Shown here one piece after another: positions 1-64,000 of a stretch of DNA of 64,000 bases. Numbering within the stretch: position 1 is the stretch's first letter; the number at the start of each line of letters is the position of its first letter. The notes under the pieces were generated by a model. The model saw only the letters and a list, made by a program, of their open reading frames with translations. It was not told the origin of the DNA and did no database searches. The DNA comes from Halorubrum vacuolatum (GTDB lineage: Archaea > Halobacteriota > Halobacteria > Halobacteriales > Haloferacaceae): contig NZ_FZNQ01000006.1 of assembly GCF_900188065.1 (NCBI RefSeq), forward strand, positions 1 to 64,000. Reading direction: 5' to 3'. Position numbers and translations under genes: made by a program.

Positions 1-602
1 GAGGCGCATACCACCCTCCCCATCTCATCCTACGGTGATAGTTTCGGCGATTAGCCCTACGTCACGCGATTCTCTCGCTTATCCGAATACGGATGATGCT
101 GCCCCAGACACCTCCCGATAAACTGGCGAACCCATCGGTTAGATCAAAGCTATTGTGCGGTGGTAGGCACCTGGTAGCGTGCTGAAGTGTGAGGAGGTCG
201 CGTCGATTCCTGTCCGGGATTAAGCAGCCTGACACCCGATCCCAGTTTATCCAGATGTTAGCAATCGGTGGCAGTTGCGCATTCGAAACGTGTGTCCAGC
301 AGTATGGCGAGGCCGATCGTGGGTCAGTGTTCCAGCTGATTGATGAGATTACCGAACAGTCCACCACACGGACGGAGATTATACGCACCTCTAGCTCTGT
401 TGAAACCCTCCGATAGTGATAGGTTTCGTGCGTCGTGCGAGATACAGAGCGTGAGTTCAGCACGGTGGTCTTCCATCTCGTACCGTTAACCGACATAGCG
501 GACAGCGTCAGAATCCGCTGGCCTACTGATGGGCCCTATCACTAAACCTATAATACTCGGCCCGGCATTATCCTCACTCATCCAGTCAGCCAGTCCAGAC
601 AT
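1..602. other. Left flank without a supported gene
   Basis: No convincing gene is seen. The weak open frame at 189-416 (plus) has a plausible protein-like composition but no recognisable family, no promoter and runs through the insertion-sequence end at 394-413; it may be a gene fragment. The frame on the other strand (62-496) is rich in Arg/Ser/Cys and looks like a shadow. A TATA-like stretch at 548-557 and another at 565-573 lie upstream of the gene starting at 603. Confidence 0.5.
394..413 (+). repeat. Insertion-sequence terminal remnant, copy 1
   Basis: These 20 bases match 57698-57717 at 19 of 20 positions and begin GCTCTGTTGAAA, the same terminal motif as 3508-3523 read on the minus strand. 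The following bases share AGTGATAG at the same distance as the 3508-3523 copy. I infer a relic of the inverted repeat of an IS5-type haloarchaeal element. No transposase is attached. Confidence 0.55.
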
Positions 603-3371
603 ATGCTCGAATCACTCGCAATCAATCTGCTCGCGACGGGGTTGACAGCTGGGACGGGCGTTGGTGCCCGGAAAGTACGGGCCGCGCTGCGCCATCGCCA
701 GGTGTCAGAGGCCATTAGCGGCGTCGCCACCGAGTTCAACAAAGCGCTCGAACAGGCCATCAAAGAAGAAAACGAACGCCGCGATTCTAACGAACTCGCA
801 GGCGTAACCACTGACTGGGGAGCCGTCGCCGAACACCTCGCCATCACCGAGGCAGCGCCAGACCCTACTTCCCGTCACGCACGCGAAGAAATCGACATCC
901 TCTTTCAGGACGAGGAGGCGGCCATCGCTAGTCTCGCGGAGGCAATCGGGGCCGTCAACGAGGGTGTCGGGGTAGCCATGCGAGAAGACGCGGACGTCCG
1001 CGCGGCCATCGAAGGGGCACTGACGCGAGCCTACAGGCGCGCAGTCGCCGACTTCGAACGCCGCGTTGCGCGCGACGAGGAACTCGCTGCTGTCTTCGAG
1101 GCCGAAACCAACCTCGTGCTTGTCGAGCAAATCAGGGACCTCTTGGAACGGCTCGACACGCTGCAAGAGGATGTCGACCGGTTGCTGACCCAGGACATCC
1201 GCAACGAGGGCTTTCGCCAGCTTTCGTCGGTCTACTTCGAGCGGGTGAGCCCGTCGCCCGAGACGTGTTGGCAGACGACGTTTACGCTCGCCGACGTCCA
1301 TGCGGGCATCCCGGCGGCTCGGAGTGGGCATCAAGAGGAGACGACTGCCAGTGCCGAACTCATTGACGCGTTGGAAGCCGGCCAGAATCGTATCGTTGTT
1401 GGTCGGCCGGGCGCTGGCAAGAGCACGCTCTGCAAGCAGGTGGCCCTCGAGTGGTATCAGGCCGAAGAGACCGGCCCAGTGCTGTATCGCGAGAGTGGGC
1501 GCGGCGACGGCCAGTTCCAGAGTACTGGTACGCTCAGCGACGCAATCGACCGGAGTGAGGGGCATGTCCTTGTTGTCGTTGAGGACGCCGTCCGCGAAGC
1601 GGCTAACGCAATCCTAGGTGTCATTGAGGAGTATGGCGACACCCCGACGGTGAGTTTCCTACTCGACGCACGCCGCGGGGAATTCGAACAGTTCGGCGCC
1701 GGTGAGGCGACCGACCGGACGAAACGCCGTCTCGGTGACCTGCTCGACCGGCTTCCTCAATATCAGTTGCCGGCGATCACCGACACGGATATCGTGCGAG
1801 TCGTGAACGCCTTCGAGGAGGCGACCGGACGGACAGTCGGGCGTGACCCGGCCCACCTCTACGCCGAAATCACGGGCGAGGACGCCGAAGAGTTCGGCGC
1901 GTTCCTGCTGTTGTCGTTCCATCTGCCGGTCGGGTGGGATTCAATTGACCGCGAGGGGACTGAAACGGGCTTTGAAGCTCACGTTCGATCCCGGTACGAG
2001 ACGCTACACAATCCCGGCAGCGAGGACGCGGTGCGGGACCTCTCGCGGTTCGATCCAGCGTTGCTCGCCGACGTCGGCGTGATGGTGAACCTCCTGAACG
2101 CCGCCGGAATCGGTATCCATCCCGAACTGGTTCACGCGCTCGCGGCCGAATACGGCCACGACATCGACACACACGACGAGATTGTCGATATTCGTGCGGC
2201 CCTGGAGGGGTGGTTCCTGTACCGGACCAGTGGAGACGAGGGACCGGTCCGGACCACTCACGAACTCTGGTCGACACTATACCTACGGCACCTGGCCCGC
2301 GAGCACGCCGCACAGCAGGCAACGAGTCGGCTCCGCGATCGGTCGGAACCCCGCGTGGGGCGGTGTCTGGATGCGCTGTTCCGACTCTGTGACGACGAGA
2401 CCCACCGGGAGGAACTGGCCCGCGCGTTCCCTGACTCGGCAGTGCTCGCGTCGATTGCCGACGACCCGGGAGCGGCGGCAGCAGAATACGTTGAGGCGAT
2501 TTTCGAGGTAGGCGAGCGCTGGCCGGTGCTGGCCCCGCTGTTCGGGACGACGAAGACTGCGCGATACGAACTTCCCGAGGCCATCTCGGAGGACACAAGC
2601 CAGTGGATCGTCACCACCCGCGGGCACGCCCACCGCAAACGTGGAGCGTACCCGAAGGCCCGTGCGGAATACAAACAGGCACTGCAAGAGGCACGGGAAG
2701 TAGACGACCGGCACGGCGAGGCCAGAAGCCTCAACAACCTCGGAGTGGTCGCCGAGGTGCTGGGCGAGTACGAGGACGCCCGGGAGTACTACCAGCAGAG
2801 TCTCGACATCCTCCGCGACATCGGCGACCGGGCCGGCGAGGCCAAAAGCCTCAACAACCTCGGAGTGGTCGCCGAGGTGCTGGGCGTGTACGAGGACGCC
2901 CGGGAGTACCACCAGCAGAGCCTCGACATCAACCGCGACATCGGCGACCGGGCCGGCGAGGCCAAAAGCCTCAACAACCTCGGAGTGGTCGCCGGGGCGC
3001 TGGGCGAGGACGAGGACGCCCGGGAGTACTACCAGAAGAGTCTCGACATCCTCCGCGACATCGGCGACCGGGCCGGCGAGGCCACCAACCTCGGAGTGGT
3101 CGCCAGCAATCTGGGCGAGTATGAGGACGCCCGGGAGTACCACCAGCAGAGCCTCGACATCAACCGCGACATCGGCGACCGGGCCGGCGAGGCCAAAAGC
3201 CTCAAAAACCTCGGAGTGGTCGCCCAGCGCCTAGGCGAGTACGAGGAGGCCCGGGAGTACTACCAGCAGAGCCTCGACATCTTCCGCGATCTCGGGCACG
3301 CACACGCCGAGCAGGTTGAGTCACATCTGGCGGAGTTACCCGAGAACGAGTGGGCGTTCTCTGTTCGCTGA
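603..3371 (+). CDS. STAND (NACHT-type) P-loop ATPase with C-terminal TPR repeats
   Basis: This 922-residue protein has a helical N-terminal region of about 250 residues of unknown function. A Walker A motif (GRPGAGKST, about residues 267-275) opens a NACHT/STAND-like ATPase, followed by a hydrophobic strand ending in acidic residues (VLVVVEDA, about 321) as candidate Walker B. An all-helical middle leads to tetratricopeptide repeats from about residue 665 to 900. Known STAND proteins are signalling ATPases whose repeats sense a ligand; many prokaryotic ones (Avs and relatives) defend against viruses. A defence role here is inference from architecture and from the mobile neighbourhood. The start at 603 was chosen because it follows TATA-like sequences at 548-573 and no longer start is supported. 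The gene stands alone on the plus strand. The TPR units are nearly identical in DNA, which is unusual (see the repeat entry). Confidence 0.85.
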   Translation: MLESLAINLLATGLTAGTGVGARKVRAALRHRQVSEAISGVATEFNKALEQAIKEENERRDSNELAGVTTDWGAVAEHLAITEAAPDPTSRHAREEIDILFQDEEAAIASLAEAIGAVNEGVGVAMREDADVRAAIEGALTRAYRRAVADFERRVARDEELAAVFEAETNLVLVEQIRDLLERLDTLQEDVDRLLTQDIRNEGFRQLSSVYFERVSPSPETCWQTTFTLADVHAGIPAARSGHQEETTASAELIDALEAGQNRIVVGRPGAGKSTLCKQVALEWYQAEETGPVLYRESGRGDGQFQSTGTLSDAIDRSEGHVLVVVEDAVREAANAILGVIEEYGDTPTVSFLLDARRGEFEQFGAGEATDRTKRRLGDLLDRLPQYQLPAITDTDIVRVVNAFEEATGRTVGRDPAHLYAEITGEDAEEFGAFLLLSFHLPVGWDSIDREGTETGFEAHVRSRYETLHNPGSEDAVRDLSRFDPALLADVGVMVNLLNAAGIGIHPELVHALAAEYGHDIDTHDEIVDIRAALEGWFLYRTSGDEGPVRTTHELWSTLYLRHLAREHAAQQATSRLRDRSEPRVGRCLDALFRLCDDETHREELARAFPDSAVLASIADDPGAAAAEYVEAIFEVGERWPVLAPLFGTTKTARYELPEAISEDTSQWIVTTRGHAHRKRGAYPKARAEYKQALQEAREVDDRHGEARSLNNLGVVAEVLGEYEDAREYYQQSLDILRDIGDRAGEAKSLNNLGVVAEVLGVYEDAREYHQQSLDINRDIGDRAGEAKSLNNLGVVAGALGEDEDAREYYQKSLDILRDIGDRAGEATNLGVVASNLGEYEDAREYHQQSLDINRDIGDRAGEAKSLKNLGVVAQRLGEYEEAREYYQQSLDIFRDLGHAHAEQVESHLAELPENEWAFSVR
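2715..3296 (+). repeat. Five tandem 120-bp coding repeats (TPR units)
   Basis: Copies begin with GGCGAG at 2715, 2835, 2955, 3075 and 3186. Each encodes about 40 residues with the core NLGVV...LGEYEDAREYYQQSLDI. Most differ by only a few bases. The fourth copy is 111 bp because three residues (9 bases) of the segment GEAKSLNNLG are missing. The units are TPR-length with a helix-turn-helix pattern. Such near-identity between adjacent repeats implies recent duplication or gene conversion. Confidence 0.9.
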
Positions 3372-3439
3372 TCCGCTGCACTCATACGGTACTTCGCTGT
3401 TTCTGTCGCGAACATGCTGTGCCGAAACCAACTCATGCT

Positions 3440-3523
3440 GCTCAAGCCCGGTACGCTACATTCGCGCTGTTTATTCAGCATGATCGCTCAATGCTATCAC
3501 TGATTAAGGATTTCAACAGAGCC
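3440..3523 (-). repeat. Insertion-sequence terminal remnant, copy 2
   Basis: Read on the minus strand from 3523, the sequence begins GGCTCTGTTGAAATCC and continues with TGCTGAATA about 45 bases in. That layout is typical of the ends of IS5-group elements in haloarchaea (recalled, not searched). It ends the block behind the STAND ATPase gene. No transposase reading frame is intact here. The remaining bases to 3607 hold nothing that I recognise. Confidence 0.5.
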
Positions 3524-3607
3524 ATAACTTTGTAATTTAGCGGGATACGGGGAACAAGACATACGCATTGCTGTCAAGGAGGGCTTGCAAGCCGGTCGTC
3601 GTTCGTG

Positions 3608-6600
3608 TCAGGAGGGGGGTTCGACCCCGTCAAACGTATCCGGAGCAGGGGGCGCAGCCCACGGCGACTGTTCGGGCAGTACTGTGCCGAGCGTTGAGCC
3701 CGGATCTCTACCCTGAACCCGGACATTCCATGTATAACATTCCTTAGTCGCGGAGTTTCCGGGTTCGACCGGCGCGACGGCCTCTTCGCGGCTGGGAAGG
3801 TCAACCTCCCCGGCGTTCGGGTCTTCGACGCGTTCGTACGTTGTGGCCCGGCCGTCAGCCTCCTTGACCCGGCGGATGTATCCGGCGTCGGCGAGCTCGG
3901 CAAGGACACGGCGGACCTGGCGCGGACCGACGTCGACGACGTCGCGGACGTCGGCCGTCGTGAATTCGCGGCCCAGTGTCCGGTAGTGACTGGCGATCTT
4001 GGTCGCGGTCTCCGACCACGTTTCGACGACCTGTCCCTCGCCGACGACTGGGAGATCGCTGCGGAGCGCTGAGGTCCTCGCAACGACGGTTGCGCCGGAG
4101 CCACCCCTCGCGAACCGGAGAATCGCCTGCATGGTCTGGTCCTCGGTCATGTGTTTGAGATAGGCGTCGCCGATTTCGGATCCGTACGCGAGGTCAGCGC
4201 CGCGCCCAGAGCGGCGGTCGGTGTCGACCTCCTCACCGCCGAGCGCGGCGAACCGTTCGATCGCGTGGTCGCCGTAGTGTTGACACCCGAGGATAGCGGC
4301 GAGGCGCTGGTCGCCCAGCTCGTTCGATCCTTTGAGGTTCCCGTAGTTCTCCCACGTGGAGACGACACCGTCAAGACGCGCATCGTTTTCGAGGACCTCG
4401 CGAACGCCTTTCGTCGTAATCGCCGCGGGTTTCCCGACGGTCGAGGCGGCCTCGTCGCGGCGTCGCGGGGCGTCGATCCCGGCGTACTCCTCGGCGAGCG
4501 CCTCAAGGAGCGCGACGTCGCCGTCGGTGTCCTTCGATGCGGGCGAGCCCTCGTAGTACCGCGGCCGGTCGGCAGCGCGGAGGACGCGGAGGTCGAGGGC
4601 GTCCTCAAGGAACGTGGCCCGTTCGGCCGCTGAGTCGTGAATATCGTCTACGGAAACGTCCTCGCCCAGCGCGACGGACCACAACTCTGCGCGGCCGGTC
4701 GCGTCGAGGGCGACGAGAGGGACGTCCTCACCGCCGGCGTCGGTCCGGGCGGGTGGGTTGTGTAATAACGCGCCGTGACCGTTTCGGTCGAGGACGGTCG
4801 TCGCGCGGCCGTGGGTGTCGACGACGTCAAGCGTCGTCCCGTCGGTGGCGCGGTCGTCGAACGCCCAGGCGTCAGTATGGATCCGGCGCGGCTCGTCGGC
4901 GACCACGGCCTCAAGGAGGTGATGGGCGTCGGGGTGTGCGTATCCGTCGGTCGCCCAGGCGGCGAGGCGCCGGCACCCCTCGCGACTACCACGGAGCGCC
5001 GTCATCGCCGCGTTAAGCCGCGCGGAGGCGGCCTCGGTCCCGTCACGGACGGCCTCGACGGCCTCCTCGACGAGGAGTCGGAGGTCGCCCGCGATCGGCA
5101 GCTCGCCCAGCTCGACCGCGGCGAGGTCGGGGTTCGACACACCCGAGAGGGTCGCCCTCGCGAGGGGTTCGACGACGGCCGGTCGGATCCACCGTTCAAC
5201 ACCCGCGCCCGGTTGCTCGGGGTCGAGCGCGTCGAGCGCGTCGGTAAGGTCGCGGAACGCCTCGGCCGCGTCGTCGCCGGTCGAGACGTCCTCAAGCGCC
5301 TCGCGGACACCGAGGTTCCGGAGGAGATCGTCGTCGACCTCCGAGAGTATCTCGCCGGCGTCCTCGCGAGCGTCGAGGAGGTCGCCCATGCGGGCGAGCG
5401 CGGCGACGGCCTGGTCGACGGCGTCCAGGTCGTCGACGCGCCCCTCAAGCCACGCACGGACCCACTCGTCGCCCGAGAGGTCGGCCTCGTACATATCCCG
5501 CTGGTCCTCGACGTCCTCGCGGAGCGACCGGGCGAGCCACGTCGCATGATCGGGGGCGAGGTCGTCGAATTCCCGGGTAAAGGCCTCCCCGACGAATTCG
5601 TCGAGGACGACGGCTCGCGGCGCGGTGTCGACGCGGCCGTGGGCGTCTCGGCTGTAAGCCGTCCGAACGCTCGCGACGTGGGCGTGAACGTACGACCCGA
5701 CGAGGAGGTCGGCGGTGTCGTCGGCGTCGCTCGCGTGTTCCCACCCTTCGGTATACGGACACGTCGCGCCGTCCTCCGAACACGGGAGATCGGCACCAAA
5801 CAACCCAGCGGCCTCGGTATGAATCTCGCGAGGGGTGTATCCGAGGCGGCGGGCGACGTGAACGACGAGCGCCCAGGCGGGCCCATACTCACCGTCGGCG
5901 ACGGGACACGTCGGGCGGTCGAGATCGACGTCGTCCTCGTCGGTCTCCTCCTCGACAAAAATGTCCTCGACGTCGACGTCCTCGTCGTCTCCGCCGGTGC
6001 CCTCAAGCGCTCGGGAGACCAGCGACCACCGGTCGCGGAGCCGGTCCTTTCCGCCCTCGCGGATGTACTTGGTCGCGGCCGCGAGGACGTCGTCGCGGAC
6101 GTTTTCCTCCGCGAACACGGGAAGGATCCGGGCGTCGACGCCCCAGCGGTCGGCCTTTTCGAGGGCCTGGGCCTGTAACTCCTTCCGGGGTGCGAGGTAC
6201 GAAAGCGGCCGGTCGCGCGCCGTTTTGACGGTCCCGGTCGTCTTTCCCGTCGCCGGCAGCGCGGCGACGACGGTCGGGGAGCCGTCCTCGGCGGTCGCGT
6301 CTCCGATAAGCTCCTCGACGTCGGCCCGCGCCTCGTCGAGGGCGTCGGGATCGACACCATCGAGCTCGCGGGCGTCGACCAGCTCTTCGGCGGTTGGGAG
6401 TTGGGGCGTGACCTCGCGGGAGCCGTCCTCGGCGGGTTTCCACCGGGGGAGGGGCGCTCCGTACTGGTCGCGAGCGGCAGCGTACGCGTCGACAAAGTCG
6501 GACCCTTCGAGCGGGTCGTCGGGGTGTCGAACGATCCCCGCGTCGAGGGCGGCGAACCGAACGACGTCGAGGACACGCTCGGTGTCGGCGTCCCACACCG

Positions 6601-8644
6601 TCCCGCTCGGGAACACAAGCACCGAGGCCTCACCTTCGGAGTCGCGCCAGGCGGGATTTAACGCGCGGGCGGCCTCGCCGCCGACCTCGTCGCCCTCCGC
6701 CGTGACCTCGGTCGCGAGGGCGTCGGTGTCGAGGTCCCAAAACGTCGCCTCTCCGATTACATCGAGGACGGCGTCGAATTCCGCGATCGCGTCGCGTGTC
6801 GTGTAGTATTTGGGGAGGGGCGCCTCGTACTGGTCGCGAGCGGTCGCGTACGCCTCGGCGTATGCGTCTCCGAGGTCGTCCTCGGGACCGTCGACGATCC
6901 CCTCGGCGACGGCGACGGCGCGGACGACGTCCACGGCCTCACCGGTGGCGGGACACGCGAACCGTTCGGGCGCGTCGGGCGCCGCGTCGAGGCCCTCGAC
7001 CTCGTCGGGTGTGACACGCGCGGCAGCGTCCCATGCGCGGCGGACGTCGACGGTCGCGCCGATCTCCCGCGGGTCGTCGCGGTACTCCTCGCCGGAGTCG
7101 TCCTCCTCCCCGTCGAACGCCCCCACCGGCTCCCGGCCGGGATCGACGTCGTACTCCTCCGAGATATGGTCGAGGACCTGGTTATACGCGCCCGACGGCA
7201 GCGCCCGGTAGCTTTTCCCGTCGTGGTCCTCGGGATCGGCGACGACCTCTCCGGTATCAGTATCACGGCGGACGAGGTCGTCGGCGTGGACGAGGCCGTC
7301 CTTGAGAGCGACGCCAATTAGGCCGCGGTATGGGACCGGGTCGTCGTTCGAGACGTAACTCTGGTCCTTGGCGTGTTTCCATGCTGTAAAGACCTCGTCG
7401 TCGTCGAGACTCCCGTCGGGGTCGTCGGCGCGTCGTCCGTCGGCCTCGACCAGGATGTACGTAAGCGCGTTGTAACTAACTCCGTACTTGAAATCGGTCG
7501 CAAGCTCCGCCCTCTTGACGACAAAGTAATTTTCACTTTCCCCGTGGTGTCCGAGTGGGTTCTTTCCACGATCGCCCTCACTTAGGCCGGTCACGTCGGT
7601 AATGTCGAGGTCGAACAGCGCCGACCGACCGTTGGAGGACGAGACCGTCGAGGTGTCTCGGTCCTCGGTGTCGCTCTGCGAGGAGTTGGTCGACGGCTCG
7701 GTATATGCCGGGTGGTCCGTCGCACGGACCGCGGCCGCGAGGACCGGAGCGAGGTCGCCGTCCCACTCTATGAGGTAATCGTCGAGATCGACCTTTGAGA
7801 GGCCCGGTCGTGGAAGTTCCGCGATCCGGGCGTCGACGCCGGCCTCGGTGAGGAACGCGCCCGTCGAGACGGCGCCGCGGAGACCCTCCCCGTACTGGGG
7901 GAGTGTCAGTCGGTCGTTTTCGTCGATCGCGGAGGACGGCTCTTCGGCGTCTTGAACGATATACACTCGGGGGACGTCGTACGCCTGTAGGACGTCGAGG
8001 AGGTCCTCGCGGTCGCTTTTTTTGAACGTGGTCGTGACCGGGGAGAGGGCCGGGAGCCCGTTTTGGTGGGCCGTGATCGCGTCGGCGATCCCTTCGGTGA
8101 TTATGACCGGCTCCCCCTCGCGGACGGTGTCGAGGCCGTAAATCGGCTCCTCGACAACGACCTCGTCGCTGGAGACGGCGATCTTGTGGTACTTTGCCGG
8201 GTCGTCCTCCTCACCGTACCGACCCGCCCAGTCGGCGGAGTGCGCCGGGTCGAGGGCCCGTGTGATCGCGAACACGGCGCGGCCGTCCTCGTCGAGATAC
8301 GGGAGGACATACCGCCCGGACCACGCTGCCGAGAGGTTCCCGTCTCCTCGCTCCTGAAATAGCCCGGTCGCGATGATCGTTCTCCGATCGAACCCCCGCC
8401 GGTGTAGGTATGCTAAAAGCCGGTCGTGAGTGTCGGCTGGGGCGTACCCGAGCTGTTTCGCCTCTATCGTGTCCTCACCCCAGCCCCGAGCGTCGCGATA
8501 GTACTCTCTAGGAGTGGAATATTGGACGTCCTTTGGAAGCTCGGTGTCAAGTTGTTGGGAGAACCAATCAATTGCCGCAGTGAACGCGGCTGTCACGGAA
8601 CCTTCCGTGAGAGGATCTTCATTGATTCCGCTTCTGCCAGTCAC
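3608..8644 (-). CDS. Very large DnaG-like primase/P-loop ATPase of an integrated element
   Basis: At 1678 residues this is the largest gene in the window. Residues about 20-150 resemble the N-terminal catalytic half of DnaG-type primases. A Toprim-like segment follows at about 170-270, with ITEG as the acidic strand and IVQDAEE as the second acidic motif. Long acidic linkers come next. A second half starts with a Walker A motif (ATGKTTG, about 796-802) and a Walker B-like strand (VVLDEFVG, about 1012-1019), suggesting a helicase or translocase. A winged-helix DNA-binding domain is near the end (about 1555-1620). Such primase-ATPase fusions are known from haloarchaeal plasmids, viruses and integrated elements. 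The gene reads away from tRNA-Ala(CGC), with 282 bases between. GC content is high. I infer a replication gene of an element integrated at the tRNA; no integrase is in view. Confidence 0.75.
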   Translation of the reverse strand: MTGRSGINEDPLTEGSVTAAFTAAIDWFSQQLDTELPKDVQYSTPREYYRDARGWGEDTIEAKQLGYAPADTHDRLLAYLHRRGFDRRTIIATGLFQERGDGNLSAAWSGRYVLPYLDEDGRAVFAITRALDPAHSADWAGRYGEEDDPAKYHKIAVSSDEVVVEEPIYGLDTVREGEPVIITEGIADAITAHQNGLPALSPVTTTFKKSDREDLLDVLQAYDVPRVYIVQDAEEPSSAIDENDRLTLPQYGEGLRGAVSTGAFLTEAGVDARIAELPRPGLSKVDLDDYLIEWDGDLAPVLAAAVRATDHPAYTEPSTNSSQSDTEDRDTSTVSSSNGRSALFDLDITDVTGLSEGDRGKNPLGHHGESENYFVVKRAELATDFKYGVSYNALTYILVEADGRRADDPDGSLDDDEVFTAWKHAKDQSYVSNDDPVPYRGLIGVALKDGLVHADDLVRRDTDTGEVVADPEDHDGKSYRALPSGAYNQVLDHISEEYDVDPGREPVGAFDGEEDDSGEEYRDDPREIGATVDVRRAWDAAARVTPDEVEGLDAAPDAPERFACPATGEAVDVVRAVAVAEGIVDGPEDDLGDAYAEAYATARDQYEAPLPKYYTTRDAIAEFDAVLDVIGEATFWDLDTDALATEVTAEGDEVGGEAARALNPAWRDSEGEASVLVFPSGTVWDADTERVLDVVRFAALDAGIVRHPDDPLEGSDFVDAYAAARDQYGAPLPRWKPAEDGSREVTPQLPTAEELVDARELDGVDPDALDEARADVEELIGDATAEDGSPTVVAALPATGKTTGTVKTARDRPLSYLAPRKELQAQALEKADRWGVDARILPVFAEENVRDDVLAAATKYIREGGKDRLRDRWSLVSRALEGTGGDDEDVDVEDIFVEEETDEDDVDLDRPTCPVADGEYGPAWALVVHVARRLGYTPREIHTEAAGLFGADLPCSEDGATCPYTEGWEHASDADDTADLLVGSYVHAHVASVRTAYSRDAHGRVDTAPRAVVLDEFVGEAFTREFDDLAPDHATWLARSLREDVEDQRDMYEADLSGDEWVRAWLEGRVDDLDAVDQAVAALARMGDLLDAREDAGEILSEVDDDLLRNLGVREALEDVSTGDDAAEAFRDLTDALDALDPEQPGAGVERWIRPAVVEPLARATLSGVSNPDLAAVELGELPIAGDLRLLVEEAVEAVRDGTEAASARLNAAMTALRGSREGCRRLAAWATDGYAHPDAHHLLEAVVADEPRRIHTDAWAFDDRATDGTTLDVVDTHGRATTVLDRNGHGALLHNPPARTDAGGEDVPLVALDATGRAELWSVALGEDVSVDDIHDSAAERATFLEDALDLRVLRAADRPRYYEGSPASKDTDGDVALLEALAEEYAGIDAPRRRDEAASTVGKPAAITTKGVREVLENDARLDGVVSTWENYGNLKGSNELGDQRLAAILGCQHYGDHAIERFAALGGEEVDTDRRSGRGADLAYGSEIGDAYLKHMTEDQTMQAILRFARGGSGATVVARTSALRSDLPVVGEGQVVETWSETATKIASHYRTLGREFTTADVRDVVDVGPRQVRRVLAELADAGYIRRVKEADGRATTYERVEDPNAGEVDLPSREEAVAPVEPGNSATKECYTWNVRVQGRDPGSTLGTVLPEQSPWAAPPAPDTFDGVEPPS

Positions 8645-8926
8645 CGTCCCTCACCCCCGCTTATTTTCCTGACTATTCGATCGATATATGAAGCCAGACT
8701 GGGGTGCTCCCCGCGACGGTGGTTACGCAGGAAGCCCTGTCCCACGATGTGTTCGACAGTTCGGATTTCACTACGCTGATCACCAGCACGCGAGAGGGTG
8801 CAAGAGGAATCTCGTTCAACTCCCCCAGACCAATGACCCTGATCATATATATACCAACATCCAGAACTCCTCGTATGGGCTCTGAGAGACGGTTCTACCG
8901 TCCCTAATCTTCGAGAGAAATCGCGA
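8645..8926. other. Gap between primase gene and tRNA-Ala
   Basis: No gene is seen in these 282 bases. The stretch near 8845-8855 (ATATATAT) is markedly AT-rich and could hold the primase promoter or an attachment/excision region, since it borders the 3' end of the tRNA. I found no second copy of the tRNA 3' end to the left within the window. Confidence 0.4.
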
Positions 8927-8998
8927 TGGACTCGCGGGGATTTGAACCCCGGGCCTCTTCCTTGCGAAGGAAGCGATCTGCCGCTGATCTACGAGCCC
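8927..8998 (-). tRNA. tRNA-Ala (anticodon CGC)
   Basis: The 72-base gene folds as a complete cloverleaf: acceptor GGGCTCG with CGAGTCC, D stem GATC/GATC, anticodon stem CTTCC/GGAAG with loop TTCGCAA, and T stem CGGGG/CCCCG with loop TTCAAAT. The third acceptor pair is G-T (G3:U70), the classic identity element for alanyl-tRNA synthetase. The anticodon CGC reads GCG codons. CCA is not encoded. Its 3' end faces the primase gene, the usual geometry for an element integrated into a tRNA. Confidence 0.97.
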
Positions 8999-9105
8999 GC
9001 ATCCGATCACAGTCGACGTTCGTATTTGTACCTTCCCTTTTCGGGTTCCTGGAAGGGGCAATCGGCCACACGGTCGTCTTTCCAGCCACCACAAGCGTTC
9101 ACGGA

Positions 9106-9113
9106 TTTATACT
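9106..9113 (+). promoter_or_regulatory. TATA box of the rhomboid gene
   Basis: TTTATACT is centred about 26 bases before the ATG at 9135, the spacing expected for a leaderless haloarchaeal transcript. Confidence 0.6.
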
Positions 9114-9134
9114 GCTCCGCCGCCAAGGACGGGT

Positions 9135-9695
9135 ATGCGCGCCACGCTCGAAACGCTCGCGATCGTCTGTCTCGTCGGCGTCGCCCAACTCGCCCTCGGC
9201 GTCGTCGGGCTCGCGTGGGCGTTTGCGCTCGCCCCTCCCATCTCCGTCGCGCCCTGGACCGTTGTGACAAGCGTCTACGCGCACGGCTCGATCGAACACC
9301 TTCTCGGGAACGCGATCGCCCTCCTCATCGTCGGCCCGCTCGTCGAACGCCACACCACCCGGGCGCGGTTCCACGCCTTCGTGATTACGACCGGCGCACT
9401 TGCGGGGATCACACAGGTCACCCTCGGCGGCCTCCTCGGCTCTGCACCGGCCGTTCTCGGGTTAAGCGGCGCCGTCTTCGCGCTCGGCGGCTACCTGCTC
9501 GCCGGCAACGTCGCCAGCGCGACCCTCTTCGACCGCCTCCGGCTCTCCCCTCGCGCACAGATCGCCCTCTTTGGAGCCATCGCGGTCGTTCTCACCCTCC
9601 TTACGGCCGCCCCCGGCGTCGCGCTGATCGCCCATGCGGTCGGCGCGTTCTGCGGGCTCCTCGCGGGTCGGATTCGGTTGCTGGACACTCGCTGA
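9135..9695 (+). CDS. Rhomboid-family intramembrane serine protease
   Basis: The 186-residue protein is almost entirely hydrophobic, with about six membrane helices. The catalytic serine motif GLSGAVFA places the nucleophile at Ser111, and the partner His167 lies in IAHAVGAFCG of the last helix. HLLGN near residue 58 matches the conserved His-Asn region of helix 2. Rhomboids cut single-pass membrane proteins inside the bilayer. The length fits the minimal six-helix form. The start at 9135 fits a leaderless transcript from the TATA box at 9106-9113. It lies alone between tRNA-Ala and the converging rpsJ gene. Its substrates cannot be told from the sequence. Confidence 0.88.
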   Translation: MRATLETLAIVCLVGVAQLALGVVGLAWAFALAPPISVAPWTVVTSVYAHGSIEHLLGNAIALLIVGPLVERHTTRARFHAFVITTGALAGITQVTLGGLLGSAPAVLGLSGAVFALGGYLLAGNVASATLFDRLRLSPRAQIALFGAIAVVLTLLTAAPGVALIAHAVGAFCGLLAGRIRLLDTR

Positions 9696-9798
9696 TTCAT
9701 CCCGGATCGACGTTCGACTGACGGGGCGGTCGCTCACGGGCGGAAAAATGGGAAAACGGAACCCGCGGTGAGAGCGTGGCGCGGATGCGCCCTAGCGC

Positions 9799-10107
9799 TT
9801 AGTCCTCGAGGACGATCTCGATGCTGACGTCGTTCGGCACCTGGACGCGCATGAGCTGTCGAAGCGCGCGTTCGTCGGCGTCGATGTCGATCAGCCGTTT
9901 GTGGACGCGCATCTCCCAGTGCTCCCACGTCGCCGTCCCCTCACCGTCCGGGGACTTTCGCGACGGGATCTCCAGCTTCTTCGTCGGCAGCGGGATCGGT
10001 CCCGACAGGGCGACCCCCGTCGAGTCCGCGATCTCGCGGACGTCGTCGCAGATGTCGTCGAGGTCCTCGGGGCTGGTGCCGGCGAGGCGGACGCGTGCCT
10101 GCTGCAT
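9799..10107 (-). CDS. rpsJ: 30S ribosomal protein S10
   Basis: The 102-residue protein begins [10 protein letters not shown] and has the S10 hallmarks: a loop region with [13 protein letters not shown] and the following [11 protein letters not shown] segment. S10 sits in the head of the small subunit. The gene follows the EF-1alpha gene with only 3 bases between (stop at 10111, start at 10107), the conserved archaeal order, so both are surely co-transcribed. Length matches other archaeal S10 proteins. Confidence 0.97.
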
Positions 10108-10110
10108 CGA

Positions 10111-11376
10111 TTATCGCTCGTTGACTTCCAGCACCTTGCCGGCCGCGATGGTCTGACCCATGTCGCGGATGGCGAAGCTGCCGAGCTCCGGAATGTCGCC
10201 GGACGGCTCGATGCTGAGCGGTTTTTGCGGGCGGACGGTGACGACGGCGGCGTCGCCGGACTTGATGAAGTCCGGGTTCTCCTCGGCGACCTCACCCGAG
10301 GCGGGGTCGATCTTCTGATCGATCTGCTCGATCGTACAGGCGACCTGCGCCGTGTGCGCGTGGAAGACGGGCGTGTAACCGGCCGTGATCACGCTGGGGT
10401 GCTGCATGACGACGACCTGCGCCTTGAACGTCTCTGCGACCGTCGGCGGGTCGTCGGCCGGGCCACAGACGTCGCCGCGGCGGATGTCGTCCTTGCCGAT
10501 CCCACGGACGTTGAACCCGACGTTGTCGCCGGGCTCGGCCTTGGGGACCTCCTCGTGGTGCATCTCGACCGTCTTCACCTCGCCGCCGACGTCCGACGGC
10601 TGGAAGGAGACGTTGTCACCCGTCTGCAGGACACCGGTCTCGATCCGTCCGACGGGGACCGTTCCGATACCGGAGATGGTGTAGACGTCCTGGATGGGGA
10701 GCCGGAGCGGCGCGTCCGTCGGCGGCTCGGACTCGGGCAGGTTGTTGAGCGACTCCAGCAGGGTGGGGCCGTCGTACCACGGCGTCTCGTCGGACTCCTC
10801 GGCGATGTTGTCGCCCTCGAACGCCGAGATGGGAACGAACGTCGTCTCGTCGGTGTTGAACCGAACCTGCTTGAGCAGGGTCTTCACTTCCTCGACGACG
10901 TCGTCGTACGTCGACTCCGCGTAGTCGACGACGTCCATCTTGTTGACGGCGATGATGAGCTCGTTGATCCCGAGCGTTCGGGCCAAGAAGACGTGCTCTC
11001 GCGTCTGGGGCGCGACACCGTCGTCGGCGGCGACGACGAGGACCGCGTTGTCCGCCTGGGAGGCACCCGTGATCATGTTCTTCACGAAGTCACGGTGGCC
11101 CGGACAGTCGACGATGGTGAAGTAGTACTTGTCCGTGTCGAACTCCTGGTGGGCGATGTCGATGGTGACACCACGCTCGCGCTCCTCGGCGAGGTTGTCC
11201 ATCACGTAGGCGAACTCGAATCCGCCCTTGCCCTTCTCTTTGGCTTCCTCGCGGTGCTGCTCGATTACGTGCTCGGGGACGCTCCCCGTTTCGAAGAGGA
11301 GTCGGCCCACGAGCGTGCTCTTTCCGTGGTCGACGTGGCCGATGATGGCCAGATTCTGGTGCGGTTTGTCACTCAT
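10111..11376 (-). CDS. tuf: Translation elongation factor EF-1 alpha
   Basis: This 421-residue GTPase delivers aminoacyl-tRNA to the ribosome. The GTPase motifs are complete: GHVDHGKST (G1), the RGVTID region (G2), DCPGH (G3) and NKMD (G4). The beta-barrel domains II and III follow, with [14 protein letters not shown] and the C-terminal AAGKVLEV. The start at 11376 ([10 protein letters not shown]) is chosen because the motif GHVDHGKST then falls at the usual distance from the N-terminus; the 45 residues readable upstream are Arg-rich and not conserved-looking. rpsJ follows 3 bases downstream. The gene shares its minus-strand neighbourhood with hom, the ACT gene and EF-2, an arrangement seen in other haloarchaea. 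Confidence 0.97.
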
Positions 11377-11533
11377 GGGGTAATCACGCGCTAAGGCGCT
11401 CTGTGAGTAGGTTTCGGTAGATTCCACTAAAACGGTTTCGATACGTACCACAGTCGATCCCGCCGCCGTCCGGCGATTCCTGACACACGCCACCACGCGA
11501 GGGCGGCGCACGATCGGGAGTTCGACACGTGGG

Positions 11534-12502
11534 CTATTTCAGCCGGCCGACATCACCGAGGACCGCGCTCGCGGTTTCCGGGCCACCCGCCCCGCGCCCG
11601 GAGATGTTGAGCCGACCGGCATGGGTCGTCTCGATCTGCACGATGTTCTGTGTCCCGTTCACCGCGAGCGTTCCGTTCTCGGGGATCAATCGGGGGGCGA
11701 CCCGGACCGTCTCGCCGGTCGCCTCGCCGATCAGCCGGACGGTCCGGCCGTCCTCGGCGGCGAGTCGGAGCGCCGATCCCGGGATGTCACGGATCCCCGA
11801 GACCGCAGCGTCCGCGAGCGTGAACTCCCGCGCGCTCGACGGGTCCGCCGCCGCCCCGAACGAGAGCACGTTTGAGAGGATGACACACTTCAACGCCGCG
11901 TCGGTCCCCTCGACGTCGAAGGAGGGATCCGCCTCCGCGACGCCGAGGTCTTGTGCCTCCGCGAGGACGTGGTCGTAATCGAGCCCTTCGGCCGCCATTC
12001 GGGTGAGGATGAAGTTCGCGGTGCCGTTGAGCACGCCCCGGATCGCCGTCACGTGGCTCGGCTCGACGTCCTCGACGGTCGAGATCGCCGGGATCGCCCC
12101 GCCAACGGTCGCCTCGAAGCGAACGCCGCCCGCGCTGTCCGCCTCAAGCGCCCGGACGTCGCCGAACCGTTCGGCGACCGGTCCCTTGTTCGCGAGCACG
12201 ACGTGTCGATCGCGCTCGAGGGCCGTCTTGAGGTGGGAGAACCCGGGTTCAGCGTCGCCGAGGGTCGTCGGCGTCGCCTCCACCAACACGTCGTAGTCGG
12301 CCGCAAGCGCGTCGTCGGGGTCATCGTCGCCGACGACGCCGATCTCCGCTTTGCGCGTGAGTACCGCCTCGGCGTCGACGCCGTCAGGTTCGACGATCGC
12401 GCTCGAGGAGTCCGCGACGGCGACGACCTCGTGACCGTACTCGCCGGCCAACTCGACGACCGACCGGCCGACCGCCCCGGCGCCGATGACGGCGAGTTTC
12501 AT
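11534..12502 (-). CDS. hom: Homoserine dehydrogenase
   Basis: The 322-residue protein reduces aspartate semialdehyde to homoserine, the branch step toward threonine and methionine. It starts with the NAD(P)-binding Rossmann loop GAGAVGRSV. The substrate domain contains GGAIPAI and the conserved [12 protein letters not shown] segment, followed by the [14 protein letters not shown] motif. It lacks the C-terminal ACT domain of long bacterial enzymes; the preceding gene in the operon encodes a separate ACT-domain protein. Its ATG overlaps the stop of that gene by 4 bases (12499-12502), so translation is probably coupled. Between this stop and the EF-1alpha start (11377-11533) I see no gene. Confidence 0.93.
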
Positions 12503-13101
12503 GCCTCCACCCCCGCGAGCGGCTCGACGACACGAAGCCCCTTCTCCTCGGCGATCGACCGGACGGCTTCGAGCGCGGCTGCCGTCTCGCCCGCACGTGC
12601 CTCCAGGCGCAGCCGTGCGCTCGAGACGTCCTCGGTTCCACGGGGTGCTGCGAGCGAGACGTCCGCGACCGAGGCCGACGCACAGCCTTCGATCCGCGTG
12701 AGCGTATCGGAAAGGTCCGTGTCGATCAGGTGCCCGAACACGACGACCGTGAGTTCCTCGGCGTACTCCTCCGTGCCGGCCTGCATCACGTTCACACCCG
12801 CCTCGCGGAGCGCCTCGACGATCGCCTCGAACCGCTCTTCGGTCGCCTCGAAGTCGACCTCGACGGGGATCCGACCGCGCGGCGTCTTGTTCCCCCGTTC
12901 GTGATAGATCGATAGGAGGTTTCCGCCGCTGTCGGCGATCGGCTGCAATGCAGCCAGCAGCTGCCCGGGTTCGTCGACGAGTTCCAGCCGAACGGTGTGT
13001 GTCGACGGCTCCGGCGAGTGACCGCCGTCGGGGGAGGGATCGCTCGCGGACCCGAGGGCCGGATCGACGCCGTCGACCCCGTCGAACTCCGGGGCGGTCA
13101 T
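12499..13101 (-). CDS. ACT-domain amino-acid-binding protein upstream of hom
   Basis: The 200-residue protein has an ACT-like fold beginning with HTVRLELVDEPGQLLAALQPIA near residue 35, where EPGQL is the usual ligand-loop pattern, and a second alpha/beta half. Stand-alone ACT proteins sense amino acids and regulate enzymes or genes. The 4-base overlap with hom suggests that it senses threonine or methionine for homoserine dehydrogenase; that is inference. The first 30 residues are a low-complexity acidic/Pro/Ser extension, so a later start is possible, though no good internal start codon is visible. A short reading frame upstream overlaps its start by 4 bases in turn. Confidence 0.85.
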   Translation of the reverse strand: MTAPEFDGVDGVDPALGSASDPSPDGGHSPEPSTHTVRLELVDEPGQLLAALQPIADSGGNLLSIYHERGNKTPRGRIPVEVDFEATEERFEAIVEALREAGVNVMQAGTEEYAEELTVVVFGHLIDTDLSDTLTRIEGCASASVADVSLAAPRGTEDVSSARLRLEARAGETAAALEAVRSIAEEKGLRVVEPLAGVEA

Positions 13102-13283
13102 CGGGTCCTCACCCCCGACACCCGCTCCGGCGTGTCGAGTGCCCGAGCCCGCGGCGTCAACCGTGCCCGCGGCGTCAAGCGTGTCCGAGCCCGCGACGCC
13201 AACCGTCCCCCTGTGATCGACGCGGAGCCGTCGCTCGCTCGCGCTATCTCGATACGCCGATCGGGGTTCCTACCCGTCTGCAT
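13098..13283 (-). CDS. Possible leaderless upstream reading frame of the ACT-hom operon
   Basis: A 61-codon frame begins with an ATG at 13283, 28 bases from the centre of the TATA box at 13307-13316, exactly where a leaderless message would start. It ends in a TGA that overlaps the ATG of the ACT gene by 4 bases. The predicted peptide is basic (many Arg) and holds repeated RLTPRAR-type units because the DNA is repetitive (GCCCGCGGCGTCAA units at 13146-13200). I recognise no family. It could be a translated leader that couples to the ACT gene, or just a 180-base untranslated leader that happens to be open. The rest of the gap to 13450 holds no other gene. Confidence 0.35.
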   Translation of the reverse strand: MQTGRNPDRRIEIARASDGSASITGGRLASRARTRLTPRARLTPRARALDTPERVSGVRTR

Positions 13284-13306
13284 GCATAAACGAAGTTGGG
13301 GCAGGA

Positions 13307-13316
13307 GGTATAAGCC
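13307..13316 (-). promoter_or_regulatory. TATA box of the ACT-hom operon
   Basis: On the minus strand the sequence is GGCTTATACC. It is the best TATA match upstream of the ACT gene and lies about 210 bases before it, but only 28 bases before the ATG at 13283. Confidence 0.55.
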
Positions 13317-13450
13317 TTCGGCGTTGGCATTCGTTGCCCCCGATGTGGTCGCCGTCGCTCCACGGACGAAGCGATCGAAGCCGCGGACACGAGGATAAAA
13401 ACGGGGCCGACGACAGTCGGGCGCCAACTCCGACGCCCACGGCGGCCCTT

Positions 13451-15637
13451 TTAAATGTAGTCGATGGAGACCGGCAGTTCGAGCTTCATCCCCTTCCGCT
13501 CGCGGATCTCCATGATCGTCTCGCGCTGCAGGTTGTCGACGAGCACCCGGAAGCCGGCGTTCTCGGTGTTCCAGGACGCCCGACCCTCGGTCGCCGAGCG
13601 GATGTCCGAGGAGAACCCGATCATCTCCTCGACGGGCGCGATGCCCTCGACGACCATGAGGTCACCCTCCTGGTACATGTCGTCGACGCGGCCGCGGCGA
13701 CCCTGGATCTCGCCCGACGCTGCGCCCATGTGCTCGGACGGCACGTCGATACGGACGTCCTGAATCGGCTCCAGCAGCCGAACCTCGCCGTCGATCAGCG
13801 CGCGGTGAACCGCATCGCGGACGGCGGGGATGACCTGTGCCGGTCCGCGGTGGATCGTGTCCTCGTGGAGCTTCGCGTCGTGCAGGCGGAACAGCGCTCC
13901 CTGCACCGGCTCGGCGGCCAGCGGCCCGTCGTCGAGCGCCTCCTGTAGCCCTTCGAGGACGAGCTCCATCGTCTCGTTGAGGTGTTGAATCCCCTTCGTG
14001 TCGTCGATGAGGATGTTCGTCCGGTGGATGTCCTCGACGTTCTGGGAGGTGTCCTTGTCCATCCCGGCTTCCTGTAACGCCTCGCGACGTTCCAGCTCCG
14101 GCATGTCCATCGAGACCTCGCCGAGCTGGATCGCCTCGACGATCTCGTCGTCGAGCAGCTCGACGGTGAGGTAGAACTTGTTGTGGCGGTTCGGCGAGAC
14201 GCCCTCAACCTCGCGGGACTGCTGCTGGGGCTGTTCGCGGTAGACGACGATCGGCTCGCCGGTGATGACCGGAATGCCCTGATTGTCCCGAATGCGCTGG
14301 GTGATCACTTCGAGGTGCAGCTCGCCCTGACCGCTGATCAGGTGCTCGCCGGTGTCCTCGTTGATCTCGATCTGGATCGTCGGATCCTCCTTGGCGACCT
14401 GCTGGAGCGTCTCGATGAGCTTCGGCAGGTCGTCCATGTTCTGTGCCTCGACGGACTTCGTGATGACCGGCTCGGAGATGTGTTCGATCGACTCGAACGG
14501 CGTCATCTCGACGGAGGAGATGGTCGAACCCGCGATGGCATCGCGCAGGCCGGTGACGGCCGCGATGTTGCCGGCGGGAACGTGACCGACCTCCTCGCGC
14601 TCGCTCCCCATGAACAGCCCGACGCTCTGAATGCGGTTTTTCCCCGCCGTCCCGGAGACGTAGAGCTCCTGACCCTTCTCCAGGGTGCCGGAGAAGACGC
14701 GGCCGGTCGCGATCTCGCCGGCGTGGGGATCCATCGAGATGTCCGTCGCCATGAAGACGACCTCGCCGTCCTCGTCGACGATCCGCATCGACTCGGCCAG
14801 GTCGCTCTCGTCGTCGCCGCGCCAGATCCGCGGGATCCGCATCGGCTGCGCCTTCACGGGGTTCGGGAAGTGCTCACAGACCATGTCGAGCACGACGTTC
14901 GAAAGCGGCGTCTTCTCGTGCAGCTCGTCGCGTTTGTCGGCCTGTTCCAGATCGATGATGTCGCCGAAGTCCATGCCGGTTCGCTGCATCGACGGCAGCG
15001 AGACGCCCCACTTGTACAGCGCGGAGCCGAAGCCGACCGTTCCCTCCTCGACGGAGACGGTCCAGTCGTCGATGTCGTCGTAGTCCTCGGTCATCCCGCG
15101 GATCAGCTCGTTGACGTCCGAGATGACCGCGAGGAGCCGCTCCTGCATCTCCTGGGGGCCCTCCTGGAGCTCGGAGATGAGGCGGTCGACCTTGTTGATA
15201 AAGAGCGCCGGCTTCACGCCCTCACGGAGCGCCTGCCGAAGCACGGTCTCGGTCTGTGGCATCGCTCCCTCGACGGCGTCAACGACCACGAGCGCGCCGT
15301 CCACTGCACGCATTGCACGGGTGACGTCGCCACCGAAGTCGACGTGGCCCGGCGTGTCGATGAGGTTGATGAGGTGGTTCGTTCCCTCGTATTCGTGGGT
15401 CATCGAGACGTTCGCCGCGTCGATCGTGATCCCGCGCTCCTGTTCGTCCTCCTTCGTGTCCATCGCGAGCTGCTCGCCCGCGGTGTCCTGGGAGATCATC
15501 CCCGCACCCGCCAGCAGGTTGTCCGAGAGCGTCGTCTTCCCGTGATCGACGTGGGCGGCGATGGCAATGTTCCGGATGTTCTCCGGCTCGTCCATCAGCC
15601 GTTCACATTCTTGAACGATCTTCTTGCGTCGGCCCAT
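13451..15637 (-). CDS. fusA: Translation elongation factor EF-2
   Basis: This 728-residue GTPase moves the ribosome along the message. G1 is [11 protein letters not shown]2 lies in [10 protein letters not shown]3 is DTPGHVDF and G4 is NKVD. Domain IV near the end carries [12 protein letters not shown]; its histidine is the site converted to diphthamide in archaeal and eukaryotic EF-2. The start at 15637 ([10 protein letters not shown]) is the normal haloarchaeal N-terminus; a frame open further upstream adds ten residues and is not used. A TATA-like TCCTTTTGA lies about 30 bases before this start. The C-terminus ends in IDYI. It is followed by the ACT-hom operon on the same strand. Confidence 0.97.
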
Positions 15638-15840
15638 TATACCGAACGGTACCGACAGCAGGGTCAAAAGGATAGTGTTTCTCCTCGGCTTGAAGCATGT
15701 CCTCAGCCGCCAACATCCGCCTGATCCCCGGTTTCATGTGGTATGGTCTCACGATCGACTGCCCCATCTCATCGGCCATCGCCCCCATGCGGACCGGTTC
15801 GACCGGTGGTTTCAGGCGCCCCGGCGTGATAGGGGGACAC

Positions 15841-16494
15841 ATGACTACCCGTGACGACGAGGGGCACGACGACCACGAGCGGGCCCGGCGACGGCTCGTC
15901 GACCGTCTCCGTCGTCGAACGGACGTGAGCGAGGCAACGCTTGCGGCCATCGAGGCGGTCCCCCGTCACGAGTTCGTCCCGCCGGCCCGTCGGTCCGCCG
16001 CCTACGCCGACCGACCGCTTCCTATCGGCCACGGACAGACGATAAGTGCCCCACACATGGTCGCCATCATGGTCGATCTGATCGCGGTCGACCGCGGCGA
16101 CCGGGTCCTCGAGATCGGTACCGGCTGTGGCTATCACGCCGCCGTCGTCGCCGAGATCGTCGGCCCGGGGAACGTCCACAGCGTCGAGTACGTTCCCGAA
16201 CTCGCCGACGCCGCCCGGGAGCGCCTCGCCGGTCTCGGCTACGACGTCGTCGTTCACGTCGGCGACGGTCGGGCGGGCTGCCCGTCGGCGGGACCGTTCG
16301 ACGCGTCCTATCTTACCTGCGCGGCCGCGGACGGGGTCCCGGATCCGATCGTCGAGGGAACCCGACCCGGGGGCCACGTCGTCGCCCCGGTCGGCGCCGA
16401 TGGCGGTCAGCGACTCGTCCGACTCACGGTTCGCGCCGACGGGGACGTCGATCGTGAGGATCACGGCGGCGTTCGGTTCGTTCCGCTTCAGTGA
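15841..16494 (+). CDS. pcm: Protein-L-isoaspartate O-methyltransferase
   Basis: The 217-residue enzyme methylates isoaspartyl residues in damaged proteins with S-adenosylmethionine. It shows the family signature IGHGQTISAPHMVA upstream of the SAM-binding loop VLEIGTGCGYHAA, and the PCMT motif region VPRHEFVP near residue 40. The start at 15841 (MTTRDDEG) gives the usual length; open sequence upstream to 15697 does not resemble the family. It is divergent from EF-2 (203 bases apart, no other gene seen there) and is followed after 95 bases by a paralogue. Confidence 0.93.
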   Translation: MTTRDDEGHDDHERARRRLVDRLRRRTDVSEATLAAIEAVPRHEFVPPARRSAAYADRPLPIGHGQTISAPHMVAIMVDLIAVDRGDRVLEIGTGCGYHAAVVAEIVGPGNVHSVEYVPELADAARERLAGLGYDVVVHVGDGRAGCPSAGPFDASYLTCAAADGVPDPIVEGTRPGGHVVAPVGADGGQRLVRLTVRADGDVDREDHGGVRFVPLQ

Positions 16495-16589
16495 TCGACA
16501 CCGATCGTCCCATTCCGGACGGACGGTCGTCCCGGACCGGCGGCCGTTCTAAACGGACGGTTTTAGGGGACTGAACGCGCAGGGAACCT

Positions 16590-17426
16590 ATGGACGAATC
16601 GGCGCTGCGGACGGACATGATCGAGGGGATCGAACACCAGATCGGTGAACCCCTCGGCGCGTCCGTCCTGACCGCGCTCCAGCGCGTCCCGCGTGAGCGG
16701 TTCATCGAGGACTCCCCGTACGCCAATCGTGCATCTGAACACGGGGGGACCCGTGCGCTCGCACCCGCGACCGTCGCCCGGATGTTGACGGCGCTTGACG
16801 CCGACCCCGACGATTCCGTCCTCATCGTCGGTGCGGGGATCGGCTACACCGCCGCGGCGCTTTCGGAGATCGTCGGGGCGAAACGCGTGCATGCGATCGA
16901 CATCGACCGCGACGCGGTCCACCTCGCACGATCAAACCTCGCCGACGCGGGCTATGACGCCGTCCTCGTCGACCGTCGCGACGGGGCCGTCGGTCTCCCC
17001 GAGTATGCCCCGTACGACCGGATCCTGCTCGAGGCGGCCGTCGTCGAGCCCCCTCGACCGCTCCGTGAGCAGTTGACCGATGGGGGTCGGCTGGTCTATC
17101 CACATGGCACGGCGATACAGACGATCGTCGCCGTCGAGCCCGAGGGATCCGAGGTCGCCTCCGCGCCCGAGGGATCCGACGTCGTCTCCGAGGCCGATCC
17201 CGAACCGATCGTCGGGGACACGGCGGGCTCGCCCACGGTGCCGGCCGGTTTTCGGCTTGTCGAAACGGCCGGCCCCGCCCGCCTCCGACCCATGCTCGTC
17301 GACGGCGAGCAGTTCGGCGTCGAGCGAAACCGCACCCGCCGTGAGGACGCGGAGTTCGCGAAACGCGGGCGCGCCGCGAAACACGGCTGGGAACGGGAGT
17401 GGATCGACTGGGACGCCCACGGCTGA
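16590..17426 (+). CDS. Divergent isoaspartyl methyltransferase-like protein
   Basis: The 278-residue protein is a paralogue of the preceding gene. RVPRERFIED and the SAM loop VLIVGAGIGYTAA align with the first protein. However, the signature GHGQTIS is replaced by TRALAPATVARML, so the active site for isoaspartate is probably altered. A C-terminal extension includes a 27-bp in-frame duplication (PEGSEVASA / PEGSDVVSE) and a basic tail. A TATA-like GTTTTAGG (about 16558-16565) lies 28 bases before the ATG. I infer a SAM-dependent methyltransferase of unknown substrate, kept beside pcm. Confidence 0.8.
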   Translation: MDESALRTDMIEGIEHQIGEPLGASVLTALQRVPRERFIEDSPYANRASEHGGTRALAPATVARMLTALDADPDDSVLIVGAGIGYTAAALSEIVGAKRVHAIDIDRDAVHLARSNLADAGYDAVLVDRRDGAVGLPEYAPYDRILLEAAVVEPPRPLREQLTDGGRLVYPHGTAIQTIVAVEPEGSEVASAPEGSDVVSEADPEPIVGDTAGSPTVPAGFRLVETAGPARLRPMLVDGEQFGVERNRTRREDAEFAKRGRAAKHGWEREWIDWDAHG

Positions 17427-17434
17427 CCGTCCGC

Positions 17435-17911
17435 TCACTCCGCGACGACGAGCACCTTCGTGTTCTCGCGCTCGTCGACGTAGTCGCTGCCCGCCGGCGG
17501 CTTGATGTCGATGGTGAGCGTCCCGTCCGGCTGGTTCGGACCGAGTTCCGGCGCGACGTCGACCGTGGCGATCCCGTCCTCGTCCGTCGTCGCGGTGGCG
17601 ACGCCGTCGATCCGCGCGGAGCCGCCGCGAACGATGACCGTCGCGTCGGCGATGCGCGTGCCGTCCGGATCGACGACCGCGACGTCGATCGACTGGTCGC
17701 CCGGCGTCGTCACCTCTGGTTCGGGCTGTGCGTCGAGTTCGGTCGCGGCGAGCCCGTCGATGTCGCCGATCATCCCCATCATCACGCTGAGGCTTGCGAC
17801 CCCGACGACGAGCGCGATCACCAGCCGAACCGGCAGCCCCTCTATCGCCCGCTGGTCGGCCCAGAAGTCGGTTCTGCTGCGGTCGGGAGTTCCCGAATGG
17901 TGCTCCGTCAT
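17435..17911 (-). CDS. Membrane-anchored protein with an Ig-like/CarboxypepD-like domain
   Basis: The 158-residue protein has a short charged N-terminus, one membrane helix (LVIALVVGVASLSVMMGMIG, about 30-49) and an acidic beta-rich domain outside. The segment VDPDGTRIADATVIVRGG...TTDEDGIATVDV is the typical pattern of carboxypeptidase-regulatory-like or Big-type beta sandwiches. The N-terminus (RAIEGLPVRLVIALVVG) resembles haloarchaeal pilin-like proteins, so prepilin-type processing is possible. It converges on the pcm paralogue with 8 bases between the stop codons. The function is unknown. Confidence 0.75.
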   Translation of the reverse strand: MTEHHSGTPDRSRTDFWADQRAIEGLPVRLVIALVVGVASLSVMMGMIGDIDGLAATELDAQPEPEVTTPGDQSIDVAVVDPDGTRIADATVIVRGGSARIDGVATATTDEDGIATVDVAPELGPNQPDGTLTIDIKPPAGSDYVDERENTKVLVVAE

Positions 17912-17985
17912 GGACCGGGTTGGTCCCGTTTTCGGTTATAAAAGATCGGGCCGTCTCCGTCGTGCTTACAGGTGCCTACAGCCAC

Positions 17986-18852
17986 CTACAAGTACTCACC
18001 GAGCAGCGGCTCGACGCGCTCGCGTGTCGCCTCCGGGATCGCCTCCGTCGGCGTGTTGACGGTCCCCTCAAGCGAGCTGTGTGCCGCACAGGTGTGGTCC
18101 TCGGGAAGGGTGCGGATCGCCTCTTCAACCGCCGCGGTGATCGCCGTTCGGTTCCGCTCGGCGTTCTCCAACACCTCCTCAAGGGTCACCTCGTTGTCGG
18201 CCTTCCAGACGTCATAGTCGGTGACGCCCGCGACCGTCGCATAGGCGATCTCCGCCTCGCGCGCCAGCTTCGCCTCGGGGATCGCCGTCATGCCGACCAG
18301 ATCCCATCCCTGCGCGCGGTAGAACTCGGATTCCGCGCGGGTCGAGTACTGCGGCCCCTCGATACAGACGTACGTGCCGCCTTTCGCCACCGGCACGTCC
18401 CCGTCCGTGGCGGTCCGTGCGGCCTCACTTAGGTGATCGACGAGTTCGGGGCTGTACGGCTCCGTGAACGGCTGGTGAACGACGACGCCGTCGCCATAAA
18501 AGGAGAGCTCGCGGTTGCTCGTCCGGTCGAAGATCTGATCGGGGACGACGAGCGTGCCCGGTGCGAGCTCCTCTTTGAGGCTGCCGACCGCGTTCGAGGC
18601 GAAGATATGGGTGACGCCTGCCTTTTTAAGCGCGTACATGTTCGCGCGGTACGGCAGGTCGGTCGGTGAGGAACCGTGGTCGCTCCCGTGTCGCGGGAGA
18701 AACGCGACCTCCCGGCCCGTGTCCGCAAATTCGCCGATCGTGACGGCGTCGCTCGGGGTGCCGTAAGGGGTGTCGAACTCGACCTCGCGCACGTCCGAAA
18801 GCGGCAGCGACTCGTAGATGCCGCTGCCGCCGATGAATCCGATGGTGGCCAT
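17986..18852 (-). CDS. mtnP: S-methyl-5'-thioadenosine phosphorylase
   Basis: The 288-residue enzyme splits methylthioadenosine (from polyamine or SAM metabolism) with phosphate, starting methionine salvage. IGFIGGSGIYES is the N-terminal phosphate-binding loop, LPRHGSDH the family motif, ASNAVGSL the central one, and CIEGPQYSTRAESEFYR and VGMTAIPEAKLARE bind base and ribose. The length is normal. A TATA box (TATAAGTA on the minus strand, 18875-18882) lies 27 bases before the ATG, which supports the start and a leaderless message. Confidence 0.95.
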   Translation of the reverse strand: MATIGFIGGSGIYESLPLSDVREVEFDTPYGTPSDAVTIGEFADTGREVAFLPRHGSDHGSSPTDLPYRANMYALKKAGVTHIFASNAVGSLKEELAPGTLVVPDQIFDRTSNRELSFYGDGVVVHQPFTEPYSPELVDHLSEAARTATDGDVPVAKGGTYVCIEGPQYSTRAESEFYRAQGWDLVGMTAIPEAKLAREAEIAYATVAGVTDYDVWKADNEVTLEEVLENAERNRTAITAAVEEAIRTLPEDHTCAAHSSLEGTVNTPTEAIPEATRERVEPLLGEYL

Positions 18853-18930
18853 ACCGGCGACTCGTTTCGCCCGCTACTTATACCGTATCATCGACCCACG
18901 GCCCGCGCCATTCGACCGGCCGGCGTCCCC

Positions 18931-20109
18931 TCAGAGGACGAGGGACACACCCGAGTACACGCCGAACCCGAGCAGCAGGGATCCGACGAGCGAGCCGGTC
19001 CACGCGAGCACGGTGAAGATCATTTTTCGGCGGCTCACCCCGGCGTCGCCGGCGGCATAGCCCGCGCCGACGATGGCCGAGACGATGATCTCGTTGAACG
19101 AGACGGGGATCCCGAACGCGACCGCGGCTTGCGCGATGGCGAACGAGGGGATGAGCGCGGCGATGGAGCGCCGGGGGCCCATCGAAGCGTAGTCCTGTGC
19201 GATCGCCTTTATCATCCGTGGCGCGCCGGTCCACGACCCGAGCAGCAGCCCGAACCCGCCGCCGACGAGCAGCGCCCACAGCGGCACCCCGGCCCCGCCG
19301 AAGACGGGCACGAGCGGCCCGATCGCCAACCCGACCTGCGAGCCGCCGGCCGAGAACGCGACAAGCGCGCCCATCGCGAGCAGGAACCGTCGCTGGGCAC
19401 CCACCCGGTCCCGGCCGAGGTCGGCGTAGACCGCGACGGCGACGAGGGTGGCGATGGCGAGGGTGACCGCGCCGATGCCGCTGAAGCCATCCGTTCCGAG
19501 GCCGGGCGCGAGGGTGCCGGCGATCGAGCCCTGTTCGCCGTCGGGGCCGAGGAGGGCGAAGCCTACGTTCGCGAGGATGACTCCGACGAGCCCGGCAAGT
19601 CCGGCCGTCAACAGCCGTTCGGGGAACCGTTCGCCCATCAGCGCCCGCGCGACCGCGTAGGCGACGCCGCCGCCGACGAACGGGGTGAGGATCCACAGCG
19701 TGAGGATCTCGGCGTACTTCGCCCACGCCGGGTCGCCACCCATCGCGAGGCCGACGCCGACGACCGCGCCCGTGACGGCAAAGGCGGTCGCGATCGGGTA
19801 GCCGGTGAAGACGCCGATGGCGACGAGGCCCGCGGCGGTGACGAGCGCGACGATGGCGGCACCGGCGGTGAGCGTCACCCCGCCGATCAGCTCGGTGCCG
19901 ACCGCTTCGGTGACGTTCGCACCCTGAAGCACGGCCCCGAGAAAGCCGAAGATCCCGACGATCAAGCCGGCACGTAGCACGGATATCGCGTTCGCGCCGA
20001 CCGCGGGGGCGAACGGCGTCGATCCCGAGGATCCCGCGCCGATGGACCACGCCATGAAGAGGCTGGCCAAGCCAGCAACGAGGAAGGTGAGGACCGTGAC
20101 GAGCGCCAT
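18931..20109 (-). CDS. PiT-family inorganic phosphate transporter
   Basis: The 392-residue protein has about ten membrane helices and the internal duplication typical of PiT carriers. The conserved GANAISVLRAG near residue 38 corresponds to the GANDVANA signature, and a second copy of the pattern occurs around PVSFNEIIVSAIVGAGYAAG near 330. PiT carriers import phosphate with a cation, Na+ probably in a halophile (inference). The start lies 2 bases after the stop of a 41-residue membrane peptide, so the two are translated together. Confidence 0.88.
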   Translation of the reverse strand: MALVTVLTFLVAGLASLFMAWSIGAGSSGSTPFAPAVGANAISVLRAGLIVGIFGFLGAVLQGANVTEAVGTELIGGVTLTAGAAIVALVTAAGLVAIGVFTGYPIATAFAVTGAVVGVGLAMGGDPAWAKYAEILTLWILTPFVGGGVAYAVARALMGERFPERLLTAGLAGLVGVILANVGFALLGPDGEQGSIAGTLAPGLGTDGFSGIGAVTLAIATLVAVAVYADLGRDRVGAQRRFLLAMGALVAFSAGGSQVGLAIGPLVPVFGGAGVPLWALLVGGGFGLLLGSWTGAPRMIKAIAQDYASMGPRRSIAALIPSFAIAQAAVAFGIPVSFNEIIVSAIVGAGYAAGDAGVSRRKMIFTVLAWTGSLVGSLLLGFGVYSGVSLVL

Positions 20110-20111
20110 CG

Positions 20112-20237
20112 TTATCGCTGTCCTTCCTCGTACCCCTCACGGAGCCCGATGAGGGTACGCCGAACCAGCAGATAGCCGAAGAAAAAGAGCCCCAACAGTG
20201 CCAGCAGAAGTAGGACGAAGAGCGGATCGACCGGCAT
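20112..20237 (-). CDS. Small single-helix membrane protein coupled to the phosphate carrier
   Basis: A 41-residue reading frame (MPVDPLFVLLLLALLGLF at the start, EEGQR at the end) encodes one membrane helix and a charged tail. It is separated from the PiT gene by 2 bases. A TATA-like GCATAAC (about 20264-20271) lies about 30 bases before its ATG, so it should be the first gene of the phosphate-carrier operon. I infer a small accessory subunit or assembly factor; no function is established. Confidence 0.7.
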   Translation of the reverse strand: MPVDPLFVLLLLALLGLFFFGYLLVRRTLIGLREGYEEGQR

Positions 20238-20335
20238 GATACCTGCGTTTCCGCCGGGACGATGTTATGCGTTTCGGAGCGAGGGGGCCGGTTCGACGGT
20301 TCATCACAGGCGTGCGGCCGGATCGCCGACGCGGC

Positions 20336-20617
20336 CTATGCGGCCGCTCCGACCGCGTCACGTAGCGCGCCGGTCCGGTCGGTGATATCGGCGGCGGCCG
20401 CCTCAAGCGCGTCCAGCGGATCGATGTCCGCCGATTTGATCGTCAATACCGGCTCGGTCTGGCCCCCGGACTGTTCGGGATTCATGTCGTAGGTCGCGGC
20501 GGCGACGCCCTCGCTCTCCAACAGCGCGCCCTTCAACACGTTCATAAACGTGTGATCCTCGCCCGCGATCTCGATGCGGAGTTCCGTGTCGGTCTTCTCG
20601 ATGACCCGCAGTTCCAT
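20336..20617 (-). CDS. rpoL: DNA-directed RNA polymerase subunit L
   Basis: The 93-residue protein is the archaeal counterpart of eukaryotic Rpb11, which pairs with subunit D to nucleate RNA polymerase. Its order of motifs fits: [34 protein letters not shown], then [12 protein letters not shown] and a long C-terminal helix. The start at 20617 is the conserved MELRVIEK; a weak TATA (GCTTGAAAC on the minus strand, 20640-20648) sits 27 bases upstream. It lies alone between the phosphate operon and a plus-strand membrane protein. Confidence 0.93.
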
Positions 20618-20696
20618 ACCCGCGGTTCGCCCGAACGGCGTTTCAAGCTTTCGTCTCCCGGATCTCGGGCACACACGCCGCGTGCGTCAGTCCCCG

Positions 20697-20764
20697 TCTG
20701 GACGTCTCCGTGACGGTCCGCCTGGACGTCTCCGTGACGGTCCGCCTGGACGTCTCCGTGACGG
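20697..20764 (+). repeat. 24-bp tandem repeat upstream of a membrane-protein gene
   Basis: The unit CTGGACGTCTCCGTGACGGTC plus a few bases occurs nearly three times in a row between rpoL and the gene starting at 20839. No other feature is seen in the remaining bases of that gap apart from a short duplicated GACGGGGCCGAG(G/A)CAC. Confidence 0.8.
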
Positions 20765-20838
20765 GGCCGAGACACGACGTTCTTGCGACGGGGCCGAGGC
20801 ACAAAGTTCACGTCAACGCGCGAGTGACGAACGGACGA

Positions 20839-21624
20839 ATGGAACGACGAGGCCAGATCGGGTTGCTGGATGCGCTCCTCCTGGATGTCGTCCGGCTCCA
20901 CGAGACGTGGATGGAGGTCGTCTTTCCCCGCCAACTCGATCCGAGCACGGTGCTGGGGAAGTGGAAGCCGGAGACGACGCCCCAGAAGCTGGGATATTAC
21001 CTCTGGGCGGCGCTCGGCGCGCCGCTCGTGGCGATCGGTTACCCGCTCCTGCTCCTCGGCTTTGCGACGCGGTTTTATGCGACCAGACTCGACTCGGCGC
21101 TGACACGGATCGGCGTCGTCGGCGCGGTGATCGTCGCGGCGATCGTCTGGGGGACGCTGACGCTCATCACCCACCTCCAACTGCAGCCCGACGACGTGAT
21201 CGCCGTCGGCGCCGCGAGCATCGTCGCCACCGTCTCCACGGCGCTCGCGGCCACGTTCTCGAAGGTCGGCGGCCGGTTCGTCAGCGTGCTGCTCGCGTAT
21301 CCGTTCGCGATGACGGCGTTCTTCCTTCCGCCCGTCGTCGCGGCGCTCGTCACGCCGACGCTCGAACAGATCATTCTCCCGCCGAGTTACGACCTCGCGG
21401 TCTGGATCCTCGACACCTTCCTCTTCGTCGGCGGCCTGAACGACTTCCTCCGTGCCAGCTTCGATCTGGAGACGTTCGGCGAACAGTGGGGGCTTCCCGG
21501 GCTCGGCTACGTGTTGATGTGGGTGGGGATCTCCGTCCCGCTCGGTTGGTTCCTCGGCGTCCTCGTCGCGCTCGCGAACCTCGTGCGGCCGCGTCCGGAG
21601 GCATCGTCGGCGTCGTCGGCGTAG
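20839..21624 (+). CDS. Polytopic membrane protein of unknown function
   Basis: The 261-residue protein begins MERRGQIGLLDAL and has about six membrane helices from residue 50 to the end. A conserved-looking cytoplasmic N-terminus (LHETWMEVVFPRQLDPSTVLGKW) precedes the first helix. The start at 20839 is preferred over an open frame reaching 20710, because the upstream part is the 24-bp tandem repeat and reads as repetitive peptide. I recognise no family. It lies between rpoL and an SDR gene; that context does not define a role. Confidence 0.65.
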   Translation: MERRGQIGLLDALLLDVVRLHETWMEVVFPRQLDPSTVLGKWKPETTPQKLGYYLWAALGAPLVAIGYPLLLLGFATRFYATRLDSALTRIGVVGAVIVAAIVWGTLTLITHLQLQPDDVIAVGAASIVATVSTALAATFSKVGGRFVSVLLAYPFAMTAFFLPPVVAALVTPTLEQIILPPSYDLAVWILDTFLFVGGLNDFLRASFDLETFGEQWGLPGLGYVLMWVGISVPLGWFLGVLVALANLVRPRPEASSASSA

Positions 21625-21704
21625 TCGGACATCGTCGGCGTCGTCGGACATTGTCGGCGTCGTCGGGCGGCGGAGCGCCGAGCCCCCGGCCGTCGGTCGG
21701 GAGA

Positions 21705-21711
21705 GTTATGT
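21705..21711 (+). promoter_or_regulatory. TATA box of the SDR gene
   Basis: GTTATGT is centred 27 bases before the GTG at 21735. The spacing argues that this GTG, not the ATG inside the box at 21708, starts the SDR protein. Confidence 0.5.
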
Positions 21712-21734
21712 CGCCGGCACACACAGGGTGCTCC

Positions 21735-22574
21735 GTGCAGAAGACGGTACTCATCACCGGCTGTTCATCGGGTATCGGGCGCGCGACGGCGACGCTGTTC
21801 AACGACGCGGGCTGGACGGTGTACGCCACGGCGCGCAACCCGGCCGACATCGAGACGCTCGGGGAGGCCGGCTGTGAGCTCGCGACGCTCGACGTCACCG
21901 ATCCCGACGACATCGATCGGGTCGTCGACCGGATCCTCGATGCGGAGGGGGCGATCGACGCCCTGGTGAACAACGCCGGATATGGCCAGTTCGGCCCGGT
22001 CGAGGACGTGACGACGGCGGCGGTCCACGACCAGTTCGACGTCAACGTCTACGGGCCGCATCGACTGATCCGCGCCGTCCTCCCGGCGATGCGTCGGGAG
22101 CGCGACGGCACGATCATCAACGTCTCCTCGACGGCCGGCCGGGTGACCTTCCCGGGCGGGGGGATCTACTCGGGCTCGAAGTTCGCGCTGGAGGCGATGT
22201 CGGACGCCCTCCGCAACGAGGTGCGCGAGTTCGGCATCGACGTCGTCGTGGTCCAGCCCGGGCCGGTGTCGACGAAGTTCGCCAGCCGGGTCGCCAGCGA
22301 GGTCGACCGCGAGAACGACGGGCGGATCGAACCCTCCGGGGCGTACGACTACCTCTATGACCTCTTCGAGGACACCCAGCTCGTCGGTGGCGACGGACCG
22401 GGGTCGGTGTCGCCCGAGCGCGTCGCCGAGGACATCCTCAACGTCGCCAGCGCGACCAAGCCGCCGGCCCGCGTCCAGCCCGGCACGCTCGCACGGGCGA
22501 CCGTGCTCGCCCGGCACCTGCCGGATACGCTTCGCGACGGGCTCTACGACGCGCTCGGCAAGTTCGTTCGGTGA
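21735..22574 (+). CDS. Short-chain dehydrogenase/reductase
   Basis: The 279-residue oxidoreductase has every classical SDR mark: the cofactor loop TGCSSGIG near residue 10, NNAG near 80, catalytic serine in INVSSTAG and the YSGSK pair Tyr145/Lys149. The C-terminal extension (about residues 190-279) shapes the substrate pocket. Substrate and cofactor preference cannot be told; ARNPADIE after strand 2 suggests NADP binding. A GTG start at 21735 is chosen from the TATA position; an ATG at 21708 would add nine residues. The short repeats GTCGGCGTCGTCGG lie just upstream at 21607-21670. Confidence 0.88.
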   Translation: MQKTVLITGCSSGIGRATATLFNDAGWTVYATARNPADIETLGEAGCELATLDVTDPDDIDRVVDRILDAEGAIDALVNNAGYGQFGPVEDVTTAAVHDQFDVNVYGPHRLIRAVLPAMRRERDGTIINVSSTAGRVTFPGGGIYSGSKFALEAMSDALRNEVREFGIDVVVVQPGPVSTKFASRVASEVDRENDGRIEPSGAYDYLYDLFEDTQLVGGDGPGSVSPERVAEDILNVASATKPPARVQPGTLARATVLARHLPDTLRDGLYDALGKFVR

Positions 22575-22600
22575 CGCCCCGCAGAATCGAGCCGCGCTTT

Positions 22601-23902
22601 TCAGTCGTCGGCCCGCGGCTCGGCGGTCGCCTCGGCCGCACAGCGGTTCGGGCCTAATTCGAGTTCGATCGCGCTGATCGGGTCGGGCGGCTGTTCGACG
22701 CCCCGGTTGGCGGCGATCACCGCCGTGTAGTTCGGCGGCTTCTCGGGCAGCGTGTCCGTGATCCGCTCGACGAAGGCCTCGCGGTCGAGCCCGAGCACGT
22801 CGAGGTCGGTTCGGGCCGCGCCGACCGTCGTCGTCACGGGCTCGCCGGGGACGGCGCTTCCCGTCGTCCCGTCGTTCGAGACGGGGAAGTGGCCGGGACA
22901 GACCACGATGTCGTCGGGCTCCGCCAACAGGGTCGCATGTAGCGAGTCATAGAGGTCGTGTGCGCCGCCCACCGCGCCGGTTCGTTCTGCGTTGTCGTCA
23001 CTTTCCGCGTCGGCATCGTCCTCGTCGCCCCCACCGGCCGCAAACTGCAGCTCCGTCCTCCCGATCCCGTCCGCAAAGAGCGTGTCGCCGGTGAGCACCG
23101 CCGAACGACCGATAAGGTAACTCGCCATGTCCTCGGTGTGGCCTGGAGTGGCGATCGCCTTGAGATCCACCCCACCCACGTCGAGCGTCGTGTTCCGCTC
23201 GATCGGTTCGAACTCGTAGGCGACGTCCCGGCCGGCGGCGGCCGCGGGCAGGTAGTAGGGCACGTCGAGGTCGTCCGCGAGCGCCCGGCCGCCGGAGAGG
23301 TGATCCGCGTGGACGTGCGTGTCGAGAACCCCGACGATGCGTGCATCGTACGCCTCGGCGGCCCCGATCCACTCCGTGCCGTGTCTGGAGACGTCGACGG
23401 CGACGGCGACGCGGTCACCCCCTTCAGACTCCTCGGTATGCGGGGTGTCGCCGGAGTCGCCCGCGGTTCCGCCGACGATCAGATAGCCGAGACAGCCCTT
23501 CGCGCGGCGCTGGATCTGGACGATGTCGAGCGGCTCGTCGCCCGCCTCGGGGAGCGGCACCGGGACGTGATCGTAGACCGCCGACCAGGCGCGCATGCCC
23601 TCTTCGACGACATGAACGTCCCGATACCCCGCCGATTCGAGCTCATCGGCGAACGCCGTCGACGCCTTCCCCTTCGCACAGAGCGTCACGACGTCGTCGT
23701 CGCTCGTGACGCCGGTTTGTGCCTCGAAGTCGTCGAGATCGAACTCGTGAAACGGTTTATAAAAGTAGTTCACCGAGTCGGCGATTCGCCAGCCCTCGAA
23801 GCTCTCCTCGGGCCGCGTATCGACGACGACGAACGATCGGTCGCCGCGTCGACGTTCATCGAGCATGTCCCGCAGGGTCTCCGCGTCGATCTCCGTGCTC
23901 AT
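22601..23902 (-). CDS. Rhodanese/metallo-beta-lactamase fusion (persulfide dioxygenase-like)
   Basis: The 433-residue protein joins an N-terminal rhodanese domain (about 1-125; catalytic Cys in VTLCAKGKAS) to a metallo-beta-lactamase domain. The metal ligands are seen as THVHADHLSGG, then TPGHTEDM, GDTLF and CPGHFP. The combination is typical of glyoxalase-II-like persulfide dioxygenases and sulfurtransferases of sulfide detoxification. An acidic low-complexity loop (GGGDEDDADAESDDNAE, about 300-320) interrupts the second domain between GDTLFADGIGRTEL and the final ligands. A role in sulfane-sulfur handling is inferred from family. The stop lies 26 bases from that of the converging SDR gene. 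Confidence 0.85.
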   Translation of the reverse strand: MSTEIDAETLRDMLDERRRGDRSFVVVDTRPEESFEGWRIADSVNYFYKPFHEFDLDDFEAQTGVTSDDDVVTLCAKGKASTAFADELESAGYRDVHVVEEGMRAWSAVYDHVPVPLPEAGDEPLDIVQIQRRAKGCLGYLIVGGTAGDSGDTPHTEESEGGDRVAVAVDVSRHGTEWIGAAEAYDARIVGVLDTHVHADHLSGGRALADDLDVPYYLPAAAAGRDVAYEFEPIERNTTLDVGGVDLKAIATPGHTEDMASYLIGRSAVLTGDTLFADGIGRTELQFAAGGGDEDDADAESDDNAERTGAVGGAHDLYDSLHATLLAEPDDIVVCPGHFPVSNDGTTGSAVPGEPVTTTVGAARTDLDVLGLDREAFVERITDTLPEKPPNYTAVIAANRGVEQPPDPISAIELELGPNRCAAEATAEPRADD

Positions 23903-23996
23903 AGGTTGGTAATCGATCGCTCGCTACAAAGCGTTCCCGGCGAGCGTTCGAATCGACGACCCCGAGGACGTGTTCGGGGATCGGCTCCTGAGCGGT

Positions 23997-25427
23997 TCAC
24001 TCGTCAGCGGTGTCGATCCGTCCGCCGTCCACCGTCTCCGGGAACATCTTTCCTGGATTCAGCGTGTCCGTCGGATCGAGTGCCCGCTTTACCATCCGCA
24101 TCGTCTCGACGGCGTCCTCGCCATGCTCGCGCGTGAGGTACGCTTGCTTTCCCAGTCCGATCCCGTGTTCGCCCGTCGCCGTTCCGCCGAGTTCGATCGC
24201 CCGCTCGACGACCCGTCGGTAGAGACGCTCGCCCCGCTCACGTTGTGCCGGGTCGTCGCGGTCGACCATCACGGTGTAATGGAGGTTGCCGTCGCCCGCG
24301 TGGCCGAAACACGGCATGAACAGCCCCGACTCCCGGCTCAGGCGGTCGACCTCGCTGACGAGGTCGGGATACGACCCGATCGGCACCGTGACGTCGCCGG
24401 GATGGATGGGATCGAGGTCGGGATCGTACGCCCTTTCGGCCCGACCTAACTCCGATCGGATCCGCCAGAGATCCGCCAGCGTGGCCGCGTCGTCCGCGAC
24501 CTCGATGCGCGTGCAGTCGCCCGATTCGAAGGCGTCCCGACAGCGCTCCACGGTCGCACCGACCGTCTCCGTCTCGCCGTGACACTCGAAAAAGACCATC
24601 GGCGCGTCCGGAAGCTCGGTGCCGAGGTAGTCGTTTACCATGCGGACGCTCCGCGCATCGAGGAGTTCGATCGCGGCGACATCGATCCCTTCGTGCAGGA
24701 CCTCGGCGATCGCCTCGACGGCACCGGACAACGAGCCGAAGACGGCGCGACCGCCCCGAACCGCCGCCGGCCGCTTCGCGAGCCGCAGGGTGACCTCGGT
24801 TATCACCGCCAGCGTCCCCTCGCTGCCGACGAGCAGGTCAGTGAGGTTGTAGCCGCTCGATGTCTTTCGCGCCCGCGATCCGGTTTCGATCACGGTTCCG
24901 TCGGCGCGCACGGCGGTCAGCGCGAGCACCCAGTCGCTCACCTCGCCGTACTTCACGGTGTAGATCCCGCTCGCGTCGGTCGCGACCATCCCGCCGATCG
25001 TGGCCTCATCGCCCGACTGTGGAAGCGGCGGGAGAAAGAGCCCCTCGTCGGCGACGACCTCGTCGACCGCGCCGCCGGTGATCCCGGGCCCGACCGTGAT
25101 CTGTCGATCCGCCGGGTACACCGCGCGGATCTCGTCCATCGCCGACATATCGAGCGTGATGCCGCCGTGAACGGGGACCGCGTGTCCCTCCAGTCCCGTC
25201 CCGGCGGCGTACGGCGTGACCGGAACGCCGTGTGCGGTCGCCGTCGAGAGCACCGCCGAGACCTCGGCCGTCGAGTGGGGGGTGACGACCACGTCCGGCG
25301 GGGACGGCTCCGTCCGGTCCGTACCGAAGTCCGTCCCGTACCGGGCGCGATCGGTCTCGGCGAACGAGATCCGGGCGTCGTCGAGATCGAGGTCGTCGAG
25401 GAACGAGAGGTCGGATCGATCCGCCAT
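23997..25427 (-). CDS. FAD-linked D-lactate/glycolate dehydrogenase-like oxidoreductase
   Basis: The 476-residue protein has the PCMH-type FAD domain: VVTPHSTAEVSAVL, then PYAAGTGLEGHAVP where FAD pyrophosphate binds, TVGPGITGG, and IGGMVATDASG. The C-terminal substrate domain carries CFGHAGDGNLHY and GEHGIGLGK, typical of GlcD/Dld. Such enzymes oxidise D-lactate, glycolate or other 2-hydroxyacids and pass electrons to the membrane. The order and length are normal. The exact substrate cannot be assigned. It is a single gene, with 94 bases between its stop and the next start. Confidence 0.88.
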   Translation of the reverse strand: MADRSDLSFLDDLDLDDARISFAETDRARYGTDFGTDRTEPSPPDVVVTPHSTAEVSAVLSTATAHGVPVTPYAAGTGLEGHAVPVHGGITLDMSAMDEIRAVYPADRQITVGPGITGGAVDEVVADEGLFLPPLPQSGDEATIGGMVATDASGIYTVKYGEVSDWVLALTAVRADGTVIETGSRARKTSSGYNLTDLLVGSEGTLAVITEVTLRLAKRPAAVRGGRAVFGSLSGAVEAIAEVLHEGIDVAAIELLDARSVRMVNDYLGTELPDAPMVFFECHGETETVGATVERCRDAFESGDCTRIEVADDAATLADLWRIRSELGRAERAYDPDLDPIHPGDVTVPIGSYPDLVSEVDRLSRESGLFMPCFGHAGDGNLHYTVMVDRDDPAQRERGERLYRRVVERAIELGGTATGEHGIGLGKQAYLTREHGEDAVETMRMVKRALDPTDTLNPGKMFPETVDGGRIDTADE

Positions 25428-25473
25428 GATCCGGGATACACCTGAAGCCCAATGAACGTTCGCTCCGTCGGCC

Positions 25474-25539
25474 GGTGCTCGGTTCGGGTCAGGAGTTGGT
25501 GCTCGGTTCGAACCGACCCACGGATTGGTGCTCGGTTCG
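25474..25539 (+). repeat. Three spaced copies of a 13-bp repeat
   Basis: GGTGCTCGGTTCG occurs at 25474, 25498 and 25527 in the gap between the divergent lactate-dehydrogenase-like start and the end of the GH13 gene. The spacings are 24 and 29 bases. Part of the upstream region of the flavoprotein gene. Confidence 0.6.
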
Positions 25540-25553
25540 TGGCGACCTGCCGG

Positions 25554-27365
25554 CTACTGCCCACGAGGCCGCAACCAAACGGCCCCGGTGGTTCCAGGGA
25601 GCTGGATCTCCCCGTCCGCGACGACGACCTCACGATCGTTCGGTTCGTGCTGCTCCGTCGTGAACAGCGGGTTGGCTGTCGCCTCGTCGGCTGTGGTCCT
25701 CTCCCCCTCGATCGGAAGCCGCACCGCCTCCTCACCACGGTTGATCGCTACGACCGCCTCGGGGTCGCCGTCGGGCGCGAGTCGACGGTACACGAGGACG
25801 TCGCCGCCGGAGCGCTCACGGTCGAATCGGATCTCGCCACATCGCAGCGCCGGGTGGTCGATCCGCGTCGCGATCAGGTCCCGGACGAACGCGTGGAGCG
25901 CGCGGTCCTGCTTATCTCGATCCCACACCATCGGTCGTCTGCAGTCCGGGTCGTCGCCGCCGGTCATTCCCACCTCGTCGCCGTAGTAGAGACAGGGTGC
26001 GCCACGAAACGTCAAAAGTAAGAACAGCGCGAGCCGGACCCGATCACGGTCGCCGTCGAGGCGACGTTTCAACCGCGGGGTGTCGTGGCTGCCGAGCAGC
26101 GTGAACATCGCCGCGTTCGTCCGATCGGCATACCGCATCAGGAACCGGTCGACCCGGTTCATAAAGCCCGTCGAATCGAGCGTCCCGTAGGCGAGGAAGT
26201 CGTACATCGCGTAGCTCAGCGGGTAGTTCATCGCGGCGTCGAACTGGTCGCCGGCGAGCCACGGCCGGGCGTCGTGCCAGACCTCGCCGAGGATGTAGGC
26301 GTCGGGCTTGACCGCCTTCACCTCGCGGCGGAACTCCCGCCAGAAGGCGTGGTCGACCTCATCGGCGACGTCGAGCCGCCAGCCGTCGGCATCGACGGCC
26401 TCGATCCAGTCGGTCGCGACGTCGATCAGGTACTCCCTGACCTCGGGATTGGCCGTGTTCAGTTTAGGCATCGACGGCACGAAGGCGAACGTATCGTAGT
26501 TCGGCGGGTCCGTCTCGACCGGGAACTCGTGAATGTGAAACCAGTCCGCGTACGGCGACGCCGCGCCCCGCTCCAGTACGTCCTGAAACGGCTCGAACGT
26601 CCAGCCTGTGTGGTTGAACACCGCATCGAGGATGACCCGCATCCCGCGGTCGTGTGCGGCCGACACGAGCCGCCGAAGCGTCTCCTCGTCGCCGAAGGCG
26701 GGATCGACGCACGTGTAGTCGGCGGTGTCGTACTTGTGGTTTGAGGGGGCCTCGAAGACGGGCGTGAGATAGAGCGCGGTGACCCCGAGGTCATCGAGAT
26801 ACGCGAGCCGGTCGATGATCCCCTGCAGGTCGCCGCCGAAGACGGTATCGCCCGTCGGACGGCCGCCCCACGGCTCGACGTCGTCGGGGTCGCGATCCGG
26901 ATCGCCGTTCGCGAACCGCTCGGGGAATATCTGATAGAAGACGGCGTTTTCGGCCCACTCAGGCGGGTCGATGATGTCCCCGGGGTGGAGGAACGGATGC
27001 TCGAAGTAGTGGAGCGGTCGTTGCGATCCGGTCGTCGGGAACCCATCGGCGGCACCGGACTCGACGCCCCACTCCGTGACCCAGCAGGCGTCGTCGCCGT
27101 CGGCGACATGGAAGGCGTAACAGAGGCGGCGGTTCGGCGGCTCGACGGCGACCTGCCAGTAGTCGAACCGGGCGTCACGCCGGATCCGAGTCATCGTCGT
27201 TCTTCTCGCAGAGCCGGGCCAGTCGAACTTGTCGCCGTAGAGCACCCGGACCCGATCCACATCTCCGCGTTTCGTGCGGAGGCGAAGCTGGATGGTCGTC
27301 TCGTCGGCGGCGTAGGCGTCCGTGCTCTCCGGTCGATGATCGATCGCGTCGCGGCTGATGGTCAT
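25554..27365 (-). CDS. GH13 alpha-glucosidase (neopullulanase/cyclomaltodextrinase type)
   Basis: The 603-residue hydrolase has an N-terminal beta domain (about 1-125) and the GH13 barrel. The four GH13 signatures are DAVFNHTG (region I), GWRLDVADEV with the nucleophile Asp (II), EVWH with the acid/base Glu (III) and LLGSHDTPR (IV). The N-terminal domain plus MPKLNTANP before region II is typical of the neopullulanase/maltogenic subfamily, which acts on maltodextrins or cyclodextrins inside the cell. No signal peptide is visible, which agrees with cytoplasmic action. It is divergent from the MinD operon; the 236 bases between hold short CATCGACGA-type repeats (about 27508-27535) and presumably both promoters. 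Confidence 0.9.
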   Translation of the reverse strand: MTISRDAIDHRPESTDAYAADETTIQLRLRTKRGDVDRVRVLYGDKFDWPGSARRTTMTRIRRDARFDYWQVAVEPPNRRLCYAFHVADGDDACWVTEWGVESGAADGFPTTGSQRPLHYFEHPFLHPGDIIDPPEWAENAVFYQIFPERFANGDPDRDPDDVEPWGGRPTGDTVFGGDLQGIIDRLAYLDDLGVTALYLTPVFEAPSNHKYDTADYTCVDPAFGDEETLRRLVSAAHDRGMRVILDAVFNHTGWTFEPFQDVLERGAASPYADWFHIHEFPVETDPPNYDTFAFVPSMPKLNTANPEVREYLIDVATDWIEAVDADGWRLDVADEVDHAFWREFRREVKAVKPDAYILGEVWHDARPWLAGDQFDAAMNYPLSYAMYDFLAYGTLDSTGFMNRVDRFLMRYADRTNAAMFTLLGSHDTPRLKRRLDGDRDRVRLALFLLLTFRGAPCLYYGDEVGMTGGDDPDCRRPMVWDRDKQDRALHAFVRDLIATRIDHPALRCGEIRFDRERSGGDVLVYRRLAPDGDPEAVVAINRGEEAVRLPIEGERTTADEATANPLFTTEQHEPNDREVVVADGEIQLPGTTGAVWLRPRGQ

Positions 27366-27601
27366 GGGGATGGCGGTTGGGGCGTGTGGCGCACCGGGGA
27401 TCTGCGGCCCGTGGATGGCGGCTGTGTCCGGATCGCGGCCCGCACCACGGAGCGGTCCCCTTCGTACCCGCGTCGGTCGTTTCGAGCCCCCGGGGGGACT
27501 TTAAGCCACGCATCGACGAGCCATCGACGAATCATCGCTGAAGCATCAATACTCCCGACCGAGACGGGAACGTTTAACACCGTCAACGGCAGAACGCGGG
27601 C

Positions 27602-28369
27602 ATGGTCGAGGCGTTCGCGGTCGCCAGCGGGAAGGGCGGCACGGGCAAGACGACGAGCACCCTTGCGCTCGGGATGGCGCTGTCTGCGGAACACGACGTC
27701 ACGGTAGTCGATGCCGACACCGGCATGGCGAACCTCCTCTTTCACGCCGGGCTCGACGACGCGCCGGTCACCCTCCACGACCTGCTCGTCGAGGGAACGG
27801 CGACGAACGTTTCGGAGGCGACATATGATCGGTTCGGGATGTCCGTCGTTCCCTGTGGAACCTCGCTCGCCGGGTTCGAGGCCGCCGACCCCGGACGACT
27901 CCGCGAGGTAGTCGCCGAGCTGGCCGCCGACACCGACGTGATCCTCTTGGACTCGCCGGCCGCGCTCGGCTCCAAATCGGCCGTCCTCCCGATCGTGCTC
28001 GCGGATCGAACCGTGATCGTCGTCGAGCCGACGATCCCCGCGCTCTCGGACGCGCTCAAGGTGCAGGAGTACGCCCGATCGTACGGAACCGGGACGGCCG
28101 GTGTGTTGTTCAACAAGGTCCGCGGCGAGTTCGACACCATCGCCGAGCGAACCGACCGACACTTCGGCGGCCCGATCCTCGCGGGCGTCCCCGACAGCGA
28201 CGCGGCACGGGCGGCCCGCAGGGCGGGGGAGCCCCTCCTCGCACACGCGCCGGAGAGCGAGGCGGCGGCCGCGTTCAGACGGGCAGCCCGTGGGTTGGAC
28301 GTCCACGATGGCGACGGCGACCGCGTCGCCGATCGGTTCTCCAGCGCCGTCATCCCCGACACGCCATGA
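27602..28369 (+). CDS. MinD/ParA-family P-loop ATPase
   Basis: The 255-residue ATPase has the deviant Walker A GKGGTGKTT with the signature Lys11 as well as Lys16, the switch VVDADTGMANL and VILLDSPAAL. Haloarchaea have several MinD-like proteins; those studied position surface machines such as chemosensory arrays and archaella rather than set the division site. An amphipathic C-terminal membrane helix is not obvious, so membrane binding is uncertain. The stop overlaps the next ATG by 4 bases, and the third gene overlaps in turn, so this is a three-gene operon. Confidence 0.88.
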   Translation: MVEAFAVASGKGGTGKTTSTLALGMALSAEHDVTVVDADTGMANLLFHAGLDDAPVTLHDLLVEGTATNVSEATYDRFGMSVVPCGTSLAGFEAADPGRLREVVAELAADTDVILLDSPAALGSKSAVLPIVLADRTVIVVEPTIPALSDALKVQEYARSYGTGTAGVLFNKVRGEFDTIAERTDRHFGGPILAGVPDSDAARAARRAGEPLLAHAPESEAAAAFRRAARGLDVHDGDGDRVADRFSSAVIPDTP

Positions 28370-29010
28370 CCGACGGATCCGACCCGCCCGAGCTATATAT
28401 TCCGCGCGGGACGCTCCTCCGCTCCCGAGTCGTCTCCGATATCGCGACGACGCTCGAAACCGCGCTTGACCGCTCGCTGACCGGCTACTCGACGATCGTG
28501 CCGCAGGAGACGTTGCTGCTCTCCGGGGAGGCCAAGGGCGTCATCACCTTCGAGGACGGCGTTCCGATGCTCGCGTACAACACGGTGACCGACAACGGCG
28601 GTCCCGCGGCGCTCGCAGAACTGGCGGTACCGGGCCCCTATCGCGTCGAACTGTATGCGGTCGATGGAGCGGCGCTGGAGACCGCCCATGAGGCGGACGC
28701 GCTGCGGATACCGCCCGGGAGCGTCGCCACGGAACTCGCCGACGCGCCCGACCTCGCGGCGCGAACCCGCGCGGCCGCACCCGAGGACCGCCACGTCGGG
28801 GAGGGTCACGAGGAGACCGACGCGCTTGCCTCCTTTCTCGCGGATGACGATCGGATCGAGGCGCTCCGTGAACAAGCACGCGAGGAGGCGCGAGCGCGCG
28901 CGGCCGAGTGGGGACTCACGGACGTCCTCGACGACGAGGGGTCCACCGAACCCACCGGAGCCAGCGATGGCCGGAACGCCACCAGCGTTGGATCGTCGGA
29001 GCCGTTTTGA
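28366..29010 (+). CDS. Unknown protein in MinD operon, PATAN/DUF4388-like
   Basis: The 214-residue protein starts inside the end of the MinD gene (ATGA overlap). Residues about 45-105 (LLSGEAKGVITFEDGVPMLAY, then a helix and AVPGPYRVELY) resemble the DUF4388/PATAN layout in which a strand-helix domain marks gliding or signalling proteins; that resemblance is weak. The rest is acidic and Ala-rich, with a long helix near 165-195 that could form a coiled coil. The tail is low complexity. I infer a partner of the MinD ATPase; no established function. Confidence 0.7.
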   Translation: MTDGSDPPELYIPRGTLLRSRVVSDIATTLETALDRSLTGYSTIVPQETLLLSGEAKGVITFEDGVPMLAYNTVTDNGGPAALAELAVPGPYRVELYAVDGAALETAHEADALRIPPGSVATELADAPDLAARTRAAAPEDRHVGEGHEETDALASFLADDDRIEALREQAREEARARAAEWGLTDVLDDEGSTEPTGASDGRNATSVGSSEPF

Positions 29011-29755
29011 CGGGGCAGCGCGTATCTCGATCATCACCGTCCTTCGCCTCCTCACGCTCACGACCGCCTCCGACTTCGCCGACTGGTACGCGGCGAGCCG
29101 TGCGTACACCCGTCGCGTCGCCTCCGGGATGGACTTCGCAGGCGCCGACGAAATCGACGGTCCAGCGGTCGCCGCGCGGTTACGGGAGTCGCCCGAGTCG
29201 CTCTCACCGGCGGCTGCGCGGTCCGTCTCCACGACGCTACTCGCGGATGCACGCTTCTCCGAGCCGTACTGCGAGTGGATGCCGCTCTGGTATGAGCTCG
29301 GGCTGATCGCGCCGATACGCTACGCCGAGTGGCGGCTTCGGCGTATCGCTGGCGGGCTCGCGGCCGACGCCGGGGTGACGATCTCGGCGCCACACTTTTC
29401 ACGACCGGCGGACGTTCGGATCGAGGGACGTCCCGCGCTCGAACGCGTTTCGGGTTTTCGGGAACGGTTTCTTTTGGCGGACGCCATCCTGCATCTGGAG
29501 TGGTTCGTTCATGCGGCCGCCGCCGATGGGATCGCGGTGCCCGCCGAACTCGTTGAGCGAACTCGCCGTGAGTCGTTGGCGTATTACGGTGGCACCCGCA
29601 CGTCCCTTTCGCCACGGATTCGGCGGTTCCAGCGGCTGCTCTTCGGCGACGACCGCTGGGTTCGGGCGGTCGATACCGCTTACGACCTCGACAGCCGGCT
29701 GTTCGGCCTATGGGAGCGCCTCCTCGTCGAGGAACGGCGGCGACTCGGCGGGTGA
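28967..29755 (+). CDS. Unknown protein, third gene of the MinD operon
   Basis: The 262-residue protein overlaps the preceding gene by 44 bases if it starts at the ATG at 28967; a TTG at 28988 is an alternative. It is Arg/Ala-rich and predicted helical, with WYAASRAYTRRVA, LWYELGLIAPIRYAEWRLRR and a C-terminal DLDSRLFGLWERLLVEERRR. No membrane helix and no known motif are seen. The overlap implies translation coupled to the MinD operon. I do not recognise the family. Confidence 0.65.
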   Translation: MAGTPPALDRRSRFDGAARISIITVLRLLTLTTASDFADWYAASRAYTRRVASGMDFAGADEIDGPAVAARLRESPESLSPAAARSVSTTLLADARFSEPYCEWMPLWYELGLIAPIRYAEWRLRRIAGGLAADAGVTISAPHFSRPADVRIEGRPALERVSGFRERFLLADAILHLEWFVHAAAADGIAVPAELVERTRRESLAYYGGTRTSLSPRIRRFQRLLFGDDRWVRAVDTAYDLDSRLFGLWERLLVEERRRLGG

Positions 29756-29774
29756 CGGACGACGGCTCAGTCGG

Positions 29775-29797
29775 GGTGTTACAACACCTGTAACACC
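29775..29797. promoter_or_regulatory. Perfect 9-bp inverted repeat downstream of the MinD operon
   Basis: GGTGTTACA and TGTAACACC flank a 5-base spacer. It lies 20 bases after the last gene of the MinD operon and 221 bases before PEP synthase. It could be an operator for a dimeric regulator or a hairpin in the message; the GTGTTACA arms look more like a protein site than like a GC-rich hairpin. Confidence 0.5.
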
Positions 29798-29939
29798 TAA
29801 CAGGGGATGCACGCGGCACAGCGAATAGATATAGATGCCGACAGGACCGTTATGATCTCACGAGCCGATTCGGTTCGTTCCCCGCGACGCTTTCGGCCCT
29901 CCTTCGTTCATGAGCGACGATACCCCATGAGCAACCACT

Positions 29940-29969
29940 CGAAGCCGAGTTGTCTTTTATTCGGCTTCG
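29940..29969. promoter_or_regulatory. Inverted repeat bracketing a TATA-like box upstream of ppsA
   Basis: CGAAGCCGA (29940-29948) and TCGGCTTCG (29961-29969) are perfect 9-bp inverted arms. The 12 bases between contain CTTTTAT, the best TATA candidate ahead of ppsA. A dimer bound to the arms would cover the TATA box. The ppsA start codon is about 60 bases from that box. Confidence 0.5.
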
Positions 29970-30018
29970 GGGTGTCGGAAGATTCATACGTCGGCTTGTG
30001 GATCCACCGGATACACGA

Positions 30019-32337
30019 ATGGCAGTACTCTGGCTGGACGAAGTCGACGCCGACGATCTGGGAACGGTCGGCGGCAAGGCGGCCTCGCTGGGCGAACTCA
30101 TCGGCGCGGGCCTCCCGGTCCCCCCCGGATTCGTCGTCACCGCGGACACGTATCGCACCTTCATCGTCGATTCCGGCATCGACGAGGAGCTGTTCGCGGC
30201 GGTCGATGTCGACCCCGAGGACTCCGCCGCGCTCCGTGAGGCGGCGAACACCGCACACGAGTTGATCATGGAGACGCCGCTTCCGGAGCCGGTCCGTGCA
30301 GAGATCCTCGACCGATACGGTTCGATGGGTGAGGAGGGGACGGAGGCGTTCGTCGCCGTCCGATCCTCGGCGACGGCGGAGGACCTCCCCGACGCCTCCT
30401 TCGCCGGCCAACAGGAGACGTTTCTCAACGTCCGCGGCGATGACCTTGCCCAGCGAGTGAAGGAGTGTTGGGCCTCGCTTTTCACCCAGCGTGCGATCTA
30501 CTATCGGCAGCGCAAGGGCTTCTCACACGCCGAGGTGGATATCGCGGTCGTCGTTCAGCGAATGGTCGACGCCGAGAAGTCCGGCGTCCTGTTCACCAGC
30601 CATCCCTCGACGGGCGAGCCACGGGTCATCATCGAGGCGGCTTGGGGACTCGGGGAGGCGGTCGTCTCGGGGACGGTCTCGCCGGACAACTACGTCTACG
30701 ACGCCGAACGCGGCGTCGTCGATACGGTTAGCGTCGCCGAAAAGAAGATCGAGATGCTGAAAGATCCCGAGACGGGCCAGACGGTCGAACGGGAGGTCGA
30801 AGGCGATCGACGGACCGAGCGTGTCCTCTCTGACGGGGAGATATCCGACCTCGTCGCCCTCGGCGAGCGCGTCGAGGAGCACTACGGCGTGCCACAGGAC
30901 GTGGAGTGGGCGATGCGCGAGGGGGAGACGTACATGCTCCAATCGCGGCCGATCACGACGATCCGCGACTCCGCGGATGCGGCCGTGGGGACCGGTGGCG
31001 ACGGGGAGCGTTCCGAAGCCGAGGCTGACCGGCCTGACGACCGGGAAGAGGAGCCCGCGGACGTCCTCGTTCAGGGGCTCGGATCAAGCCCGGGGGTCGT
31101 CTCCGGTGCCGTTCGGATCGTCACGAAACTCGACCATCTCGATCAGGTCCAGGAGGGCGACATCCTCGTCACGGAGATGACGATGCCCGATATGGTGCCG
31201 GCGATGAAACGGGCCGCCGGTATCGTTACCGACGAGGGCGGGATGACGAGTCACGCCGCGATCATCTCCCGGGAACTCGGCGTGCCGGCGGTCGTCGGCA
31301 CGGGATCGGGGACGCGCGACCTCGAGAACGGTCAGCAGATCACCATCGACGGCGACAAGGGGACCGTCCGTGCGGGCGCGGACGAGGCGGCCGAACCCGC
31401 CGAGGAGTTCGAACCCATCGAGGCGGCCCGCCCCGAGACGCCGGTGAAACCGATGACGGCGACGGAGGTGAAGGTGAACGTCTCGATTCCGGAGGCGGCA
31501 GAGCGTGCCGCCGCGACGGGTGCGGACGGTGTCGGCTTACTGCGGATCGAACACATGGTGCTCTCGCTCGGCAAGACCCCCGAGCGGTACATCCGCGATC
31601 ACGGATCGCGGGCGTATCAGGACGCGCTCATCGAGGGGATCCGGACCGTCGCCGACGAATTCTATCCCCGGCCCGTCCGCACGCGGACGATCGACGCCCC
31701 GACGGACGAGTTCCGCGAACTGGAGGGTGGCGATGGCGAACCGACCGAACACAACCCGATGCTCGGCTGGCGAGGGATCCGCCGGAGCCTCGACAAGCCG
31801 GACGTGTTCAAACAGGAACTCGCGGCTATCGCCCGGCTGCTCGATATGGGCTATGACAACATCGAGCTGATGCTCCCGCTCGTCAACGACGCGGTGGACG
31901 TCGAGGCGGCGAAAGGTCACCTCCTAGAGGCCGGTATCGATCCCGAGCGGAACCGGTGGGGCGTGATGATCGAGACCCCGGCGAGCGCGCTCATGATCGA
32001 GGAGCTGGCGGCGGCGGGGATCGACTTCGCCTCCTTCGGGACGAACGACCTCACCCAGTACACGCTGGCGGTCGACCGCAACAACGAACACGTCGCCAGC
32101 CGGTTCGACGAACTCCACCCGGCCGTGCTTCGGCTGATCGGCGACACCATCGAGACCTGCCGGGAGCTCGGGGTCGACACCAGCATCTGCGGGCAGGCTG
32201 GCTCGAAACCGGAGATGGTCGAGTTCCTCGTCGAACAGGGCGTCTCGTCGGTCTCGGCGAACATCGACGCCGTCCGCGACGTCCAACACGAGGTGAAACG
32301 GGTCGAGCAGCGGCTGCTTTTGGATTCGGTCCGCTGA
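30019..32337 (+). CDS. ppsA: Phosphoenolpyruvate synthase
   Basis: The 772-residue enzyme makes phosphoenolpyruvate from pyruvate and ATP for gluconeogenesis. An N-terminal ATP-grasp domain (VGGKAASLGEL, then VRSSATAEDLPDASFAGQQ) is followed by the swivelling phosphohistidine domain, with His412 in GGMTSHAAI, and a C-terminal pyruvate/PEP barrel with the catalytic Cys724 in CGQAG. A low-complexity acidic linker (about residues 320-355) separates the first two parts, as in other haloarchaea. The start at 30019 (MAVLWLDE) is the usual one; 23 more residues could be read upstream but are unlike the family. The inverted repeat at 29940-29969 may regulate it. Confidence 0.95.
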   Translation: MAVLWLDEVDADDLGTVGGKAASLGELIGAGLPVPPGFVVTADTYRTFIVDSGIDEELFAAVDVDPEDSAALREAANTAHELIMETPLPEPVRAEILDRYGSMGEEGTEAFVAVRSSATAEDLPDASFAGQQETFLNVRGDDLAQRVKECWASLFTQRAIYYRQRKGFSHAEVDIAVVVQRMVDAEKSGVLFTSHPSTGEPRVIIEAAWGLGEAVVSGTVSPDNYVYDAERGVVDTVSVAEKKIEMLKDPETGQTVEREVEGDRRTERVLSDGEISDLVALGERVEEHYGVPQDVEWAMREGETYMLQSRPITTIRDSADAAVGTGGDGERSEAEADRPDDREEEPADVLVQGLGSSPGVVSGAVRIVTKLDHLDQVQEGDILVTEMTMPDMVPAMKRAAGIVTDEGGMTSHAAIISRELGVPAVVGTGSGTRDLENGQQITIDGDKGTVRAGADEAAEPAEEFEPIEAARPETPVKPMTATEVKVNVSIPEAAERAAATGADGVGLLRIEHMVLSLGKTPERYIRDHGSRAYQDALIEGIRTVADEFYPRPVRTRTIDAPTDEFRELEGGDGEPTEHNPMLGWRGIRRSLDKPDVFKQELAAIARLLDMGYDNIELMLPLVNDAVDVEAAKGHLLEAGIDPERNRWGVMIETPASALMIEELAAAGIDFASFGTNDLTQYTLAVDRNNEHVASRFDELHPAVLRLIGDTIETCRELGVDTSICGQAGSKPEMVEFLVEQGVSSVSANIDAVRDVQHEVKRVEQRLLLDSVR

Positions 32338-32648
32338 GGGTCGAACGCGGAACCTCGATCGTATCGTGATCGGGCACCGTGCGCCCTCGTGCGTGCAGAA
32401 CGTTCACCTGACGAGCGCTTGGAATTAGTTCACCTGACGAGCGCTTGGAATCGGCGGACAGGTGGCGAATCGATCGTCTCCCGGCCGGTTCGCCACACAA
32501 CCGCCGTGACCGGTCCGGGGCTTCCGTTAGCGGATAGCGAGGGGTGGCCGCGGCATGGGGCAAAAGGGTTCACCACGTCGGGAAAACGGACGACGACCGC
32601 CGAGGCAGAACCAACATATTCACTACAGGCGACCACCAAGCCGGGTGT
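32338..32648 (+). other. Gap upstream of the halocyanin gene with a 26-bp direct repeat
   Basis: These 311 bases hold no gene that I can support. GTTCACCTGACGAGCGCTTG plus GAAT occurs twice, at 32402-32425 and 32428-32451 (period 26). The last 80 bases presumably hold the halocyanin promoter (ACATATTCACTAC near 32612-32624). Confidence 0.6.
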
Positions 32649-33263
32649 ATGAGTACGGACGACGTCTCCCGACGCAGGTTCATGCGGACCGCAGGCGGTG
32701 CGGCGGCGGCCGCCGGCGCGGCGACGGCCGCGACGGGAACGGCCGCAGCCAATGAGGAGCCCGACTGGCCGTCCGAAGCCGAAGGGAACCTCGGGACCTA
32801 CGAGGACGCACGTGGCGAGGACGCGGTGACCGTCATGGTCGGTGCCGACGACGACGGACTCGCCTTCGATCCGACGCTTCTGTGGGTCGATGAGGGGACG
32901 GAGATCACCTGGGAGTGGACCGGTCAAGGCGGCGCACACAACGTGGAGACGGTCGACGGCCCGGCGGAACTGCAGAGTGAAACCGTCGACGAGGAAGGGT
33001 TCACCTACGAGTACGAGACCAGCGAGGACGACGCCGGCATCACCCACTATTACTGTGCGCCCCACGACGCCGTCGGCATGCACGCCGGACTCGCCGTCGG
33101 CGACGACATCGACACCGTCGATGTCGGCGACGATGCCGCCGGGGCCGTCTTCGTCCCACAGGGTGCGCGTGCGCTCGGTATCGCGACGTTTATCGCGATG
33201 GTGAGTACGCTCGGGCTCGCGTTCGTCTTCATGAAGTACGGCGGAACGATGACCCAGGAATAG
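32649..33263 (+). CDS. Tat-exported, membrane-anchored halocyanin (blue copper protein)
   Basis: The 204-residue precursor starts with a twin-arginine signal (SRRRFMRTAGGAAAAAGAA). The cupredoxin domain shows the full set of type 1 copper ligands: His97 in GAHNVE, then Cys136, His139 and Met144 in YYCAPHDAVGM. A single membrane helix near the C-terminus (about 178-196) would hold the domain on the outer face, an unusual addition compared with soluble halocyanins. Halocyanins carry electrons in haloarchaeal respiratory chains. The start at 32649 (MSTDDVSRRRF) puts the Tat motif where expected. No respiratory genes adjoin it. Confidence 0.92.
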   Translation: MSTDDVSRRRFMRTAGGAAAAAGAATAATGTAAANEEPDWPSEAEGNLGTYEDARGEDAVTVMVGADDDGLAFDPTLLWVDEGTEITWEWTGQGGAHNVETVDGPAELQSETVDEEGFTYEYETSEDDAGITHYYCAPHDAVGMHAGLAVGDDIDTVDVGDDAAGAVFVPQGARALGIATFIAMVSTLGLAFVFMKYGGTMTQE

Positions 33264-33315
33264 CTGCCGTCCACGATCGTTTTTCAGTGCGGCTTTCCCC
33301 TTTGATCCGCCGAGT

Positions 33316-34365
33316 TTACTCGCTCTCGATCAACTCTCGATACGCGTCGATCTGTCGGTTCGTGACGGCCCCGTGATCGTAGTCCGTGAACGTCTCGTCG
33401 ACCGACCGTCGCGCCAACCCCGCGACGGTGACGAACTCGTCGGCGAGTTCGCTGGGGCTCGTGACGAGCCGTCCACGGGGCCATCCCTCGACCAGTTCAT
33501 GTGCGCTCGAGTCGGCCTGATACTCGACGAGCCCCACACAGCCGCAGGCGAGCGCCCACAACAGCTCCGTCGGGAACGTCTCCCGCGTCGCGGTGGCGAC
33601 GGCGACGTGTGTGCCCTTCAGTATCGACACCCGCTCTTCGAGGGGAAGATCGCCGAGAAACTGGACCCGGTCGTCGATTCGCAGGTCGACCGCGGTCGAC
33701 TCCGTCACCTCGCGCTCCGGGCCGTCGCCGATCACCGCCGCCGTCCAGTCGCGATCGCGCAGCTCCGCGAGCGCGAGCAGGAACGTTTCGACGTTTGCGT
33801 GGCGGTCGAGCCGTCGCGAGTAGACCACATCGAATCGATCATCGACCGGCGCCTCGCGAACCAGATCCATGTCGATACTGCCGGGAAGGATCCGTACCGA
33901 TTCGCCGGTCGCGCCGTGTTCCCTGACGCGCGTCTTCGTCGTGCGTGAGGGGGCGGTGAGGAGGTCGGCGCTCCGTGCAAGCGGTCCATACCGACTGGCG
34001 TCGTCGTCGGGGTGATCCCGCCACCAGTCGACGAGCACGGGCGTTCGCGTCAGCGTGCCGGCGACTGTCGTGCCCAGCCCGCAGGTCGGTGGGGAGTTCA
34101 CCGCGTGGACGACGTCGGGAGCGACGCGTCGGATCGCCACCGGAAGCTTCGCGGCGAACGCCGACGGCGCGGGATCGACGACGACCGATCGGTACTCGAT
34201 GCCGTCCTCCTCGAAGGTGTCGTGCCCGCCGCCCCACCAGCGCGCACAGAGCCAGACGACGTCGTGACCGCGCTCGGCGAGTCCACGGGCGAACCGCCAC
34301 GTTCGTTCCCGGGCGGGGGTCATCCCGTGGCCGGGGGTAAACAGCGAGACGAACGCGACGCGCAT
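33316..34365 (-). CDS. GT4-family glycosyltransferase
   Basis: The 349-residue protein has a GT-B fold: the N-terminal half begins MRVAFVSLFTPGHGMTPARERT, and the C-terminal half carries ILPGSIDMDLV, VVYSRRLDRHANVETFLLALAEL and FLGDLPLEERVSIL followed by PTELLWALACGCVGL. The acidic E-x7-E region is changed to FPTELLWALACGC. It would transfer a sugar to a lipid, protein or polysaccharide. A TATA-like TTTTTATC (about 34391-34398) is 28 bases before the ATG at 34365, which supports this start over the longer frame to 34779. It diverges from the S9 peptidase gene. Substrate unknown. Confidence 0.87.
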   Translation of the reverse strand: MRVAFVSLFTPGHGMTPARERTWRFARGLAERGHDVVWLCARWWGGGHDTFEEDGIEYRSVVVDPAPSAFAAKLPVAIRRVAPDVVHAVNSPPTCGLGTTVAGTLTRTPVLVDWWRDHPDDDASRYGPLARSADLLTAPSRTTKTRVREHGATGESVRILPGSIDMDLVREAPVDDRFDVVYSRRLDRHANVETFLLALAELRDRDWTAAVIGDGPEREVTESTAVDLRIDDRVQFLGDLPLEERVSILKGTHVAVATATRETFPTELLWALACGCVGLVEYQADSSAHELVEGWPRGRLVTSPSELADEFVTVAGLARRSVDETFTDYDHGAVTNRQIDAYRELIESE

Positions 34366-34444
34366 ACCCGAAGCGGAGGACGGGCGGCGATAAAAAGCCA
34401 CGTCATCCGGGGACGGCTGATGCCCGGATGAGCGTCGACCCTTT

Positions 34445-34468
34445 CGCACCCGAACCGATTTGGGTGCG
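34445..34468. promoter_or_regulatory. Inverted repeat upstream of the S9 peptidase
   Basis: CGCACCC and GGGTGCG are perfect 7-bp arms around a 10-base spacer; the right arm ends 18 bases before the ATG at 34487. It could be an operator overlapping the promoter or a small hairpin in a short leader. Confidence 0.4.
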
Positions 34469-34486
34469 GCCGCCGAAGCCGACGCC

Positions 34487-36292
34487 ATGCATCGGTACGA
34501 CATCGAGCGGTACCTCAACGTACGCAGCGCCGGCGGGGCGGACCTCGGTCCCGACGGCCGGCTCTCCTTCCTTCTCGATGCGACCGGCACCGGACAGGTG
34601 TGGTCGCTCACCGAGCCGCTCGGCTGGCCCGAACAGCACACCTTCTTCGAGGAGCGCGTGACCTTCATCGACTCCTCCCCCGAACGCTCGGAGGCGATCT
34701 TCGGCATGGACGAGGGCGGCAACGAACGGGTCCAGCTCCATCGGCTCGACTTCACGACCGGTGTGATCACGAACCTCACCGACCGGCCGGACGCGAAACA
34801 CCGTTGGGGTGGCTGGTCTCACGACGGCGAACGGTTCGCGTTCGCCTCGAACCGCCGCGATGAGTCGGTCTTCGACGTTTATATTCAGGACCGCGACGCC
34901 GTCGGCGACGAGGCAAGGCGCGTCTACATGGGCGACGGCTGGCTCTCCGTGGCCGGCTGGTCGCCCGATGACGACCGGCTGATCGTCCACGAGGCACACT
35001 CCTCGTTCGATCACGACCTCTACACGCTGGCGATCGAGTCGGGCGAGTTGACCCACCACACGCCACACGAGGGCGACGCGCGCTACGGGAGCCCGGAGTG
35101 GGGTCCGGACGGGGAGTCGATCTACCTCGTCACGGACCATCAGAGCGACACCCTGCGCTTGGAGCGGCTCTCGCTGGCGGATGGGGGGTTCTCGGACGTC
35201 GCCTCCGGCGGCGGGTGGAACGTCGATGGCGTGGCGATTCACGAGGAATCACGGCGGATCGTCTACTCGCGGAACGTGGACGGCTACACCGAGATCCGTG
35301 CGGGCGAACTCGTCGACCCCGATCGGATCGACGAGTTCCCCCAGCCGGACCTCCCCCGTGGCGTCGCCGGCGGGGTGAGCTTCGGGCCCGACGGCGACCG
35401 CTACGCGATCACGGCGACGGGGAGCACCGACACGGCGAACGTCTACGTCGTCGACGCCCGCACCGGCGAGACGACGCGGTGGACGGCCGCCTCGACCGCG
35501 GGGATCCCCCGCGACACCTTTGTCGAGCCCGAGCTGGTCCACTATCCGACCTTCGACGGGCGGGAGATCCCCGCCTTCCTCTCGATGCCCGAGACGGAGC
35601 CGCCCGCGGCAGGGTTTCCCGTGATCGTCGACATTCACGGCGGGCCTGAGTCACAGCGCCGGCCCTCCTTTTCGGGCGTGAAACAGTACCTCCTCAACGC
35701 CGGCTACGCCGTGCTCGAACCGAACGTGCGGGGCTCCTCCGGCTACGGCAAGGCGTACTCCTCGCTCGACGACGTGGAAAAGCGGATGGACTCCGTCGCG
35801 GACATCCGTGCGGGCGTCGAGTGGCTCCACGATCATCCCGAGATCGACCCCGACCGGATCGTCGCGATGGGCGGCTCCTACGGCGGCTTCATGGTGCTCG
35901 CGTCGATGACGGAGTATCCCGAGTTGTGGGCGGCGGGCATCGACATCGTCGGCATCGCGAACTTCGTGAGCTTCCTCGAGAACACCGGCGACTGGCGGCG
36001 GTCGCTCCGTGAAGCGGAGTACGGGTCGCTCGAAGACGACCGCGAGTTCCTCGAATCGATCTCGCCGGTGAACAACGCCGAGGCGATCGCCGCCCCGCTG
36101 TTCGTGCTCCACGGCGCGAACGATCCGCGGGTGCCCGTCGGGGAGGCCGAGCGGATCGTCGAGGCGGTACAGGAGCGGGATGTGCCCGTCCGAAAGCTGA
36201 TCTTCGAGGACGAAGGCCACGGCTTCTCGAAGCTCGAAAACCGCATCGAGGCCTACCGGGCGATCGTCGAATTCCTCGACGAGCACGTCTGA
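34487..36292 (+). CDS. S9-family prolyl oligopeptidase/acylaminoacyl-peptidase
   Basis: The 601-residue protein has an N-terminal beta-propeller of repeated WD-like strands (WSHDGERFAFASNR, WGPDGESIYLVTD, FGPDGDRYAITATG) and a C-terminal alpha/beta-hydrolase. The catalytic triad is Ser464 in GGSYGG, Asp546 in HGANDPRVP and His578 in DEGHGFS. NVRGSSGYGK is the usual S9 motif ahead of the nucleophile. The enzyme would trim short peptides in the cytoplasm; no signal peptide is present. The ATG at 34487 (MHRYDIERYLNVRS) gives the normal N-terminus; nine further residues could be read upstream. Confidence 0.92.
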   Translation: MHRYDIERYLNVRSAGGADLGPDGRLSFLLDATGTGQVWSLTEPLGWPEQHTFFEERVTFIDSSPERSEAIFGMDEGGNERVQLHRLDFTTGVITNLTDRPDAKHRWGGWSHDGERFAFASNRRDESVFDVYIQDRDAVGDEARRVYMGDGWLSVAGWSPDDDRLIVHEAHSSFDHDLYTLAIESGELTHHTPHEGDARYGSPEWGPDGESIYLVTDHQSDTLRLERLSLADGGFSDVASGGGWNVDGVAIHEESRRIVYSRNVDGYTEIRAGELVDPDRIDEFPQPDLPRGVAGGVSFGPDGDRYAITATGSTDTANVYVVDARTGETTRWTAASTAGIPRDTFVEPELVHYPTFDGREIPAFLSMPETEPPAAGFPVIVDIHGGPESQRRPSFSGVKQYLLNAGYAVLEPNVRGSSGYGKAYSSLDDVEKRMDSVADIRAGVEWLHDHPEIDPDRIVAMGGSYGGFMVLASMTEYPELWAAGIDIVGIANFVSFLENTGDWRRSLREAEYGSLEDDREFLESISPVNNAEAIAAPLFVLHGANDPRVPVGEAERIVEAVQERDVPVRKLIFEDEGHGFSKLENRIEAYRAIVEFLDEHV

Positions 36293-36737
36293 GGTAGGTC
36301 GACAGGCCGACAGACCGACAAACCGGCAGCAACGAACGGCAACGAACCGGCAGCGGGCGGACCGCCAGCGAACGGACCGCCAGCGAACGGACCGCCAGCG
36401 AACGGACCGCCGACCCGACGTGGATATATACTTGTATATAAATCGCGACGGCAACGATCGCCCGGCAGTCCCACGCCGGCGCGCGCCTCCGAGCGCCCTT
36501 TTAAACGGGCGCGAGGAGCACGCGCGAGGGAGCCCGCGGCCGAACCGGAGCCTGCGGAGGTTGGCCGCGGCGAGGCTGGGGAGGACCGAGGCGGACGCTG
36601 AGACGGACTGCCGGCGGCGGAGAGCAGACGCCGTCAACGATCGCCGGTTTATATACTCTCCGGGGTTGGCCACTCGCTGGCTATATACTTGCATGAGCCG
36701 GCTGAGATCATACGCCTGTTCGGAACGATTATGTTAA
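36293..36737. other. Gap with 15-bp repeats, TATA-like boxes and a purine-rich block
   Basis: No gene is supported in these 445 bases. ACCGCCAGCGAACGG is repeated three times exactly (36361-36405), with partial units on both sides. GGATATATACTTGTATATAAA (36421-36440 region) is a strong promoter-like stretch, and a related CTATATACTTG occurs at 36681-36691. Between them a GC- and purine-rich block (about 36490-36615, starting with a GCGCCC/GGGCGC hairpin around TTTTAAAC) resembles extragenic repetitive DNA of haloarchaea, or a non-coding RNA; neither can be shown here. Confidence 0.45.
36361..36405 (+). repeat. 15-bp tandem repeat, three exact copies
   Basis: ACCGCCAGCGAACGG at 36361, 36376 and 36391, with degenerate units before (CAACGAACGG types) and after. 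It lies directly downstream of the S9 peptidase stop. Confidence 0.9.
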
Positions 36738-36756
36738 TTCCCACTTTGAGTGGGAA
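36738..36756. promoter_or_regulatory. Probable autoregulatory operator of the AbrB-PIN pair
   Basis: TTCCCACT and AGTGGGAA are perfect 8-bp arms around TTG. The site ends one base before the ATG at 36758. Antitoxins of the AbrB/MazE class usually repress their own operon by binding such palindromes at the start of the gene. Confidence 0.65.
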
Positions 36757-36757
36757 C

Positions 36758-37039
36758 ATGGCCAAAGTGGATTCAAAGGGGCGAATCGTTCTCCCGCAGG
36801 AGGTGCGAGAACGTCTCGGTATCACCCCGGGGACGGAAGTCGAGATCCGCGAAGAAGGTGGGAAAGCCGTTGTTGAACCGGAGGACAGCCCCGAGAAAAT
36901 CCTCGAACGGATGGAACAACTCGTTGAAGAAGCGTCTTCGAACCGAGGCGAGACGATGCCCATCCCCGAGGGTGCCGACCCGGTTGCTCGCAAGCATCGA
37001 GATGCCGTGCAGCGAGGAGCGGAAACACACGATGAGTGA
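36758..37039 (+). CDS. AbrB/SpoVT-type antitoxin
   Basis: The 93-residue protein begins MAKVDSKGRIVLPQEVRERL, a textbook AbrB/MazE swapped-hairpin DNA-binding fold. The C-terminal half (helical, acidic) would bind and block the toxin encoded next. The ATG at 36758 is chosen because the fold starts right after it; ATGs at 36731 and 36689 would place the palindrome inside the gene. The stop overlaps the toxin start by 8 bases. Confidence 0.88.
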   Translation: MAKVDSKGRIVLPQEVRERLGITPGTEVEIREEGGKAVVEPEDSPEKILERMEQLVEEASSNRGETMPIPEGADPVARKHRDAVQRGAETHDE

Positions 37040-37499
37040 CGCTGATGGCCCGTACCTGTTCGATGTCGGGGTCATCGCTCTCGCACACACAACGGCTCCA
37101 GTTCGTGATGGAGCACTCTCGTATGTTCGCGAAGCTATCGCCGGTGAGATCGATGCCGTCGTTCCGTATCCTGCGCTCTTCGGTGCCCATGCCGTCCTCA
37201 CGACGTACTACGGATATTCGAACGCGGACGCCTCTCGGCTGCTCGGGAATTTTCTGGATGCGAAGCGAATCCACTGGTACGATCGGATGCCTGAAGCCGT
37301 CGTCCGGGGTGGGCTTTCACAGGCGGGTGACGTGAACGTTGATGGATGGGACGGATATTACGCGCAAGTGGCGATCGAGGAAGGAGTGAATACGGTGTTG
37401 ACGATAGACGACGACTTCGAACGGTTTGATGCGTTCGATACCGAGGTGATCCTTTCTCCTGAGGAATTTATCGAGTTAAATGAATTTCTCGAAAACTAG
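37032..37499 (+). CDS. PIN-domain toxin (VapC-like ribonuclease)
   Basis: The 155-residue protein has the PIN layout: Asp11 in YLFDVGVIAL, the central helices, then GWDGYYAQVAIEEG and the strand VLTIDDDFERFD carrying the last acidic residues. PIN toxins cut RNA with a metal ion held by these acids. The conserved glutamate usually found in the second position is not obvious in VPYPALFGAHAVL, so activity may be altered or the glutamate placed elsewhere. It overlaps the antitoxin gene by 8 bases, the usual toxin-antitoxin arrangement. Confidence 0.82.
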   Translation: MSDADGPYLFDVGVIALAHTTAPVRDGALSYVREAIAGEIDAVVPYPALFGAHAVLTTYYGYSNADASRLLGNFLDAKRIHWYDRMPEAVVRGGLSQAGDVNVDGWDGYYAQVAIEEGVNTVLTIDDDFERFDAFDTEVILSPEEFIELNEFLEN

Positions 37500-37586
37500 T
37501 TCACATCTCAGTATGTATAATGATATTGGATGATCAACTACTGAATGTCCGTTAGAATCAAACGGTCCGGCGACGCATCTCACGGT

Positions 37587-38006
37587 ATGAGCGCCGAACA
37601 GGAGAGACGGGCCATCCGCTGTCTGGTCGCGAAGGTTGGCCTCGACGGCCACGACAGGGGCGCACACGTGATCACGCGGGCGCTTCGTGACGCCGGGTTC
37701 GAGGTCGTCTACTCCGGGCTCCACCGCGCCCCCGACGAGATCGTCCAGGCGGCCGTCCAGGAGGACGTCGACGTGCTCGGGATCTCCATCCTCTCGGGCG
37801 CACACAACACGCTCGTCCCGAAGGTCATCGAGGGGCTCAAAGAGTACGGCGCGTTCGAGGACACCCTGATCGTCGTCGGCGGGATCATCCCCGATGACGA
37901 CAAAGCCGAGTTGAAGGAACTCGGCGTCGCGGAGATATTCGGCCCCGGCACACCGATGGAGGAGACGATCGCGTTCATCCGGGAACACGCACCGGAGCGA
38001 GCCTGA
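37587..38006 (+). CDS. Methylmalonyl-CoA mutase, B12-binding (small) subunit
   Basis: The 139-residue protein is the cobalamin-binding half of methylmalonyl-CoA mutase, which links propionyl-CoA to succinyl-CoA. The B12 motif DxHxxG is complete (Asp20, His22, Gly25 in GLDGHDRGAH), followed by SILSGAH and GGIIPDDD. The catalytic large subunit is not in the window. The ATG at 37587 (MSAEQERRAIRC) matches the family; an ATG at 37545, 28 bases from a TATA box (37514-37520), is an alternative that adds 14 residues. The stop shares a base with the meaB start (TGATG), so translation is coupled. Confidence 0.9.
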   Translation: MSAEQERRAIRCLVAKVGLDGHDRGAHVITRALRDAGFEVVYSGLHRAPDEIVQAAVQEDVDVLGISILSGAHNTLVPKVIEGLKEYGAFEDTLIVVGGIIPDDDKAELKELGVAEIFGPGTPMEETIAFIREHAPERA

Positions 38007-39283
38007 TGGGCCTGGATGACGTCATCGGGGCCGACAGCCCTCCGTCCGAGGTCCCCGAGGCGATCGCCGACCTCGTCGACGGCGTCCTCGCCGGCGAGCA
38101 GCGGGCGCTCGCCCGCGCCATCACGTACATCGAGAACCGCTCGCCGGGCCATCGGGCGCTCGTCTCCCGGCTGCACGAACACGCCGGCTCCGCCGCGGTG
38201 ATCGGGATCACCGGCGCGCCCGGCGCGGGGAAATCGACGCTCGTCGACAAACTCGCGGCGACCTACCGCGAGCGAGGGGACACCGTCGGCGTCGTCGCGG
38301 TCGATCCCTCCTCGCCGTACACGGGCGGGGCGGTGCTCGGCGACCGCATTCGGATGGGCTCGAACGTCGGCGACATGGAGGTGTTTTTCCGATCGATGAG
38401 CGCACGCGGCCGCCTCGGCGGGCTCTCGACCGCGACGGCGGACACCGTGACGGCGCTCGACGCCTTCGGCAAGGACGTCGTGATCATCGAGACCGTCGGG
38501 GCCGGACAGAACGAGGTCGACATCGTTCGAACCGCCCACACCGTCGCGGTGCTCGTTCAACCCGGCTCCGGCGACGACGTGCAGACGCTGAAAGCCGGCA
38601 TCCTCGAGATCGGCGACGTGTTCGTCGTCAACAAAGCCGACACCGACGGCGTCGAGCGCACCGTCGCCGAATTGGAGGAGATGGTCCACCGCCGGCAGGG
38701 GACGACGGTCGGGCTGAACGCCGGTCACCACGGTCCCGGCGCCCTCGACGCGAACGCCCATGGAGGCGACGGGGGCGGTACGGTCGACGGGGGCGGTACG
38801 GTCGACGGGGGCGGTACGGTCGACGGGGCTGACGGGGGCGGTACGGTCGACGGGGCTGACGGGGGCGGTACGGACGATGAGGCCGGATCGGATGCCGAGG
38901 GCGACTCGACCGCCGAACCGCCTTCGTGGACGCCGGAGGTTTGCCGGACGGTCGGGACGACCGGTGAGGGCGTCGAGGAACTCATCGGGACGTTCGACGC
39001 GCACGAGACGTATCTCCGGGACTCGGGCGTGCTGGCCGAGCGAACGAAGCGTCGGTACGCCGAGGAGATTCGAACGCTCGTTCGGGGCGATATCGGCGCG
39101 ATCGCTGACGACGAGATCGATCGACGGGGTGGGATCGACGCGCTCGCCGAACGGGTTCGCAGACGCGAGACCGACCCATACACCGTCGCGAGCGCGGTCG
39201 TCGAACCCATCGCGAGGTGTGTCCAGGAACGGACGGATCCGACACGGGAACGATCGGACGGGACGGACGCGGACGGCGCGTAG
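38006..39283 (+). CDS. meaB: Methylmalonyl-CoA mutase-associated GTPase MeaB
   Basis: The 425-residue G3E-like GTPase loads and protects the B12 cofactor of methylmalonyl-CoA mutase. GAPGAGKST (about 70) is the P-loop, DPSSPYTGGAVLGDRIRM the switch region, ETVGAGQNEVDI G3, and NKAD G4. The protein is about 100 residues longer than usual because a low-complexity insert (residues about 240-310, rich in Gly/Asp/Ala) interrupts the G domain after VHRRQGTTVGLNAG; part is the repeat DGGGTV. The gene is translationally coupled to the B12 subunit. The C-terminal dimer helices are present. Confidence 0.92.
   Translation: MGLDDVIGADSPPSEVPEAIADLVDGVLAGEQRALARAITYIENRSPGHRALVSRLHEHAGSAAVIGITGAPGAGKSTLVDKLAATYRERGDTVGVVAVDPSSPYTGGAVLGDRIRMGSNVGDMEVFFRSMSARGRLGGLSTATADTVTALDAFGKDVVIIETVGAGQNEVDIVRTAHTVAVLVQPGSGDDVQTLKAGILEIGDVFVVNKADTDGVERTVAELEEMVHRRQGTTVGLNAGHHGPGALDANAHGGDGGGTVDGGGTVDGGGTVDGADGGGTVDGADGGGTDDEAGSDAEGDSTAEPPSWTPEVCRTVGTTGEGVEELIGTFDAHETYLRDSGVLAERTKRRYAEEIRTLVRGDIGAIADDEIDRRGGIDALAERVRRRETDPYTVASAVVEPIARCVQERTDPTRERSDGTDADGA
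38768..38872 (+). repeat. In-frame 18-bp/27-bp tandem repeat inside meaB
   Basis: GACGGGGGCGGTACGGTC occurs at 38768, 38786 and 38804, then alternates with the 9-base unit GACGGGGCT (copies at 38831 and partly at 38858). It encodes DGGGTV and DGA units. All units are multiples of three, so the frame is kept. Confidence 0.95.
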
Positions 39284-39350
39284 TCGTGCACCACCCATCC
39301 GGTCGCGATGACGCGTCACGCTTTTTCGGTCCGCCGACAAACCATCGACC

Positions 39351-39977
39351 GTGACCGTCGATCACCACGGCCGACTGTCCGCGGCGACCCGCGAGGCGGT
39401 CAGGGAGGCGGCAGCCGCGGCGCAAGCCGGCGAGCTCGTCGTCTATCCGACCGAAACCGTCTACGGCCTTGGCGCGGACGCGCTGGATGCCGACGCCGTC
39501 GGACGCGTCTTCGAGTTGAAAGGTCGCGACCGCGACGATCCGCTCTCGCTCGGCGTGGGGAGCGTCTCGGCCGCACAGCGACACCTCCGGCCCACGGAGC
39601 GAACGCTGGCGTTCATGCGGGCGTTCCTCCCCGGGCCGATCACGGTCGTCGCCGAACGTGGCCCGTCGGTGCCGGACGGGCTGACCGGCGGCCGTGATCG
39701 CGTCGGCGTTCGGGTTCCGGATCATCCGATCGCGATCGCGTTGTTGCGTGCGACGGGGCCGCTGACGGCGACGAGTGCGAACGTCTCGGGTACCGGGAGC
39801 GTCGTCCGAGTCGGGGACCTCGACGGGCGGATCCGTGCGGGCGTCTCGGCCATCGTCGACGGTGGGGAGACGGGCGGTGTCGAGAGTACGGTCGTCGACC
39901 CCGAACACGGGGTGATCCACCGCCGTGGGGCGATGGCCTCGGCGATCGAGGCGTGGCTCGCCGATCCGCCGGTGTGA
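39351..39977 (+). CDS. Threonylcarbamoyl-AMP synthase (Sua5/YrdC family)
   Basis: The 208-residue enzyme makes threonylcarbamoyl-AMP for the t6A modification of tRNAs reading ANN codons. YPTETVYGLGADA is the N-terminal signature, ELKGRDRDDPLSL the nucleotide/substrate loop, and TATSANVSG the C-terminal one. It is the short (YrdC-only) form, without the Sua5 C-terminal domain. The start is a GTG at 39351; no ATG precedes the first strand. It lies 67 bases behind meaB. Confidence 0.9.
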   Translation: MTVDHHGRLSAATREAVREAAAAAQAGELVVYPTETVYGLGADALDADAVGRVFELKGRDRDDPLSLGVGSVSAAQRHLRPTERTLAFMRAFLPGPITVVAERGPSVPDGLTGGRDRVGVRVPDHPIAIALLRATGPLTATSANVSGTGSVVRVGDLDGRIRAGVSAIVDGGETGGVESTVVDPEHGVIHRRGAMASAIEAWLADPPV

Positions 39978-40019
39978 ACGGGGGCTCGAGGTTAATCGGG
40001 CTGGAATGGAGAATGCGCC

Positions 40020-40286
40020 CTATACCGAGAGGTCGCCCTTCGCTTTGATCACGGTGAGGGCGTCGGCGTCGACCGTGTCGACGTCCAACCAGTGTGGCAC
40101 GTATTGGCGTTTGTCGTAGGCTTCGCGCTCGTCCTCGGTGCCGACCGTACACCAGAGCTGTGGCTCATCGGGCCCGTGCCACTCGCCCTGTTTGTTGATC
40201 CCGAAACACACCAGTTCCTCACCCTCGTACTCGATGATCGCGTCCTTTCGAATGCCGGGATCGCCGCGGACGATGAGGTGTTGCAT
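40020..40286 (-). CDS. Small conserved haloarchaeal protein (HAH_0734-like)
   Basis: The 88-residue protein begins MQHLIVRGDPGIRKDA and is a compact beta-rich acidic domain with CFGINKQGEWHG and CTVGTEDEREAY. I recall a haloarchaeal family named HAH_0734 of this size and N-terminus; no function is known. The ATG at 40286 is supported by a TATA-like GTTAAGCG (40308-40315) 26 bases upstream. It converges with the Sua5 gene. Confidence 0.75.
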   Translation of the reverse strand: MQHLIVRGDPGIRKDAIIEYEGEELVCFGINKQGEWHGPDEPQLWCTVGTEDEREAYDKRQYVPHWLDVDTVDADALTVIKAKGDLSV

Positions 40287-40691
40287 ACGCCACCGTTTGC
40301 GGGTTCGCCGCTTAACGGCTTCGATACCGCGGATCGGTACACTGGGAGTCCATTGTGGCCATCCGTTCCGTTCGTCGTCCCGTCCGTGAGGTCGTTCGTC
40401 GTCTCGTCCGTGAGTTCGTTCGTCGTCTACGCCCCACCGTAAGTTCGGCCGCCCACGGGAATCCACGGTCGCGTTCCTTGCCGCTGTAGCCCCTTCTATG
40501 ATGACAACTGTATGGTTCTATTCCGAATGATCTTTTGTCTATGGCTCGGTCGGGGTAAATCACGATCGAAATTGGTGTCGAATCCGGATAGATAATGATA
40601 ATCGTCAATCCTTTCAAAAATTGTTAAGTGTGTGTCCGTGTAATCAAGTGATAACCGCGGGACGACGCGACGGATCGTCCCATAAACGACC
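40287..40691. other. Gap before uspA with a 24-bp tandem repeat and AT-rich promoter region
   Basis: No gene is seen in these 405 bases. CGTTCGTCGTC(C/T)CGTCCGTGAG plus two bases is repeated at 40371-40394 and 40395-40418, with a third partial copy to 40430. From about 40495 the sequence turns AT-rich, with GATAATGATAATCG near 40592 and TGATAACC near 40649, the latter the most likely TATA element for the universal stress protein gene. Confidence 0.55.
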
Positions 40692-41246
40692 ATGTCAATC
40701 GAAACCGAAACCGACACCGAGACGCGCGATCGCTCCGGCGCGCCGAGAAACTCGTCCGCGGAGCTCGTACAGTCAGGTGCGACCAACCCATCGACCGCAA
40801 AGACCGGCACGGATCCGGGCCCTACCGGCCTCTTCGGACGCGTATTGGTCGTGACCGACGGGGAGGCGACGGGTCGAGCCGCCGTCGATGTCGGGATCGA
40901 TCTCGCCTCCGCACACGGCGCGACCGTCGAGGCGCTTTACGTCGTCGATACGACCGAGCACTGGGACATGGTGGTCGAACGCCGCGAGCGTGCCGGGGAA
41001 GCGGCCGTCGAGGACGCCGCTGCCCGCGGTCACCGTGCCGGTGTCGAGGTCGAAAAGCGGTTTCGCTACGGAATCGACCACGAGGAAGTGCTCGATTTCG
41101 CGGCCACACACGATGTCGACCTGATCGTCGTCGGCTCCGCGAGGCGGACCGGCCTCGACCGGCTGATCAACCCCGAACCGCTCCCGGTTCGACTTCAGCG
41201 TGGGGCCGACGTGCCCGTCCTCGTCGTCGGAACGGATCGGAACTGA
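40692..41246 (+). CDS. Universal stress protein (UspA family)
   Basis: The 184-residue protein has the Usp alpha/beta fold: GRVLVVTDGEATGRAAVDVGIDLA, VEALYVVD, a central helix, DVDLIVVGSARRTG and VPVLVVGT. The ATP-binding pattern G-x2-G-x9-G-(S/T) is degenerate in this copy, so it may not bind ATP. A 45-residue low-complexity N-terminal extension (TETDTETRDRSG) precedes the fold; a start closer to GRVLVV is possible but no good ATG is present. Usp proteins help survival in stress; the target is unknown. Confidence 0.87.
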   Translation: MSIETETDTETRDRSGAPRNSSAELVQSGATNPSTAKTGTDPGPTGLFGRVLVVTDGEATGRAAVDVGIDLASAHGATVEALYVVDTTEHWDMVVERRERAGEAAVEDAAARGHRAGVEVEKRFRYGIDHEEVLDFAATHDVDLIVVGSARRTGLDRLINPEPLPVRLQRGADVPVLVVGTDRN

Positions 41247-41253
41247 GTCGATT

Positions 41254-42396
41254 TTACGCGAGCGCGAGCGCCCGTGGAACCGAATCCGGGAGGTCGACGT
41301 CGATCCGGTCGAAGGAGTCTCCGGTGTCCGTCGTCCGGAAGAGCCCGCCTTCGTGAAGCATCCAGAACTCCCCGCTGGCTACTCCGGAAGCGAGGACCGC
41401 CCGTCGGATTCCGTCCCCACATGGAACGCCCCGCCCGTCGAGGCGCTCCCACGTCGTCGTGACCGTCCGCTCCCCATCTATCGCCATGGTCGTCCCATCC
41501 GTTCCCGCGGCCGTCCGTTCCTCATCCGTCGTCCCCGTCGCCCGCTCTTCGGTCACTGTTCTCCCATCGTCTGTTGCCGTCGAATGGCCCGATCGTGGAG
41601 CGGATCGGCGATAGAGATACGATCGCCCCCGTCGGTGCGCGTCGCTTGCGTTCGCGGCGGCGCTTACGAGGACCGTCTCGGGGTCGGTCGGGTCGACCGC
41701 GAGCCCCCAGACGTAGCCGTGATCGAGCCCGTCGTGTCTCGTCGTCCAGGTTCGACCTCGATCGGTGCTCTCGGCGTAGCCGTCGCCGGCGGCGGCGTAG
41801 ACGCGCTTGGGGACCATCGGGTGAGTCGCGAGCGTGTGGTTGTCGCGGCGTGCTCCCTCGGGGCGGTCGATCCACGTCTCCCCGTCGTCGGGCGTCACGA
41901 GCAAGGCACCCGCCTCGATGCCCACGTACCATCGGTCAGGATCGGCCGGTGCGGGCTCGATCCAGCGAACGTGGTCGGTCTCCGGGCGCGGCGGGAAGGA
42001 CCACTCGGCAGCCGAGGGAACCGCCCGTAGGCCGGGGCGTCGTTCGAAGGAGTCGCCGCCATCGGTCGAGCGGTACACCCGCGATGGCTCCGTCCCGACC
42101 CAGATCACGTCGGGATCGTGGGGACTGATGGCCACGGCCGTCACCGCCGACGAGTCGATCGCGTCGGTGCCGAGGCGCTCGACGGTTTCTCCCGCATCCG
42201 TCGACCGGATGAGCCCCTCGTCGAACGTGCCAGCGAACAGCGTCGAGCCGGTTGCCGCCACGCATTCCACGTCGCGATCGTCCAATATAATCGACGAGCT
42301 TGTGGCCTCGCCGGTGGGATCGTCGATGACCGCCAGTCCGCCACGGTACGCGGCGTACGCACGCGATGGTGTCGACGACGGGGCCGATGTGGACAT
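41254..42396 (-). CDS. Asp-box (BNR/sialidase-like) beta-propeller protein
   Basis: The 380-residue protein holds at least five Asp boxes (S/T-x-D-x-G-x-T/S-W/F): STDAGETVERL, STDGGDSFERR, TPDDGETWIDR, STDRGRTWTTR and TTDTGDSFDRI. They mark a six- or seven-bladed propeller like those of sialidases and photosystem-II assembly factor YCF48. No sialidase catalytic pattern is seen. A low-complexity Thr/Asp insert (about 275-325) splits the last blades. The ATG at 42396 is taken because the TATA box at 42419-42427 is 27 bases away; an ATG at 42402 is only two codons longer. No signal peptide is seen, so it is probably cytoplasmic. Function unknown. Confidence 0.8.
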   Translation of the reverse strand: MSTSAPSSTPSRAYAAYRGGLAVIDDPTGEATSSSIILDDRDVECVAATGSTLFAGTFDEGLIRSTDAGETVERLGTDAIDSSAVTAVAISPHDPDVIWVGTEPSRVYRSTDGGDSFERRPGLRAVPSAAEWSFPPRPETDHVRWIEPAPADPDRWYVGIEAGALLVTPDDGETWIDRPEGARRDNHTLATHPMVPKRVYAAAGDGYAESTDRGRTWTTRHDGLDHGYVWGLAVDPTDPETVLVSAAANASDAHRRGRSYLYRRSAPRSGHSTATDDGRTVTEERATGTTDEERTAAGTDGTTMAIDGERTVTTTWERLDGRGVPCGDGIRRAVLASGVASGEFWMLHEGGLFRTTDTGDSFDRIDVDLPDSVPRALALA

Positions 42397-42418
42397 GCCC
42401 ATTCGATCGGATCGCGGG

Positions 42419-42427
42419 GATATAAAC
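42419..42427 (-). promoter_or_regulatory. TATA box of the Asp-box propeller gene
   Basis: On the minus strand GTTTATATC is centred 27 bases before the ATG at 42396, fitting a leaderless message. Confidence 0.6.
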
Positions 42428-42480
42428 TCCCGACCGAGGCTGTCGATGACTTGCCTGCAAGATTGACCGAGACGGACATA

Positions 42481-42566
42481 TCGCCAGCAACGAACCGGTG
42501 ACGTTGGACACGTCGCCAGCAACGAACCGGTGACGTTGGACACGTCGCCAGCAACGAATCGGTGAC
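42481..42566 (+). repeat. 32-bp tandem repeat, nearly three copies
   Basis: TCGCCAGCAACGAACCGGTG plus ACGTTGGACACG occurs at 42481-42512 and 42513-42544, with a third, partial copy (one change) to 42566. It lies between the divergent propeller and HEXXH-protein genes. The core CAGCAACGAACCGG resembles the repeat near 36329-36352. Confidence 0.9.
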
Positions 42567-42667
42567 CGCGGCGTGTCGGCTCGCCGATAACATTGCTGGT
42601 GATCCGCCGACTACGCCCGCATTTGGCCGCAAGTGACTTATCTCCACACACTATGTGAATAATACGC

Positions 42668-43399
42668 ATGGATCTTCGCGTACTGGGGGACGTCCCCCCC
42701 GACCCGTTTCTCGGCGCTGCCGACCTGTTCGAGACCGAGTTCTCGCTGGAAAAACCGGTCCACGTTCGGATTCGTGAGGACCCCGACGAGCGAACATGGG
42801 CCGGTCACTATCCCGACAAACACGTTTTGAACGTCTCGCGGCGTGCCGCGACGAGCGCGATGGCCCGCGAGTTGGCCGTTCACGAGTTTTCACACATGGC
42901 CCGGTATGAAGAGGAGCACGTCTCACACGTCCAATCGACCGAGGAGGCGCTCTATCTCGGACTCGCCGGCGAGCGCGTCGAACGACGCAAACTCACGCAG
43001 TGTTATCAGATCGCCAATCACATGAAGGACATCTACGCCGACGACATCACCCTCTCCGTCGTGCCGTCGGACAAGCTCCTCGGGTTCTTGGAATCGACGC
43101 TCGCGGCGGCCGTCGCCGACCGACCCACGCCGCCGCGGCCGGGCTCACGACCGACCGGCACGGGTGCCGATCCGGCGATCACGGCCGTCAACGCCGCGTT
43201 CGCGCTGGCACTCATCGAGCGACACGACCTCGCCTCACCCGATCATCGGATCTATGACCTTGCCCGCGTCGCCGACGGCGACGCCCCCAACGTCGAGGTC
43301 GATGCATTTAAAAGACGGTTCGGCTCGCTTGGACCGGACCCGACCGCGAGTGACTACCGGAAGGCGCTCGTCTCCGCCACGCGGGCATACGCCATCTAA
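42668..43399 (+). CDS. HEXXH-containing protein (DUF5781-like), putative metalloprotease
   Basis: The 243-residue protein carries HEFSH at residues 72-76, a HEXXH zinc-protease pattern inside a helix (MARELAVHEFSHMARYEEEH), with a further Glu/His-rich stretch behind. I recall a haloarchaeal family DUF5781 of this length; the protease idea is inferred from the motif. Half of the protein is helical, and a short Pro/Arg linker lies near residue 155. A TATA-like ACTTATCTCC (about 42636-42645) is 27 bases before the ATG. It stands alone between the propeller gene and a histidine kinase. Confidence 0.72.
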   Translation: MDLRVLGDVPPDPFLGAADLFETEFSLEKPVHVRIREDPDERTWAGHYPDKHVLNVSRRAATSAMARELAVHEFSHMARYEEEHVSHVQSTEEALYLGLAGERVERRKLTQCYQIANHMKDIYADDITLSVVPSDKLLGFLESTLAAAVADRPTPPRPGSRPTGTGADPAITAVNAAFALALIERHDLASPDHRIYDLARVADGDAPNVEVDAFKRRFGSLGPDPTASDYRKALVSATRAYAI

Positions 43400-43482
43400 T
43401 GATCGTCGGGATGCCAGCGGCCCCATCCAAACGACATCGCGAGGCTGACGGTTGTGATTAAAAACAGCCACCGACAAACGCC

Positions 43483-45060
43483 TCACTCGCCTATCCACGG
43501 CTCTTCGGTCGCCTGCTCGGGCGTCGGGCCGCGGATCTCGAATCGGGCACCATCGGGGAGGAGTACACGGTCGTCCTCGACGTGGGCGGTGGGATCGACG
43601 GCGGCGTTACCAACGGGAGTCACCCCGTCGGTCGCGACCGTCACGGACCAGCCGTGTGCCTCACAGATCTCCCGGACGATGTCCAACCCGTAGCCCGTCC
43701 CCTCCTCGTTGGTGGTGAAACCCGGTTCGAACACCTTCTTGACGTTGTCCGGGTCGATCCCCGGCCCGTCGTCGGCGACAACGAACCCATCCGTCGTCGA
43801 GGCGACGACGACCCGCACCGACGTGTCATCCGTCTCTGAACTCGTCCCCCGGTCCTCGTCGGTGTCAGCCGCCCGTTCGCTGTTGTCAGTTCCACGTTCA
43901 CCGTTGCCGGCCGTCCGTTCGCGGTCGTCGACGCTCCCCGTCTCGTCGACGACCCCATGCTCCACGGCGTTGCGGAAGAGGTTCTCGAGGGCCTGCCGCA
44001 GACGACTCCGGTCCGCGAAGATCTGCGGATCGTCCGCGACGACGAGCGTCGCATCGTCGTCATCGATGGTCTCCCATGCCTCGTATGCGACGCTCGCGAG
44101 CGTTGCCTCCGTCGGATCATCTATTCCCTCGCCCTGCCGGGCGAGCGTCAGCAACTCCGTGATGAGTTGGTCGATACGCTCGGCTGCCCGTTCTCCCCGT
44201 TCCAGCGGCGCCGTGTCGTCCTGATACCGTGCCATCTCGATGGATCCCTTAACGACGGCCAACGGATTTCGAAGGTCGTGTGAAACGATGCTCGCGAACC
44301 GGTCGAGACGCTCGTTGCGGTCGGCGATCCGGCGTTCCCGACGTTTTCGTTCCGTGATTTCCCGGGAGTTTATCAACAGCCGACCGACGGTGTCCTCCGG
44401 GAGTCCGCGGGTGCGGGATTCGAGCCAGACCCAGTCGTCGTCGGCGGTCCGGTAGCGGTACTCAAGTGCGGAGCAGTCGTCGGGGCGGGTGAGTGCCTGA
44501 TAGAACTCCTCGGTGACGCGGTCGCGGTCCTCCGGATGAACGTATCCGAGCGGGGACCGACCGACAAGTGAGCCCTGCTCGTACCCTAATACCTCCTCGA
44601 CTGAGGGGCTCTCATAACGGACCCGTCCGTTCGTGTCGACTACGGTGACGATGTCCGTTCCGTATTCCAAAAACTCACGAAATCGCTCGGGAAAGGAGTG
44701 CTCAATGTCGACACAGCGGGCGGTGACGACCCGACCGCCGAATCCGGGGGCGAGTTCGTCATCAACGACCGACTGCACCCAGACGTAGCCGCCGTTGGCG
44801 TGCCTGATGCGGTGGACGACACGACGATCGGTTGCCACCGCCGAGAGGGCGTTCGAGACCGCCGATCGCTCGTCGGGGTGGACATGGTTGAGGAGGTCAG
44901 CGCCGGTGAGGTCCTTACGGTCGAACCCGATCACCCGTGGGACGCCCGGTCCCACGAACCCGAGTTCGCCGTCGACAGCGGCCACGACGAGGAATCGATC
45001 GGCGTGTGGCGGTGGCTCAATGTGGGCGGGCGGTCGACCGGTGCCACGGTGCGGGGACAT
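43483..45060 (-). CDS. PAS-domain sensor histidine kinase
   Basis: The 525-residue kinase has two PAS domains (about 25-130 and 135-260; the second begins with FLEYGTDIVTVVDTNGRVRYESPS) and a kinase core. The H-box is SHDLRNPLAVV, the N-box ALENLFRNAVEHG, and the G boxes DDGPGID and GTGYGLDI. A low-complexity acidic insert (about 400-440) splits the ATPase domain after the N-box. No membrane helix is seen, so it is a soluble sensor, perhaps of redox or small ligands. The ATG at 45060 follows a TATATA at 45066-45072 and gives the start MSPHRGTG; 55 more residues could be read upstream but have no domain. No response regulator adjoins it. Confidence 0.88.
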   Translation of the reverse strand: MSPHRGTGRPPAHIEPPPHADRFLVVAAVDGELGFVGPGVPRVIGFDRKDLTGADLLNHVHPDERSAVSNALSAVATDRRVVHRIRHANGGYVWVQSVVDDELAPGFGGRVVTARCVDIEHSFPERFREFLEYGTDIVTVVDTNGRVRYESPSVEEVLGYEQGSLVGRSPLGYVHPEDRDRVTEEFYQALTRPDDCSALEYRYRTADDDWVWLESRTRGLPEDTVGRLLINSREITERKRRERRIADRNERLDRFASIVSHDLRNPLAVVKGSIEMARYQDDTAPLERGERAAERIDQLITELLTLARQGEGIDDPTEATLASVAYEAWETIDDDDATLVVADDPQIFADRSRLRQALENLFRNAVEHGVVDETGSVDDRERTAGNGERGTDNSERAADTDEDRGTSSETDDTSVRVVVASTTDGFVVADDGPGIDPDNVKKVFEPGFTTNEEGTGYGLDIVREICEAHGWSVTVATDGVTPVGNAAVDPTAHVEDDRVLLPDGARFEIRGPTPEQATEEPWIGE

Positions 45061-45281
45061 CCGTTCTATATACTCACCTTTGTTGTTCCAACGGTTAAGT
45101 CCGCATCTCTGAATATCTATGTTGATATTTGAGCTCCCGTTGCCACAATCTGCTGAGTCCGTTGGTGGATCGGCGTAACGACAACCGAACGCTCCAGCTG
45201 TGTGCCGCTCCCACGTTCTCGTCATCCATGTGCGATGAACAGAAATATTAAATTCCCACTCTCAGTATCAGACCGATGGGG

Positions 45282-45354
45282 GGCGCGTAGCTCAGTGGAC
45301 AGAGCACTTGGTTCCGGACCAAGATGTCGCGAGTTCAAATCTCGTCGCGCCCGT
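45282..45354 (+). tRNA. tRNA-Arg (anticodon CCG)
   Basis: The 73-base gene folds as a cloverleaf: acceptor GGGCGCG with CGCGCCC and discriminator G, D arm GCTC/GAGC around AGTGGACA, anticodon stem CTTGG/CCAAG with loop TTCCGGA, and T stem GCGAG/CTCGT (one G-T pair) with loop TTCAAAT. The anticodon CCG reads CGG. CCA is not encoded. The DNA beyond its 3' end turns AT-richer and holds the defence island. Confidence 0.97.
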
Positions 45355-45647
45355 TCGATTCTCGAACGACCCGAATCCAACAGACGGCGTCGGGTTGTAT
45401 ATAAACCGACTTTGGCTGTCGAATTTGATTTCGTTCGATCATCGAATGAATCCGTTTGATCAGGGTGTCGTCTGGTGATTCGCGTACATCCAAATCCGGG
45501 TGGTAGGCATATAATCATTCACTTATTGAATCTGACCTAGCCTCTGTGGGCTCTGATTTTAGTCGTAGATTATACCGGAACACGATGGCTTGATCATGGA
45601 GCTTTCCAAGCCGAGAGTATACATGAGAGCGGATAGTGTGGTTGACT

Positions 45648-45974
45648 ATGCCGAAAAAGACGATTGAGGTGAGCGAGAGAGTCTTTGAGAAACTCTCCAA
45701 GCATAAAGGGAATAATACGTGGGATGAGCATCTGGGGAAGATGGCGGACGCAACGTACGACGATATTGCATACTTAAACCCGACCTCAATATCGGACTTC
45801 GCCGAAGATACAGATCAATACTCATGGAGAGTAACAGCATCTAATCAAGGAAGAATCCAGCTAACGATTCAGTCCGAGGAGGCAGACTCAATGATAACGT
45901 CTGAATTGTCCAATCTATCTCCATCAGAGGGAGTGGTCGTCCAACTAGTCGAAGGGAGCCCGTCTACGGAATAA
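45648..45974 (+). CDS. Small protein with antitoxin-like N-terminus
   Basis: The 108-residue protein starts MPKKTIEVSERVFEKLSKHK, a strand-plus-helix pattern that resembles archaeal VapB/RHH-type antitoxins (I recall DUF7557). The rest is acidic with no known motif. No PIN or other toxin gene follows. The ATG at 45648 is preferred because it begins the conserved-looking part; a frame open 12 bases upstream is possible. It is the first gene behind tRNA-Arg and is AT-rich compared with the core. Confidence 0.55.
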   Translation: MPKKTIEVSERVFEKLSKHKGNNTWDEHLGKMADATYDDIAYLNPTSISDFAEDTDQYSWRVTASNQGRIQLTIQSEEADSMITSELSNLSPSEGVVVQLVEGSPSTE

Positions 45975-46087
45975 CTCTTGTATTAGTTTAGATCTCGTGT
46001 TTGCTTGTATAATCTGCCGAAATCACTCATCAGCGCGCAATATGGATACCTAGTGCAGAATGAAGAAATCCATTCAGCGTTCTGGTA

Positions 46088-46420
46088 CTACACTGGGACG
46101 GTGAACCAATTAATGATTATATTGGTTGATGTGTAAACAAACCCGAACGCGAAAACCACCCCGATGACGGAGGGGCTGAAGTTATCCAATGAAATAGCCG
46201 CGGCGACAGCTCCCGAGAATACACTAATCATAGCTCCAATCTCTGATGTTGGTATGAAGACAAAAATTACTGTCAGGAGTGTTCGCTCAAACACATTCAC
46301 TGCTTCAGTGGTTCCGTCTGCGGACTGTAACATAATCAAATACAATATTAGAAACAGGCAAAGCGCGACCAAACTACCAGCTTTTGCTGCATCACCTATT
46401 GATACACCAGACTGAGTCAT
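46088..46420 (-). CDS. Small membrane protein of unknown function
   Basis: The 110-residue protein has three or four membrane helices (VALCLFLILYLIML, LLTVIFVFIP, IGAMISVFSGAVAAAISL, IGVVFAFGFVYTSTNIII). It lies between two convergent or unrelated genes in the AT-rich island. Hydrophobic order and an ATG at 46420 support a real gene, but I recognise no family. Confidence 0.5.
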   Translation of the reverse strand: MTQSGVSIGDAAKAGSLVALCLFLILYLIMLQSADGTTEAVNVFERTLLTVIFVFIPTSEIGAMISVFSGAVAAAISLDNFSPSVIGVVFAFGFVYTSTNIIINWFTVPV

Positions 46421-46513
46421 ACTTAATCTTGTAAGTAATTCTAAATATATGTGTTGTTATAATGAGAACAATGTATTATTGATTCAGATCTGTCTGCAAG
46501 ACGGAGGGGACTA

Positions 46514-46606
46514 TCAATATTCAGCCATCTCTGCTTCACTGAGGCCGTCAAGAGGATGACGCTCAACTAAATGTATGAAATCCTTTTTAAGAGCCGTATC
46601 TAGACC
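46514..46606 (-). pseudogene. Possible short gene remnant
   Basis: Between the helicase gene and the membrane protein gene, one minus-strand frame reads LKKDFIHLVERHPLDGLSEA and ends at a TGA (46514-46516). It has protein-like composition but a stop directly upstream and no start codon. It may be the tail of a decayed gene. The rest of the 218-base gap is AT-rich with no other feature. Confidence 0.25.
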
Positions 46607-46638
46607 ATATTACGGATAAGAAGTTCGCTTATTCGAAT

Positions 46639-49600
46639 TTAGCGGGTCTTGACAGATTCCTCATATCTCTCCAACCAATCATCAATCTCTCTTCTCCCTG
46701 CCGCTTCGTCAGGCAGAGGCACATCAAGAGTTAGCCGGCGCTGAGTCTTCGTTGCGTAAGTGGCCACACAGGCATCTGAGACAGCAGATGGTTCAGTCCA
46801 AATACGGGCACCTTTCTCACTGAGGTCACCAGCGACACGGATGATCTCGTCTTCAATTCTTCCCTCAAGCTCAGATGAGAGTTCATCAAGTAAGTACTCA
46901 AACAACTCCTGATGAGGGAGAGGAATGATGACGGAGGGGTACCACTCTAACACCTCAGGATCGAAGGATACCAACACTTCATCCTCACCAGCATATATCG
47001 CTTGTACTGTGTCTTCGGGTGGGTTACGTGGGATCGGCGGAGATGCATCTTCTGGAATCTCTAGCCGGTAGAGCTTTTGATATGGCGCATCTTCATCTTC
47101 GGTTAGCTGGCGATCAAGCATCTCGAATGTCCATCCCTTATTACGGAGGATTTGACTCTGCGTGAAGAGATGCTTCACCACTTCGGGATTCAATAAAGGC
47201 TCAAACGGCTTGTCTCGATAGCCAATTCGACCCACGTCTGGATGTGGAGTAGTCCAACCGTAGAGTTTGGCCTCTTCAATAATATCTTCAGGGCGAATCC
47301 GATCAAGCTCTTGTGCTAAACCTACTTGTCGAACCTTCTGCTCCGCTTGCTTAGATTGAGCTTCTGCCTCGGCAGCAACATCCTCTCCAGACTTCGCAGA
47401 GTCGCCCATCGCAATACTCTGCAACTCACCTTCTATGCCCTCAAGAATTGGACGCAACGGACCGACAGCCTGCTCGAATAGGTTAATACGTTCGCCAAGT
47501 CGCTCGTAGATATCTTCCTCAACGGTTTCGTCATAGACGTAGTTCCAGACGAGCACTCGCTCGTTCTTCTGGCCGATGCGGTCGATCCGTCCAATTCGCT
47601 GCTCAACTCTCTGTGGGTTCCACGGCAGATCATAGCAAATCATCGCATCGCATGTCTGGAGATTCAATCCTTCACTAGCTGAATCCGTACAGACGAGGAT
47701 CGAGAGGTCACCGTCGGTGTCAGTAAACTCTCGCTTAACACGTTCTTTGGATACTGATTTCCACTCCCCACTATCTGGCTGATAAATCTCGCCGCCGTCA
47801 CCTGAGTAGGTCCCGACATCACTATGACTGAGACAGACCTTTTCCTTGATCGCGTCAAGCGTGTCCGTGTACTGCGTAAATATGATGACGGTGTCTCGTC
47901 CTCGTGCGCTCAGCTCGGATAGATCCCGCATCAACTGTTTCAATTTGGGATCCTCGGGCACGTTGTATAGTCGCGCGATGAACTCCTCTAGTTCACTCAA
48001 CTCAAACTGACGCACTCGTTCACCAGCAGGACTGTTTGCCCCGATCTGGTCGACCCGGAGTCCGTACTCACGACGCAATACCTCCTCGCGGTCGGTGAGC
48101 GCACCCGTCTCTAGATCGCTATCTGAAACGTCCTCAATCGTCTCAGTGAAACCCGACCGCAGGCTCTCCCGGCGTCGTTTGAGTGATTCTTCGATAGCGT
48201 GAAGACTGGAGGTCAATCGTTGACGATACGTCGTCATCACGAAACCGAGCGCCGTTCGTTCTTTACCCTCCAAGAGTTTCTTCGATTGGTCATACACCTC
48301 GTCAATATAGGTCTCAACCCGCTCGTACAGTGGCTCCGCTTCACCGAGCTCAACCGAGCGAGTCTCGATCTCCCGCCGGGGAATATTCTCGTTGAGCAAG
48401 TTCGCTTCCTTACACATCCGCAGCGTCATTCGGGTGTTACGAAATACGCGGGACTTGACCGGTGTTGTTTCTTCACCTAGCTCCAGTAGGAATCGGAGAC
48501 TTTCGGGCGGTAATTGGGTGAACTTTTCCTTCCAACCTCGCGTCCCGAGACGGCTTGTTCCGAGTACTCGATGTAGTCGACGACGTCCACTCAATCCGAG
48601 GCTACTCTCATCGATACGTTCGCTCACCCACGTATCCACGTCCTCATGTTTCTGCACGAAGGCTTGCATCATCCCTACCCACGTTTGGAGTTGTCTGAGT
48701 CCTTCATCCGGTTCAGAACTCAGTTTCGAGGCCAGATCTGGAAGGATCTCCTCGACCGTTCTCGATAAATCGGTTTCGACCTCATCGAGTGCCTCTGGGA
48801 GACGTTGTTGTATCTCGAAGTACGTGTCAAACGATTTCCGGTCGTTCCAGCCATCGGGTAGGTCACACAGCCGGAGGAGATCGAATAGCTCAGTAATTTC
48901 CAGCTGCATCGGTGTTGCCGTGAGCACGTAATTGCAGGCAGTGTCTTTCTGAAGCTCGGTGAGCAGCTCGTAGAGATTCGTCCCCTTCCGCCCGTGGTGT
49001 GCCTCGTCGACGAGCGTCAGATCCCACTGGAAACGGTCTGCCGGTGGCTCGCCCGGATGTTCCTCCTGCCAGTGGACAGCTGGTGAGAACATCCCCATGT
49101 TCTGGGTCCGGCGGGCGGTATGCCATGAAGCGAGTACGACCGTTGGCTCCTCACGGTTAGAAACAAACTCGCCGATGTGAGAGTCGTCCCATGCATCGAG
49201 GGTCTCGTAGTCAGAGAGGGAGTGTTCGATTCCGTAGGCGTCCCGTAGGACGCGCTGTGCGCCGCTGTACTCATAAGAGTAGACGTTGATGTTGAACTTC
49301 TCCAGAAGCTCCTCTTGCCACTGTGGCTGGACCGTAGCGGGTACGAGGAGCAGGGCGTCGTTCACCTCACCGATGGTGAGCAGTCGCGAGATGGTGAGCC
49401 CGGCTTCGATAGTTTTCCCGAGACCGACCTCGTCACAAAACAGGAGGCTTTCGGGATAGATGCTCGCAGCCGTGTCGGCGATGACACGCTGGTGCGGCCA
49501 CGGGTCAATCGAACTGATCTCCTCGGCGATGTGGAGCGCACCGGGAAGAAGCTCGCGCTCTTTGGCGATGCGCGTGATTGTCGCTTCCGAGGCAGGTGGC

Positions 49601-50280
49601 TCGCTCGATTTTTTCAGTCGTTCGACGTGCTCCTCGATCTCCTCGTCAGACTCGGGCTGCCAGTCGAGAATGTCTCGCTCGATAGCCTCGTCGATGTCCG
49701 TGACCTCGACATCTTCGTGTTCCTCGTTCCAGAGCCGCTCGAATGTCTTCACGTCCTGTTTGACGTACTCGTTCTCGACCTCATCCCACGAGCGATGGAC
49801 TTTGAATCGCTCGTAGTTGCGATACCACGCGTTGTAAGTTTCGTTGATGCTGCCTTCAAACGTAATACGATTCCCGTCGGCGTCGGTCACGATACCGAGT
49901 TTGGGGTGGAAGATGCCCGAGTCGGAGTTATTCCGCGGTTCTCCGATCTTGAGGTGGAGTCGCTCCTCGTCCAGCATTTGGGCGATGAGAGCGAGTCGTG
50001 ACTCACCTTCCTCGGAGAGAGGGGCGTCGTCGGTAAGAACGGGTTTGTTCTCTTGACCCAGTTGTTTTGAAGCAATAATACGGATTTCTCCGTCGGTCTC
50101 GAAAGCAGATTCAATTCCTTGGAGTGCATCCGCGAGATTTTGGAGACTTAGATAGCCCGCTAAGCGGTCGTATTGAACGGCCTCTGAGAGTACCGGACGA
50201 TAGAATACGCTGACCAGAGTGTATTTTCCCGTGAAATTGCTTTCATAAATTCGCTCCCAATTTCTATCCGTAAATACCAT
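46639..50280 (-). CDS. PLD-nuclease-like/SNF2 helicase of a defence cassette
   Basis: The 1213-residue protein starts with a phospholipase-D-like region (FHPKLG, about 120, with the downstream N-E-T that partners it). A superfamily-2 SNF2-type helicase follows: DEVGLGKTIEAG (Walker A Lys about 289), DEAHH (about 424), TATPMQ (III) and the C-terminal motifs IIFTQYTDT and SEGLNLQ...RVEQRIGRIDRIGQ (V and VI, about 870-890). The PLD N-terminus plus SNF2 core recalls DrmD/BrxHII-type helicases of DISARM and BREX. It starts 4 bases after the methylase stop and closes the operon. It would remodel or translocate on DNA; nuclease activity of the PLD part is uncertain since only one HxK motif is visible. 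Confidence 0.87.
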   Translation of the reverse strand: MVFTDRNWERIYESNFTGKYTLVSVFYRPVLSEAVQYDRLAGYLSLQNLADALQGIESAFETDGEIRIIASKQLGQENKPVLTDDAPLSEEGESRLALIAQMLDEERLHLKIGEPRNNSDSGIFHPKLGIVTDADGNRITFEGSINETYNAWYRNYERFKVHRSWDEVENEYVKQDVKTFERLWNEEHEDVEVTDIDEAIERDILDWQPESDEEIEEHVERLKKSSEPPASEATITRIAKERELLPGALHIAEEISSIDPWPHQRVIADTAASIYPESLLFCDEVGLGKTIEAGLTISRLLTIGEVNDALLLVPATVQPQWQEELLEKFNINVYSYEYSGAQRVLRDAYGIEHSLSDYETLDAWDDSHIGEFVSNREEPTVVLASWHTARRTQNMGMFSPAVHWQEEHPGEPPADRFQWDLTLVDEAHHGRKGTNLYELLTELQKDTACNYVLTATPMQLEITELFDLLRLCDLPDGWNDRKSFDTYFEIQQRLPEALDEVETDLSRTVEEILPDLASKLSSEPDEGLRQLQTWVGMMQAFVQKHEDVDTWVSERIDESSLGLSGRRRLHRVLGTSRLGTRGWKEKFTQLPPESLRFLLELGEETTPVKSRVFRNTRMTLRMCKEANLLNENIPRREIETRSVELGEAEPLYERVETYIDEVYDQSKKLLEGKERTALGFVMTTYRQRLTSSLHAIEESLKRRRESLRSGFTETIEDVSDSDLETGALTDREEVLRREYGLRVDQIGANSPAGERVRQFELSELEEFIARLYNVPEDPKLKQLMRDLSELSARGRDTVIIFTQYTDTLDAIKEKVCLSHSDVGTYSGDGGEIYQPDSGEWKSVSKERVKREFTDTDGDLSILVCTDSASEGLNLQTCDAMICYDLPWNPQRVEQRIGRIDRIGQKNERVLVWNYVYDETVEEDIYERLGERINLFEQAVGPLRPILEGIEGELQSIAMGDSAKSGEDVAAEAEAQSKQAEQKVRQVGLAQELDRIRPEDIIEEAKLYGWTTPHPDVGRIGYRDKPFEPLLNPEVVKHLFTQSQILRNKGWTFEMLDRQLTEDEDAPYQKLYRLEIPEDASPPIPRNPPEDTVQAIYAGEDEVLVSFDPEVLEWYPSVIIPLPHQELFEYLLDELSSELEGRIEDEIIRVAGDLSEKGARIWTEPSAVSDACVATYATKTQRRLTLDVPLPDEAAGRREIDDWLERYEESVKTR

Positions 50281-50284
50281 TTAT

Positions 50285-53149
50285 TCAGAAATCATTGAGA
50301 GTCGTTGTTTCGTCTTCTGAACCTTCGTCTTTTATCAGCTTTCCGGCATCTATATCTAGTAGTTGGCCAGTATCCCCCGAAACCAGATTAACTAGTGTTT
50401 CGAAGTCATCGTGTGAATTGGGTATAACCTTGAGAAGACTTTCTACAGTACGTCTGAACTGCGGGTCATCAGCTAACGCTCGGTCATTCAACCAATTCCA
50501 AGTATAGTCTGACCCCTTTGTATCCAACACATTTAGCGCTGCGTGAACTGAATCAATCACATACGGATACGATTCATTTCTTGGGTCAACTGGGTAGGCT
50601 CTCTTACGCCTCTTTTCGCCAGCCTCTAATGCAGTATAGTCTCGAACGCGGTCAGATTGACCCTGTAGAATGAGTTTATCCTTACTTTTGCTCCAAATTT
50701 TTGTATCCCTCTTGATCTCGTCAATTTGAACACCAACCCCGAGCCCTAGTTGGTTTGCGTCGTCGTATGGAACGGTGGGGCGTTCGTAAATAAGCCACAT
50801 AAGTACATACCACTTGGTCAAACTGTCAACATTATCGAGGGTGTCTCCAAGTTCCTCTTCAATTAATACCTCTGTTACCGCCGCTCTTGCTTGTTCGAGA
50901 GCTTGTTCAGGCCTTATCTGGTCGTCATAAGCATCAACTACTGGATACTCTTCTGTGAATACTCGAAGAGTAGGGCCGAACGCACCAATAATGAGATCCG
51001 TTTTTGAGATGTTGACTGATGATTGAAGAAGTTCCTCGGCTTTTTCCTTCGCAATTTTTCGCGTTTTCATTTTAACATCACTCCAGAGCGACGGGGTTTC
51101 ACCTCGTACGGTCTCTCCAGAAGGTGGTTTTCTACACGCTATGAGAAGTGTACTATCTGCAGAGTTTACGTCCCTCATACCAATTCGGGCCAACTTTTCA
51201 CTTGTAACTGTATGTGTTGCAGAAATGAGAAATCCGGAGTTGATTAGAGACATTGTCAACGCATCCCAAGCCCCTGCTTCCTTATCGGTGAAGTATACAG
51301 TCAAGACTCCCCCCGGCTGGAGTACATTAAAACACTCCGAAAAAATATCTGACATTTTTTCTTCATATCGTTTCCTCGCAACCGATTGTTTCGAATCGCC
51401 TTTTCCAACCTGTTCTACAAGACCGATGTTTTCGACCGCTTCATCTGATTTGTTCGTTGTTTCGCTTGAGAACTCCTCGGGGAAGATATCCTGAAGGTAT
51501 TCTCTTAGCCAAACATAAAATGCATCGGAGAGTTCAGCATACATGACGTTATTCCCATACGGTGGGTCCACTACAACAGCATCAATTGACTCATCGGGAT
51601 AATCAAGGGATGCAGCGTCTCCTTGATTAACAGATATTTCTGTAGATTCTACTTCAGAAAAGTACCCTACTATTTCTTCATAATTCTCTATAACATCATC
51701 TACCGCAGAAAGATAGCTCAGAGAGCCTGAGAACATATTTGACTCGGCGAAAGTCCATTGAAATGCGAAATTATTCGTTCCGAACATGTTTGCAGCATAT
51801 CCACGATCTATTCGAAGGGGTGCTGCTCGACAGTTCCTTTCAATTAACTTACTAGCACTAAGTGAGAGAAGCGTGATGATAGCTTCGGCTTCCTGACCAT
51901 CATGTGTACTCCTTATTTTTTGCTTATATTCTTCAAATGCCTCTAGATAAACCGCGTGACTCAACAACTGTCGTGGAGAGAACAAATCCCTCCACTGTGT
52001 TATTCCGTAATTGCGAAGCTCTTTGGTTTTGTTTCCTTCAGATACATCTGTTGTGAGAAGAGTTGCGTAGTTCAGATTATTTGATACTTTGTCTCTCGCT
52101 TTTTTGAATGCATCTCTGTCTTTCTGAGTCGTGCCACGATATTCGGAACCGTTCCCTGATTTATACTTTACGCCGCAGATCTCATACTCAAATGCTCCTG
52201 TTCTGAACTTCTCTTTTATTGTATCTCCCTCAATGACGACAGTACATGTGGGACATTCTGCATCGGCATTTTCAACCGTCCCTTCAGATGGATTGAATCC
52301 TTCTCTGTTGGCCTCCTCTTCTGTTAAATGTTGATAATTGATAGTATTTCCGTCAATTACTGGTTTAATTGCATGCGCATTTCCAGAAGATTGTTTATAA
52401 AACCACCACTTATTCGCTAAGGGGAGCCGGGAACCGCAAGAAGGACACTCGATACTATAGGTGCAGAAATAATGTGATGGGTTTTTATCTGGGGTATCAG
52501 AGGGAAAATACGGTTCTAACTCCTCGGATGCGTATTTGTCTATTTGTTCAGCCCAATCCTTCACATCTTCTCTAATATTCCCGACTTGTGTAGGATATTC
52601 AAGTACAGCTTTATTAAGTAGCCATGCTACGGGATTCAGTTCGTTTGCTTTAGTGGGTAATCCATATCTAAGGGATTCCAGTGGGATTGTTCCACTACCT
52701 GAGGTTGGATCTAGCAGAACGGGCAAGTCGCCATCCCAATGCTGACGGAGTGTCTCGTGCAATTCATTCAGTTCATTTTTTGTTGGACTCCGGTTATGTG
52801 GATAGTCATAGCCATAGTGTTCGGGTATAGTCCCGCTACGGTTTTCCTCCGTCACGCTCTTCCTCTCGATATAATCTATTAGCGACTCTCCCTCAGGAAG
52901 CCGTTTAGGCCCAATTTTCATCAGTCTGAGTAACTTGTCGTTTGGATAGTCACTTGGAAGGATAGATGAGAGAACCGCCAATCTTGTAGCAGTTGTTGGG
53001 CGTCGTGCAAACCAAGGATGAATCAAGCGATGTGAAGACATAGTTGACCCTCCTGACTTGGTTTCTTTCATGTTCTCAATCCCGACTACTTCAGTAGGGA
53101 GTATCTGTTCAATTTTCAACTGCCGAAGTTTTTTAGTAGTTTCTGACAT
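50285..53149 (-). CDS. DUF1156/COG1743-type adenine-specific DNA methylase
   Basis: The 954-residue protein has the DUF1156 N-terminus (KIEQILPTEVVG, HPWFARRPTTATRLAV), the SAM motif LDPTSGSGTIPLESL (about 144) and the N6-adenine motif DPPYGN (about 527). CxxC pairs (ECPSCG, ECPTC) between them form a zinc ribbon insert. In BREX type 3 and related systems the PglXI methylase is of this family and marks self DNA. The start at 53149 (MSETTKKLRQLK) follows the preceding stop by 4 bases; 16 further residues could be read upstream. The gene is AT-rich, unlike the core chromosome. Confidence 0.86.
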   Translation of the reverse strand: MSETTKKLRQLKIEQILPTEVVGIENMKETKSGGSTMSSHRLIHPWFARRPTTATRLAVLSSILPSDYPNDKLLRLMKIGPKRLPEGESLIDYIERKSVTEENRSGTIPEHYGYDYPHNRSPTKNELNELHETLRQHWDGDLPVLLDPTSGSGTIPLESLRYGLPTKANELNPVAWLLNKAVLEYPTQVGNIREDVKDWAEQIDKYASEELEPYFPSDTPDKNPSHYFCTYSIECPSCGSRLPLANKWWFYKQSSGNAHAIKPVIDGNTINYQHLTEEEANREGFNPSEGTVENADAECPTCTVVIEGDTIKEKFRTGAFEYEICGVKYKSGNGSEYRGTTQKDRDAFKKARDKVSNNLNYATLLTTDVSEGNKTKELRNYGITQWRDLFSPRQLLSHAVYLEAFEEYKQKIRSTHDGQEAEAIITLLSLSASKLIERNCRAAPLRIDRGYAANMFGTNNFAFQWTFAESNMFSGSLSYLSAVDDVIENYEEIVGYFSEVESTEISVNQGDAASLDYPDESIDAVVVDPPYGNNVMYAELSDAFYVWLREYLQDIFPEEFSSETTNKSDEAVENIGLVEQVGKGDSKQSVARKRYEEKMSDIFSECFNVLQPGGVLTVYFTDKEAGAWDALTMSLINSGFLISATHTVTSEKLARIGMRDVNSADSTLLIACRKPPSGETVRGETPSLWSDVKMKTRKIAKEKAEELLQSSVNISKTDLIIGAFGPTLRVFTEEYPVVDAYDDQIRPEQALEQARAAVTEVLIEEELGDTLDNVDSLTKWYVLMWLIYERPTVPYDDANQLGLGVGVQIDEIKRDTKIWSKSKDKLILQGQSDRVRDYTALEAGEKRRKRAYPVDPRNESYPYVIDSVHAALNVLDTKGSDYTWNWLNDRALADDPQFRRTVESLLKVIPNSHDDFETLVNLVSGDTGQLLDIDAGKLIKDEGSEDETTTLNDF

Positions 53150-53153
53150 TTTA

Positions 53154-53786
53154 TTATATGTGAGATGTGAGTAACGTTCTGAGCGCTTTAACCCCATTCG
53201 AATTTGATGGTGACCTACACTTCGCGTGCCAATAATAACACTCCTCTAAACTCATTCGGGCAATACTGTCTGAAACAGTACTCAGTTTCTCGTACTTATA
53301 CAGTCGCTTCATTGCCAAGAACGCAATGGTAAGTCGAATTCCAGCACCTTCTGAAAGCACGACCGACCCTTCCCCTCGAGTTACGAAGTCGATATCAATC
53401 CCGCAGTCACCTAATACATCGCGGACCAGCCGATGAATCGCTTGCTGACGGCTGTCCGAGAGTGTCGCGATTTTCAGCGCACACCAGTCGTTCCACTGCC
53501 AATCGTTTGGAGCGCGAGCTGACGGAGCACCGACCTCGGAAAAATCGAGAACTCCAGTGGAATCCTCTCGCACGTTTGGAACAGCATCCGTGACGGACAT
53601 CCGTGTGAGTTTACGATTGCTGTTCGCCTTTCGGAATCGCTTCTGGCGTCCGTCCGCGAGATCTTCGGGAATCAGTTCGTATAATGTGAGGCCGGCGTCG
53701 TCACCGAGCCGACGCGTCAACGCGAACGTCGGCCGGCCGCCGTACATACTACTGCCGTAGGCGAACGACTCTGCCTCAATGCTCAT
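53154..53786 (-). CDS. DUF7680-like protein of the defence cassette
   Basis: The 210-residue protein sits between ATPase and methylase. Its ATG overlaps the ATPase stop by 4 bases, and it ends 4 bases before the methylase start. It has WNDWCALKIATL near the middle and a C-terminal half with EGAGIRLTIAFLAMKRL and ARMSLEECYYWHAKC. That C-terminal pattern matches what I recall of DUF7680, found in this kind of cassette; I cannot check. No catalytic motif is visible. I infer a small adaptor or specificity subunit. Confidence 0.65.
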   Translation of the reverse strand: MSIEAESFAYGSSMYGGRPTFALTRRLGDDAGLTLYELIPEDLADGRQKRFRKANSNRKLTRMSVTDAVPNVREDSTGVLDFSEVGAPSARAPNDWQWNDWCALKIATLSDSRQQAIHRLVRDVLGDCGIDIDFVTRGEGSVVLSEGAGIRLTIAFLAMKRLYKYEKLSTVSDSIARMSLEECYYWHAKCRSPSNSNGVKALRTLLTSHI

Positions 53787-56700
53787 ACACTCACCTCTTC
53801 ACTCTGCTCCGAAGCCTCCTTCACAATACCAGAGACGACCAGTTCGATGTTATTAATCCCACCGAGGCTTTCCAATGCCTCCTGTAGCACCCCAAGAGTT
53901 GCCTCGTGAGATCTGTCCTCCATCGACTCCGTATCAATGATCAGAACCGCTTCTCCTTCCGATGCTCCACCCGCACTGATGAAGCTCTCTGGGATATGGT
54001 TCGTCCCGAAGTGGTCGGCAAACTCTGCTGCGGACCCCTCGAAGCCGGCCTCGAAAATGCTGGTAGAGGCATCGTCCCCTTGTGCGACGTATTCAAACAC
54101 GATGGACGTTGCTTCCCCAATACTATCTAAATCTTTGAGTTTATTCGAGATGAACCATGCTCGCTCCCAGACTTGGTCACCCTCCAGCTCGATTTCGATG
54201 GAGTCCACCTCAACAACGACGTCGCTGCTAGATACGTCGAAGTTGTCGCGCAAACTCATCTTCTTCTGGTCGATGGTCGTGTTCACAGCGGAGAATGCTC
54301 CCGGTATGGAACTTGGTGAGTCAGTGCTTGCAGTGAATGAGAGCTCTGGCTGCTCATCAGTCCTGCCTGTCCCTCCGAATCCACCGAGGGTTCCACTACT
54401 TGATTCTTCATCACTGTCTGGGCTGGTCTCGTCCGTTCCATCTTCCTCACCTTTCAGATCCGGTTCAGGGAAATCGAGAGCGTGTTCGTCGAGCAGCGCT
54501 TCTCCACTGGCATACACGTACTGATCATCGCTGATGATTACGCTCGACATCGGGAGCTCAGTAGACATCCCCTCTGCATCTGAGAGTGTCTTGATCCCTT
54601 CGGCAGTTTCCACGGTCATTCCTTCGGAACAGTAGCCCTCCTGATTGGCATCATCCCAGTAGACGTACTTTGCCATATCACTCATCGTTACGGCTCGAAT
54701 TGTCGCCCGAAGCGGCCTCGGATCGAGAAGAATACGAATGTCTGTCCGCTTAGCGACGAGCTTACGAATATCGAGCGTGGTCATCGAATCCGGGTTTGAC
54801 TGCCAGATTCGGTTTCTGAACCATGTCGTACCGAGTGCCCCCTCATCCTGTGTGATGAGTTTGTCAAGGCTTTCGAGGTTCTCAAAGACGATGTCGTGGA
54901 GGTCTGAACTGTCGCTAACGGAATCGATAGTCTCGTTCGATAGACCTCCCGAGTCCGGATAGTAGAGATGTCGGTAGGACTGTCGAACCGATTCACCAAG
55001 CAGTGCTGACTCCTTCTGAAGACGTTCATCAAGGTCATCCCGCTGTGCACTGTTGAGTTCAGCCTCCCATGCCTCCCCGTTGAGAATTCGCTCCATCGCC
55101 TTCACCCGTCGCGCGTGATCGAGCGCGCCGCTCATCTCCTGCTCACCAGCTGCGAGGGAGATCACGTTGTTCCGATAGACTCGCTTCTTTTCCGATCCCG
55201 GTGAGTTTCCGGTCTTGTTTGCGAGTGTCTGGAGGAGCTCCGGCGGTTCGTCAAGATCGCTCGTGACCGTCACGGCATCAAATCCCATCACACAGAGCCG
55301 AACAATATCGTAGTCGTCTGGAACCTCATACGGAGCCTGCGGGTCATAGATCGTCTCGAAAATACCCCCACCGAGTGCACCCCCAATCGTTTGTTCGAGA
55401 CGGTTCCGAGCGACCCCGGGCTCGATCTGTTTTGCCTCGTTAGTAATGAGCTTGGAGATCTTGGGCTCACCCTTGAACCGAAGCAATCCGTTCTCTGTTT
55501 CGTAAAGGAAGAACGCTTCAGTGTCAGGGTTCGAGCCGGTTTCGTTTAGATTCTTCAGTGCATCACGATAGTGGTCGAGTTCAACATCGGGTTCCAGAAT
55601 CATCTCCCAGAGTTTCCGACGTGTCACTCCTCGCCCTCGGTTCCCGCCGGAAACGATGCTTTTCCACAGAATACTCGTTCCGAGATGGGTTGCTATCGGC
55701 GGATGTCCCATCGGCGTCCAGTTGTCATCCTCATACTGGCAGGCTGCTTTGCCATCATTTGTGTAGATATCTGACTTGGCTGCCGTGCGAAGGTCCTGCT
55801 CAATGTGCTCAAACAGGTCGAGAAGCGTTGACCAAACGTAATCGTCCGAGGGATGCATGTCAAACGCACGGACGTAGTGACGATTCGTATTCGCTGCTTC
55901 ATCATTCCAAATGTGATGGACTGCCCGCGAGACCAGTTTGAGCGCTCCACGGGTACGTTGGAAATTAGGGAGAGTGTCTATCTCTTTGCCGAGGAGATCA
56001 ATGAGGGTTGGGTGGAACGGATATGTTTCTTCGAGCTGTTCTCGGAATTCAGCTTTGGTAACTCTGTCCGGCAGTTCATCCTCAAAGCCTCGATAGAATT
56101 GTTGATACTCGTCAGCAACTCGGGAGGCGGCATCATCGTTGATGCTCTCGAACAACCGATGACGAAGAACTGCTGCGACTTCGTCATCAGCAGTGGGTGT
56201 GACAGCGTGTTCAGTACGCTCAGAGATGCCGTCAAGATCAGAGATTAGCTCTTGCACTTGCTGTGCACGTTCCTCGAATGCAGTAGCAGACACGGAGAGA
56301 ATGACTGTGACGGTGTCAGTGTTCTGCGTTGCACGCATCAATGACCATAGGAAGGAGTTCGTCTGATCGGCTAGTGTTGACTCCTCAAGCCCAACAGCGG
56401 CGGCTTGTTCAAAGTACTGAGCTACCTCATCGATAAGCACTAGTCCGGGATCTTCCATCGACTCGAACAGGTCAACGATATCAGACTCTCCCGGAGCGAT
56501 GCGATCCTTATCGTACTGACTAAACATCGCATAGCCCTCTGCACCAGCCAGCTGGTATGCGATTTCACCCCACATCGTTTGGGTGTCAGGAGCACTCGGG
56601 TCGCTCTTGTTGCATTTAGCGTTGCTAGCGCTGACATACCCTCCCTCGAAGACAGCAGTCCGAACCGATAGATCGTTTTTGTGCTTCTCAAAGCTCGCAC

Positions 56701-57082
56701 GTGCTTCATCGTCAAGAATATACTCAGATAAATCGTCAATCGCGTCCGGATTTTGTGAGAAGTGGTATGCGGCGATTTGCGAGTGGGTTTTGCCCCCACC
56801 GAACACTGTATCGAGGGACAACAACCCATCCTTACCGCTGAATTCGTCCCGGTGTTTTCCAACATACCGTTTTGCAAGCAGTGTGAGAAGATCCTGAAGT
56901 CCATCAGTCGGATACGTTTTTTCAAAGAATGTATCGGGGTTACCGTAGATCTCTGGTGTTTCTTTGGGTCGGAAAACTACGTCAGAGAGCTTTGCTGCGA
57001 ACTCATTTTCCGAGAGGGTTCCCGCCAAAACATCGTCGTGCGGAACGCACGACTCAAGCAGTGTGGGGATCTGTGAGGCCAT
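53783..57082 (-). CDS. DUF499 (BrxC/PglY-like) P-loop ATPase
   Basis: The 1099-residue AAA-type ATPase heads the defence operon. DTVFGGGKTHSQIA (Walker A, about 93-100) and LVLIDEVAQYF (Walker B, about 214-224) are clear; SATAFEERAQ is the sensor region. A central helical part and an acidic/Ser-rich low-complexity zone (about 930-970) lead to a beta-rich C-terminal domain. DUF499 is the family of BrxC and PglY, the large ATPases essential to BREX. The start at 57082 (MASQIPTLLE) is taken because a TATA-like TTACTAATAG (minus strand, about 57107-57116) would start transcription near 57086; an ATG at 57097 is the alternative. It is divergent from a winged-helix gene, 173 bases away. Confidence 0.86.
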   Translation of the reverse strand: MASQIPTLLESCVPHDDVLAGTLSENEFAAKLSDVVFRPKETPEIYGNPDTFFEKTYPTDGLQDLLTLLAKRYVGKHRDEFSGKDGLLSLDTVFGGGKTHSQIAAYHFSQNPDAIDDLSEYILDDEARASFEKHKNDLSVRTAVFEGGYVSASNAKCNKSDPSAPDTQTMWGEIAYQLAGAEGYAMFSQYDKDRIAPGESDIVDLFESMEDPGLVLIDEVAQYFEQAAAVGLEESTLADQTNSFLWSLMRATQNTDTVTVILSVSATAFEERAQQVQELISDLDGISERTEHAVTPTADDEVAAVLRHRLFESINDDAASRVADEYQQFYRGFEDELPDRVTKAEFREQLEETYPFHPTLIDLLGKEIDTLPNFQRTRGALKLVSRAVHHIWNDEAANTNRHYVRAFDMHPSDDYVWSTLLDLFEHIEQDLRTAAKSDIYTNDGKAACQYEDDNWTPMGHPPIATHLGTSILWKSIVSGGNRGRGVTRRKLWEMILEPDVELDHYRDALKNLNETGSNPDTEAFFLYETENGLLRFKGEPKISKLITNEAKQIEPGVARNRLEQTIGGALGGGIFETIYDPQAPYEVPDDYDIVRLCVMGFDAVTVTSDLDEPPELLQTLANKTGNSPGSEKKRVYRNNVISLAAGEQEMSGALDHARRVKAMERILNGEAWEAELNSAQRDDLDERLQKESALLGESVRQSYRHLYYPDSGGLSNETIDSVSDSSDLHDIVFENLESLDKLITQDEGALGTTWFRNRIWQSNPDSMTTLDIRKLVAKRTDIRILLDPRPLRATIRAVTMSDMAKYVYWDDANQEGYCSEGMTVETAEGIKTLSDAEGMSTELPMSSVIISDDQYVYASGEALLDEHALDFPEPDLKGEEDGTDETSPDSDEESSSGTLGGFGGTGRTDEQPELSFTASTDSPSSIPGAFSAVNTTIDQKKMSLRDNFDVSSSDVVVEVDSIEIELEGDQVWERAWFISNKLKDLDSIGEATSIVFEYVAQGDDASTSIFEAGFEGSAAEFADHFGTNHIPESFISAGGASEGEAVLIIDTESMEDRSHEATLGVLQEALESLGGINNIELVVSGIVKEASEQSEEVSV

Positions 57083-57255
57083 TGATGATATGATCATAGA
57101 TGTATGGCTATTAGTAAGTAGTTACGCACCCCTCCAGACCAAATCAACCGCCACACGGAACAGCGCAGGGGCACCTGTTCATATTGCATCTGGTTGGAAT
57201 AGAGTAAGGCTTCGGCCAAGGCTTTATCATAATTTGACCAAAATGAAAGTGTATA

Positions 57256-57693
57256 ATGGCAGCCATATATTACGAGGAAAGTGGAGGTGAGGTTTACCAC
57301 ATTGACGAGATGTCTCAACGACTCCTCGTGTACGTATATTTACATGGAAGATCAAGCTTAGTGGACGCCGTTGAACCAGTTGGTGCCACAGACGAGCAGG
57401 GTATAAAAAAACGTGTTCAGAACCAGCTTGGATATAATGCTAGTGGATTAATTAAAACGGATGTTTCTGAGCAGATGAGATTGGATAAACAACTAGGCGA
57501 TAGAATACAAACGTTATCGCTGACAGAAAGTGGAACAGAGTTTGTACGGAAACACCGCGCGGAGCTATCAATGCCGGCTGATGTCGCTAAGTTGTCGAAA
57601 CGTGTTTCCGAACTCCAAGTCTATAATACTCTTGTAGAAGATCTCATTGACCGAGTAAATACACTAGAGGATCGACTCAATAAACTTGAGTAG
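57256..57693 (+). CDS. Winged-helix protein with C-terminal coiled coil
   Basis: The 145-residue protein starts with about 80 residues resembling a winged helix (MSQRLLVYVYLHGRSSLVDA to LIKTDVSEQM) with a wing-like turn, then a helix with heptad Leu/Val (LSKRVSELQVYNTLVEDLIDRVNTLEDRLNKLE). It could bind DNA as a dimer or sense partners. It is divergent from the DUF499 operon and may regulate it from the shared gap (57098-57255). No family is recognised. Confidence 0.65.
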   Translation: MAAIYYEESGGEVYHIDEMSQRLLVYVYLHGRSSLVDAVEPVGATDEQGIKKRVQNQLGYNASGLIKTDVSEQMRLDKQLGDRIQTLSLTESGTEFVRKHRAELSMPADVAKLSKRVSELQVYNTLVEDLIDRVNTLEDRLNKLE

Positions 57694-57696
57694 AAT

Positions 57697-57767
57697 GGCT
57701 CTGTTAAAACCCTCCGAGGTTGATATTTTTCAGCGGTCGTGCTGAATATAGAGTGTAGATTCAACAG
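57697..57767 (+). repeat. Insertion-sequence remnant (solo ends), copy 3
   Basis: GGCTCTGTTAAAACCCTCCG starts 3 bases after the preceding stop. TGCTGAATA follows, and GATTCAACAG at 57758-57767 is the mirror of the left end. The two ends lie 71 bases apart with no transposase, so this is either a MITE or a deletion relic. It shares 19 of 20 bases with 394-413. Confidence 0.55.
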
Positions 57768-57855
57768 ATGACTGTATTTGGTCTTGACAATAGCATTTAA
57801 TACCCCACCTGTTCAATACGCATTAAACTCGCGGAGGTAAACCATTCCACCGAAA

Positions 57856-59046
57856 GTGGTTTTGTCTGATGTTAGAGGCCGTGCTGGAGAGATAGGAGCA
57901 GGTGTCTCTTCATTGAAAGAAGAGGTTGAGATAGTTAAAATTACAACAGGGACATTTATAGAGGAACAACAGTCGGATATCTGGGTAGAAATAGTGCTTG
58001 GGAATGACTCTGATGAAGAATTGATGATAACTGAACTCGATATTCAAACTGACATCTCTGTTGAAGACTTTTCTCTGGGTGAATCTGACTACGTTTCAAC
58101 TGAACTTGATACGACTACACCGTATTATGAGGCTGATAGTACACATGGAAATGATGGTGATGATAGGTGGGATAGCATGTACAAACATTTTGAAATTTTG
58201 GATGATACAGAACCGTATTTTGAGAAAGGTACTGTTGCCACAACAGACAAAGTGTTTTTACATACTGTCAACAGCGATATATTCTCTCAACGAGTAGTGA
58301 CGATCCCTGTCACTTGCGACATTGAACCTCAGACAAAGGATGAAGATTGGACACACTTCACCTGCTATAATTTCGATACAGGCAGTGAGAGCGGTGAACC
58401 CAGTTTGCTCCCCAAGGAGGAGGTACGCGAGAAACTCATCACACAAGGTCCAGATTTTGATGAGTACGTAGATGCAATCACGTTCTGGATCCGGTTCAGC
58501 ACCGATACCATACCAACATACAACGGTGAGGGAGAGTTTATTTTCGATCTACAAACGGCCAGTGAGTTTGGCCCGGTCAGGCATACATATCACTTTTATA
58601 CGTTACCGAGGGGTGGGACGTTCGGGTCAAGCTGGACAAGTCCCGAGATTGAATACTGGTCACCGATGGAAGATCGGACAATGTTCATCCAGTGGGAAGA
58701 TGAATATGGTGTCGAAGAGGCAACACAGACTGGGACCGGTAGCGATCGCCAGATGATTCGGGTTAGGGATGGAGTCCGTAACGAGGACAGCGTCACAACA
58801 CGGGGTGACTATAAAATCTCTTCCGTCAAAGAAATTGATGACTCGCTCCGGGACTTTCTGAACATTACTCTAGCGATCTTGGGCACGCTGGTAATCGGCG
58901 CTTTCGTTGGAGGAGGCCAAATCTTCAATTTCGCTACTGTAACAGTAGCTGTCCTTTTTTTAATCTTCCTTTTGGTCCTCGTCCTGAATCTCTATGTACG
59001 TGATCTCTTTACTAATATCCTCTGGCGACTTTTTAGAGGACTGTGA
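57856..59046 (+). CDS. Large extracytoplasmic/cytoplasmic domain protein with C-terminal membrane helices
   Basis: The 396-residue protein begins at a GTG (57856); a GGAGGT lies 17 bases upstream. About 330 residues of soluble, beta-rich, acidic sequence (WVEIVLGNDSDEELMITEL, several beta strands with Trp/Tyr) precede two C-terminal membrane helices (about 333-385) and a basic tail. The first 25 residues have no signal peptide, so the large domain is probably cytoplasmic. I recognise no family. It lies in the island between the defence operon and a kinase gene. Confidence 0.6.
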   Translation: MVLSDVRGRAGEIGAGVSSLKEEVEIVKITTGTFIEEQQSDIWVEIVLGNDSDEELMITELDIQTDISVEDFSLGESDYVSTELDTTTPYYEADSTHGNDGDDRWDSMYKHFEILDDTEPYFEKGTVATTDKVFLHTVNSDIFSQRVVTIPVTCDIEPQTKDEDWTHFTCYNFDTGSESGEPSLLPKEEVREKLITQGPDFDEYVDAITFWIRFSTDTIPTYNGEGEFIFDLQTASEFGPVRHTYHFYTLPRGGTFGSSWTSPEIEYWSPMEDRTMFIQWEDEYGVEEATQTGTGSDRQMIRVRDGVRNEDSVTTRGDYKISSVKEIDDSLRDFLNITLAILGTLVIGAFVGGGQIFNFATVTVAVLFLIFLLVLVLNLYVRDLFTNILWRLFRGL

Positions 59047-59060
59047 TTACACATCCCGTT

Positions 59061-59609
59061 CTACACTGATGGCGGCTTCACAATGAGATCCTCCTCAAAG
59101 AGTAGATTTTGTAGTTGCTCAAACGACTCGGAGACAGTGGCCTCCCCGGTATTGATGACTGCATCATACACCTGACGATCCTCAATATCGATCCCATAAA
59201 ATTCGCGAGCCCTGAAACGAATGGATCTTTCGATAGACGGCACTCTTTCGCTGGCTTTTGCTACAGATATTCCCTCCCGATCAGCAAAACGTCGTATTCG
59301 CTGTTTATGGGGTGCGGTCATCCAGATATGTAAAGCAGTATTATCTAATCGATGTCCGGAATAGCAAGACTCTAAGATCACCCGATTGTACTCAGCGACT
59401 CGGCTGCGGATCTTGGCGTCCAGTTCCCGGTCGAGTTCTTCGTTCTCACAAAGCGTCTGGTCAAAGGCGACCAAACTCTGTCCGTGAGCTTCTGCAGCCT
59501 CACGAACGATCTCACCTGCCTCAATACGAGTGAAGGAATATCGATCTGCAAGCCGCATAGCCAGCGTCGTTGTTCCACTAGCTGGGTATCCCGAGAGTAC
59601 GATATTCAT
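59061..59609 (-). CDS. Cytidylate-kinase-like P-loop kinase
   Basis: The 182-residue protein resembles nucleoside monophosphate kinases of the Cmk type: MNIVLSGYPASGTTTLAMRL is the P-loop, LDRELDAKIRSRVAE and VILESCYSG follow, and RFADREGISVAKASERV is the lid-like part. The Walker lysine is replaced by Thr (SGTTT), a variant that I recall from some archaeal cytidylate kinases. In an AT-rich island beside defence genes it may be a paralogue with another substrate. It converges with the membrane protein gene (14 bases between). Confidence 0.7.
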   Translation of the reverse strand: MNIVLSGYPASGTTTLAMRLADRYSFTRIEAGEIVREAAEAHGQSLVAFDQTLCENEELDRELDAKIRSRVAEYNRVILESCYSGHRLDNTALHIWMTAPHKQRIRRFADREGISVAKASERVPSIERSIRFRAREFYGIDIEDRQVYDAVINTGEATVSESFEQLQNLLFEEDLIVKPPSV

Positions 59610-59758
59610 TTATTGATCTATCTAGAGCAAGAAGGCACAAATAAGTTGAGACTGGAGTCAATGGAAACCGCCATCACATTATTTAAGACATAAATTATTT
59701 CATATATTAGGCCCATATTCCCGGGGCTTCGTGTTATAATTAGTTACTCTCCTAACAC

Positions 59759-59823
59759 TACTGAATACGCGCGCTCTATTCAGCACTCGGATCTTGTCAG
59801 AGTCGAAGGATTTCAAAAAAGCC
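59759..59823 (-). repeat. Insertion-sequence terminal remnant, copy 4
   Basis: Read on the minus strand from 59823: GGCTTTTTTGAAATCCTTCG, then TGCTGAATAGAGCGCGCGTA. It resembles the copy at 3440-3523 (GGCTCTGTTGAAATCCTT ... TGCTGAATA). No transposase remains. The other bases of the 292-base gap (59610-59901) are AT-rich and hold no gene. Confidence 0.5.
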
Positions 59824-59901
59824 AGTAGAATGTATAATTAATATGAGTCTCGCTTATTGACTCCTTGTACAAGCAATATATTTATCAAATTGGTTTTGAC
59901 A

Positions 59902-60150
59902 CTAGCCTGTCTCTGTGGTTGAGATATGCGTGGGATCCCACCAGACTATCGCTCGTGCACCCACCTTCTTTGATCTGAGCTTATCTTCTTCTTCCAAATT
60001 TTCTAGTCGATTCCGTAGCCCTCGGTGAGTAATATCAAATTCCGCTGCTACTTCGCTAGTCGTCAAGACAGGTTCTGATGACGATTTAAACACCGCGAGT
60101 ATCTCTTCGTCCGTCACTTCTGGGCGGCGACCCGGGCCATCACTCATCAT
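59902..60150 (-). CDS. Small winged-helix regulator
   Basis: The 82-residue protein (MMSDGPGRRPEVTDEEIL) has a classic winged helix: helix FKSSSEPVLTTSEVAAEF, recognition helix THRGLRNRLENLEEE and wing KLRSKKVGARAIVW. ATGs at 60150 and 60147 are both possible; a TATA-like GAATAAAG (minus strand, about 60176-60183) is 29 bases before 60150. It is divergent from the TFB operon, with an inverted repeat (60208-60223) between. It probably controls that operon (inference). Confidence 0.7.
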   Translation of the reverse strand: MMSDGPGRRPEVTDEEILAVFKSSSEPVLTTSEVAAEFDITHRGLRNRLENLEEEDKLRSKKVGARAIVWWDPTHISTTETG

Positions 60151-60207
60151 GTTATCTGCTGGTACGTTTCGTGATAGCACTTTATTCTCTTGTGGGAACT
60201 ATCATTT

Positions 60208-60223
60208 GTTCTTACAAAAGAAC
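60208..60223. promoter_or_regulatory. Inverted repeat between the wHTH and TFB genes
   Basis: GTTCTT and AAGAAC flank ACAA, a perfect 6-bp palindrome in the 207-base divergent gap. It is a candidate operator for the winged-helix regulator or for the TFB itself. Confidence 0.4.
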
Positions 60224-60357
60224 TATTAATCACGATGTCATAGACATGGCACGGTCACTGATGAGATCGACTGAGAACCCGATATACCCTATCCGTCTAC
60301 GCCGCGGTAGCTGGTCTAACTATCCGGATAAGCGAGGATACGAAGGGGTAGTGTAAT

Positions 60358-61128
60358 ATGTCGTCAGAATCACAGGCCTGTCGCCAGTGCCCTGCGTGCA
60401 GTTCGGAACAAATTGATCGAACCATCGACGACATAGGCGGAATCTGTGAGGCCTGTGGATTTGTGGTTGATCACGATTCTGTCTCCCTTGACTGGGAAAT
60501 TGCAGACGGCGTACTCCGCCGGTCAAATAATAGAGAGTGGCGCTCGGCGTGTCACATACACAATGCCACTGAAAAACGGCTGATGCAGGCTATTGAAATA
60601 TTAGAGACTCTAGGCGATGATCTCGATCTCTCGAACGATCTCCGTGATGCAGCGGTTGATGTCTATTGTGATGCTTTTCGGTCTGGAGTCACTGACGGGC
60701 GAGTCACCGCATGTGTGGTCGCCGTGGCGTTGTGCATTGCCTCACGACGCACAGGCCATCCCATCCCAATGAGTCGGCTCACTCAGAGCGAGCAAGTTGA
60801 CGAAACAAAATACAACCGCTGTTACATTGCTGTTTGTGACGCTCTAGATGTCGATTTGCAACTTCTAAGCCCATCAGATTACTTGGCATTTATTCGTGGA
60901 CAGCTATCGGGTGAGACTGACGATCAGGATCCTGCAGCAGAACTACTAGACGCTGTTGGAGAGGATACACAATTTGTCGGGAAGGATCCCGCGGGAGTCG
61001 CTGCTGCCAGCGTCTATCTCGTTGAACAAGAGCACACTCAAAAGGAGGTTGCCGAGGTCGTCGGATTATCTACAGAAACGATCCGTCAGCGGGTAAGCGA
61101 CCTACGAGAGGTGGCTGACGATGTTTGA
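60358..61128 (+). CDS. TFB (transcription initiation factor IIB) paralogue
   Basis: The 256-residue protein has an N-terminal zinc ribbon (CRQCPACS ... CEACGF, about 8-35), the region VDHDSVSLDWE, and two cyclin-like repeats (about 65-155 and 160-256). The second repeat ends with TQKEVAEVVGLSTETIRQRV, the helix-turn-helix that reads the BRE. It is shorter than chromosomal TFBs (about 320), with a reduced linker. TFBs recruit RNA polymerase to TATA promoters; haloarchaea use several. This copy is in an operon with a serine recombinase, so it may direct expression of element genes. The start at 60358 (MSSESQACRQC) follows directly after a stop-rich region. Confidence 0.85.
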   Translation: MSSESQACRQCPACSSEQIDRTIDDIGGICEACGFVVDHDSVSLDWEIADGVLRRSNNREWRSACHIHNATEKRLMQAIEILETLGDDLDLSNDLRDAAVDVYCDAFRSGVTDGRVTACVVAVALCIASRRTGHPIPMSRLTQSEQVDETKYNRCYIAVCDALDVDLQLLSPSDYLAFIRGQLSGETDDQDPAAELLDAVGEDTQFVGKDPAGVAAASVYLVEQEHTQKEVAEVVGLSTETIRQRVSDLREVADDV

Positions 61129-62071
61129 TCGAGATCAAGTCCGGACCCGAGTCGCTGAGCAGGATGATCCCGATGAACTACGAGCAGCAGTGTATGCGCG
61201 CACCTCATCGACAAGCCAGAAGTACGGATACTCACTCGATGAGCAAGTGAGTCGGTGTCTTAGCCGATGTAGATTGCTCGGCTGGGACGTGCTGTTCGTG
61301 TATCGAGACGGTGCCGAGAGTGGCAAAGATACTGACCGACCGATGTTTAAACGGATGCTTAGCGCCGCCGAGAAGCGAGTATTTGACGTGATCGTCTTTT
61401 GGAAGCTAGATCGGTTTTCTAGAAGCCTTTTACACGCAGTCCAGCTGGAATCAGAACTCCGGCAGCATGGTGTGTATCTGTATTCAGTGACTGAACAGAT
61501 CGATACGACCTCTGCAACTGGGAGATTTAATTTTAGGAATCTGGCGAGTGCCGCCGAATTTGAGAGGGATATGATCCGCCAACGCACCCAGATAGGGCTT
61601 GATGCACTTGCATCTGAGGCATGCTGGCCCAATGCCTCTGCGCCACTTGGATACAAGATCGACAACGACGGACGTCTACAGATTATCGAGGAAGAGGCGG
61701 AATTGGTGAGAGATATTTTTGAAATGTATATCAAGGCCAGATCGATGCCTGACGTAGCAGCGGATCTGAACAGCAGAGGTATCCAGACCAAGCAAGGTGG
61801 GGACTGGACACCACGTGCGGTCGGCGACGTGCTCCGGAACGAGATATATACAGGCCAGTACGAAGTTGGCGAGATTTCGAAGCATGTTCAAGAATACCAA
61901 ATCATCAAGACAGAGATATTTGAGGAGGTCACGGCCATCCGTCGGCGGTTTGTCGAGGATGAAGATGCGAAGAGGTCACCGATGGCCGACAGCCGCAAAG
62001 AGCGCGCTATCACCCGCGTACGTGAGATGTACCGGGACTACCGAGAGGGATCAATCGGTGATAGCTTATGA
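61121..62071 (+). CDS. Serine recombinase (resolvase/invertase family)
   Basis: The 316-residue protein starts inside the end of the TFB gene (8-base overlap). The resolvase domain holds the catalytic serine at about position 29 (VYARTSSTSQ; usual form YaRvStdeQ), the arginine helix FWKLDRFSRSLLHAV and the segment FNFRNLASAAEFERDMIRQRT. A recombinase domain (PLGYKIDNDGRLQIIEEEAEL ... YIKARSMPDVAADLNSRGIQTKQGG) follows and binds the site. It lacks the long zinc/coiled-coil C-terminus of large integrases, so it is a mid-sized form. It probably moves or inverts the local DNA; no attachment site was found. Confidence 0.88.
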   Translation: MFDRDQVRTRVAEQDDPDELRAAVYARTSSTSQKYGYSLDEQVSRCLSRCRLLGWDVLFVYRDGAESGKDTDRPMFKRMLSAAEKRVFDVIVFWKLDRFSRSLLHAVQLESELRQHGVYLYSVTEQIDTTSATGRFNFRNLASAAEFERDMIRQRTQIGLDALASEACWPNASAPLGYKIDNDGRLQIIEEEAELVRDIFEMYIKARSMPDVAADLNSRGIQTKQGGDWTPRAVGDVLRNEIYTGQYEVGEISKHVQEYQIIKTEIFEEVTAIRRRFVEDEDAKRSPMADSRKERAITRVREMYRDYREGSIGDSL

Positions 62072-62159
62072 GCGCTCACTGGACTGCAGGTATTCCTCCT
62101 CCGAGCTATGGATGCCTATCCGAGAAGAAACAACATGAAAATGAAGAAACAGATCAATA

Positions 62160-62906
62160 ATGACCGAAACACGCGACCTCGTCGATACGGAACGCCATTC
62201 AATCATCAAACAGCGAACAGCGATTGTGGATGCTATTACCTCTACGTCTTCGGTCGCTGCACACCTGTACGCCGTTATCGAGACCACAGACCACAACATC
62301 AACCGGACGCCTCGACAGAATGGAGAGGAGAGAGTCACACTGCATGTCGGCAGAGATGGTCTGAGACAGTGGCTACGCTACGGATGCGAACGTGTGATGC
62401 AGATCGGGGGACAAACAGTTTGTCGCCCTCATAAACGGCATGGAGCCTTTACGCGACCGTCTGATGGCTATCACGACGCGAGTTCCTGCGCTGGTGTTGA
62501 AAATCCTGCTGGCTGCCTCATCCACGATTTGTTCGGCGGCGATGCACGTTTATCACAGCAGCTGGTTACTTCCCGACCAACTAAGAGACACTTGTGGGAG
62601 ATAGCAGTCGACACGCCACAACCAGCAGACATCGGATTGATTGTCGAGGCTATTCGCTATCTGGACTCACGAGATGTGTCTCTCCCAGCACATGGCCATG
62701 TGAACACACGGCTCGTAAACCCACTGTACGACGAGAAAGAGGTATTGCGGACATACCTAACTCAGACCGTGACGGACTCGATGCATCACAAAGATCAGCG
62801 TTGGCGTGATTCAACGTGTGAGAAGCATATCGCTGCGTTGCGGGAACAGCTAGCTGTTCGAGATGAATTACACCCTGCGATCTATCCTGACGGAGGTGAA
62901 CGCTGA
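62160..62906 (+). CDS. Unknown protein behind the recombinase
   Basis: The 248-residue protein begins MTETRDLVDTERHSII. It has a patch of Cys and His (CERVMQIGGQTVCRPHKRHG, then SCAGVENPAGCLIH) that could bind zinc, a middle ADIGLIVEAIRYLDSRDV and a C-terminal helical part. It is the third plus-strand gene, 88 bases after the recombinase; its stop overlaps the next ATG (TGATG). I do not recognise it. It shares the AT-richer composition of the operon. Confidence 0.55.
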   Translation: MTETRDLVDTERHSIIKQRTAIVDAITSTSSVAAHLYAVIETTDHNINRTPRQNGEERVTLHVGRDGLRQWLRYGCERVMQIGGQTVCRPHKRHGAFTRPSDGYHDASSCAGVENPAGCLIHDLFGGDARLSQQLVTSRPTKRHLWEIAVDTPQPADIGLIVEAIRYLDSRDVSLPAHGHVNTRLVNPLYDEKEVLRTYLTQTVTDSMHHKDQRWRDSTCEKHIAALREQLAVRDELHPAIYPDGGER

Positions 62907-63274
62907 TGAGCCAAAAGGCATGGCAGCATCCACAGCACGCGTATCCCGAGCGCATTTCGCGCCTGTATAACTGTCTCTCAGCGACACGACGATGCTGCGT
63001 TATTCAAATACTTGCTGCGAGTGAATCTGATGATGAGCCCATGTCTGTGCGCTCATTAGCGCGACAAATTACAGCAGCAGAACAAGATATCCGTATTGAG
63101 GCAGCGACAGGCGATCCGTACCGTAGCGTGTACATGACGCTTGTAGATACTCATCTCCCAACGCTAGATAGGGCCAACATTATCGAGTATGACTCAGATC
63201 GGCAGACTGTAGCCACAGGGCAGGATCTCGATGATGCCGTGCAGTTGCTGCGAGTTTTCGATGACAACAAGTAG
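62906..63274 (+). CDS. DUF7344-like winged-helix protein
   Basis: The 122-residue protein overlaps the preceding stop by one base. RLYNCLSATRRCCVIQIL, a region SVRSLARQITAAEQ and SVYMTLVDTHLPTLDRANIIEYD fit the haloarchaeal DUF7344 winged-helix family as I recall it (a short ArsR-like regulator). It closes the TFB-recombinase operon. I infer a DNA-binding regulator. Confidence 0.68.
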   Translation: MSQKAWQHPQHAYPERISRLYNCLSATRRCCVIQILAASESDDEPMSVRSLARQITAAEQDIRIEAATGDPYRSVYMTLVDTHLPTLDRANIIEYDSDRQTVATGQDLDDAVQLLRVFDDNK

Positions 63275-63383
63275 ATATTCCGCTCTATCGGTCTCACGCA
63301 GTGAACGATCAAATCATCTGTGACGGATACACGGACCAAGGGTAGTCAATAGATGGGTGATACCTGATTAGCTCGGCTAAAAG

Positions 63384-63472
63384 CTAGTGCCGCTTCAACT
63401 GTGAATCGCTAGGTTCGTCGGCTACAGAGTCTCTTAGTTGATTGTAGCTGATCAGGCTTGAAGCAGCACTAG
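63384..63472. repeat. MITE-like element with 15-bp inverted ends
   Basis: CTAGTGCCGCTTCAA (63384-63398) and TTGAAGCAGCACTAG (63458-63472) are inverted copies with one mismatch, 89 bases apart end to end. Both are flanked by AAAA/TTTT-type bases. The stop of the following minus-strand gene lies in the right arm. No coding content is seen in it. The rest of the gap from 63275 is featureless. Confidence 0.45.
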
Positions 63473-63828
63473 TTTTCTTCAGTAAAAACAGTAATACCGC
63501 GATCAACCAGCAAATGCTCCTTCTCTGTCTCATCCAGTATCTTTCCAAAGAACTCTTCGGATTCACATGCTGCCATCATAGGGTATTTCGCCCGACCGAT
63601 GTTCTTGCCCCCTCTGGCGCTGCGGAACCCAACCACTACTTGATCTTTTGATTTAGCCACTTGGATGACTTTTTGTGACTCAGGATACGCTCCTGTTTGA
63701 GCAATCACTGTCCGTCCTTTTGACGTATACTGCTTGTTGAAATAATCAAAATCAGCAGTCAGAAAAGCCTCTAGTTGGAGCAGGACCGCTGCGACCGATT
63801 CTAACTCAAGCACATCTAGCGGAATCAT
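63469..63828 (-). CDS. Unknown small protein
   Basis: The 119-residue protein begins MIPLDVLELESVAAVLLQLE and has a mixed alpha/beta look (GRTVIAQTGAYPESQKVIQV, KSKDQVVVGFRSARGGKN). It ends in FTEEN within the right end of the MITE-like element. I see no known motif. The length and composition support a real gene, in the same direction as the partial gene at the window edge. Confidence 0.5.
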   Translation of the reverse strand: MIPLDVLELESVAAVLLQLEAFLTADFDYFNKQYTSKGRTVIAQTGAYPESQKVIQVAKSKDQVVVGFRSARGGKNIGRAKYPMMAACESEEFFGKILDETEKEHLLVDRGITVFTEEN

Positions 63829-63838
63829 CTGCGTCGAA

Positions 63839-63854
63839 CACCGCTAACGCGGTG
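63839..63854. terminator. Short perfect hairpin between two minus-strand genes
   Basis: CACCGC and GCGGTG flank TAAC. It lies 43 bases behind the stop of the partial gene and 10 bases before the ATG of the next one. It may end or process the upstream message; archaeal terminators usually need a T-run, which is not obvious here. Confidence 0.3.
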
Positions 63855-63896
63855 TCGGTGTCCTCTTCAGTATCAACAATTTCCTACAAAAGAACG

Positions 63897-64000
63897 CTAA
63901 TTTCTAACGTTGTCAGCTGCTTCCTCCACGATCTCGTCAGCTGCTTCCTCCACGATCTCGTCAGCTGCTTCCTCCACGATCTCGTCATCTAATTCGTCGT
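63897..64000 (-). CDS. 3' end of a gene with an acidic octapeptide repeat (partial)
   Basis: The minus strand is open from the window edge to a TAG at 63897-63899. The last residues read DELDD, then EIVEEAAD three times, then NVRN. The repeat is encoded by the 24-bp tandem units at 63913-63984. Only the tail is in view; the nature of the protein is unknown. A helical acidic tail is typical of halophile proteins. Confidence 0.6.
   Translation of the reverse strand, partial: DELDDEIVEEAADEIVEEAADEIVEEAADNVRN
63913..63984 (+). repeat. 24-bp tandem repeat, three exact copies
   Basis: TCAGCTGCTTCCTCCACGAT plus CTCG at 63913, 63937 and 63961. It lies in the coding tail of the partial minus-strand gene and keeps its frame. 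Confidence 0.95.

Follow-up and report, generated by a model that had tools for sequence, protein, structure and literature searches.

The four-gene operon described here, on the minus strand of a 64,000-nucleotide stretch of Halorubrum vacuolatum DNA (the window), is best explained, with a probability of about 0.78, as a haloarchaeal branch of the Type-2 BREX-Related (BR) systems in which the methylase would specify restriction and the DUF7680 protein would belong to a common scaffold. The four ORFs are real, intact and tightly packed, and encode a DUF499 ATPase, a small DUF7680 protein, a DUF1156 methylase and an HKD(PLD)-Snf2 helicase (Table 1). DUF499-centred BREX-Related systems were defined by Rakesh & Krishnan 2026 (PMC12839542), Type-2 BR being composed of DUF499, DUF3780, a DUF1156 N6-MTase and an HKD-Snf2 helicase. 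That the operon is a divergent, haloarchaeal branch of a Type-2 BR-like system is held with very high confidence. Its new feature is DUF7680 in place of DUF3780, in a layout otherwise already published as Type-2 BR, so that it is not an undescribed BREX/DISARM hybrid and an earlier description from the DNA alone (hereafter the sequence-only reading) as a BREX/DISARM-related operon is superseded. The range of Type-2 BR-like systems thereby comes to include haloarchaea, many Actinomycetota and some few further bacteria, in a form that the DUF3780 model misses.

Table 1. Features of the operon and its element (window positions), and small subunits found alone on phage contigs (positions within each locus).
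Feature	Position	Strand	Basis
DUF499 AAA+ ATPase (HmaC/BrxC-like), 1104 aa	53783..57097	-	PF04465 5.5e-36; PADLOC HmaC 283 bits; conserved Walker A/B
Walker A GGGKTH of DUF499, residues 100-105	56783..56800	-	in 93-100% of relatives, the remainder being alignment gaps
DUF7680 small subunit, 210 aa, remote DUF3780 homologue	53154..53786	-	PF24728 6.8e-35; profile link via bacterial relatives; model
DUF1156/COG1743-type N6-adenine methylase with Zn-finger insert, up to 970 aa	50285..53197	-	Pfam, PADLOC, NCBIfam; haloarchaeal conservation of motif I, DPPY and four Cys; cassette exchange
DPPY catalytic motif of methylase	51557..51568	-	D, P and Y at 100% and the second P at 95% or more in each of the three groups
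HKD(PLD)-Snf2 helicase, 1213 aa, presumed nuclease effector	46639..50280	-	SNF2, Helicase_C, PLDc_2; NCBIfam phospholipD_antiphage 281 bits, cut-off 1100
HKD active site of helicase, H-x-K to GSxN	49843..49908	-	all five residues (H, K, G, S, N) at 100% in helicases of both the DUF7680 and the DUF3780 type
3' end of tRNA-Arg(CCG) 45281-45353, probable attachment site	45341..45354	+	14-bp repeat, integrase, GC drop
Standalone small subunits	L166:9992-10447; L167:5185-5688; L168:8555-9031; L169:9758-10231		phage contigs
Standalone small subunits	L170:931-1407; L146:9914-10345; L147:9911-10345; L172:5944-6459		phage contigs; L146 and L147 DUF7680-like

Gene layout, families and related systems

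The first ATG of the DUF499 gene places its start at 57097, the previously noted 57082 being the second ATG. The methylase likely starts at its second ATG, at 53149, which leaves a 4-bp gap to the DUF7680 gene, in place of the 44-bp overlap obtained from the first ATG at 53197. With DUF499 and DUF7680 overlapping by 4 bp and methylase and helicase separated by 4 bp, the 4-base gaps or overlaps described earlier for these four minus-strand genes are correct if the methylase starts at 53149. The survey of haloarchaeal neighbourhoods upheld the grouping: all 20 of the 20 loci taken had the order DUF499-DUF7680-methylase, and 19 also had the helicase downstream, none being seen within the fetched stretch of the 20th. 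An independent scan of genomes found the operon gene order again at almost every locus, and the arrangement is therefore not due to chance.

Some variation around this layout was observed. At one locus (L034:3627-8084, genome G037) approximately 1.5 kb of inserted DNA splits the methylase gene, and two plasmids carry one intact operon and a second, frame-broken copy (L085 and L086 on CP132293; L094 and L093 on CP118160). In a haloarchaeal subgroup (L075, L077, L082 and L104) methylase and helicase are separated by extra genes; the extra gene is an AAA_11/AAA_12 helicase of ~743 aa in L077, with a gene of the same size in L075 and L104, and encodes an Nmad3 protein in L082.

The families named in the sequence-only reading (DUF499, DUF7680-like, DUF1156/COG1743 methylase and PLD-SNF2 helicase) were confirmed by Pfam and PADLOC profiles. 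In Pfam searches the methylase matched DUF1156 at 7e-5 (23.3 bits, just below the cut-off of 24) together with UPF0020 and N6_N4_Mtase, and the helicase matched SNF2 (6e-16), Helicase_C (1e-18) and, at residues 53-184, PLDc_2 (7.6e-7). The best PADLOC matches of the DUF499 protein and the methylase were HmaC (283 bits) and HmaB (202 bits), respectively, and the helicase matched DrmD (188 bits), HmaA (187 bits), BrxH and PbeA about equally. HmaA, HmaB and HmaC matches are thus all present together (187, 202 and 283 bits, on profile scores alone). The NCBIfam anti-phage DUF499, DUF1156 and PLD equivalogs gave 206, 154 and 281 bits, far under the curated cut-offs of 1200, 1000 and 1100, which makes the operon a distant member of these families. 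Besides the motifs in Table 1, the Walker B of DUF499 (DE, residues 223-224) was conserved in an alignment of relatives, and methylase motif I and the inspected Snf2 motifs of the helicase were intact and conserved. Haloarchaea retain four Cys of the methylase insert at 100%, whereas the bacterial DUF7680-type relatives have mostly lost them.

The likeness to Type-2 BR covers gene content and order, the N-terminal HKD domain on the Snf2 helicase, the absence of PglZ and a DUF1156 methylase with an internal insert, which here carries the four Cys and is accompanied by motif I and DPPY. The difference lies in the small subunit: DUF3780, reported in 98% of Type-2 loci and without known homologues (PMC12839542), gave no PF12635 match, and its remote homologue DUF7680 stands at that position. 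Operons of the DUF3780 form in plasmid records showed the same gene order as the window operon; a Deinococcus DUF3780-type locus was broken by insertions. In the DUF499 tree, haloarchaeal DUF7680-type (support 100), bacterial DUF7680-type (84) and DUF3780-type sequences (100) formed separate groups, the two DUF7680 groups joining with a support of only 81. The window-type DUF499 is a separate branch, yet DUF7680-type and DUF3780-type sequences grouped together with a support of 100 against the 12 other haloarchaeal DUF499 sequences included as contrast, none of them a verified Type-1 BR reference.

Type-2 BR corresponds partly to the Hma system of PADLOC (Payne 2021, PMC8565338), which provides the best PADLOC matches for the window ATPase and methylase but has a three-gene definition without a small subunit; the Halomonas HmaA experiment is that of Liu 2024, as cited in PMC12839542. 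The previously proposed kinship with Type-3 BREX components was supported by the PADLOC matches and by PMC12839542, with homologous ATPase, methylase and Snf2 helicase. However, PglZ is part of Type-3 BREX, whereas the window operon has an HKD nuclease on the helicase and an ATPase that matches DUF499 (5.5e-36) better than the BrxC (DUF6079) type, PADLOC BrxC giving only 19 bits. The earlier remark that PglZ and BrxA were not seen can be widened for PglZ (PF08665), which had no match in the whole 3.48-Mb assembly in a search that detected its positive controls; BrxA also had no match, in a search that missed its own positive controls too. BREX membership was rejected on the lack of PglZ in the genome and on an ATPase of DUF499 rather than BrxC type. 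DISARM shares the DrmD-like Snf2 helicase (188 bits) but differs in its DrmA/DrmB/DrmC set, and a scan of the proteins of the operon and its neighbours found none of DrmA, DrmB (DUF1998) or DrmC. This genome has two MZB/DUF1998 genes, both on contigs other than that of the operon, and DISARM membership was rejected since no DrmA/DrmB/DrmC set accompanies the methylase. The family of the window operon is not mentioned in a survey of archaeal restriction systems (PMC10609329).

DUF7680 and its relationship to DUF3780

The remote homology of DUF7680 and DUF3780 is held almost as firmly as the Type-2 BR assignment itself. Profile searches found DUF7680 in 47 of 292 Halobacteria genomes and DUF3780 in none of the 292; DUF3780 was detected elsewhere in the phylum, so its model works. 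Of 49 DUF7680 genes, 47 were within 4 kb of a high-scoring DUF499, the other two genomes having an ATPase piece on a separate contig. Conversely, strong haloarchaeal DUF499 matches without DUF7680 were seen at a contig edge, where the locus stops (G263), and as a lone DUF499 (G162:C2) whose genome contains a full operon besides. A scan of genome contigs revealed DUF7680 relatives with the same gene order in Actinomycetota and a few other bacteria. Two Rhodococcus plasmids carry the same DUF7680-type operon, and in Picosynechococcus pAQ6 DUF7680 is flanked by DUF499 and DUF1156 genes, although further genes have been inserted between them. A different, unclassified arrangement occurs at four loci (L173, L174, L175 and L177), where two DUF1156-like methylase ORFs surround one haloarchaeal DUF499, with no Snf2 helicase match within the fetched stretch.

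These bacterial relatives provided the link between the two families. In profile comparisons, haloarchaeal DUF7680 matched bacterial DUF7680 with an E-value of 1.2e-30, and bacterial DUF7680 matched DUF3780 with a score of 45.4 (probability 89.6, E 1.9e-6, 139 columns), as against a maximum of 17.3 in 60 column shuffles of DUF3780. The bacterial bridge was needed, the haloarchaeal DUF7680 profile compared directly with DUF3780 giving no link (E 0.12). AlphaFold2 models of the window DUF7680 (pLDDT 87, pTM 0.86) and of a DUF3780 (pLDDT 76, pTM 0.70) had the same main strand-helix order, b-b-b-a-b-a-a-a-a (the order having been compared, not superposed models), with an insertion in DUF7680 relative to DUF3780 at about residues 41-100. 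Foldseek searches of the DUF7680 model against PDB and BFVD returned nothing below E 0.07, that is, no PDB or viral relative, and no mention of DUF7680 by name was found in the literature searched. Two domains of unknown function are thus merged into one superfamily, DUF3780 having been left without detectable homologues in PMC12839542.

Methylase exchange and the proposed mode of action

Exchange of the methylase was examined in 86 complete operons, 47 pairs of which had DUF499 proteins at least 95% identical. Across these 47 pairs the median identity was 97% for the helicase, 98% for the small subunit and 75% for the methylase (minimum 52%), and six of the seven chassis clusters defined at the same DUF499 threshold combined a single helicase type with two to four types of methylase. 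The nucleotide identity of L084 and L111 was ~95% up to the exact DUF7680 stop codon, 56% over the methylase and again ~95% from the helicase start. Four further pairs (L093/L098, L055/L059, L107/L109 and L149/L150) diverged mainly before about residue 610 of the methylase, the C-terminal third staying close to the chassis; this third is likely a docking part. The window methylase itself was 52-55% identical to those of the closest sister operons, as compared with 81-87% for DUF499, 78-84% for the helicase and 81-91% for the small subunit. These alignments indicate that the methylase is an exchangeable cassette on a fixed chassis of ATPase, DUF7680 and helicase. Fast evolution could account for the methylase gap in some pairs, but exchange is favoured over rapid divergence because the DNA borders are sharp.

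In Type I restriction-modification systems HsdS is the exchangeable specificity part. The window operon resembles these systems and BREX PglX in combining a fixed chassis with an exchangeable specificity part, and differs from HsdS in that a single gene provides both methylase and specificity and is replaced either as a whole or over its first two thirds. PglX was shown experimentally to be the specificity factor of BREX (PMC11341690). From the exchange pattern, the choice of target in both modification and restriction probably rests with the methylase alone, as with PglX, and the restricting parts and DUF7680 would not themselves recognise the motif. Methylase-only exchange makes the question of specificity directly testable by a change of one gene.

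Type-2 BR has been read as restriction-modification-like, with nuclease domains taking the place of PglZ, and the HKD domain of the helicase is assigned the PglZ nuclease role in the published scheme (PMC12839542). On the sequence data, it is likely that the window operon is a restriction-modification-like defence whose specificity factor is the methylase, and its role is probably antiviral. The DUF1156 methylase, through its inserted target-recognition region, would recognise a short DNA motif and N6-methylate it on host DNA, while the DUF499 ATPase and DUF7680 would form a common scaffold. Once the complex containing the methylase met the unmethylated motif on invading DNA, the HKD-Snf2 effector would be engaged, translocate on that DNA and cut it.

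Within this scheme, the role somewhat favoured for DUF7680 is that of a structural adaptor in the ATPase-centred complex. DUF3780 has been proposed as a reader of methylated or modified DNA, since some DUF3780 proteins are fusions with ASCH/PUA or RAMA reader domains and DUF3780 occurs where the TUDOR domain is missing (PMC12839542). A DUF7680/DUF3780 reader gating the effector, without sequence specificity, is less likely than the adaptor and on balance rather unlikely. The small subunit stays ~98% identical while the methylase is exchanged and so cannot be motif-specific, an argument that could still leave room for reading of N6mA in any context. It is improbable that the operon is a methylation module for plasmid or element maintenance or host regulation and not antiviral. 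It is often found on haloarchaeal plasmids and here on an integrated element, but the HKD nuclease and helicase motifs are invariant, DUF262 genes and toxin-antitoxin pairs are found among the neighbours at related loci, and the methylase exchange resembles the switching of restriction specificity. Least credible is the sequence-only reading's compact system of BREX/DISARM type, with the small protein taking over the function of PglZ or BrxF: the DUF499, methylase and helicase are homologous to Type-3 BREX parts (PMC12839542) and PglZ is missing, but this replacement was rejected given that DUF7680 is homologous to DUF3780, its confident model has no detectable fold relative and the helicase already has an intact HKD nuclease site.

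Phage-borne small subunits and the integrated element

Viral contigs carry DUF3780 or DUF7680-like genes alone, without the rest of the system (Table 1). The small subunit of L166 lies beside terminase and portal genes, recombination exonuclease genes are near those of L168 and L169 (with a tape-measure gene in L169), and the DUF7680-like gene of L146 follows tail genes. In the complete genome of Proteus phage Pm34, DUF3780 is gp4 and follows a 190-residue DUF499 C-terminus, the two being 71% and 79% identical to a system on a viral contig. A DUF499 C-terminus accompanying phage orphans in general was rejected, as this is true only of Pm34, and no match to DUF7680 was found in INPHARED phages. 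The tree, in which several branches are long, implies at least five separate origins of the standalone copies, which are candidate inhibitors of BR systems. Tentatively, phages may have repeatedly captured the small subunit, their copies acting as dominant-negative decoys that disable the ATPase complex, with DUF3780/DUF7680 a vulnerable hub of BR systems; as part of the same speculation, BR systems might respond to changing invaders through exchange of their methylase cassettes, the chassis staying fixed. For the Pm34 copy, a remnant of a transduced operon is an equally simple reading.

The surroundings of the operon bear out a mobile, defence-type context. The GC content falls from ~66% to ~48% at tRNA-Arg(CCG) and does not rise again until about contig position 108,000. 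A 14-bp copy of the tRNA-Arg 3' end lies at contig position 95995-96008 and adjoins a tyrosine integrase gene at 94884-95894 (Phage_integrase 1.8e-11). The operon is thus probably on an integrated, probably acquired element of ~50 kb in tRNA-Arg (contig G000:C47 45354-96008), the 14-bp repeat alone being weak evidence. Since the low GC runs on to ~108 kb, a second insertion, nested or adjacent, may exist. The element also carries, at 59061-59609, a (d)CMP-kinase-like gene (TIGR02173 114 bits) that matches PADLOC viperin-associated kinase models as well and, at 60358-62071, a gene for a divergent TFIIB-like protein that overlaps a serine recombinase gene.
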